Assembly: GCA_030682415.1 (NCBI GenBank)
Contig: JAUXOE010000038.1
Coordinates: forward strand, 1-36,263
Reading direction: 5' to 3'
Length of the DNA stretch: 36,263 nucleotides
Source: Parvibaculum sp.
GTDB lineage: Bacteria; Pseudomonadota; Alphaproteobacteria; Parvibaculales; Parvibaculaceae
The notes beneath the pieces were generated by a model. That model worked only from the letters and a program-made list of their open reading frames with translations. It ran no database searches and was not told the DNA's origin. Positions 1 to 36,263 of this stretch are shown piece after piece (the stretch's first letter is position 1; each line of letters begins with the position of its first letter). Made by a program: the position numbers and the translations under genes.

Positions 1-939
1 GCCGAAATGCGCGTCGGTCGGCGGCGCCGAAATGCCGTTGCCCCAGAACCGGTAGCTGTGCGACTTCGGCTTTTCCTGGCCCATCAGCGCGCGCACGCAG
101 AACGGCACCATCGAGGTCCAGGTGCAGCCATGTTTCTGCGAGACGGACCAGAAACGCGACGCCGAAAAGCGCGGCTGCAACACCACGGTCGCGCCGACCC
201 AGAGCGCGGCCAGTACCGAATAGGACTGCGCATTGGTGTGGAAGAGCGGCAGATAGGTGAGATGCACGTCCGAGGGCCGCAGGTCTTCATGCATGGCGCA
301 GAGCTTGGCGCCCCACAGCGCATTGGCATGCGTCCAGACGACACCCTTGGGGCGCGACGTGGTGCCCGAGGTGTATTGCACGCCGACCGGCAGCATCGGA
401 TCGGGCGTGCGCAACGGTACATCGGCCGGATCGCCGTAAAGCGCGGCGAAACTTTCCGCTTTCGGCGGGCGGTTCGCCTCTTTCGGCGCCACACCATTAT
501 CGGTTTCGGTGACGGCAAGCCATTTGATGTTCTTGCATGACGACGCCACAAGACCGGCGAAGGCCGGCTGCGTGATCGCGCCGACGACAGCTGCGTGTTC
601 GCTGAAGTAGATGAGATCGTCGGCAACCGAGCGTGCATTGGTGGTGACGGCAACCGCGCCGAGATGGGCGCAGGCATACCAGGCAATCAAGCTTTCAGGA
701 CAATTGTCGAGATGGATCAGCACGCGCTCGCCGGTCCGGACGCCCCGCTTCTTCAGGCCGGCCGCGACCGCCTGCACCTCATGCGCGAACTGCGCATAGC
801 TCCAGACTTTCGGCGCGCCCTCAAAAGGCTCCCAGATCAGGAAAGGATGCGCGCCCCGCGCCGCAACATGCACCGCCAGCAGATGCGGCACGTCGAAATT
901 CGAGAATGGATGAACCAGTGGTGCGCGCAAAGCCGGCAT
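1..939 (-). CDS. AMP-dependent acyl/aryl-CoA synthetase, N-terminal part (truncated by window edge)
   Basis: Minus frame from ATG at 939 stays open to base 1 and is missing from the ORF track because it has no stop in the window. It reads MPALRAPLVHPFSNFDVPHLLAVHVAARG... with the AMP-binding P-loop-like YTSGTTSRPKGV. Confidence 0.88.
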   Translation of the reverse strand, partial: MPALRAPLVHPFSNFDVPHLLAVHVAARGAHPFLIWEPFEGAPKVWSYAQFAHEVQAVAAGLKKRGVRTGERVLIHLDNCPESLIAWYACAHLGAVAVTTNARSVADDLIYFSEHAAVVGAITQPAFAGLVASSCKNIKWLAVTETDNGVAPKEANRPPKAESFAALYGDPADVPLRTPDPMLPVGVQYTSGTTSRPKGVVWTHANALWGAKLCAMHEDLRPSDVHLTYLPLFHTNAQSYSVLAALWVGATVVLQPRFSASRFWSVSQKHGCTWTSMVPFCVRALMGQEKPKSHSYRFWGNGISAPPTDAHFG

Positions 940-1045
940 GATCTTCTCCCTCTTGTTATCCGCCATATATCCCATGCTTGCCTTCACTTCCATGCCCGGA
1001 CTAGGATTCTGACCGGGCGGGCAGTTCCGGCGCGAGGAACGCGCG

Positions 1046-1819
1046 ATGACACCAGAATCCCTGAAGGAAAGCGCGGGCCTGCTGCTGGATGTCGGCGGCG
1101 TCTTGTATCAGGGCGACGAGGCCATTTCTGGCTCGGTGGCCGCCTTCGCGCGCCTGAAAGCATCCGGCCGGCCCTTTCGCCTTCTGACCAATACGACACG
1201 CACGACGCGAGCGGCGCTTGCCGAACGTCTTGCCGCGCTCGATTTCGACGTCACAGCGGCCGACATCGTGACCCCTGCAAGCGTCGCCGCCGCGATCCTC
1301 GATGCGGACGGGGCGCGCCCGCATCTTCTCGTTCATCCCGATCTGCTGCCCGATTGTCCACCCGAGGCCGACGCGCCCAATGCGGTTCTGCTGGGCGATG
1401 CCGGCGAGTATTTCACCTTCGAGCGGCTGAACCGCGCCTTTGAAATTCTGATCGAGGGCGGACGTCTCTATGCGCTCGGCCGCAACCGCTTCTTTCGCGG
1501 CGTAAATGGTCTTGAACTCGATGCCGGGCCTTTCGTGGCCGCGCTCGAATACGCAAGCGGCACCGAGGCAAGGCTGATCGGCAAGCCCTCGCCGGACTTC
1601 TTCCGCGCAGCAGCTGCGGCATTCAGCCTGCCATCCGAAAGCGTATTGATGGTGGGCGACGATCTCGAGGCGGATGTGACAGGTGCGCGCAAGGCCGGGC
1701 TCGCGGCCGCCCTGGTCTGCACCGGCAAATACCGCAAGGGCGACGCGATGGCCGCAAAAAAAGGCGGCGCTCATGTCGCCGCCTCTTTCGCCGAATTCGT
1801 GGACGAATTTCTCGATTAG
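1046..1819 (+). CDS. HAD-superfamily (subfamily IIA, LHPP-like) hydrolase
   Basis: ORF 257 aa: LLLDVGGVLYQG (motif I), LLTNTTRTTR (motif II), GKPSPDFF (motif III), VLMVGDDLEADVTGARKAGL (motif IV). Confidence 0.85.
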   Translation: MTPESLKESAGLLLDVGGVLYQGDEAISGSVAAFARLKASGRPFRLLTNTTRTTRAALAERLAALDFDVTAADIVTPASVAAAILDADGARPHLLVHPDLLPDCPPEADAPNAVLLGDAGEYFTFERLNRAFEILIEGGRLYALGRNRFFRGVNGLELDAGPFVAALEYASGTEARLIGKPSPDFFRAAAAAFSLPSESVLMVGDDLEADVTGARKAGLAAALVCTGKYRKGDAMAAKKGGAHVAASFAEFVDEFLD

Positions 1820-2757
1820 GCCAGTGCTTCCTTCAGCGCCTTGGCCGCTGCCTTGACCGCGTCGCGCGCGACGTCGAGCGCACCCTGCAGGTTGAAGAAG
1901 CCGTGGATCATGCCTTCGTAGTTGACATATTCGACGGCAACACCGGCGGCCTTCAGCGCCTCGGCATAGGCGCGGCCCTCATCGCGCAGCACGTCGAAAC
2001 CGGCGGTGACGACATAGGCAGGCGGCAGGCCGGCAAGCGATGCCGCACGCAAGGGCGAGTGACGCGCATCGTCGGCATCCGCGCCGGCGCTGAGAACATA
2101 GTGATTCCAGAACCAGTCCATGCCCTCGGCTTCGAGGAAAAAGCCCTCCGCGAAATCCTTGTAGGATTTCGTGCCGCGCGGCGCGTCCGTCACCGGATAG
2201 ATCAGAAGCTGAAAGGCGATGTGCGGCCCCTTGTCGGCCTTGGCCTGCAAGGCGACGGCGGCGGCGAGATTGCCGCCGGCGCTGTCGCCCGCCACCGCGA
2301 TGCGGTTAGGGTCGATTCCGATGTCGGTGGCGTTCTTCTCGATCCATTTCACGGCGGCAAGGCAATCGTCGAAAGCCGCCGGAAAGGGATGCTCGGGCGC
2401 GAGGCGGTAATCGACCGCGATCACCTTGCAACCCGCCTCGTTGGCGAGCGTGCGGCACAGCGCGTCATGCGTGTCGAGATCGCCGATCACCCAGCCGCCG
2501 CCATGGAAGTAGACCAGCGCCGGCACCGTGCTGCCGGAGGCAACGGGCGTGTAGAAGCGGACCGGAATGTCACCGTCGGGTCCGGGGATCGTCCGGTCCT
2601 CGATTTTGCCGATGGCGACGCCTTGCAGGTCCATCGCCTGCGCCATGGCACGGTACATTTCGCGCCCCTGCGCGGGCGGCAGGTCGATCAGGCGCGGCGC
2701 GTCGGGATCGGCGGCCAGCGCATCGAGGATCGCTTTTGCCTGTGGATCGAGTGACAT
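1816..2757 (-). CDS. alpha/beta hydrolase, HSL-type esterase/lipase
   Basis: 313 aa with HGGGW oxyanion motif, GDSAGG nucleophile elbow, and C-terminal D/H (DVLRDEG, GMIHGF). Confidence 0.92.
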   Translation of the reverse strand: MSLDPQAKAILDALAADPDAPRLIDLPPAQGREMYRAMAQAMDLQGVAIGKIEDRTIPGPDGDIPVRFYTPVASGSTVPALVYFHGGGWVIGDLDTHDALCRTLANEAGCKVIAVDYRLAPEHPFPAAFDDCLAAVKWIEKNATDIGIDPNRIAVAGDSAGGNLAAAVALQAKADKGPHIAFQLLIYPVTDAPRGTKSYKDFAEGFFLEAEGMDWFWNHYVLSAGADADDARHSPLRAASLAGLPPAYVVTAGFDVLRDEGRAYAEALKAAGVAVEYVNYEGMIHGFFNLQGALDVARDAVKAAAKALKEALA

Positions 2758-2760
2758 GAG

Positions 2761-2795
2761 AACGGGCCCCCTGTTGAATTCAAGAGGCCCGTTTT
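2761..2795. promoter_or_regulatory. Hairpin immediately upstream of the esterase start codon
   Basis: AACGGGCC...GGCCCGTT inverted repeat (2761-2768 / 2786-2793), 3 bp from the ATG complement at 2757. It has a T run on the + strand only. Confidence 0.45.
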
Positions 2796-2832
2796 AACCG
2801 GCGCGGCGTCCGCGCGCCAAGCGGCAAGTTTG

Positions 2833-3039
2833 TCAGTGCAGGATATGACCCTCGCGGCTCATCCGGCCCTCGACCATGTGTTCGACGACGCGACGCAGCG
2901 TCCGCCACGCATCGGCCCGCATCTTCTCGCCGATTTCCTCAAGTTCTTCGACCGCCGTGTCGGCATAGGCAAGCGCCTTGCGGCCATGCGTATCGACCAT
3001 ATAGGCGGCCAGCAGGTTGATTTCGTGGTCGGTGATCAT
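2833..3039 (-). CDS. small conserved-looking hypothetical protein (68 aa)
   Basis: Internal ATG at 3039 preceded by GGAGA: MITDHEINLLAAYMVDTHGRKALAYADTAVEELEEIGEKMRADAWRTLRRVVEHMVEGRMSREGHILH. Confidence 0.6.
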   Translation of the reverse strand: MITDHEINLLAAYMVDTHGRKALAYADTAVEELEEIGEKMRADAWRTLRRVVEHMVEGRMSREGHILH

Positions 3040-3205
3040 CGGGGCTCTCCGGTTGGCTTGAAGCGATTGCCAAACGAATTGCAACCCGTGGGCCAGCCGA
3101 AGCCGACCCGGATTTCCTTTCATTTCAAGGTGTTAGGGAAAGGGTGCCGCGCGCGCCCCGGCAGCCCTTGCCGCGCCGGTTAAGGAATCGGGAGGAATCT
3201 GCCGC

Positions 3206-3937
3206 CTACCACGGCTCGGCATGGGTGCGCAGGTCGATTTCGAAGCTCCAGGCGGCCGGCTTCTGGCCGTGGAGATAGACATAGGCATCGGCGATGCCTT
3301 CGAGATCGATGAGGCGGCCCTCCTGCGCACGCTGGGCGGCATATTGCGGCGCCATGTTGTGAAGTTTCTCGCCGTCGATGCCGCCATCGACCACCACATG
3401 GCCGACATGGATGCCTTGCGGCCCAAGCTCCTTGGCAGCACTTTGCGCGAAGTTGCGAAGCCCACCCTTGGCGGCGGTGAAGGCGGCGAAACCTTCGCGG
3501 CCCCGCATGCTGGCCGATGCGCCGGTGAAGATCAGCGTGCCTGTGCCCCGCGGGCTCATGTGGTCGGCCGCCTCGCGGGCGAAGAGAAAGGCGCCGAACA
3601 GACAGACACGCCAGCAACGCTCGAAATAATCGGCCTCCATGCCAGAGATCTTGCCGATCATGTTGTTGCCGGCGTTGTAGATGGCGAGATCGACCGGACC
3701 CGTCTCGTCCGCCTGCCGGAACAGCGAGACGACATCGACCTCCTGCGTCACGTCGCAGACGACGGGCGTCGCCTGGCCACCGCCATCGCGGATCGTGTCG
3801 ACGACCGCCTCGAGTTTTTCGGCCGTCCGCCCGGCGACGAAGACATGAAGCCCCGCGCCCGCTACGCGCCGTGACAACACCGCGCCAAGCCCGTTGAGCG
3901 GACCGACACCCGCGACGATTGCTGTTTTGGTGGACAT
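3206..3937 (-). CDS. SDR-family oxidoreductase (atypical, catalytic Tyr replaced by Phe)
   Basis: MSTKTAIVAGVGPLNGLGAVLSRR cofactor motif, YNAGNN, FTGASASMRGREGFAAFTAAKGG (FxxxK where YxxxK is expected). Start chosen at the internal Met. Confidence 0.85.
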   Translation of the reverse strand: MSTKTAIVAGVGPLNGLGAVLSRRVAGAGLHVFVAGRTAEKLEAVVDTIRDGGGQATPVVCDVTQEVDVVSLFRQADETGPVDLAIYNAGNNMIGKISGMEADYFERCWRVCLFGAFLFAREAADHMSPRGTGTLIFTGASASMRGREGFAAFTAAKGGLRNFAQSAAKELGPQGIHVGHVVVDGGIDGEKLHNMAPQYAAQRAQEGRLIDLEGIADAYVYLHGQKPAAWSFEIDLRTHAEPW

Positions 3938-4023
3938 GCTCTTCCCTCCCGCTCGATGTGGCTCAACGCTTCGCAGTTCGGGATATAGTGGGTTCTGAAA
4001 AAGAACCAATAGCCGGCATTCAT

Positions 4024-4575
4024 TCAGCCGGCAAAGCCGCCTTCATCGAGGAAAGACTGTTCCTCCGCCGTGGTGCGGCGGCCAAGCACGGCGTTGCGGT
4101 GGGGAAAGCGGCCGAAGCGGCGGATAATATCGCGATGTTCGACGGCAAATTTCATCGTCTCGGGGTCGTTGAGACGCTGGGCGAAATAGATCAGGCCGCG
4201 CTCCTGCGCCGCCAGATCTTCGGCATGCATATAGGGCATGTAGAACCACTTGCGCGCCGTTTCCGGCGTCTCGACATCGAAGCGGCGGCGAACGCTCTCA
4301 TCGGCAAGCGCCAGTGCTTTGGCATCCTGCGCGAAGGCGCGATGGTCGTTGCGCCAGAGATTGCGCGAGAACTGGTCGAGTACCAGGATCAGCGCCAGCG
4401 CGCCGCGCGGTTCGTTTGCCCAACCGTCATGCCTGCCGGCGGCCGCCTCGTCATGCAGCGCGCCGAACTGGCGGCAGATATCGGCGTCGAAGGCGTTGCT
4501 CTTCGTGAACCATTTTTCCGGTCCGGCAGCGAACCAGAAATCGAGCACGTCGTGAGGGCGAACCGTTTCCGTCAT
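4024..4575 (-). CDS. DUF924-family protein
   Basis: 183 aa: VLDFWF, LALILVLDQFSRNLWRND, WFYMPYMHAED are typical of DUF924. Confidence 0.88.
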   Translation of the reverse strand: MTETVRPHDVLDFWFAAGPEKWFTKSNAFDADICRQFGALHDEAAAGRHDGWANEPRGALALILVLDQFSRNLWRNDHRAFAQDAKALALADESVRRRFDVETPETARKWFYMPYMHAEDLAAQERGLIYFAQRLNDPETMKFAVEHRDIIRRFGRFPHRNAVLGRRTTAEEQSFLDEGGFAG

Positions 4576-6428
4576 CAGACCACGATAACATCTTCGGGCA
4601 CAGGCTCGGCGTAAAGCCGCTCGACGAGATGGGCGCGGCGCGACGCCGTCGCTGCCTGGTTGACATAGCCCTTGTCGGTGATTTCGTGACCGTCGATGGA
4701 AGGCGGCTCGAGCATCAGGTGAATGCGCGCAATGCGCGTCGACGAACCGCCGCCGGAATTATTGTGGCGCGCCAGCGCTTCCCGCAGATGCGCGGCGACC
4801 TTCGGATGCGCAATCGCTTCTTCGGGCGAAGCATCGTCGGCGAGCCCCGCGATCTTGCGCGCCGCCGCGATATTCGGCCAGGCCAGCAGCGCAATATAGG
4901 GTTTGTCGAGGCCGCAAACGACCGCATCCTGCACGAGCGGCGTGCAGGCGGCGACCGCGTCGGCCCTGAGCGTGCCCGTCGAGACCCAGGTGCCCGACGA
5001 CAGCTTGAAGTCCTCGGTCACGCGGCCGTCGAAAACGAGGCCAAGCTCGGGCCGGTTCTCGTCGAGGAATTTCGCCGCGTCGCCGAGGCTGTAGAAACCT
5101 TCCGCATCGAAGACCTCCGCCGTCTTCTTCGGATCGTTGAGATAGCCGGGCGTCACCGTCGGCCCCTTGACGCGCACCTCAAGCTTGGCGCCGTTCGGCA
5201 CCAGCTTCAGCGTGATGCCGGGAACCGGCAAACCGACAAGACCGACGCGCTCGGTCACCCAGTGAACGACGGTGATGCCTTGCGTTTCGGTCGCGCCATA
5301 CATCGTCGTCAGCGGAATGCGGAACCCGGTCTCGGCGACGGCAAGCGCCTGCATCCGGTCGTAGATGTCGCTCGACAGCGTCGCGCCGCCATAGCCCATA
5401 TATTCGAGATTGCGGAAGAAATTGGCGCGCAATGTCGGGTCGCGCTCCATCGCATCGGCCAGCATCGCAAAAGCGACCGGCGCCGAGCCGAAGACCCGGG
5501 GACTGACGTCCCGAAGATTCTTGATCGTCTGCTCGAACATACCGGGGATCGGCTTGCCGGCATCGAGATAGACGGTGCCGCCGGCATTCATGTTGCCGTT
5601 GAAACCGATATTACCTGCCGAGATATGGTTCCACGGCATCCATTCGAGGCTTTGGGGAACTTCGTCCGGGTCCGGCGCTTCGCTGCGGAGCGCCTCGCCG
5701 GCGGCGATCTGCGCCATCATCATGCGATGCGTCTGGATGACGCCTTTGGGCATCCCGGTCGAGCCGGAAGTGAAGAGATATTTCGCCACCGTGTCGTGGC
5801 CGATCTTCTCCATCGAGGCGGCGACCGCATTGCTGACCGGCGTCGCGACGAGATCGTCGAAGGATGTGGCGCCTTCGATGCTGCCGCTGCAGGTGACGAT
5901 TTCGGCGCCTGCGCCGACCGCCGCAATGGCCTTGCCGTAAAGATCGCCATGGTCGGCAAAGATCATGCGCGGGCGCGTCAGCCCGACGACATGGCGCAGC
6001 TTCGAGAAATCCGAGCTCATCAGCGAATAGGGCACGCTGACCGGCGCAACCGGCACGCCGGCCTTCATCGCCCCGAGCGCCATCACCGCATGGGAAATCG
6101 AATTGCTGGAGAGCACCATCAGCGGCGTCTCGGCATTCATGCCACGCGCCAGCAGCGCGCTCGCCACCGCATTGGCCTTCACATTGGCCTCGCCATAGCC
6201 GATGAAACGCCAGGCACCGTCCGGCCCGCGCTCGCCGATGAAGCGGCGCTGCGGATGCATCGCCGCCCGCTCTTCGAGAATGTGGACGACGCTGCGCTTC
6301 ATTTCGCCGAGCGGATAGTCGGACGAAACATAGACGGTGCCGTCGGCCTCGCGGCGAACCGTGATCTTCGGCGGCTTCTGCTTCAGCGGCTTGAAAGGTG
6401 CCGGCGCGTCCTGTTCGGCAAGGCTCAT
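4575..6428 (-). CDS. feruloyl-CoA synthase-like acyl-CoA ligase
   Basis: 617 aa AMP-binding enzyme (YLFTSGSTGMPKGVIQTHRMM, GYGGATLSSDIYDRMQ, TTMYGATETQG) with overall layout resembling Fcs. Overlaps the DUF924 gene by 1 nt. Confidence 0.82.
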   Translation of the reverse strand: MSLAEQDAPAPFKPLKQKPPKITVRREADGTVYVSSDYPLGEMKRSVVHILEERAAMHPQRRFIGERGPDGAWRFIGYGEANVKANAVASALLARGMNAETPLMVLSSNSISHAVMALGAMKAGVPVAPVSVPYSLMSSDFSKLRHVVGLTRPRMIFADHGDLYGKAIAAVGAGAEIVTCSGSIEGATSFDDLVATPVSNAVAASMEKIGHDTVAKYLFTSGSTGMPKGVIQTHRMMMAQIAAGEALRSEAPDPDEVPQSLEWMPWNHISAGNIGFNGNMNAGGTVYLDAGKPIPGMFEQTIKNLRDVSPRVFGSAPVAFAMLADAMERDPTLRANFFRNLEYMGYGGATLSSDIYDRMQALAVAETGFRIPLTTMYGATETQGITVVHWVTERVGLVGLPVPGITLKLVPNGAKLEVRVKGPTVTPGYLNDPKKTAEVFDAEGFYSLGDAAKFLDENRPELGLVFDGRVTEDFKLSSGTWVSTGTLRADAVAACTPLVQDAVVCGLDKPYIALLAWPNIAAARKIAGLADDASPEEAIAHPKVAAHLREALARHNNSGGGSSTRIARIHLMLEPPSIDGHEITDKGYVNQAATASRRAHLVERLYAEPVPEDVIVV

Positions 6429-6474
6429 GCTCGCTCTCCCGTCGGGTATGAATATCGCGTCGGTGCCGCGCCGG

Positions 6475-8046
6475 TCAGTTGACCATGCGCGCCCGGCCCT
6501 CCCAGTAAGGAAGCCGCAGCTCGCGCCGCAGAATTTTGCCCGACGGATTGCGCGGCAGCGCCTCGATGAAGTCGACCGATTTCGGCACCTTGTAGCTGGC
6601 GATACGCGTCTTGGCGAAGGCGATGATCTCTTCCGGCGTTGCCTTCTGTCCCGGCTTCAACACGACGATCGCCTTGACGGCCTCGCCCCATTTCTCGTCG
6701 GGCACACCGATGACGGCGGCATCCGCGATCGCTTCATGGCCGAACAGCGCATTCTCGACTTCGGCCGGATAGATGTTCTCGCCGCCCGACACGATCATGT
6801 CCTTCACCCGGTCATGGATGAAGAGATAGCCTTCCTTGTCGAAAAAGCCGGCATCGCCGGTATAGAACCAGCCGTCGCGGATCGCATCCTTGGTCGCGTC
6901 GGGCCGGTTCCAGTACCCCTTCATGATCGAACCGCCGCGAATGACGATCTCGCCGACCTCGCCGACGGGCACGCTTTCACCCTTGTCGTCGACAACGCGC
7001 ACATCCATGCCCGGATTGGGCACGCCGCAGGAGCGCAGCTTGCCGCGCGCCGGATCATGCGCCTCGGGCGGCAGGTTGGTCGCGCCACCCGCCGTTTCGG
7101 TGAGGCCGTAGACCTGCACGAAATCGGCGCCCTTGAAGGTTTCCTGCGCCTGCCGGAGCACATCTTCGGCAATCGGCGAGGCGCCATAAATGATCTGTCG
7201 CAACGACGACACATTGGTCGTCTTGATGTTGGGCTGTTGCAACAGGAACAGGATCACCGCCGGCACCATGAAGGCGATGTTGATCTTCTCGCTTTCGATC
7301 AGCTTCAGGATCGCCTGCGGATCGACATCCTTGAGAATGATGTTCTTGCAGCCATGGATATTGCCGATCAGGCCGATATTGACGCCAGCCACATGGAACA
7401 GCGGCATGCAGACCAGCGCCACTTCGCCCTGGCCCCAATTGGCCCAGCCGGCCTTCTCGCCCTGGTCGAAGATCGAGAGATAATTGGCATTGGTCAGCTG
7501 CACGCCCTTCGGATGGCCGGTCGTGCCGCTGGTATAGAGCTGGATCACATCGTCTTCCGGATCGGCCGGCAGCTTCGGATCGGCGTCCTTTGCCGCCGAA
7601 CGCCAGTCGTCGAACGAGGCCCAGTCGTTGCGACCGCCGTCAAGCGCCACAACCTTGCGCACCGTCGGGCAATCCGGCAGCACCTTCTCGACCATCTCGT
7701 AGAACTCGGCGCCGACAAAAAGGATCTCGGTGCGGCTGTCGTTCAGCACATAGACGACTTCCGGTGCCGCCAGCCGCCAGTTGACGCCGACCACCACGGC
7801 CTTGGCCTTGAAGGCGCCATAGAGCATCTCGAAATAGCGGTCCGAGCCCTTGCCCATGAATCCGATACGCGCATCCGGCTTGCAGCCATCGGCGATCAGC
7901 GCCTGCGCGACCTGGCTGGCGCGGCGGTCGAGTTCGCCATAGCTGGTCTCCCGGCCTTCGAATACCTGCGCGATGCTGTCGGGCGCGGCCTTGGCCCAGA
8001 CGCGGGTAATGTCCGCGACCGAACGCACCTGTGCCATGTCCACCAT
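6475..8046 (-). CDS. long-chain-fatty-acid/acyl-CoA ligase (FadD-like)
   Basis: LYTSGTTGHPKGVQLT, QVYGLTETAGGATNLP, DGWFYTGDAGFFDKEGYLFIHDRVKDMIVSGGENIYPAEVE, PRNPSGKILRREL. Start placed at internal MVDMAQVRSV. Confidence 0.92.
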   Translation of the reverse strand: MVDMAQVRSVADITRVWAKAAPDSIAQVFEGRETSYGELDRRASQVAQALIADGCKPDARIGFMGKGSDRYFEMLYGAFKAKAVVVGVNWRLAAPEVVYVLNDSRTEILFVGAEFYEMVEKVLPDCPTVRKVVALDGGRNDWASFDDWRSAAKDADPKLPADPEDDVIQLYTSGTTGHPKGVQLTNANYLSIFDQGEKAGWANWGQGEVALVCMPLFHVAGVNIGLIGNIHGCKNIILKDVDPQAILKLIESEKINIAFMVPAVILFLLQQPNIKTTNVSSLRQIIYGASPIAEDVLRQAQETFKGADFVQVYGLTETAGGATNLPPEAHDPARGKLRSCGVPNPGMDVRVVDDKGESVPVGEVGEIVIRGGSIMKGYWNRPDATKDAIRDGWFYTGDAGFFDKEGYLFIHDRVKDMIVSGGENIYPAEVENALFGHEAIADAAVIGVPDEKWGEAVKAIVVLKPGQKATPEEIIAFAKTRIASYKVPKSVDFIEALPRNPSGKILRRELRLPYWEGRARMVN

Positions 8047-8257
8047 GCTGAAAATCCTCCCATTGATCCCTGGCCGGCGTCCGCTCTTCTCCCGCCGGCT
8101 CTTGTTGGGCGCGAGTTTACCCACCCGGCCGAACGGGGCAAGCAAAGCCGGTGCGCCTTTTCAGGGGGTCCGAAGTCCTCTTGCCGCTGGACGCAGGGGC
8201 AGCGCCGGTTAGACTGGCCGCAACAACAAAAATGCACGCAGGGAGGAACGACACAGC

Positions 8258-8809
8258 ATGGCCCGCATCCCCTATTTCGATCCGGCCAAGGCCGAAGGCC
8301 GCGCCAAGGCAGCCTACGAGAAGCTGCCCAATCTCAACATTTTTCGCATGCTCGGTCACTCCGGCGACATGCTCGACAGCTTCATCAAGCTCGGCAATTC
8401 GATCCTGGTACATGGCGATCTCGACCCGGTCTTGCGCGAAATCGCCATCGTGCGAACGGGCGTGCTGCGCGGCTCGAAATACGAGGTCTATCAGCACGAG
8501 GCGATCTCGCGGAAACTCGGCATGTCCGAAGACCTGATCAAGGGCATTCACGAAGGCCCGGAGGCCAAGGTCTTCGACGACATGCAGCGCATGGTGATGC
8601 GGTTCACTGACGATGTGGTCAAGAACACCCGCGCCTCCGACGCGACCTTCAACCCATTAGCCGAGAAGCTGTCCCACAAGGAGATGCAGGAACTCGTCAT
8701 CACCATCGGCTTCTACACGCTGGTCTCGAATTTCCTCGAAACCTTCGATGTCGACATTGAGGATCAGGGCCACAAGTCGGGCGTCAAGCTGCCGGGCATG
8801 CAGGACTGA
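8258..8809 (+). CDS. carboxymuconolactone decarboxylase (CMD/AhpD-like) family protein
   Basis: 183 aa: LDPVLREIAIVRTGVLRGSKYEVYQHEAISRKLGMSE, followed by FTDDVV and MQELVITIGFYTLVSNFLETF. Confidence 0.87.
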   Translation: MARIPYFDPAKAEGRAKAAYEKLPNLNIFRMLGHSGDMLDSFIKLGNSILVHGDLDPVLREIAIVRTGVLRGSKYEVYQHEAISRKLGMSEDLIKGIHEGPEAKVFDDMQRMVMRFTDDVVKNTRASDATFNPLAEKLSHKEMQELVITIGFYTLVSNFLETFDVDIEDQGHKSGVKLPGMQD

Positions 8810-8812
8810 ACC

Positions 8813-9379
8813 ATGGCCCGCATCCCCTATCCCGATCCGGCGACGCTCGCGCCCAAGGCCCGCGCCCTGCGCGAAACGCTACCGCCGCTCAACATTTTCA
8901 AGATGATCTCCGGCAGCGGCCCCTCGTTTCTGCCCTTCATGGCGCTGGTCAACGCCTATCTCAATGATGGCCTGCTCGACACCGAATTGCGCGAACTGGT
9001 GATCCTGCGCGTCGGCCATCTCTGCGGCTCGGCCTATGAGCAGCACCAGCATCGCCGCGTCTCGCGCATGATCGGCATGACCGAGCAGCGAATCGAAGCG
9101 GCATCGAGCGCCCTGCCCTCGCCGCATCTGAGCGAGACGGAAAATGCGGTGCTGGCCTTCACCGACGACCAGGTGGCGAACGTCAAGGCCGATGCCAGGC
9201 TCTTTGCCGCCGCACACGCGGCGCTCGGCGACGCCGCCATGCAGGAACTGGTCATCATCATCGGCATCTATCTTCTCGTCTGCCGCTACCTCGAAACCTT
9301 CGAGATCGAACTTGAAGAGACGGACATCGAAACGAGCGGTCTCGATGAAATCAGGCGGAGCATGAAGAACAATGGCTGA
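8813..9379 (+). CDS. carboxymuconolactone decarboxylase (CMD/AhpD-like) family protein, tandem paralog
   Basis: 188 aa: MARIPYPDPATLAP..., LDTELRELVILRVGHLCGSAYEQHQHRRVSRMIGM. Same N-terminal MARIPY and C-terminal MQELVI...YLETF signatures as the preceding gene. Confidence 0.87.
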   Translation: MARIPYPDPATLAPKARALRETLPPLNIFKMISGSGPSFLPFMALVNAYLNDGLLDTELRELVILRVGHLCGSAYEQHQHRRVSRMIGMTEQRIEAASSALPSPHLSETENAVLAFTDDQVANVKADARLFAAAHAALGDAAMQELVIIIGIYLLVCRYLETFEIELEETDIETSGLDEIRRSMKNNG

Positions 9380-10208
9380 AGACGGGTTTGTGCAGGCGCT
9401 GCCGCCTGAGTCGAAAGGCGAGGCGCCGGGGCGCGGGCGGCTGAAAGGCCGGCATATTCTGGTGGTCGGCGGCGGTCAGCGCGTGCTCGACGCGGCGACC
9501 GATCCCGTCGGCAACGGCCGCGCCATGTCGATCCTCTTTGCCCGCGAAGGCGCCAGCGTTGCGGTTGCCGACATGAACAAGACCTCCGCCGACGAGACGG
9601 TGGCGAAAATCGCCTCGGAAGGCGGCAAGGCAACCGCCATCGAAGCCGACATTTCGAAACCCGCCGATATCGAACGGATGATCGGCGAAGCCGAAAAGGC
9701 ACTGGGCGGCCTCGACGGGCTGGTGCTGAATGTCGGCATCGGCGTCGGCGGCCTCGGCCTTGCGGGCGCAACGCCCGAAGACTGGGACAAGGTGCTGGGC
9801 GTCAATTTGCGCGGGCCGATGCTCTGCTGCAAGGCAGCCCTGCCGCGCCTCGCCGACGGCTCGCCGGTCGTCTTCATTTCCTCGATCGCCGGGCAGATCG
9901 CCGGTTCGCGCCTGCCCGCCTATGACGCCTCGAAGGCGGCACTCGGCGGGTTGATGCGCCATGTGGCGCTCGAAGGTGCGAAGCGCGGCATCCGCGCCAA
10001 CATCGTCGCGCCCGGTCTGGTCGACACACCGCTCGGCCGCCTCGCAACGCAGGGCCGCCCGTCGCGCGGGCGCACGCCCGTCCCCTTCGGCCGCCAGGCC
10101 ACCGGCTGGGAAATCGCCAATGCGGCGCTCTTTCTGATGTCCGACGAAAGCATTTACGTCACCGCGCAAACGCTGGCCGTCGACAGCGGTCTCACCGGCA
10201 TTTCGTAG
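9372..10208 (+). CDS. SDR-family oxidoreductase
   Basis: 278 aa; LNVGIGVGG, ISSIAGQIAGSRLPAYDASKAALGG (YxxxK intact), C-terminal VTAQTLAVDSGLTGIS. Overlaps the preceding CMD gene end. Confidence 0.9.
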   Translation: MAEDGFVQALPPESKGEAPGRGRLKGRHILVVGGGQRVLDAATDPVGNGRAMSILFAREGASVAVADMNKTSADETVAKIASEGGKATAIEADISKPADIERMIGEAEKALGGLDGLVLNVGIGVGGLGLAGATPEDWDKVLGVNLRGPMLCCKAALPRLADGSPVVFISSIAGQIAGSRLPAYDASKAALGGLMRHVALEGAKRGIRANIVAPGLVDTPLGRLATQGRPSRGRTPVPFGRQATGWEIANAALFLMSDESIYVTAQTLAVDSGLTGIS

Positions 10209-10219
10209 GGAGAAACATC

Positions 10220-11200
10220 ATGGGTCTCGGCCTCGGCAAGTTTCAATACACCAAGGGCCTGCACGATCTCGGCAATGGCGGCTATGCCTGGCTGCAGCCG
10301 GATGGCGGCTGGGGCTGGTCGAATGCCGGCCTGATCGTCGACAGCGGCGAGTCATTCCTTGTCGACACGCTGTTCGACGTGCCGCTGACCCGCGACATGC
10401 TCGCCGCCATGCGCAAGGCAGAGCCGAAGGCGGCGGCGAAGATCAACACCGTCGTCAACACCCATCACAATGGCGACCACTGCAACGGCAATGAATGCTG
10501 CGCCGGCGCCGAGATCATCGCCCACAAGCTGGCCGTCGAGGGCATGCGCCACGAACCGCCGGCGCTGCTGGCAGGCTTTCTCGACATGGCGCCCAGCCTC
10601 GGCGATCTCGGAAAATATGTGACGCAATGCTTCGGCGCCTTCGACTTCAAGGGCGTCACGCAGACATTGCCGACAACGACCTTCGAAACCGAACTGACGC
10701 GTCATGTCGGATCGAAGGAAATCCGCATCATGCATGTCGGCCCCGCGCACACGCCGGGCGACGCGCTGGTCTATGTGCCGGCCGACAGGACGGTTTTCAC
10801 CGGCGACATTCTCTTCATCGAAGGTCACCCGATCATGTGGGAAGGCCCGGTCGGCAACTGGATCGCCGCTTGCGACAAGATCATGGCGATGGATGTCGAA
10901 ACGGTCGTGCCGGGCCATGGGCCGATCACCGGCAAGAATGGCGTCAAGGCGGTACGCGACTATCTGGTCTATGTGCGCGACGAAGCGAAGAAGCGCCACG
11001 ATGCAGGTCTGTCCGCCCTCGACGCGGCGCTCGACATCGACATGTCGGATTATGACAGCTGGGGCGACGGCGAACGCATCGTCGTCAATGTCGCAACGCT
11101 CTACAAGGAATTCAACGGCGACCACACGCCCAACGACGCCGCAACGCTCTTTGGCCAGATGGCGGAAGTGGCGAAGAAAAAAGGCATTCTCAAGGTCTGA
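10220..11200 (+). CDS. MBL-fold metallo-hydrolase
   Basis: 326 aa; NTHHNGDHCNGN metal motif, HVGPAHTPGDALVYVP, FTGDILF, VPGHGPITG. Confidence 0.9.
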   Translation: MGLGLGKFQYTKGLHDLGNGGYAWLQPDGGWGWSNAGLIVDSGESFLVDTLFDVPLTRDMLAAMRKAEPKAAAKINTVVNTHHNGDHCNGNECCAGAEIIAHKLAVEGMRHEPPALLAGFLDMAPSLGDLGKYVTQCFGAFDFKGVTQTLPTTTFETELTRHVGSKEIRIMHVGPAHTPGDALVYVPADRTVFTGDILFIEGHPIMWEGPVGNWIAACDKIMAMDVETVVPGHGPITGKNGVKAVRDYLVYVRDEAKKRHDAGLSALDAALDIDMSDYDSWGDGERIVVNVATLYKEFNGDHTPNDAATLFGQMAEVAKKKGILKV

Positions 11201-11311
11201 CATCCGTCTCCCCTGACGTTGCGTCACGTCACGCAGCCGTGATCGCAACGGCGTGGACAGCAGCCCGCGCCGCGCCGATGATCCGCGTCGACCGAAACCG
11301 GAGGGGACGCC

Positions 11312-12097
11312 ATGCCGACGCTCTACGAACATCCGCTCTCGCCCTATGCGCAGAAGGTAAAAATCGCCGCGCGCGAAAAGGGCGTCGATCTAACGCTGAA
11401 GACGCCGGAGGGCATCGGCGCGGGCGGAGCGCGCGGCGAATTCGTCGCTGCCAATCCGCGCGCCGAAGTGCCGGCGCTGATCGACGGCGATGTGCAGATC
11501 TTCGATTCGACCATCATCCTCGAATATCTCGAGGACAAGTTTCCGAACCCGCCCATGCTGCCGGCATCGCCGGCCGACAGGGCCCGCGTTCGCATGATCG
11601 AGGAGGTCTGCGACACGCATTACGAGGCGATCAACTGGGGCCTCGGTGAAATCGCCTGGTTCGGCCGCGCCAGCGGCGCAAAGGCCGCCGAAATTCAGGC
11701 CCGCGCCGCCGAACAGACCGGGCGCATTCATGCATGGCTGACGCGGCAGCTCGGGCAGGCCGACTGGTTCAACGACAAAGACTTCGGCTGGGGTGACCTT
11801 TCGGTCGTGCCGTACGTCAATGGTTCGGCTGGCTTCGGCAACGCGCCCGGCGAAACCTCCCCGCTCGGCCGCTGGCTGGCCCGCGCCAATGCGCGCCCCA
11901 GCGTCGCGCAGACGGCCAAGGAAGCCCGTGACAGCATTGCCGGCATGACCCAGATCGCGAATGTGCTGGAACAGGGCCTCTTCAAGCGCGAATATCGCGA
12001 CCATCGTCTTGAGTGGATGATGAAGACCGGCGGCGTCGAGATCGTCCTCGACGGCCTGAAGAAAGACAACATACGTTTCAGCCACGACTTCGAATAG
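11312..12097 (+). CDS. glutathione S-transferase family protein
   Basis: 261 aa; MPTLYEHPLSPYAQKVKIAAREKGVDL, NPRAEVPALIDGDVQIFDSTIILEYLEDKFP (thioredoxin-fold GSH site with cis-Pro and D/S). Confidence 0.9.
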   Translation: MPTLYEHPLSPYAQKVKIAAREKGVDLTLKTPEGIGAGGARGEFVAANPRAEVPALIDGDVQIFDSTIILEYLEDKFPNPPMLPASPADRARVRMIEEVCDTHYEAINWGLGEIAWFGRASGAKAAEIQARAAEQTGRIHAWLTRQLGQADWFNDKDFGWGDLSVVPYVNGSAGFGNAPGETSPLGRWLARANARPSVAQTAKEARDSIAGMTQIANVLEQGLFKREYRDHRLEWMMKTGGVEIVLDGLKKDNIRFSHDFE

Positions 12098-12105
12098 GAA
12101 CGCCC

Positions 12106-13038
12106 ATGTCCGCCGACGCCTCTTCCATCATTCTGCATCAATACGACATCTCGCCCTTTTCGGAGAAAGTGCGCGTGGTCTTCGGCATCAAGGGCCTCGA
12201 CTGGTTTGCCTGCGACGAGCCCGTCATCATGCCGAAACCCGAACTGGTGGCGCTGACCGGCGGCTACCGCAAGATCCCGGTCATGCAGATCGGCGCCGAC
12301 ATTTATTGCGACACACAGATCATCATCCGCGAACTGGAGCGCCGCTTCCCGAAACCGTCGGTCTTCGTCGGCGGCGACAAGGGCCTCGGCTGGGGCATGG
12401 GGCTCTGGACCGACCGCAGCTTCTTCATGGCCGCCGTTGCCGTCATTTTCGGCAATGCACCTGACGCGATGGGCGAGGATTTCAAGGAAGACCGGTCGAA
12501 ACTGATGGGCCGCCCCTTCGACACCGACGCGATGAAGGCGGGCGCGCCCCTGATGGCCGAACAGTTGCGCGCCAATTTCGGCTGGCTCGAGGAGCAACTG
12601 GCGGATGGCCGCAAATTCCTGATGGGCGAGGCGCCGGGCATCGCCGATGCCAATGCCTATTACAATCTGGCTTTCATCCGCTGGATCGTGCCGGCGGCAA
12701 TGAAGAGCGCCGAAGCGATGCCGCATCTCGCCGCCTGGGAAAAGCGGGTGAAGGCGGTCGGCCATGGAAGCCGGCAGGAAATTTCGCGCGAAGCGGCGCT
12801 CGACATCGCAAAGGCCGCAACCTCGACGGAAACAGTGACAGCCGATCCGGGCGAGCCCAACGGCTTGAAGCCCGGCGATAAGGTAACCGTCATGGCCGAC
12901 GATTACGGCCGCGACCCGATTGCCGGCGAACTCGTTTCATCATCGGCCCAGCACGTCGCGCTGAAGCGCAGCGATCCGCGTGTCGGCGAGGTGGTGGTGC
13001 ATTTCCCGCGTGCGGGCTTCCTGGTCATGCGCGGCTGA
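12106..13038 (+). CDS. glutathione S-transferase family protein with C-terminal extension
   Basis: Start at internal MSADASSIILHQYDISPFSEKVRVVFGIKGL; GGYRKIPVMQIGADIYCDTQIIIRELERRFP. Roughly 65 aa beyond the usual GST helical domain. Confidence 0.87.
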   Translation: MSADASSIILHQYDISPFSEKVRVVFGIKGLDWFACDEPVIMPKPELVALTGGYRKIPVMQIGADIYCDTQIIIRELERRFPKPSVFVGGDKGLGWGMGLWTDRSFFMAAVAVIFGNAPDAMGEDFKEDRSKLMGRPFDTDAMKAGAPLMAEQLRANFGWLEEQLADGRKFLMGEAPGIADANAYYNLAFIRWIVPAAMKSAEAMPHLAAWEKRVKAVGHGSRQEISREAALDIAKAATSTETVTADPGEPNGLKPGDKVTVMADDYGRDPIAGELVSSSAQHVALKRSDPRVGEVVVHFPRAGFLVMRG

Positions 13039-13039
13039 C

Positions 13040-14104
13040 ATGAGACCCGAGCTCGGCACGATCGAAGGTTTCTACGGGCTTCCATGGACGGCGGAAGAGC
13101 GTGCCGCGAACATCGCCTTTCTCGCAGGCCATGGTTACGGCTTCTATCTCTATGCCCCGAAAGCCGACACCTTCCTGCGCCGCCGCTGGGCCGAGCCGCA
13201 TCCGACGGAAATGGCCGACGACCTCGCGCGCCTCGCTGCACAATGCCGCGACGCAGACGTGCGCTTCGGCGTCGGCCTCAGCCCCTACGAGCTCTATCTG
13301 AATTTCGATGCACGCGCCCGCGAAGCGCTGGCGGCGAAGCTTGCCTTTCTCGACGGCATCGGCTGCGTCGATCTCGCCATCCTCTTCGACGACATGCGCG
13401 GCGACATCGAGGGTCTCGCCGACAAGCAGATCGAGATTGTCGACTGGATCGCGTCGCGCACCGGCGCCAGCCGCCTCATCACCTGCCCGAGCTACTACAC
13501 CGACGACCCGATCCTCGATCGCGTCTTCGGTCAGCGCCCGCCCGGCTATCTCGAAGCGCTGGGCGCGCGTCTCGATCCCGCCGTCGAAATCATGTGGACC
13601 GGCCCGCGCGTCTGCTCGAAGGAACTGCCGGTGAATCACCTCGCGCGCACCGCCGAAACGCTGCGCCGCAAGCCTTTCATCTGGGACAATTACCCGGTCA
13701 ATGACGGCCAGCGCATGTCGCCCTTCCTTCACTTGCGCGCCTTCACCGGCCGCACGCGCGAAATCGGCGCTGAAATTTCGGCACATGGCGTCAACCCCGC
13801 GTCACAGGCGATGCTGAGCCGCATTCCGATGCTGACACTCGAAATGCTTTACCGGGACACGGCCTATGATCCGGACGCGGCCTTCCACGCCGTCGCCGAA
13901 AAAATTGCCGGTCCAGTGCTCGCACAGATGATCGAGCAAGACCTGACGGCCCTGCAGGATACCGGTCTCGATGCGCTGCCTGAAAAAGAGATGGCGGCAC
14001 TGCGTTCCCGCTATGCCGCCATCGATCATCCTTGCGCCCGCGAGATCGCCCTCTGGCTCGATGGCCACTGGCGCATCACCGACGAAATCGTCCAGACGCA
14101 ATAA
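13040..14104 (+). CDS. GH84 (beta-N-acetylglucosaminidase / O-GlcNAcase-like) glycosidase-family protein
   Basis: MRPELGTIEGFYGLPWTAEER, YLYAPKADTFLRRRW, LAILFDDMRGD, IMWTGPRVCSKELPVNHL, FIWDNYPVNDG match GH84 signature segments (FYGxPW, YAPKxD, DD catalytic pair, WTG, DNYPxND). Confidence 0.85.
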   Translation: MRPELGTIEGFYGLPWTAEERAANIAFLAGHGYGFYLYAPKADTFLRRRWAEPHPTEMADDLARLAAQCRDADVRFGVGLSPYELYLNFDARAREALAAKLAFLDGIGCVDLAILFDDMRGDIEGLADKQIEIVDWIASRTGASRLITCPSYYTDDPILDRVFGQRPPGYLEALGARLDPAVEIMWTGPRVCSKELPVNHLARTAETLRRKPFIWDNYPVNDGQRMSPFLHLRAFTGRTREIGAEISAHGVNPASQAMLSRIPMLTLEMLYRDTAYDPDAAFHAVAEKIAGPVLAQMIEQDLTALQDTGLDALPEKEMAALRSRYAAIDHPCAREIALWLDGHWRITDEIVQTQ

Positions 14105-14141
14105 GGCGGCGCGCCGTTATGCCGCCATCCCGAGACCCGCG

Positions 14142-14951
14142 TCAGCGGGCCGTTATCCCACCATCAATGACAAGTTCGCTGCCGGTCATGTAGCGCGACT
14201 CGTCGGAGGCGAGGAACACGATCCCGGCCGCGATGTCCGACGGCAATCCGGCATAGCCGAGCGGCGTCGTCGCCGCGATTGCATTCGGATCGATGGCATT
14301 GGCGCCCTCGGCGATCGGCAACACGCTGGAGGCAATCGCGTCGGTGCCGCCCGGTGTCATCTTCTGCCAGATCGCCGTGTCGATGATGCCCGGATGCACC
14401 GAGTTGACGCGCACATTCATCTGCGCTTGCGCGCATTCAAGCGCCACCGCCTTGGTGAAAAGCCGGACCGCCCCCTTGGTCGCGCAATAGCCGGCCAACC
14501 CCGGTGCACCCTGAAGTCCGGCGATCGAAGAAATATTGATGACCGAACCACCGCCCGATGCCGCGATCAGCGGGATGGCGTGTTTGACGCCGAAGAACAC
14601 GCCGTCGACATTGATCGATTGCTGCCGTGTCCATTCTTCGTAGGACATTTCGAAGATCGAAGCGCCGATGGCGATGCCGGCATTGTTGACGAGGATGTGC
14701 AATCCGCCGAATTCCGACTTTGCTGCCGCGACGATTTCCGCCCAGCGCGCTTCACTGGTGACGTCATGCTTGTGGGCCGAGGCCGTGCCGCCGGCTTTGG
14801 CGATCAGCGCCGCTGTCTCCTTGAGCCCCGCTTCGTCGACATCGGTGACGATGAGCTTCGCCCCCTCCGCCGCCAGTGCCAGCGCCGCGCCACGGCCGAT
14901 ACCGCTCGCCGCACCCGTTACCAGCGCCACCTTGCCGCTTACCCGTCCCAT
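14142..14951 (-). CDS. SDR-family oxidoreductase
   Basis: 269 aa; VTGAASGIGRGAA, NNAG, INISSIAGLQGAPGLAGYCATKGAVRLF, MTGSELVIDGG. Confidence 0.93.
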   Translation of the reverse strand: MGRVSGKVALVTGAASGIGRGAALALAAEGAKLIVTDVDEAGLKETAALIAKAGGTASAHKHDVTSEARWAEIVAAAKSEFGGLHILVNNAGIAIGASIFEMSYEEWTRQQSINVDGVFFGVKHAIPLIAASGGGSVINISSIAGLQGAPGLAGYCATKGAVRLFTKAVALECAQAQMNVRVNSVHPGIIDTAIWQKMTPGGTDAIASSVLPIAEGANAIDPNAIAATTPLGYAGLPSDIAAGIVFLASDESRYMTGSELVIDGGITAR

Positions 14952-14976
14952 GTTTCATCTCCCGGTTTTGCTTGTT

Positions 14977-15007
14977 TTGACCGATACTCTTTCGGCGTTT
15001 GGGTCAA
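14977..15007. promoter_or_regulatory. Candidate operator, inverted repeat TTGACC-N19-GGTCAA upstream of SDR gene
   Basis: Perfect 6-bp arms at 14977-14982 and 15002-15007, upstream of the minus-strand SDR start at 14951. Confidence 0.35.
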
Positions 15008-15042
15008 TGTTCTAGGGTATCCCCCCTAGTGTCGCAACGGCC

Positions 15043-15050
15043 CACCCCAC
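15043..15050. repeat. Left copy of 8-bp target site duplication CACCCCAC
   Basis: Identical to 18077-18084, immediately outside the TIR. Confidence 0.9.
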
Positions 15051-15067
15051 GGTAGTGTCTCAGTTTG
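15051..15067 (+). repeat. Left terminal inverted repeat
   Basis: GGTAGTGTCTCAGTTTG. Confidence 0.92.
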
Positions 15068-15149
15068 AGGGGCGATAACGGCATGGCAAGCAGAATTGCC
15101 TTTTCCTCGCCAATAACCCAATCTCCCACATGGGTAGGGGGGATTCGGG

Positions 15150-16007
15150 ATGGCCGCTTTGTCTGTTCCCATCGTACTGAGATACGATGGTCTGGACGCC
15201 GAAAACCATCAAGTCGATCTGGCGGATTTAGGCACGTCCTTATTGGGGGCGTCCCGCATGATCGCCCTGTCTGCAAACTTCGCTTACACCGGACGTGTGA
15301 TTACGCGAGCGCCAGCACTCCAAGTGCGGGTTCTTGGCGGCATCGCCAAAGACGGCTGTTGGCAGATTCCCATTTTCATAGCCCCGCTCGTGCCGGTTTT
15401 GCCGGACATATACCAAGCAATTTCATCAAACCTTGTGGGCGCTCTAGTCAATTGGACCTTGGCGAAGTTCGGCGGGAGACCGAAGGAGGCCGAAATGTTT
15501 AAGGCAATTACCGATAAAGCGATTGAGTCAAATGAGCAAATATCTAAACACGCTATTTCGGAAATGCGGCGGCTGGCTGAAAGCGTGGTTGATGCTCAGA
15601 GGCCAGCAGCAAAGAAACTCGTGAAGCCCGTTGGCGAAACATGCGAGACGCTTAGGATTGGCGATATCCCGGAGGCCATAGAAGTTGATCGGCCAATGAA
15701 AGACGCAATTTCCGAGGACGGAAACATTGAGACTTTGGACGAACGAAACTATGTGGTTTTGTTCTCGGAGTTAGACCGGCGGAACAAGACGGGCAAGCTT
15801 TCAATTAAAGACGATCCTCAGCCACAAAAGCGTTACTCCTCAGTTATCACTGATCCGAAAATCGACGAGACAGACAATATCTATGCAGAGTCTTTGAGCG
15901 CAGAGAAGTGGATCACTGTTCGCGGAAAGATGCAGCTCAAAGATAATGAACCTTATCGCATTTACATTTCAGCCGGGGCGGCTGGATCGGCTAAAATTGC
16001 CGGGTAA
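15150..16007 (+). CDS. uncharacterised passenger protein (285 aa) of the transposon
   Basis: ORF with G-rich RBS-like GGGGGGATTCGGG before ATG. Hydrophobic stretch WQIPIFIAPLVPVLPDIYQAISSNLVGALVNW, polar/charged middle, beta-rich-looking C-terminus. Lower-GC codons than flanking genes. Confidence 0.75.
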   Translation: MAALSVPIVLRYDGLDAENHQVDLADLGTSLLGASRMIALSANFAYTGRVITRAPALQVRVLGGIAKDGCWQIPIFIAPLVPVLPDIYQAISSNLVGALVNWTLAKFGGRPKEAEMFKAITDKAIESNEQISKHAISEMRRLAESVVDAQRPAAKKLVKPVGETCETLRIGDIPEAIEVDRPMKDAISEDGNIETLDERNYVVLFSELDRRNKTGKLSIKDDPQPQKRYSSVITDPKIDETDNIYAESLSAEKWITVRGKMQLKDNEPYRIYISAGAAGSAKIAG

Positions 16008-16010
16008 GCT

Positions 16011-16844
16011 TTAGTCCGCCAACTGAGCAATGTCTTCAAGAGACCATACACGATCCGAAACACCCGCTTCCATGGCCGGGGTAACGCGAAGCGTCTTATG
16101 GATTTTCGCGAAATTGTAGAACATGAAGTGCAGGGCCACGGCGTGGGCGTGGTTTTCGATCTTCTTTGAGAAGCCGTTGGTCAGGCGCGTGAACCGGCGC
16201 ATGTGCATCCGCATGGTGAGGTTCTGCCGCTCAACATAGGACGTGGAGACGTGCTGGCGGTCGGGATTGCCCGTGACGCGCTCTTTCTTCGCGCCCTTGC
16301 AGATAGCCGGGCTGTAGCGGCGCTGGCCTTCCGGGGCGGTGCCGTAAATCTTGATGAGGGTGGCGAAGTCCACATCGTCGCCAAAGGCATCCTCGACCGC
16401 GCCAAGGTACGGGCCGTGCCCGTCGCTCGTAAGTTGGACACGGTTCGCGAGCCGGGACGCCACGTCCTGCATGAACTCGTGAGCATATTCCGCGTCACGC
16501 CCGCCAATGAGATAGGAGACGATCAGCTTGCTATCGGCGTCGATTGCGGTCCACGTCCACGTGTCGCCAGCGCCTTCCGGCGCGGCCTTCGCGGCCGGGA
16601 CGTTCTTTGCCTTCGCGTAGGTGAAGCTCCAAATCTCGTCCACCTGCACCCGCTGAGACTTCACGTTGCGCACGTGCTCGTCGTGATAGGCAGCGCAAGC
16701 CGTGCCGACATCAATCAACAATTTTGTCACCGTGTTGATGCTCACGTCCGCCAGCCGAGACGTGGCCCGGAGGCTCATGCCTTCGCAGAGCATTCCGAGG
16801 ATTTGAGCGCGCTTCTGTGTGGACAGCTTGTTCATGTCAATCAA
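16011..16844 (-). CDS. IS1-like DDE transposase, single ORF
   Basis: N-terminal HTH (RAQILGMLCEGMSLRATSRLADVSINTVTKLL), QVDEIWSFTY, TAIDADSKLIVSYLIGGRD, LTSDGHGPY, STSYVERQNLTMRMHMRRFTRLTNGFSKKIENH. The alternative start MNKLSTQ is at 16835. Confidence 0.88.
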   Translation of the reverse strand: MIDMNKLSTQKRAQILGMLCEGMSLRATSRLADVSINTVTKLLIDVGTACAAYHDEHVRNVKSQRVQVDEIWSFTYAKAKNVPAAKAAPEGAGDTWTWTAIDADSKLIVSYLIGGRDAEYAHEFMQDVASRLANRVQLTSDGHGPYLGAVEDAFGDDVDFATLIKIYGTAPEGQRRYSPAICKGAKKERVTGNPDRQHVSTSYVERQNLTMRMHMRRFTRLTNGFSKKIENHAHAVALHFMFYNFAKIHKTLRVTPAMEAGVSDRVWSLEDIAQLAD

Positions 16845-16977
16845 TGTAGGGAGTCAAGCATGAGCGGTCAAGCATAAAGTTCAATTATGTGGGCATAGCT
16901 CCGCTAACCCATTGGCGGGACTCGCAAAATGGCAAATTGACTTTTAAATCAATCGGTTATATAAGAAAGGGGTTCGG

Positions 16978-17051
16978 CCCCCACGGCAGGATTCGGACCT
17001 GCAACCTCCAAGTTGGGACTTCGGCGCTCTATCCAGTTGAGCTACGTGGGG
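16978..17051 (-). tRNA. tRNA-like gene carried in the transposon, putative anticodon CCC (Gly by codon); possibly degenerate or non-canonical
   Basis: Minus strand CCCCACG-TA-GCTC-AACTGGATA-GAGC-G-CCGAA-GTCCCAA-CTTGG-AGGTT-GCAGG-TCCGAAT-CCTGC-CGTGGGG-G (74 nt). Full cloverleaf spacing with paired acceptor, D and T stems. Anticodon stem has a G-U pair and an A-C mismatch; position 55 is C; CCA is not encoded. Confidence 0.7.
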
Positions 17052-17067
17052 TAACCGAATGGGAATG

Positions 17068-17085
17068 GCCCGGCCAAAGCCGGGC
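17068..17085. other. Short GC hairpin next to the tRNA-like gene
   Basis: GCCCGGC-CAAA-GCCGGGC. Confidence 0.55.
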
Positions 17086-17136
17086 TTAGTCCCTCCTAAC
17101 GGATGGCGGCCAGCACATCGCTTGTCTCCTTTCCAG

Positions 17137-17679
17137 CTAGAGCAATGACCCCGGGTCTTCTGGTTGCGAGCCAGACCCGGGGTTTTCTTTGTTGCGTTGA
17201 TCCTCAGGGACAAAGAACCAAAGGTCTTTGCCTTCGCGGCGCACTAGACCGTCTCGTGAAAGCCGGTAGAGCGACATCCCTGCTGTTTTTTCGTGAAATT
17301 TGGAGCGCGTCTCGGCTTCGATCTTGCTGCGTATCTCGGCAGCTTTCATGGGAGCCGGATAAGCCTCGGCTAGTAGCTCAAGGGCTCGATTCTTGAATGG
17401 CGGCGGCTTAGCGACAGCTTCTCGCACATTGGGGCCGTGATGATGGACCACAAGAAAATCGGAAGCGGCAAGCGTCAGCCCGCGCTCTTCATTTAGCCAT
17501 GTAACAGGCAGGCCGAGCGCCCGCGCAGAGACGGTTAGATCGGAAAGCTTGTCGTCGATGCGACGAATCTCTTGCTGGTGCTCAGCCACGCGCTGTTTTC
17601 GGAGGATCAGAAGAGAATGGCGCTCCTCCGTAACCTCCTCAGCAGCCTTGATTTTCCAGCTTTCTTGATCGTCTGACAT
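17137..17679 (-). CDS. uncharacterised passenger protein, N-terminal coiled coil plus C-terminal winged-helix-like domain
   Basis: Start at internal MSDDQESWKIKAAEEV (ORF extends to 17736). Heptad-like RHSLLILRKQRVAEHQQEIRRIDDKLSDL, then RALELLAEAYPAPMKAAEIRSKIE...GMSLYRLSRDGLVRREGKDLWFFVP. Confidence 0.65.
   Translation of the reverse strand: MSDDQESWKIKAAEEVTEERHSLLILRKQRVAEHQQEIRRIDDKLSDLTVSARALGLPVTWLNEERGLTLAASDFLVVHHHGPNVREAVAKPPPFKNRALELLAEAYPAPMKAAEIRSKIEAETRSKFHEKTAGMSLYRLSRDGLVRREGKDLWFFVPEDQRNKENPGSGSQPEDPGSLL
17148..17190 (+). terminator. Rho-independent-type terminator, + strand orientation
   Basis: ACCCCGGGTCT (17148-17158) pairs with AGACCCGGGGT (17173-17183), followed by TTTCTTT on the + strand only. 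Confidence 0.55.
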
Positions 17680-17754
17680 AGCAATCCCGCCGCGCCTCTG
17701 TGCCAAGAACATACACAGGAACGAGTAGGGGTGCAAGAAATCAGTAGGGATTTC

Positions 17755-18000
17755 CTATTTTGATTCCCATCGAGCCTTGGCGGCCTTGCTGGCGATCTCC
17801 GATTTCTTCTCTGCTGACAGCTTTTCGGCCCGCGCCTTCCCGCCCTTCAAGCCCCCTTTCCGGCCCAAGGCGACCGCCGCAGGGTCTTTCCCCTCGTCCG
17901 GGTCTTTCTCCACGGCTTCGCCAGTCGCAATATCTGCGATCAGCTTGGCGAGCTGGTTTGTGTCCCTAGGGCGCTTCGGTTTTTTGGCGGAGTCTGTCAT
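17755..18000 (-). CDS. small basic passenger protein (81 aa) with KGG-type repeats
   Basis: MTDSAKKPKRPRDTNQLAKLIADIATGEAVEKDPDEGKDPAAVALGRKGGLKGGKARAEKLSAEKKSEIASKAAKARWESK. Lys/Ala/Gly-rich, histone-H1/stress-protein-like composition. Confidence 0.75.
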   Translation of the reverse strand: MTDSAKKPKRPRDTNQLAKLIADIATGEAVEKDPDEGKDPAAVALGRKGGLKGGKARAEKLSAEKKSEIASKAAKARWESK

Positions 18001-18059
18001 GCGTCTAATATCGCATGGGAGGCCGGAAGGCCCAAGGGCCGCTCAAAAATTCTCAGCGG

Positions 18060-18076
18060 CAAACTGAGACACTACC
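18060..18076 (-). repeat. Right terminal inverted repeat
   Basis: CAAACTGAGACACTACC, reverse complement of the left TIR. Confidence 0.92.
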
Positions 18077-18084
18077 CACCCCAC
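18077..18084. repeat. Right copy of 8-bp target site duplication CACCCCAC
   Basis: Identical to 15043-15050. Confidence 0.9.
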
Positions 18085-18091
18085 CCTCCGC

Positions 18092-18136
18092 TTGCAGAAA
18101 AATGTACTGTGGTCTAATTTCTGTTGAGCGGTACAT
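18092..18136 (+). promoter_or_regulatory. Candidate tetR promoter and operator
   Basis: TTGCAG (18092-18097), 17-bp spacer, TAATTT (18115-18120). Inverted repeat ATGTAC (18102-18107) / GTACAT (18131-18136) straddles the -10. Confidence 0.4.
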
Positions 18137-18153
18137 AGTAGAGAACCTGGAGG

Positions 18154-18789
18154 ATGAAGCCGTTGAAATCCGCCGAGATCGAAACGGACGCCCCGCCCCG
18201 CCGCCCCGGCAAGAAGGAGCGCACCCGGCAGGAAATCTACCGTACGGCGATGCGCCTGTTCGGTGAGCAAGGCTATGACGGCGTCACCATTGAGGACATT
18301 TGCGCCGGCGCCGGCATCGCCAAGGCGACGTTCTTTCTGCATTTTGCCAGCAAGGCGGCGCTGATCCACGCCTTCAACGACGAAATCACCGCATCGCTGG
18401 CCGAGAAGCTGGCGACGCGGGACGGTACGGCCGAGGAACAGCTCAACTTCCTCTCATCCGTTTTCGAGGAAGCCTGGCAGAACAATGCGGCCGTCATGCG
18501 CAAGATGCTGAACGAGTATCTCGGCCAGCCGGCGGCCCATCTCGTAACCTCGCAGCTCAACGAAAGCGTCATTGACCTCGTTGCAGCGGTTCTGCGGCGT
18601 GGACAGGAACGCGGCGAATTCCGCCGGAACTTCACGCCGGAAGTGGGTGCTGCGGCCATCGTTGCGACATGGAGCGCCCTGACCGCCTGGTGGAGCGCCC
18701 ACCCCGAAGCCGACACGTCGGCATTTAATCGCGAATTTCTCGACATCGCGCTGAACGGCTTCAAGGCCAAGACGCCCGCAAGAACATAG
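18154..18789 (+). CDS. TetR-family transcriptional regulator
   Basis: ERTRQEIYRTAMRLFGEQGYDGVTIEDICAGAGIAKATFFLHFASKAALI is a TetR N-terminal HTH. Confidence 0.92.
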   Translation: MKPLKSAEIETDAPPRRPGKKERTRQEIYRTAMRLFGEQGYDGVTIEDICAGAGIAKATFFLHFASKAALIHAFNDEITASLAEKLATRDGTAEEQLNFLSSVFEEAWQNNAAVMRKMLNEYLGQPAAHLVTSQLNESVIDLVAAVLRRGQERGEFRRNFTPEVGAAAIVATWSALTAWWSAHPEADTSAFNREFLDIALNGFKAKTPART

Positions 18790-18829
18790 AATTCGACAAC
18801 AGGGAAACACTCAGAAAAGGACCCCCGAC

Positions 18830-20047
18830 ATGGCCGGCACAAAAATGCGCTTCGGCGCCTTCATTGCCCCCTTCCACCCGCTCGATGAGAACCCGACGCT
18901 GGCGCTCGAGCGCGACATTGAGCTTGTCCAGTGGATGGACAAGCTCGGTTACGACGAAGCCTGGGTCGGCGAACATCATTCGGCCGGCTACGAGCTGATC
19001 GCAAGCCCCGAACTCTTCATCGCCACCTTGGCCGAGCGCACCAAACACATTCGTCTCGGCACGGGTGTCTCGTCGCTTCCCTATCACCACCCGCGGATGC
19101 TCGCCGATCGCATCAACCAGCTCGACCACATCACGCGCGGCCGCGTGATGTTCGGCGTCGGGCCGGGCGCGCTGCCCTCGGACGCCTTCATGATGGGCAT
19201 CGAGGTAGCCAAACAACGCGACATGATGGATGAGGCGCTGAACGTTCTGGTTCCGCTTCTGCGCGGCGAAACGGTGACGGCAAAGACAAGCTGGTTCGAA
19301 CTCAACAATGCGCGCCTGCAAATGACGCCCTATTCGCGCCCCGGCGTCGAGATCGCGGTCGCAAGCCAGGTCTCGCCGACAGGCGCGACCGCGGCCGGCA
19401 GGCACGGCCTCGGGCTTCTGTCCATCGGCGCGACCTCGGCCGGCGGCTTCAACGCCCTTTCCACCAACTGGGCCATCTGCGAGGACGCGGCAAAAGACAA
19501 CGGCAAGACAATCGATCGCAACGCCTGGCGTCTCGTCGGCCCGGTTCATATCGCCGAAACACGTGAAAAGGCGCGCGAGAATGTCCGCTTCGGTCTCGAA
19601 AAATGGCTCTACTACTTCCGTGAAGTCGCGGCCCTGCCGCTGGCGCCGACCGATGGTTCCGATCCCGTCGACGCGCTGATCAATTCCGGCATGGCCGTCA
19701 TCGGCACACCCGACGACGCAATCGCGCAGATCGAGCGCCTCAAGCAACAGTCGGGCGGTTTTGGCTGCTTCATGCAACTCGCCCACAACTGGGCCGACTT
19801 CGACAACACGAAGAAGTCCTATGAAATGATGGCGCGCTACGTCTTCCCGAAATTCCAGGAGACGAACGTCAATCGCGAGGCTTCGCTCGAATGGGCGCGC
19901 ACCAACCGCGAGACCTTCATGGGACAGGCCATGATGGCGGTCGGCTCTCGCGTCGCCCAGCACATCGAGAAAAAGGGCACCGAGAACATCCGCCCCGAAA
20001 TCCTCGATGCCATGGGCCTCGGCAAGAAGACCGACGCCGCGCAGTAA
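18830..20047 (+). CDS. LLM-class (bacterial luciferase-like) flavin-dependent monooxygenase
   Basis: 405 aa; MRFGAFIAPFHP, YDEAWVGEHHSAGYE, IRLGTGVSSLPYHHPRMLADRINQLDHITRGRVMFGVGPG. Limonene-monooxygenase-like layout. Confidence 0.9.
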   Translation: MAGTKMRFGAFIAPFHPLDENPTLALERDIELVQWMDKLGYDEAWVGEHHSAGYELIASPELFIATLAERTKHIRLGTGVSSLPYHHPRMLADRINQLDHITRGRVMFGVGPGALPSDAFMMGIEVAKQRDMMDEALNVLVPLLRGETVTAKTSWFELNNARLQMTPYSRPGVEIAVASQVSPTGATAAGRHGLGLLSIGATSAGGFNALSTNWAICEDAAKDNGKTIDRNAWRLVGPVHIAETREKARENVRFGLEKWLYYFREVAALPLAPTDGSDPVDALINSGMAVIGTPDDAIAQIERLKQQSGGFGCFMQLAHNWADFDNTKKSYEMMARYVFPKFQETNVNREASLEWARTNRETFMGQAMMAVGSRVAQHIEKKGTENIRPEILDAMGLGKKTDAAQ

Positions 20048-20064
20048 GCGGCGCACGCAATAGC

Positions 20065-20094
20065 AAAGGGCGGCTCGCAGGAGCCGCCCTTTTT
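20065..20094 (+). terminator. Rho-independent terminator after the luciferase-like monooxygenase
   Basis: AAAGGGCGGCTC-GCAG-GAGCCGCCCTTTTT. Confidence 0.88.
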
Positions 20095-20119
20095 GTTTCG
20101 CAGTTTGTTTGGGATCGCC

Positions 20120-21928
20120 TCAGAGCCGGAAATCGCCGGCGCAAATCCGCCCGTAAAGTCCCTGATCCAGCGGCACATACTTCTTCTGCACCGGGCAGTT
20201 GAAATAAACCGGGTCGGGCACGACAGAGGGATCGAACCCCTCCTTCACCAGTTCGACCTTGCGGTGCTTGAACGTGCCGGTGATCTCGATTTCCGGCTGC
20301 AGCCGCACAAACACCGGCACGGCATAGTCCGGCAGTTCCTTCTGCATCTGGTTGCGGAAATGGTCGAGATCAAGCGCGCCGTTCGCGGCAACGATCGAGG
20401 CCATGCCGGCGCGTCCGTCGGCGCCCGGAACATGGACACCGTAGACATTGGCCTCCTTGACGCCTGGAAAGACCGAAATCGCTTCGGCCACTTCCGACGT
20501 CGCCACGTTCTCGCCCTTCCAGCGAAACGTGTCGCCGATGCGGTCGACGAAATAGTAATAGCCTCGCTTGTCCTGACGCAGCAGATCGCCAGTGCGGAAC
20601 CACTCGTCGCCCTTTTCGAAGACATCGCGCAGGATCTTCTTCTCGGTCTCTTCCTTCTTGGCATAGCCGTCGAAACGGCCGGTCGGCTGATCGGGATCGT
20701 TGCTGATCCTGCCGAGCGCCTCGCCAGCCTCGCCGGCCTCGGCCCTGATGCAGAACCCGTCGGGGCCGCGCACCGGCTTTTCGTTTTCGATGTCGAACTT
20801 GACGATCTCGACATTGAACTTCTTCTTGGCCCAGCCCGGCACGCGGCCGATGGCGCCCTGCGTACCGTCGAAATTCATCAGCGCTACATTGCCTTCGGTC
20901 GCACCGTAGAATTCCAGAATGTGCGGAATCTTGAAGCGCTTCTGAAAGGCCGGCCAGATTTCGGGGCGCAATCCGTTACCCACCACCATGCGCAGCTTGT
21001 GCTTGGTTTCCTTCGGATGCTTTTCGGTGTTGAGCAGGTAGCGGCACAACTCGCCGATATACTGGAAAAGCGTCGCACCGTATTTATGCGTGTCATCCCA
21101 GAAATTCGTCGCCGAAAACTTCTGCCGGATGATGACGGAACCGCCGACGGTCAGCGTCGTCCCGACCGCGCAAACGCCACCGGCCGAGTGGTAGAGCGGC
21201 AGCACCACATACATGCGGTCGCTCTCCTTCGCATTCACGGCCGCCGCGAACGCGCCCATCATTGTCTGAAGACGCACATGGGGAATGCGCGCGGCCTTTG
21301 GATTGCCGGTCGTGCCACTGGTGTAGATGTAAAGCGCGTCGTCCTCGATTGTCAGGCCGGCGCGGAAGTCGCCCGGCAACGGATCGCCCGGCTGCTGCGC
21401 CAGCGCCGCATCGAGATCGTTGGCGCCCTGCACGCTCCCGCCGGTCGCCCAGACCGTCATCGGCCGTTCGAGCTGGTCGGCGGCCGTCGAATAATTCTCG
21501 GCGAGCTCCGCCCCGAGAACCAGATGGTTGGCGTTCGAGATGTTGAGGCAATGCGCGAGCGGGCCTTTGGTGAGGTTGGTATTGATCAGCGCCGCCGTCG
21601 CGCCCGCCTTGATGATGCCGAGCCAGGCCACGAGATATTCCGGCCGGTTCTCCATCATCAGCGCGATCACGTCGCCGCGCCCCATACCTTGATCCTTGAC
21701 CCAGCGCGCATAGCGATTGGCCGCCTCGTTATATTCGCGATAGGTGATCTTCCGGTCTTCGAAATAGATCGCGATATTGTTCGGCTTGGTACGCGCCAGT
21801 TCCTCGATCGTGTCGGCAAGTGTGTGTGTCGCGTTCTCGCGAATTGCGGTCGCCTTTTTCAGCGTGCGGATCGCCGCGCGCAGAAAGGTAATCTCGTTGC
21901 CGATCTGTTTGATCAGACCCATCCCCAT
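20120..21928 (-). CDS. long-chain/very-long-chain acyl-CoA synthetase (FATP-like)
   Basis: 602 aa; LYIYTSGTTGNPKAARIPHVRL, LYHSAGGVCAVGTTLTVGGSVIIRQKFSATNFWDD, EFYGATEGNVALMNFDG, RTGDLLRQDKRGYYYFVDRIGDTFRWKGENVAT. Confidence 0.93.
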   Translation of the reverse strand: MGMGLIKQIGNEITFLRAAIRTLKKATAIRENATHTLADTIEELARTKPNNIAIYFEDRKITYREYNEAANRYARWVKDQGMGRGDVIALMMENRPEYLVAWLGIIKAGATAALINTNLTKGPLAHCLNISNANHLVLGAELAENYSTAADQLERPMTVWATGGSVQGANDLDAALAQQPGDPLPGDFRAGLTIEDDALYIYTSGTTGNPKAARIPHVRLQTMMGAFAAAVNAKESDRMYVVLPLYHSAGGVCAVGTTLTVGGSVIIRQKFSATNFWDDTHKYGATLFQYIGELCRYLLNTEKHPKETKHKLRMVVGNGLRPEIWPAFQKRFKIPHILEFYGATEGNVALMNFDGTQGAIGRVPGWAKKKFNVEIVKFDIENEKPVRGPDGFCIRAEAGEAGEALGRISNDPDQPTGRFDGYAKKEETEKKILRDVFEKGDEWFRTGDLLRQDKRGYYYFVDRIGDTFRWKGENVATSEVAEAISVFPGVKEANVYGVHVPGADGRAGMASIVAANGALDLDHFRNQMQKELPDYAVPVFVRLQPEIEITGTFKHRKVELVKEGFDPSVVPDPVYFNCPVQKKYVPLDQGLYGRICAGDFRL

Positions 21929-22128
21929 ATCCCTCCGATGCCGAAAAAAGCAGATTTCTTCTTGTTTTCTCTTTTATGCCCGTGACCCCGCGCAACCGTC
22001 AAGAAAAGCCGGGAGTTTACCGGTAAATTCGGCGTTAGCGTCGGCGGCACGTCAAAACGGGGTGACAGCGCGGCCCCGCGCGGCCATCATCCGGCCGCCT
22101 GTCAGCGCCTGTCGGAGCCGGATCGGGA

Positions 22129-22428
22129 ATGGAAGAAAGTCGCGAGGATACAGGCGAAATCCTGCTCGATGTGATCGGTCAGCAATGCCCGCTGCCGGTG
22201 CTGCGCGCCCGCAAGCGGCTGTTGCGCCTCGCCCCCGGCGCGCTTCTGCGCGTCTTCGCGAGCGACCCGGTGGCGAGGATCGACATGCCGCATTTCTGCA
22301 CCCAGGCCGGCCACGAACTCATTGAAATGCGCGACCGCGGTACCTGGATCGAATTCCTGATCCGCCGCGGCGACAATATCCATGAAGAAGATATGGACTT
22401 GGTGGCAAAGCCCGTGCGCGGCCTCTAG
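22129..22428 (+). CDS. TusA-family sulfurtransferase-like protein
   Basis: VIGQQCPLPVLRARKRLLRL carries the CPxP motif; 99 aa. Confidence 0.88.
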   Translation: MEESREDTGEILLDVIGQQCPLPVLRARKRLLRLAPGALLRVFASDPVARIDMPHFCTQAGHELIEMRDRGTWIEFLIRRGDNIHEEDMDLVAKPVRGL

Positions 22429-23009
22429 GCGAAAAATTCGCTGGCGAGGATCGCATAGAGATACTCGTCCCGCCACGAGCCCTGAATATATTTGCTCTGG
22501 CGCAGGGCGCCTTCGCGGCGCATCCCGAGCCGCTCCATCACCCGCGCCGATGCCTTGTTGCGCTGATCGCAGGTCGCATAGATGCGCTGCAGCCCGAGTT
22601 CGCGGAAACCCGCCTCCATCAATGCTTGTGCCGCTTCGGCGGCATAGCCATGGCCCCAGTAATCCGGATGCAGCGCATAGCCGAGATCGCCCGTCCGGCG
22701 CTCCCAATCGGCGAATTTGAGGCCGACGCCGCCGATCACACGCGGCCGCTTGCCGCCCCTCAACACGATAGCCAGGTCGAAACTGACACGCGGCTTCTGT
22801 TTCTGGTCGTCGAGGAAACCCCGGACCGTCTCCCGGCTCTGCGCCAGCGTGTTCGGCCCCCAGATCAGATGACGCGTCACCTCCTCAAGCGAGGCATAGG
22901 CATGGACATCGTCGAGATCGCGCACGGTGAAATCGCGCAGAACGAGGCGCGGTGTTCCAATCGGCAGCGCCAGCGCCGATGTGGGCGCCGCACGGCCTCC
23001 GAGCCTCAC
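22425..23009 (-). CDS. GNAT-family N-acetyltransferase (RimJ/RimL type)
   Basis: IGTPRLVLRDFTVRDLDDVHAYAS, GDLGYALHPDYWGHGYAAEAAQALMEAGFRELGLQRIYATCDQRNKASARVMERLGMRREG. Confidence 0.93.
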   Translation of the reverse strand: MRLGGRAAPTSALALPIGTPRLVLRDFTVRDLDDVHAYASLEEVTRHLIWGPNTLAQSRETVRGFLDDQKQKPRVSFDLAIVLRGGKRPRVIGGVGLKFADWERRTGDLGYALHPDYWGHGYAAEAAQALMEAGFRELGLQRIYATCDQRNKASARVMERLGMRREGALRQSKYIQGSWRDEYLYAILASEFFA

Positions 23010-23374
23010 TTTGTCACCGCGCCGGCAAGTGCCGCCAGTTGGGCCTTCTGCGGCTCCCGAAAGCCGACCACGACCCCGCCCGACCGATTCTCGAAGACCG
23101 GTCTCTTGATCAGGGCCGGGTGTTCGACCATCAGTTTCAGTGCATCGGCGCCTGCATCATGCCCAACCATGCTTTTGGGCATGTTTCGCCATGTCGTGCT
23201 GGCCTTGTTGAGCAGCGTTTCCGTGCCGACGGCCTTGGCGAAACGCTTGACGTCGGCAAGCGTGATCCCGTCGGCGCGGACGTCATGGAAGCGATGGGGA
23301 ATGTCCTGATCGGCCAGCCATTTCAAGGCTTTGCGGCAGGTGTCGCAATTCTTCAGGCCATAAACGGTCAGCAC
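23006..23374 (-). CDS. ArsC/Spx (YffB-like) family protein
   Basis: VLTVYGLKNCDTCRKALKWLADQDIPHRFHDVRADG. GTG start with upstream GAGGAAG preferred over the track's ATG at 23410. Confidence 0.82.
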   Translation of the reverse strand: MLTVYGLKNCDTCRKALKWLADQDIPHRFHDVRADGITLADVKRFAKAVGTETLLNKASTTWRNMPKSMVGHDAGADALKLMVEHPALIKRPVFENRSGGVVVGFREPQKAQLAALAGAVTK

Positions 23375-23469
23375 CGCTTCCTCCCCGCATGCTTCATCGT
23401 GGCAAAGCATAGCCGGGAAGCGGCAAAGGCCAAGCGGCCTTCTGCCCGAAGCCTCAAAAAATGGCTGAA

Positions 23470-24264
23470 TCAGGCCGCTTTCTTGAGCGCCTGCCGTTCG
23501 GCGAAAGCGCGTTCCCGCTCGCTCGTGATCGGCTCAACGGCACGATAGGCCGCGGGCGGAGCGATACCCAGCAAGGCGCGAACCTCATCGAGCGGCTTGT
23601 CGAGCAGCGCTTCCCAATCGGCCGCCGGTAGCCATTCGGCCTGCTTCCCGTGGCGGAAACCCTCGCGTATCACGCGTCCGAGCTTCAGATCGGGGTTGCG
23701 CTTGGTACTGATCCGAAGGCCCACCAGGACGATGAAACCGATGCCACGATTGCGCGTCTGCGCATAGCTGAAGGCAAGCAGCGCCAGCTCCCCAAGCCCG
23801 TCGCGGCCGTAGCCGGTCGTCACATGCCAGAGGTCGTGCGTATCGCGCAGCCGGTCGCCAAAAATACGTTCGGCTTCCTCGCGTTCATCGCGCAGCGGCA
23901 CTTCGCGGCTCGCCTCGACGAGCCCGTCGGCTGTGAGATTTTCTTCGGCCATGAATTCGTAATAGGCGCGGCCAAGCGTGCCCGCGGGCAGACGCGAAAG
24001 CCGCTCACGATCATTGAGCGTCGCAATCAGGTCCCGCTTCTCGGCGACGATCCGCTGCCCCATTTCGGTGGCGATGAACCGCTTGAACTGGCGGTCGCGA
24101 ACATTGCCGGACAAGGCGTCGATGATCTTGAAAACCTGACCCGTATCTTCCTTGTCGGCAATCAAGGCGCGGATCGCCCGGATGGCTTTCAGGGGTTCGA
24201 TACGCTTGCGCGTCCGCTTTGCAGGGACGGATCCGTTGAAATCGGCTGGACTGGCTGTCGTCAT
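23470..24264 (-). CDS. coq4: Coq4-family ubiquinone biosynthesis protein
   Basis: 264 aa; RDTHDLWHVTTGYGRDGLGELALLAFSYAQTRNRGIGFI matches the Coq4 HDxxH-type motif region. Confidence 0.82.
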   Translation of the reverse strand: MTTASPADFNGSVPAKRTRKRIEPLKAIRAIRALIADKEDTGQVFKIIDALSGNVRDRQFKRFIATEMGQRIVAEKRDLIATLNDRERLSRLPAGTLGRAYYEFMAEENLTADGLVEASREVPLRDEREEAERIFGDRLRDTHDLWHVTTGYGRDGLGELALLAFSYAQTRNRGIGFIVLVGLRISTKRNPDLKLGRVIREGFRHGKQAEWLPAADWEALLDKPLDEVRALLGIAPPAAYRAVEPITSERERAFAERQALKKAA

Positions 24265-24330
24265 CGCTCTAATCCCGTTGCTAGGATGAGGTATACATCT
24301 AAGTCCCTTGCTGCTTTATGTACCAAGTAC

Positions 24331-24351
24331 TGACATTGTTGTCAATATAAT
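24331..24351 (+). promoter_or_regulatory. Candidate TetR operator overlapping a perfect -10
   Basis: TGACA-TTGT-TGTCA (24331-24344) adjoining TATAAT (24346-24351) in the coq4/tetR divergent intergenic region. Confidence 0.45.
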
Positions 24352-24369
24352 TTCCTGAGGGAGTCCGGC

Positions 24370-25029
24370 TTGTCGACCGCCGCCAAAACCGCCGTAAATC
24401 CCGCCAAACCGGCAGGAAAGCGCATCCGCCGCACCGCCGAGGAGGCAAGGCGGCTCATTCTCGATGCCGCCGAGAAGCGCCTGGCGCAGCAGGGGCCCGA
24501 AGGCCTCCGGCTGCAGGACATCGCCCGCGACATCGGCATTTCACACCCCGCGATCCTGCATCACTTCGAAAGCCGCGAAGGGCTGGTCCGCGCACTGATC
24601 GCACGGGCCAACACGCAACTGCGCGACACCATGCTGACGGCACTCGGCGGCGGCCACACCAACGCCGATGCCAGCGATCACATCGGCCATGTGTTCGAGG
24701 CACTGAGCGACCGCGGTACGGCACGTCTACTTTCCTGGCTGCTGCTCACTGGCCGCGCGACCGAGAACTCCACCACGCACAACATCATGGGCGAAATTGT
24801 GGATGCGCTGCAGCTACGCCGCGCCGAATATGCCCAGAAGACGGGCAAGCCAACACCCGACAAGGAAGACACACTGTTCATGGCGATGCTGACGGCCAAT
24901 GCCGCCTTTGGCGAAGCGATCGTCGGACGGCAACTGGCCGAAGCGGTCGGTCTCGATCAGGACGGCATCAAGCGCTTCCGCAACTGGTTCGCGAAGCTGC
25001 TGAACGAGCATTGGGACGGCGTGAAGTGA
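24370..25029 (+). CDS. TetR-family transcriptional regulator (TTG start)
   Basis: RRTAEEARRLILDAAEKRLAQQGPEGLRLQDIARDIGISHPAILHHFESREGLVRALI; TTG preceded by AGGGAG. Confidence 0.9.
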   Translation: MSTAAKTAVNPAKPAGKRIRRTAEEARRLILDAAEKRLAQQGPEGLRLQDIARDIGISHPAILHHFESREGLVRALIARANTQLRDTMLTALGGGHTNADASDHIGHVFEALSDRGTARLLSWLLLTGRATENSTTHNIMGEIVDALQLRRAEYAQKTGKPTPDKEDTLFMAMLTANAAFGEAIVGRQLAEAVGLDQDGIKRFRNWFAKLLNEHWDGVK

Positions 25030-25099
25030 ACGAGGTGGAGGCCGCGCGAACGATCATCAACGAAAACGGCGCGGCAGCCGACGCACGAAGTACGAAGCT

Positions 25100-25185
25100 T
25101 GGTGCCCCTGGCCGGACTCGAACCAGCACGTTGTTGCCAACAACAGATTTTGAGTCTGCCGCGTCTACCATTCCGCCACAGGGGC
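25100..25185 (-). tRNA. tRNA-Leu (anticodon CAA), CCA encoded
   Basis: Minus strand GCCCCTGTGGCGGAATGGTAGACGCGGCAGACTCAAAATCTGTTGTTGGCAACAACGTGCTGGTTCGAGTCCGGCCAGGGGCACCA; class II variable arm. Confidence 0.96.
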
Positions 25186-25315
25186 TCCCGAAGCGCGGGG
25201 CGCATCATACTGGGCCGGCCCGGGCCTTCAATCGAAAAGAAATGGCGATGGCCAGGCACGCCAACTCTCGCTGCGGCGACAAGGCACGCGACAGGCGCGG
25301 GGGCCCCGTGCTTCA

Positions 25316-25846
25316 ATGATCGCCATGATGGAGCGTATCCCCTCGACCGCCATCCCCTGGATTTTGGTTGCCGCCAGCGTGGCGACGCTGGCCGGTGCCT
25401 TTTTCTTCGAACATGTGCTGGGCTACATCCCCTGCTCGCTCTGCCTTGAGGGCCGCATTCCGCATTATTTTGCCATCGGCGCGGCGCTGATAGCCGGTAT
25501 CCTGTCACGCGAAGCCAATATCGGCATCGGAGTGCTGATCTTTCTGAGCCTCTGCATCATCGCCTATGCAGGCGCTGTCGGGATTTCGGCCTATCACGTC
25601 GGCGTCGAACAAAAATGGTGGGAAGGCCCCGTCGCCTGTGGCTCGGGGAACCTCGTCGCCGGTTCGCTGGAAGAACTTCAGGCCGCTCTTCAAGGTCGCG
25701 TTCATGCGCCGCGCTGTGATGAGGCAGCCTGGTCGCTTTTCGGTATTTCGCTGGCCGGATTCAATTTGCTGATTTCGATGGCGCTCGGCGCGCTCGCCGC
25801 GCTGCCGCTCTGGCGTTTTTACCGCGACAGCCGCGGAGAAGCCTGA
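25316..25846 (+). CDS. dsbB: disulfide bond formation protein B family
   Basis: 176 aa membrane protein with PCSLCLEGRIPHYFAIG and a second Cys pair (ACGSG...PRCDE). Confidence 0.85.
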   Translation: MIAMMERIPSTAIPWILVAASVATLAGAFFFEHVLGYIPCSLCLEGRIPHYFAIGAALIAGILSREANIGIGVLIFLSLCIIAYAGAVGISAYHVGVEQKWWEGPVACGSGNLVAGSLEELQAALQGRVHAPRCDEAAWSLFGISLAGFNLLISMALGALAALPLWRFYRDSRGEA

Positions 25847-26445
25847 TGACCGCCGACAACCGCACGACCAAACATGGCAAGACGGCGCGCATTTCGGCGC
25901 AGCCTGGCCATACATGCGACGACGCGATTGAAGAAATGATTCGCGTCGACCACGCGGGCGAATATGGCGCCGTGAGAATCTACCAGGGTCAGCTCGCCGT
26001 ACTTCGCAATCTGCCGCACAAGCGCGACCTGGTTGCAAAACTCGAACACATGGCGAAGGACGAGGAGGCGCATCTCGCTCGCTTCAACGAAATCGTCAAT
26101 GAGCGCGGCGTCCGCCCGACCGCTTTCGCGCCGGTCTGGCATGTCGCCGGTTTCGCACTTGGCGCGGCAACCGCACTGATGGGCGAAAAGGCGGCCCATG
26201 CCTGCACGGCGGCTGTGGAAGAAGTAATCGACGAGCACTACCGGTCGCAGGTCGGCCGGCTCGACGGCATGGGTGACGCCGAAAAGCCGTTGCGCGACAC
26301 GATCGAGGAATTCCGTCTGGAAGAGGTACGCCACCGCGACGAGGCGATCGAGGCCGGCGCGGAGCAGGCGCCGGCGTATCCGCTGCTCTCGGGCGCCATC
26401 AAGGCGGCCTGCCGGTTGGCGATACGGATCTCCGAAAAGGCCTGA
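25846..26445 (+). CDS. coq7: demethoxyubiquinone hydroxylase (Coq7/CAT5 family)
   Basis: MIRVDHAGEYGAVRIYQGQ, EHMAKDEEAHLARFN, AVEEVIDEHYRSQV, EFRLEEVRHRDEAIEAGAE are di-iron EXXH motifs. Confidence 0.95.
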   Translation: MTADNRTTKHGKTARISAQPGHTCDDAIEEMIRVDHAGEYGAVRIYQGQLAVLRNLPHKRDLVAKLEHMAKDEEAHLARFNEIVNERGVRPTAFAPVWHVAGFALGAATALMGEKAAHACTAAVEEVIDEHYRSQVGRLDGMGDAEKPLRDTIEEFRLEEVRHRDEAIEAGAEQAPAYPLLSGAIKAACRLAIRISEKA

Positions 26446-26450
26446 GCCGT

Positions 26451-27011
26451 CTACGGCTCCAGTTCGCTGTCCCAGTAGAGATAGTCCTGCCAGCTGTCAT
26501 GAAGATAGTTGGGCGGGAAAGCGCGTCCATTGCGATGCAGGTCGCCGACCGTCGGCCGGAACGGCGCGTGCATCGGAAACATCTGCGCATCGGCCGGCAT
26601 CTTGCCGCCTTTTTTGAGATTGCAGGGTGCGCAAGCGGTGATGACGTTTTCCCATGTCGTCTGCCCGCCGCGCGAGCGCGGGATCACGTGATCGAAAGTC
26701 AGATCTTGCCGCGCTGCGCAATACTGGCAGGTGAAACGGTCGCGCAGGAAGAGATTGAATCGCGTGAAAGCAGGAAACCGCGCCGGCTTCACATAGGATT
26801 TGAGCGACACGACGCTCGGCAGCTTCATCTCGAATGTCGGCGAGCGCACGGCGGTGTCGTAGCAGGAGACGATATTGACGCGGTCGAGAAACACCGCCTT
26901 GATCGTGTCCTGCCAGGACCAGAGCGAGAGAGGGTAATAGCTGAGCGGCCTGTAATCCGCATTCAGCACCAGCGCCGGACAACTATCCGGATTCGCAAAC
27001 GATCCGTGCAC
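26451..27011 (-). CDS. HNH endonuclease
   Basis: CQYCAARQDLTFDHVIPRSRGGQTTWENVITACAPCNLKKGGK. GTG at 27011 with AGGAGG upstream is preferred over the long ORF start at 27152, which would overlap the next gene. Confidence 0.92.
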   Translation of the reverse strand: MHGSFANPDSCPALVLNADYRPLSYYPLSLWSWQDTIKAVFLDRVNIVSCYDTAVRSPTFEMKLPSVVSLKSYVKPARFPAFTRFNLFLRDRFTCQYCAARQDLTFDHVIPRSRGGQTTWENVITACAPCNLKKGGKMPADAQMFPMHAPFRPTVGDLHRNGRAFPPNYLHDSWQDYLYWDSELEP

Positions 27012-27117
27012 ACCGTCCTCCTGAAGAGGCGCGCCTTTGCCATGGCCGCTCCCCTGTAGCCGCGAGCCTACTATATCCGGCGCGACAACTTTGTGAAGGC
27101 ACGAGATTTCGTCGCCG

Positions 27118-27795
27118 TCAGCGCGCTGCAACCGCCTCGTGACGGCCGGCAAAGGCGTCGGCGATGAAGCGTCCGCCCAGCATCAGGCCCGTCTCGTCGA
27201 TGCTGTGGCCGAGCCCTGCCGAAACATGCCATTGCACCGCCAGCCCGGCCTCCCCAAGGGCCTGCACGGCCTGATGCATCCGGGCAACCGGCAGCATGTC
27301 GTCGCTGTCGCCGTGAACCATCAGCACCGGCGGCCGGACCCGGATTTCGGCGGCAAGGCGCTCCGGCCCGGCCAGCGCCCCCGAGTAACCGACGATGCAG
27401 GCCGGCGGCCGGGCGCGGCGCAGACCAACCTGCAGCGACATCATCGTGCCCTGGCTGAAGCCGACCAGCGCCAGATTGGCATCATCAAGCCCGTGCAGCC
27501 CCAATTGCGCGTCGATGAAGCGGTCGAGCACCGGCGCCGCCGCCTCGACGCCCCGTCGAATCTCGTCCGGATCGAGCCGGCCGATCGGGAACCACTGATA
27601 GCCCATTGGGTTGCCGGGACAGGGCTCGGGCGCGTTCGGCGCGACGAAGGCGGCATCAGGCAGCAGCATTTGCCAGTAGGGGGCCAGCCCAATGAGGTCG
27701 TTGCCGTCCGATCCGTAGCCATGGCAGAGAACGACAAGCTGCCGTGTTTCACCGCTGGCCGCAGCGACGCTTGGGCCGGTCAGAATTGTCGGCAT
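27118..27795 (-). CDS. phospholipase/carboxylesterase-type alpha/beta hydrolase
   Basis: MPTILTGPSVAAASGETRQLVVLCHGYGSDGNDLIGLA, LVGFSQGTMMSL, VLMVHGDSDDMLP, GLGHSIDE. Confidence 0.92.
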   Translation of the reverse strand: MPTILTGPSVAAASGETRQLVVLCHGYGSDGNDLIGLAPYWQMLLPDAAFVAPNAPEPCPGNPMGYQWFPIGRLDPDEIRRGVEAAAPVLDRFIDAQLGLHGLDDANLALVGFSQGTMMSLQVGLRRARPPACIVGYSGALAGPERLAAEIRVRPPVLMVHGDSDDMLPVARMHQAVQALGEAGLAVQWHVSAGLGHSIDETGLMLGGRFIADAFAGRHEAVAAR

Positions 27796-27871
27796 TCGCC
27801 TCCCCTTTCGCAACATGCGCGCGCACGATAACAATGCGCGTCCGAAACTAAAGGATGGATCGGCAAGTTCA

Positions 27872-28774
27872 ATGCAGGAAAACGGCAAACAGACCGAAGT
27901 GCTGCGCTTTGCACCGAGCCCGAACGGCTGGCTGCATCTCGGTCACGCCTGTTCCGCGCTTTTTGCGTACGAAACCGCGAAGGAGCTGCACGGCCGCTTT
28001 CTGCTGCGCATCGAGGATATTGATGTCGGCCGCTGCCGTCCCGACTATGAGGCGGCGATTTACGAGGACCTGGCATGGCTCGGCCTCGACTGGGAAAAGC
28101 CGGTGCGCCGCCAATCGGAGCATTTCGTCGACTACGAAGCGGCGTTGAAACGCCTGCGCGACATGGGTCTCGTCTATCCCTGTTTTGCGACGCGCAAGGA
28201 AATCGCCGACGTCATCGCCGCAACCGGCATCAGTGCGCGCAACTGGCCTGTCGATCCCGACGGCGCGCCGCTCTATCCCGGCATCTACAAGGACCTCCCA
28301 CCCGCCGAGATGAACCGCCTGATGTGGGAAGGCCGCACCTATGCCTGGCGCCTCGACACCGAAAAGGCGCTCGCGAAGGCCGAGGAGATCGTCGGCGGAC
28401 CGCTGACTTTCGTCGAGGAAGGCGAAGGCCCGAACGGTGATACGGGCCGCTGCGCGGTCAAGCCGGCGCTCTTCGGCGACGTCGTGATCGCGCGCAAGGA
28501 CGTGCCGACGAGCTATCACCTTGCGGTAACGGTCGATGACGCCATCCAGGGCGTAACGCTCGTGACGCGCGGCCAGGATCTTTTCCCGGCGACCTATGTC
28601 CACCGCATTCTGCAGGTGCTGCTCGGCCTCCCCGAACCGCGTTACCGCCATCACCGCCTGATCCGCGACGCGGCCGGCCGCCGGCTGTCGAAAAGCGCCC
28701 GCGACATGGGCCTGCGCGAGCTGCGTGCCGCCGGCAAGACGCCGGCAGATATCCGGCGCATGGTCGGCTTTTAA
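27872..28774 (+). CDS. gluQ: glutamyl-Q tRNA(Asp) synthetase
   Basis: VLRFAPSPNGWLHLGHACSALFAYETAKELHGRFLLRIEDIDVGRCRP (HIGH-type motif), RLSKSARDMGLRELRAAGKTP; short with no anticodon-binding domain. Confidence 0.93.
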   Translation: MQENGKQTEVLRFAPSPNGWLHLGHACSALFAYETAKELHGRFLLRIEDIDVGRCRPDYEAAIYEDLAWLGLDWEKPVRRQSEHFVDYEAALKRLRDMGLVYPCFATRKEIADVIAATGISARNWPVDPDGAPLYPGIYKDLPPAEMNRLMWEGRTYAWRLDTEKALAKAEEIVGGPLTFVEEGEGPNGDTGRCAVKPALFGDVVIARKDVPTSYHLAVTVDDAIQGVTLVTRGQDLFPATYVHRILQVLLGLPEPRYRHHRLIRDAAGRRLSKSARDMGLRELRAAGKTPADIRRMVGF

Positions 28775-28865
28775 CCATCCGCCATCGGCGTGATCTGGCG
28801 CGAAATCTGCTTCCTTGAGCTCAAGGAGCCGGTTCGATCCCGAAAAGGGACGAATTTCGGCATGC

Positions 28866-29939
28866 ATGAGCCCAGGAGCTTCGCAATTGGCCACCGCAAC
28901 CGAATTTGACGTCTCGAAACAGCGCATCGACTGGATCGACATGGCCAAGGGCCTGACGATCGTCCTGGTGGTGATGGAGCATACGACGGCCGGGGTCGGC
29001 GTCGCGATCGGTCACTTGCCCGTTCTATTCGGGGCGCTTGCCGAATTCGCCAAGCCTTTCCGCATGCCACTCTTCTTCCTCGTCGCCGGCCTCTTTGCCT
29101 ACAAGGCGCTATATGGCGACTTGCGTAAATTCGTCGACGGCAAGATTGTTCATTTCGCCTATTTCTACCTGCTCTGGTCCGTCATCCAGATCGGCCTGAA
29201 GATCGCCATCCCCCATACCAGCAACTGGCAGGTCACCTATGTCGACCTGCTGTTGATCCCGATCCAGCCCTTCGCGGTTCTCTGGTTCATCTATTCGTTG
29301 GCAATGTTCTTTGCGACCATGCGCCTGCTGCGCAGTGCGCGGCCCGTCTTCGTGCTCTTCGTCGCATTGGCGCTCTATTTCGCAGAGATCGAAACCGGCT
29401 GGATGCTGATCGATGAATTCGCCTGGCGCTTCATCTGGTTCGTCGCCGGCGTCTATGGTGCAAAGCAGATTTTCGAACTCGCCGACTGGGCGCGGGAAAA
29501 ACCGCTGCATGCAATCAGCCTGGCGTCATTGATGCTCGCCAGCGTCGCCACAGTCGTCTTCTCGCATCTTGTGGATATTCGTGGCCTCGAACTGTTGATG
29601 GGCGTCGCCGGCGCCGGCAGTGCCATTGTATTGGTGAGCATCGCGGCTTCAGCCAATCTCGGCGCACCGCTTGCCTATATCGGCCGTCACTCGCTCTATA
29701 TCTTCCTGGCCTTTTTCCTGCCGATGGCCGCCATGCGAACCGGACTCGTGCGCCTGGGTCTCGACAATGGCGACATCATTACACTTGTCACCACCACATT
29801 CGCGGTCGTTGCGCCAATTGTCGCTTACCGCCTTGTTGTCAAAACGCCGCTCGACTTCCTCTTCGTCCGGCCAGACATGTTCCGCCTGACATCGCCGCGT
29901 CCGCACGCACCGAAGATCATGGTGGCCGCAGGCGATTAG
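28866..29939 (+). CDS. acyltransferase-3 family membrane protein
   Basis: RIDWIDMAKGLTIVLVVMEHTTAG, FRMPLFFLVAGLFAYKAL, LWFIYSLAMFF, YIGRHSLYIFLAFF. Confidence 0.87.
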   Translation: MSPGASQLATATEFDVSKQRIDWIDMAKGLTIVLVVMEHTTAGVGVAIGHLPVLFGALAEFAKPFRMPLFFLVAGLFAYKALYGDLRKFVDGKIVHFAYFYLLWSVIQIGLKIAIPHTSNWQVTYVDLLLIPIQPFAVLWFIYSLAMFFATMRLLRSARPVFVLFVALALYFAEIETGWMLIDEFAWRFIWFVAGVYGAKQIFELADWAREKPLHAISLASLMLASVATVVFSHLVDIRGLELLMGVAGAGSAIVLVSIAASANLGAPLAYIGRHSLYIFLAFFLPMAAMRTGLVRLGLDNGDIITLVTTTFAVVAPIVAYRLVVKTPLDFLFVRPDMFRLTSPRPHAPKIMVAAGD

Positions 29940-30889
29940 GATGGCGAGAGGAAGAAGCCCAGCAACACCGTCAACGTGACGAGGCTGGCGGCCGTCGAGA
30001 GCACAACAGCGCTTGAGGCCGCGCCAGGCGCCGCCTGGTAGCGATTGGCCAGGATCGACGAATAGACGCCTGTCGGCATCCCGGCGAGCACCGTCGCCGC
30101 CGCGACCCAGAGCGGCTCCAGCCCGAACACGAACTGCGCCAGCACAAACACGAGCGCCGGATGCGCCACGAGCTTGAAAAAGCTGGTAAGCGACGCCGCG
30201 CCGACTGAACGCCTGATGCTGTAGCGCGTCAGCATGCCGCCGAGCACGAAAAGCGCGCATGGAATGGCCGACCGCGCTACCATTTCGAGCGAGCCGTCGA
30301 CAACGGCCGGCAGCGGCACCCCGAGCTGACCGTAAATGACACCACCGGCGATGCCGATGATGACAGGGTTTTTGGCCGTATTGACGAGGCCTTCCTTGAG
30401 GATCGCCTGAAAGCTCGGTTGTGCGACGCCCTCGCGAACGCGGGTGAGTTCGAGCAGAAATGTCGCGATGGTGAAGAGAATGATGCCGTGAAAGGCGAGG
30501 ATCAGGAAAACCGGCGTGCCCGCTTCCGGCCCGAAGCCGGTCAGAATGATCGGCAGGCCGAGCATGATCGTGTTGCCCTGCCCGCAACCGAACCCCAGCA
30601 TCACCGAATCGGATGACGGACGACGCAGCAAAAAGAAAGCGACAAGCGAACCCGCCGCCCACACGGCGAGCATCGCGCCATAATAGGAGAGCCAGAGACC
30701 CCAGGGGAGTGTCGACGGAAACTCGGTATGCGCGAGATTGCGGAACAGCAACGCCGGCATGGCGAAGGTGAAGACGTAAGTGTCGAGACCGTCGATGGCC
30801 GTCGGGCCGAGCAGCTTCGAGCGGGCCGCTGCATAGCCAAAACCGATGACGCCGAAAATCGGCAGAACAAGACCGAGAGCGACTTCCAT
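29936..30889 (-). CDS. AEC-family (auxin efflux carrier-like) transporter
   Basis: 317 aa, two hydrophobic halves; MEVALGLVLPIFGVIGFGYAAARSKLL, C-terminal AGMPTGVYSSILANRYQ. Confidence 0.9.
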   Translation of the reverse strand: MEVALGLVLPIFGVIGFGYAAARSKLLGPTAIDGLDTYVFTFAMPALLFRNLAHTEFPSTLPWGLWLSYYGAMLAVWAAGSLVAFFLLRRPSSDSVMLGFGCGQGNTIMLGLPIILTGFGPEAGTPVFLILAFHGIILFTIATFLLELTRVREGVAQPSFQAILKEGLVNTAKNPVIIGIAGGVIYGQLGVPLPAVVDGSLEMVARSAIPCALFVLGGMLTRYSIRRSVGAASLTSFFKLVAHPALVFVLAQFVFGLEPLWVAAATVLAGMPTGVYSSILANRYQAAPGAASSAVVLSTAASLVTLTVLLGFFLSPS

Positions 30890-30963
30890 GACGGGGACCG
30901 CGCGAGAGAAAACCCGCGGCGGAACCTATAGGGGCCGCGCCATGCCGTCAAAGCGAGTGGAGA

Positions 30964-31644
30964 TTACCAGTCGTAGAGGCCCGTGAAGCGCTGGAAGCCG
31001 GCGGCTTGCGCCCAGCGTTCCCATTGTTCGCGCGCACGCTTCGTCACCGCCGGGCTACCGCCGCCCTGTCCGACGCCGAGCATCATCAGTTCGGTGCAGC
31101 CTTGATAATAGGGTTCCGGTTTCGGCAGCGATCCACCGCGCAGCATACGGGCCTGCTCGGAATCCTCGAAGCCGTCGGTCAGCAGGATGACGCGCACATC
31201 GCCGGCCGCACAGTCGACCTGATGCGACATCGTCTCCATGAAGGAGACGATATAGGTCCAGTCCTGCGCCTTGAGCTTGCCTTCGGCGACAAGCTGCGGC
31301 ATCGCCGCGACGAGCGCCGAGATGCCTTCGGCGACCGATTCCGGCCGGGCGCGCGCGGAGATGACTTCATCGACCTTCAACGGGTTCTCGGAAGAATCAT
31401 AAGCACCGAACGTTCGCACCATGATGCGCGAGCGCACCGGTAGTTTGTCGATCTCCGACACCATGCGCGCCGCGACGCGTGCGGCATAGGCCGCATCGTC
31501 AACCAGCGGATTGCTCTTCGAAAGATCGAGCCCGATGACGACCGTTTGCGGCCGCGCCGGCGCATCGACAGCCTCCGCGCCGGCGTTGAAAAACGGCGCC
31601 GAAAGGAAAGCGGCGGCGAGACCGAGGGTCACAACAATGCGCAT
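30964..31644 (-). CDS. secreted VWA-domain-like protein
   Basis: Signal peptide MRIVVTLGLAAAFLSAPFFNAGAEA; MIDAS-like DLSKSN; VRVILLTDGFEDSEQ. Start chosen at 31644. Confidence 0.72.
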   Translation of the reverse strand: MRIVVTLGLAAAFLSAPFFNAGAEAVDAPARPQTVVIGLDLSKSNPLVDDAAYAARVAARMVSEIDKLPVRSRIMVRTFGAYDSSENPLKVDEVISARARPESVAEGISALVAAMPQLVAEGKLKAQDWTYIVSFMETMSHQVDCAAGDVRVILLTDGFEDSEQARMLRGGSLPKPEPYYQGCTELMMLGVGQGGGSPAVTKRAREQWERWAQAAGFQRFTGLYDW

Positions 31645-31649
31645 GCCGT

Positions 31650-32741
31650 TCACTCGCCCGCCCGGCCGACCGGAATGCGGCGCGAGCCGCGCGGCGGCAG
31701 GATTTCGCCGAACGGTTCGCGAACGGCTTCCATCCGCGTCGGGCCGGCCTTCATCGCATTGCGCGAGCGACGTTCCCACCAATCGTCGAAAAGCTTTTCA
31801 TAGCGCCCGAGATGACGCGAATCCTCGCACGCCTTGACCCGGTCGCTGGCGTGGCCATTGACCAGCAGCTTTTCCTTGCGCATGCCGAGGAAGCCGCGGC
31901 GCGGCGCGACGAGAATGCCGTTGCGGCGCGCGTCATCGAGGCCCTGTTCATAGGCGCGGCATTCGCGCATTAGACCCGTCCACAGAAGATGGCGCCGGTT
32001 CTCCGGACCTTCCATTTCGGTCAGCGCGTGGCGATTGCTGTCATATTCGGCCTCGAGCGCGGCCAGACGATCCATCGCAATACGCCGGTACTTGAAATCC
32101 CGCGCGTGAAAGACGCGGCGCAGCGCGACCAGGGCATAATGAATGCAGAGGGCCGCGACACCGGTGACGACAAGGAAGACAATGCCAAGCGAAGCAAGCC
32201 ATGCAAGCGGCTGCCAGCCGCGCATCTGGTCGACCTCGGAGGCGACCCGCACCGTTTCCTGCGTCGCCGTCGAAGCAATGCCGAGACCGGCCAGCGCATT
32301 GCCGAGCGATGAGCCGACACTGCCGTCGCTTGTCGCGGCAATGCCGTTCGGCAGCGACATCAGCGCCAGCAACACGCCGACGCCGAGCAGCATCGCCAGC
32401 GCCAGCACGAAGACGATGCGGACGAAGACGGCCTTGCCGAACGCGCCGAGCTGTTCGTACAGGATATGTGCCGCCACGGTGGCAAAAAGCACCTGCATCG
32501 ACTTGAAGGCGACCGAAGAGCCGAGCGCGCCTGGCAGTTCGAGGAATTCATTGGCAAGTGCCCGCGTCCAGAACTCGCTGACGATCATATAATCGACGAC
32601 CAATGCCCCGACAGCGATGAGACCGACCAGGACAAAGGCAAAGAAGTGAAAGGACGCAAACCGCGCTTCGCGCTCGCTCGCGACATAATTGCGCGAAATC
32701 TGCCCGCGCATGTCTTCGGGAATGAGGGTCATCGCGCTCAT
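31650..32741 (-). CDS. uncharacterised multi-TM membrane protein (363 aa)
   Basis: Four or more hydrophobic segments in the N-terminal half, charged cytoplasmic-looking C-terminus. Tightly coupled to both neighbours. Confidence 0.75.
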   Translation of the reverse strand: MSAMTLIPEDMRGQISRNYVASEREARFASFHFFAFVLVGLIAVGALVVDYMIVSEFWTRALANEFLELPGALGSSVAFKSMQVLFATVAAHILYEQLGAFGKAVFVRIVFVLALAMLLGVGVLLALMSLPNGIAATSDGSVGSSLGNALAGLGIASTATQETVRVASEVDQMRGWQPLAWLASLGIVFLVVTGVAALCIHYALVALRRVFHARDFKYRRIAMDRLAALEAEYDSNRHALTEMEGPENRRHLLWTGLMRECRAYEQGLDDARRNGILVAPRRGFLGMRKEKLLVNGHASDRVKACEDSRHLGRYEKLFDDWWERRSRNAMKAGPTRMEAVREPFGEILPPRGSRRIPVGRAGE

Positions 32742-33028
32742 GCTTTCGCCCTCCGGCTGAAGAAGCCCTTGCGCTTGGGCGCCTCGGCCACGGCGCTCTC
32801 AAGCGGCGTGGAAAGGCGCTTGGCAAGTTCGACGACTTCGCGTTCCAGCGTTTCCTGCCGCGCGCGCCGCCGCGCCAGCTCGGCCGCATAGGCTGCGTCG
32901 AGCTCGGAAAGCCGCGAGAAAACATGAAGCTCGGGAAGCGGCTCCGCGGCGCGGCCATAGTGATAAGCCGTCTGCCCCTTGCCTTGCGCGCCGCCCGGCG
33001 CATTCCCCGTATCGAAACCGTCGCTCAT
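32738..33028 (-). CDS. uncharacterised coiled-coil-like small protein (96 aa)
   Basis: MSDGFDTGNAPGG...SRLSELDAAYAAELARRRARQETLEREVVELAKRL; basic C-terminus. 4-nt overlap with the downstream gene. Confidence 0.7.
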   Translation of the reverse strand: MSDGFDTGNAPGGAQGKGQTAYHYGRAAEPLPELHVFSRLSELDAAYAAELARRRARQETLEREVVELAKRLSTPLESAVAEAPKRKGFFSRRAKA

Positions 33029-33350
33029 CAGCCCGATCCTTTTCTGACACAACCGGCGTTAACACTCTGAAAGAGTAACACCGGTCGAGAGGCAGGCGGA
33101 GTCCGCAAAATGAAATCGTCGAGATGAAAGGACGCCCGCCACACCTTAACAAGATGTCTCATTGGAGGACTCCAATGCGGCAGAAACATTATGGGAATAT
33201 GGCAAGAATGTGATCGATCCGGCCAATCAGCCTGAGCGCACTCGTTCCGCGACCGCTTTCCGCTCCACCACCCATATGCGAAACAGACGGCGGTCGGGCG
33301 ACAGGCCGGGCTCAAATGACGCGGGTCATAGACAGGTTCAGGAGACGTGG

Positions 33351-33998
33351 ATGAGCGACAAGGACACACAATTCTGGGACAAGGCTGCCCGAAAATACGC
33401 GACCTCTCCTATTGCCGACATTGCTGGTTTCGAGAATACGCTGGCGCGGACACGCGAACTGCTCTCTCCCTGTCACCGTGTGCTGGAACTGGGTTGTGGG
33501 ACGGGCACAGCGGCCCTGCGACTTGCAGATGCCGTGGAAACCTATCTCGCCACCGACATTTCCGCGCAAATGATCACGATCGCCAATGAAAAGCTTGCCG
33601 GTCAGGGCAGCGACGCACTGAAGGACGGATTGAGCTTCCGGCAAGCGACCGCCGACACATTGACGACCGAGCAGGTCAAGTACGATGCCGTTCTCGGCTT
33701 CAGCTATCTCCATCTGGCTGGCGACCTGCCAAGGACGCTCGGCAATATCCGTCAAATGCTTGTTCCGGGTGGACTGTTCATCTCGAAAACGCCTTGTATC
33801 GGTGACATGAACCCGCTGGTTGGCCTTGCGATCCCGTTTATGCGCATGATCGGTAAGGCGCCATTCTCCGTGGTGACCTTTTCGTCCGTTGAATTGGAAA
33901 AAGCGATTCGCGAGGCGGGTTTTGAAACTCACTTCACCGAGCGCCATGGTTCGAAGAAGAAAGACATCCGGCCATTTGTCGTCGCGCGGGCGCCCTGA
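33351..33998 (+). CDS. class I SAM-dependent methyltransferase
   Basis: HRVLELGCGTGTAALRLADAVETYLATDISAQMI. ATG at 33351 preceded by AGGAGACG. Confidence 0.9.
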   Translation: MSDKDTQFWDKAARKYATSPIADIAGFENTLARTRELLSPCHRVLELGCGTGTAALRLADAVETYLATDISAQMITIANEKLAGQGSDALKDGLSFRQATADTLTTEQVKYDAVLGFSYLHLAGDLPRTLGNIRQMLVPGGLFISKTPCIGDMNPLVGLAIPFMRMIGKAPFSVVTFSSVELEKAIREAGFETHFTERHGSKKKDIRPFVVARAP

Positions 33999-34021
33999 TC
34001 GAATTCAGGGGCTACAGATTC

Positions 34022-36025
34022 TCAAGCCGCCTCGTCCGAATTGTAGTCCACCAGCCGCACCACATCGGCCATGATGTCGGTGATCTGGAAGTCCTTCGGC
34101 GTATAGATCGCGGCGACGCCGGCGGCGCGCAGCGCCACCTCGTCCTCGGGCGGGATGATGCCGCCAACGACGACCGGAATGTCGGAAAGCCCCGCCTCGC
34201 GCATCCGCCGCATCACATCCTCGACCAGCGGCACATGGGAACCGGACAGGATCGACAAGCCGACGACATGCACATCGCCCTCCTGCGCCGACGCAACGAT
34301 CTGTTCGGGCGTCAGGCGGATGCCGTCATAAACGACATCCATGCCGCAGTCGCGGGCCCGCACGGCGATCTGCTCGGCGCCATTGGAATGGCCGTCGAGG
34401 CCGGGCTTGCCGACAAGGAATTTCAAGCGTCGGCCGAGTTTCGAGGACAGGGCATCGACCATCGCGCGCACAGGGTCGAGATCGCCCGGCGCGTTGCGTG
34501 CCGCGCGCGACACACCGGTCGGCGCGCGATACTCGCCGAAGACGGTGCGCAAGGCGGTTGCCCACTCGCCGGTGGTCACGCCGGCCTTGGCGCACACAAT
34601 TGACGGTTCCATGATGTTGCGGCCTTCTTTCGCCGCACGGCGCAGATCGACAAGCGCGGCCTCGACGGCATCATTGTCGCGCGCCGCCCGCCAGGCCTCG
34701 AGTGCCGCAACCTGTTCGGCCTCGACGCCGGCATCGACCACATGGATCGAGCCCGCGCCGGTCGAGAGCGGCGACGGCGCCGATTCCACATAGCGATTGA
34801 CGCCGACCACGACCTGGCGCCCGGCCTCGATTTCGGCGAGACGCGCCGAATTGGATTCGACGAGGCGCTCTTTCATGTAGGCGGTATCGACGGCAGCGAC
34901 CGCGCCGCCCATTTCGTCGATCCGCGCCAGTTCCTCGCGCGCTTCCGCCTTCAGCGCCGCGACCTTGGCATCCATCGCCTTCGAGCCGTCGAAAATGTCG
35001 CCATACTCGAGCAGATCGGTTTCATAGGCGAGAATCTGTTGCGCGCGGAGCGACCATTGCTGGTCCCAGGGGCGCGGCAGGCCAAGCGCCTCGTTCCAGG
35101 CCGGCAGCTGCACGGCGCGGGCGCGGGCATTCTTGGAAAGCGTCACCGCCAGCATTTCAAGCAGAATGCGATAGACGTTGTTCTCGGGCTGCTGCTCGGT
35201 GAGACCCAGCGAATTGACCTGCACGCCATAGCGGAAGCGGCGCAGCTTTGCATCCGCAACGCCGTAGCGTTCGCGGCAGATCTCGTCCCAGAGATCGACA
35301 AAGGCGCGCATTTTTGCGATTTCGGTGATGAAGCGCACGCCGGCATTGACGAAAAAGCTGATCCGGCCGACGACCTGCGGGAAGTCCTTGTCCGGCACCT
35401 GCCCGCTCGCCTTCAACCGGTCGAGCACCGCCTGCGCGGTCGCCAGCGCAAAGGCCAGCTCCTGTACCGGCGTCGCGCCCGCTTCCTGCAGATGATAGGA
35501 GCAGACGTTTGTGGGGTTCCACTTCGGCACTTCGCGGTAGGTGTAGGAAACGATGTCTGTGATCAGACGCATTGAGGGCTCGGGCGGGAACACGTAGGTG
35601 CCGCGCGAGAGATATTCCTTGATGATGTCGTTCTGGACCGTGCCCTGAAGCTTCTTCCGGTCGGCGCCCTGTTCGTCGGCAACCGCGATGTAAAGCGCCA
35701 GCAGCCAGGCCGCCGTCGCATTGATCGTCATCGAGGTGTTCATCTGCTCCATCGGGATCGCATCGAAGAGCGCGCGCATATCGCCGATATGGGAAACCGG
35801 AACGCCGACCTTTCCGACCTCACCGCGCGCCAGCACATGGTCGCAGTCATAGCCGGTCTGTGTCGGCAGATCGAAGGCGATCGAAAGGCCGGTCTGGCCG
35901 CGCGAGAGGTTCGTTCGGTAAAGCGCGTTCGAGGCCTTCGCCGTCGAATGGCCGGCATAGGTGCGGAAAATCCAGGGCTGGTCCTTGCCCGGAACACCCG
36001 TACCGCCCTCACTGCCCTTGCTCAT
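34022..36025 (-). CDS. meaA: methylmalonyl-CoA mutase family protein, ethylmalonyl-CoA mutase / MeaA type
   Basis: 667 aa: SRGQTGLSIAFDLPTQTGYDCDH, N-terminal mutase barrel, C-terminal B12-binding GLDGHSNGAEQIA and VGGIIPPED. Single-chain MeaA/Ecm layout. Start at internal MSKGSEGG. Confidence 0.88.
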   Translation of the reverse strand: MSKGSEGGTGVPGKDQPWIFRTYAGHSTAKASNALYRTNLSRGQTGLSIAFDLPTQTGYDCDHVLARGEVGKVGVPVSHIGDMRALFDAIPMEQMNTSMTINATAAWLLALYIAVADEQGADRKKLQGTVQNDIIKEYLSRGTYVFPPEPSMRLITDIVSYTYREVPKWNPTNVCSYHLQEAGATPVQELAFALATAQAVLDRLKASGQVPDKDFPQVVGRISFFVNAGVRFITEIAKMRAFVDLWDEICRERYGVADAKLRRFRYGVQVNSLGLTEQQPENNVYRILLEMLAVTLSKNARARAVQLPAWNEALGLPRPWDQQWSLRAQQILAYETDLLEYGDIFDGSKAMDAKVAALKAEAREELARIDEMGGAVAAVDTAYMKERLVESNSARLAEIEAGRQVVVGVNRYVESAPSPLSTGAGSIHVVDAGVEAEQVAALEAWRAARDNDAVEAALVDLRRAAKEGRNIMEPSIVCAKAGVTTGEWATALRTVFGEYRAPTGVSRAARNAPGDLDPVRAMVDALSSKLGRRLKFLVGKPGLDGHSNGAEQIAVRARDCGMDVVYDGIRLTPEQIVASAQEGDVHVVGLSILSGSHVPLVEDVMRRMREAGLSDIPVVVGGIIPPEDEVALRAAGVAAIYTPKDFQITDIMADVVRLVDYNSDEAA

Positions 36026-36219
36026 CGCTTGCCCTCGTGTCCACCGACATTCTGGAGACCCATTATCACAGGCTTTGCTGCGCTGCAAAAGAGCCAGGGC
36101 AGCCCTGTTTGCCCCCGCCTTCAATCAAGGGGGGAAGCGCCGCAATAGATATCGCGCCGCCGCCGGACGCGTTAACCTGCGCGCACCGAAACTGAAAATA
36201 CAACGGATGGACAAAACTT

Positions 36220-36263
36220 ATGTCAGACCTCGACCAGGACCTGTTTCAGCTTGCGATGTCGGA
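36220..36263 (+). CDS. start of a CDS truncated by the window edge
   Basis: ATG at 36220: MSDLDQDLFQLAMS..., open to the window end. Confidence 0.4.
   Translation, partial: MSDLDQDLFQLAMS

What the first reader, a model, noticed from the sequence alone, without database searches (positions are those of the whole stretch)
16978..17051. tRNA-like gene as transposon cargo, putative anticodon CCC with odd identity elements
The minus strand folds into a full 74-nt cloverleaf with U8, A14, G18G19, A21, U33, G53, U54, C56, A58 and C61 preserved. It departs from a normal tRNA-Gly(CCC) by a C1-G72 pair, G73, G32, an A31-C39 mismatch, a G-U in the anticodon stem and C instead of U at position 55. An alternative fold bulges G29 and gives a fully paired CCAAG/CTTGG stem with a 6-nt loop. 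Either it is a decayed tRNA or a selfish/non-canonical tRNA maintained by the element (decoding, regulation, or a non-translation role such as resisting host tRNA-targeting defence). I know of no IS1-type element described with a tRNA passenger, but could not search.
Basis: partly seen in the sequence, partly recalled or inferred. Interest (0 to 1): 0.9.

Follow-up and report, generated by a model that had tools for sequence, protein, structure and literature searches.

The report
tRNA gene carried by a transposon
A small bacterial jumping gene in Parvibaculum carries a real tRNA gene whose body is kept intact while its codon-reading arm changes very fast, and related transposons have picked up tRNA genes about ten separate times, several of them built to read stop codons.

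Summary
It lies inside a 3,026-bp IS1-family transposon (15051-18076) with 17-bp inverted ends and an 8-bp target duplication. Four congeners have the empty site, so the tRNA is cargo.

It is neither a plain tRNA-Gly nor a simple pseudogene. In three homologous elements all acceptor, D and T stem pairs are intact. Between the window and its G008 relative the body differs at 7 of 57 sites, with no stem pair broken and one acceptor pair changed on both sides. The anticodon arm differs at 11 of 17, against about 10% in the flanks.

In 189 distinct related transposase loci, 13 carry a tRNA upstream of the transposase, in about 12 tree-independent events. One group has damaged anticodon stems. Another, on Ser and Leu bodies, always has anticodon UUA (an ochre suppressor). 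Many also carry an RNA leader with tandem AGA/AGG codons and a hairpin.

I found no published description of tRNA-carrying IS elements. Cargo status and conservation are well supported; function (a tRNA body used in toxin/defence conflict, or suppression) is inferred.

The parts
15051..18076 (.). IS1-family passenger transposon, 3,026 bp, containing the tRNA
   Evidence: 17-bp perfect terminal inverted repeats and target-site duplication; joined flanks are continuous in four congeners at 89-92% identity = empty site
15043..15050 (.). left copy of 8-bp target-site duplication CACCCCAC (right copy 18077-18084)
   Evidence: same 8-bp rule in L054, L053, L056, L055, L110, L244, L108
15051..15067 (+). 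left terminal inverted repeat GGTAGTGTCTCAGTTTG
15150..16007 (+). variable left cargo gene, 285 aa, DUF7946 + DUF7947
   Evidence: Pfam E 8.5e-47 and 2.4e-14; replaced by other genes in L054 and absent in L056
16011..16844 (-). IS1-family DDE transposase, 277 aa
   Evidence: PF03400 E 1.6e-8 over its cut-off; NCBIfam transpos_IS1 E 2.8e-18 but below its curated cut-off
16978..17051 (-). tRNA(-like) gene, 74 nt, anticodon CCC, Arg-like body
   Evidence: ARAGORN, Rfam 51 bits, pair conservation across three homologues, nearest host tRNA is Arg
17068..17085 (-). GC-rich hairpin GCCCGGC-TTTG-GCCGGGC directly after the leader ORF
   Evidence: sequence, fold; intact in L054 and L053
17086..17118 (-). 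leader mini-ORF MCWPPSVRRD* with tandem AGG-AGG, Shine-Dalgarno AAGGAG just upstream
   Evidence: one base differs in L054 and L053
17137..17736 (-). ORF199, weakly winged-helix-like protein (likely start ATG near 17679)
   Evidence: no Pfam hit above cut-off; homologues beside the tRNA in L054, L053 and the Tsuneonella element
17755..18000 (-). ORF81, small basic protein typical of this transposon family; ends in TAG, same frame as ORF199
18060..18076 (-). right terminal inverted repeat

Best explanation
SHOWN: the feature is a tRNA gene carried as cargo by an IS1-family transposon. Its acceptor, D and T arms are conserved by selection, while its anticodon arm has been released or is diversifying. 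Related transposons have acquired tRNA genes repeatedly, either with damaged anticodon stems on Arg/Gly/Glu-like bodies or with the stop-reading anticodon UUA on Ser/Leu bodies. INFERRED: the RNA is transcribed with the upstream leader, cut out and folded like a tRNA. It is kept for what its body does (being recognised by tRNA enzymes), not for ordinary sense decoding. The most likely use is in conflict around toxins and defence, as a decoy or nuclease-proof tRNA against anticodon-cutting or tRNA-depleting enzymes, alongside the RNase-toxin, Abi and antitoxin cargo these elements carry. The UUA members would also act as nonsense suppressors.
For: Cargo: inverted ends, target duplication and empty site; four copies in Tsuneonella rigui. 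Constraint on the body: 0 of 128 acceptor/D/T pairs broken in eight class-I element tRNAs, against 7 of 40 anticodon-stem pairs (Fisher p 3e-5). Window versus L054: 11/17 anticodon-arm sites differ against 7/57 elsewhere (p 5e-5); P of 11 or more at the flank rate is 7e-8. Window versus phage tRNA-Arg L083: 9/17 against 6/57 (p 5e-4). L053 has lost most of its transposase but keeps a full tRNA with A73 and CCA, both ends and target duplication. About 12 parsimony changes in presence. Six UUA members, all with loop CTTTAAA, on Ser or Leu bodies. Conflict cargo in tRNA-bearing elements: PemK/MazF (L108), NYN RNase (L110), Abi_2/PD-T4-5 (L078), SocA/Panacea antitoxin (L053). Precedent: phage tRNAs carry anticodon-loop changes predicted to resist host tRNases (PMC10264068), and some phages evade defences with tRNAs (PMC11555353).
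Against: No expression, charging or cleavage data. Several tRNA-bearing elements (L094, L244, L056, L308, L319) carry no recognised toxin or Abi gene. The stem statistics partly rest on ARAGORN finding only tRNAs with good bodies; the window/L053/L054 comparison is free of that bias but is only three sequences. N73 varies (G, A, C, T) and CCA is often not encoded, which fits poorly with a charged tRNA. DUF7946 in the window has no known function.
Confidence: 0.45

Rival explanations
1. Recoding tRNA: the element tRNAs are charged by enzymes that ignore or tolerate the anticodon and insert the 'wrong' residue. UUA tRNA-Ser/Leu suppress UAA/UAG; the window's Arg-like body with CCC inserts Arg at GGG. 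This helps express element or phage genes, or changes host proteins.
For: UUA occurs only on Ser and Leu bodies, whose synthetases do not read the anticodon (established knowledge), in six diverged elements with perfect or near-perfect anticodon stems. Window has A20, C35 and G73, which fit Arg identity (sequence; knowledge of ArgRS). ORF81 stops are TAG in all four Ser-UUA elements, and in the window ORF81-TAG-ORF199 are in one frame, fused in L053. Allo-tRNAs with mismatched anticodons are translated in E. coli (PMC7609411).
Against: Class-I members have mismatched anticodon stems and odd position 32/33 bases. TAG is common in ORF81 homologues without tRNA too (60 of 144). The window's CCC cannot read its own TAG. 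Readthrough in the UUA elements adds only 7-15 residues.
Confidence: 0.27
2. Decaying passenger: host or phage tRNA genes get trapped now and then between the ends and then decay, the anticodon arm first.
For: Lowest Rfam score in the genome; missing CCA; anticodon mismatch; varied N73.
Against: Body differences between window and L054 break no stem pair, and one acceptor pair changed on both sides, C6-G67 to U6-A67. The anticodon arm changed far faster than flanking DNA, which neutral decay does not do. Recurrent capture at the same place.
Confidence: 0.18
3. Regulatory punctuation: the tRNA fold and the leader mini-ORF plus hairpin form a 5' control region that is cut or attenuated to set transposase (or neighbouring gene) expression.
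For: In many elements the order is leader ORF, hairpin, tRNA, then transposase 90-160 bp later on the same strand. Leader and hairpin are strongly conserved and also occur without tRNA in L159, L313 and L316.
Against: In L056, L108, L308 and L312 the tRNA is on the opposite strand about 1.1 kb away. L053 keeps the tRNA after losing the transposase.
Confidence: 0.1

Closest known systems
Passenger-carrying insertion sequences (IS1 family)
   Same: DDE_Tnp_IS1 transposase, inverted ends, 8-bp target duplication, extra genes between the ends
   Different: passenger is a tRNA gene; none of my literature searches found one described for an IS
Phage-encoded tRNAs with altered anticodon loops (PMC10264068; tRNA evasion PMC11555353)
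   Same: mobile-element tRNA, conserved body, changed anticodon loop; the window's acceptor-to-D half equals a phage tRNA-Arg(UCU)
   Different: carried by a small transposon; anticodon stem often mismatched; stop-reading anticodons
Allo-tRNAs (Mukai et al. 2017, as reviewed in PMC7609411)
   Same: odd bacterial tRNAs with anticodons that do not match the body, one noted by a transposon-related gene, suggested link to mobile elements or toxin-antitoxin systems
   Different: allo-tRNAs have 8/4 or 9/3 acceptor branches and a long variable arm; the window's is a plain 7/5 class-I fold
CreT RNA toxins (PMC8501985)
   Same: Shine-Dalgarno, short ORF with two tandem rare Arg codons, stable hairpin
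   Different: no CRISPR link examined; six codons precede AGG-AGG in the window; toxicity untested

Membership tests
tRNA gene (RF00005) | covariance score above gathering threshold and ARAGORN call | tested here: met
   51 bits vs 29
tRNA gene (RF00005) | canonical fully paired anticodon stem | tested here: not met
   A31.C39 mismatch and G29-U41 in the window; paired in L053
tRNA gene (RF00005) | expressed and aminoacylated | not testable with these tools
   needs tRNA-seq and charging assay
tRNA-Gly(CCC) isoacceptor | glycine body (G1-C72, C2-G71, U73) | tested here: not met
   C1-G72, C2-G71, G73; nearest host tRNA is Arg, not Gly
tRNA pseudogene | stems broken by unconstrained substitutions in homologues | tested here: not met
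   all acceptor/D/T pairs intact in window, L053, L054
IS1-family transposon | IS1-type transposase domain | tested here: met
   PF03400 over its cut-off; NCBIfam IS1 equivalog is the best NCBIfam hit but below cut-off
IS1-family transposon | terminal inverted repeats, 8-9 bp target duplication, clean empty site | tested here: met
Allo-tRNA | 12-bp 8/4 or 9/3 acceptor branch with long variable arm | tested here: not met
   7/5 branch, 5-nt variable loop
CreT-like minigene (leader) | SD, start, tandem rare Arg codons, stem-loop | tested here: met
   window, L054, L056, L108, L312, L319, L159
CreT-like minigene (leader) | tRNA-sequestering toxicity | not testable with these tools
   needs expression assay

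The most novel reading that the evidence does not exclude
A transposon family carries an RNA conflict module: a regulator gene, a CreT-like minigene that ties up rare arginine tRNAs (SD-ATG-AGR-AGR-hairpin), and a partner tRNA that is body-conserved but anticodon-diversified or stop-reading, acting as antidote, decoy or suppressor. It spreads between transposon backbones as a unit.
Probability: 0.2. Interest if true: 0.92.

Novelty: new variant of a known kind. Interest (0 to 1): 0.75.

Why it matters
tRNAs on phages are known and their purpose is still debated. A small transposon that repeatedly captures tRNAs, keeps their bodies and lets the anticodon arm change, or sets it to read stop codons, is a compact system in which the competing ideas (codon supply, nuclease evasion, suppression, addiction) can be separated by simple tests. 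It also means nonsense-suppressor tRNAs can spread by transposition in bacteria.

Tried and rejected
Antisense idea: the anticodon arm does not pair with its own element better than shuffles, apart from the trivial self-complement. A TTGTTCAT-to-T-arm DNA pattern in 385 alphaproteobacterial genomes gave only chance hits. The leader pattern in viral contigs gave 16 mostly unrelated coding hits. ORF199 relatives outside the transposon (L219, G245) had no tRNA. Family-wide DNA search around Tsuneonella found no second species with its element. ARAGORN at an 80% threshold was useless, with hundreds of false calls. Cellular tRNA-Gly as source: rejected on body similarity. Readthrough of ORF81 TAG by the UUA suppressors as the general purpose: not supported. 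The alternative G29-bulge fold is unnecessary. Host tRNAs outside the ends (L125, L089, L112, L134, L126, L239 and others) were excluded from the counts.

Full report
WHAT IS THERE. ARAGORN and Rfam both find a tRNA at 16978-17051 on the minus strand. It is the weakest of 34 tRNAs in this 3-Mb draft genome, which has an ordinary tRNA-Gly(CCC) elsewhere. A relative in the same genus shares contig length and sequence with a Parvibaculum record (JAHBYK010000027.1), so the window is most likely from Parvibaculum.

THE CARRIER. The tRNA lies in a 3,026-bp transposon, 15051-18076, with perfect 17-bp inverted ends GGTAGTGTCTCAGTTTG and an 8-bp duplication CACCCCAC. When the two flanks are joined, four congeners match straight across at 89-92% identity: the site is empty there and the whole unit, tRNA included, inserted once. 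Inside are a DUF7946/DUF7947 gene, an IS1-type transposase (PF03400), the tRNA, a conserved leader mini-ORF with hairpin, ORF199 and ORF81. Relatives keep the transposase, ends and ORF81 and swap the other cargo.

THE LINEAGE TEST. Two homologous elements were found through flanking DNA or ORF199: L054 in another genome of the genus (G008) and L053 in a phage contig. All three keep every acceptor, D and T pair; one acceptor pair changed on both sides, C6-G67 to U6-A67. Between the window and L054 the body differs at 7 of 57 sites but the anticodon arm at 11 of 17 (Fisher p 5e-5), against about 8-10% in flanking DNA; 11 or more changes at the flank rate has P 7e-8. Anticodons are CCC, CCC and GCU. 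The first 26 nt are identical to a tRNA-Arg(UCU) found in only two other viral contigs; compared with that gene the anticodon arm again is the part that changed (9/17 vs 6/57, p 5e-4). L053 has lost most of its transposase, yet its tRNA is the best of the three: A73, encoded CCA, fully paired anticodon stem, inside intact ends with an 8-bp duplication. So the tRNA is not kept only to serve the transposase.

THE FAMILY. I gathered 189 distinct transposase loci. Thirteen have a tRNA within 1.6 kb upstream, between the ends wherever the ends are visible. On a transposase tree this needs about 12 changes. Nine sit 90-160 bp upstream of the transposase on its strand; four sit on the opposite strand about 1.1 kb away. 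Tsuneonella rigui has four copies of one such tRNA. The class-I members (CCC, GCU, ACU, UCC, CGU, AGU) show 0 broken of 128 acceptor/D/T pairs but 7 broken of 40 anticodon-stem pairs. The class-II members (L056, L108, L308, L312 Ser-like; L244, L275 Leu-like) all have loop CTTTAAA, anticodon UUA, which reads UAA. Ser and Leu are bodies whose synthetases ignore the anticodon (established knowledge), so these look built to work as ochre suppressors. ARAGORN prefers tRNAs with good bodies, so the class-I statistic is biased; the three-homologue comparison is not.

THE LEADER. Upstream of the tRNA in the window, L054 and L053 is a mini-ORF, ATG TGC TGG CCG CCA TCC GTT AGG AGG GWC TAA, with a strong Shine-Dalgarno and a GC hairpin. 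A search for SD, ATG, 0-6 codons, AGR AGR and hairpin in the 189 loci hit seven, six of them tRNA-bearing. The seventh, L159, has MQTRRD* plus hairpin without a tRNA; a looser search adds L313 and L316, also without. The anatomy resembles CreT toxins, which need a Shine-Dalgarno, a start codon, two rare Arg codons and a stem-loop (PMC8501985). This association was noticed after the fact and the loci are not independent.

NEIGHBOURING CARGO. tRNA-bearing elements also carry PemK/MazF (L108), NYN nuclease (L110), Abi_2 / PD-T4-5 (L078), SocA/Panacea antitoxin (L053) and DUF5343 (L275, below its cut-off). Others carry none. Related elements without a tRNA carry RES/Xre or HTH/M78 pairs.

MECHANISM. 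Shown: mobile cargo, body constraint, fast anticodon arm, repeated capture, repeated UUA. Inferred: transcription and processing as a tRNA; use of the body in toxin or defence conflict (decoy or cut-resistant tRNA), with suppression in the UUA branch. Phage tRNAs with anticodon-loop changes predicted to resist host tRNases are the nearest precedent (PMC10264068), as is phage evasion by tRNAs (PMC11555353, abstract). The alternative of missense or nonsense recoding is live, especially for UUA; window A20, C35 and G73 fit arginine identity (my knowledge), which would put Arg at GGG. Decay alone does not explain an anticodon arm that changes faster than its flanks while the body stays paired.

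KNOWN OR NEW. None of ten full-text searches turned up an IS carrying a tRNA gene. [quoted passage not shown] the window tRNA lacks the allo-tRNA 8/4 or 9/3 fold. I rate it a new variant of a known kind: passenger transposons and mobile-element tRNAs are both known, their repeated union and the anticodon pattern are not. Open-access papers only were searched.

Noticed in passing
L056 9678-9766 (= L085), L108 2830-2928, L308 3430-3516, L312 307-404, L244 2776-2859, L275 2787-2872: Ochre-suppressor-type tRNAs (anticodon UUA, loop CTTTAAA) on Ser and Leu bodies inside IS1-type transposons of alphaproteobacteria and phage contigs.
   Followed up: partly
window 17086-17118 and L159, L313, L316, L319, L056, L108, L312: Leader mini-ORFs with tandem AGA/AGG codons and a strong hairpin (CreT-like anatomy), also in related transposons without a tRNA.
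   Followed up: partly
window 17137-18000; L053 3198-3728: ORF81 and ORF199 share one reading frame and are parted by a TAG stop in the window, but are fused into one 176-aa ORF in L053.
   Followed up: no
L053 3122-4729: Transposase-deleted element with intact ends and 8-bp duplication inserted beside phage-type structural genes; carries the tRNA and a SocA/Panacea antitoxin-like gene.
   Followed up: partly
L078 5968-6591, L110 2139-2750, L108 4882-5307, L214, L055: This transposon family carries varied toxin, Abi and antitoxin cargo (Abi_2/PD-T4-5, NYN, PemK, RES/Xre, HTH-M78).
   Followed up: partly
window 25100-25185: Second tRNA in the window, tRNA-Leu(CAA), looks ordinary and lies outside the transposon.
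   Followed up: no
L056 8605-9393, L108 3166-3951, L308 2357-3154, L312 642-1442, L319 208-1035: A shared protein of about 265 aa with no firm Pfam match accompanies the leader-tRNA unit, often divergently oriented.
   Followed up: no
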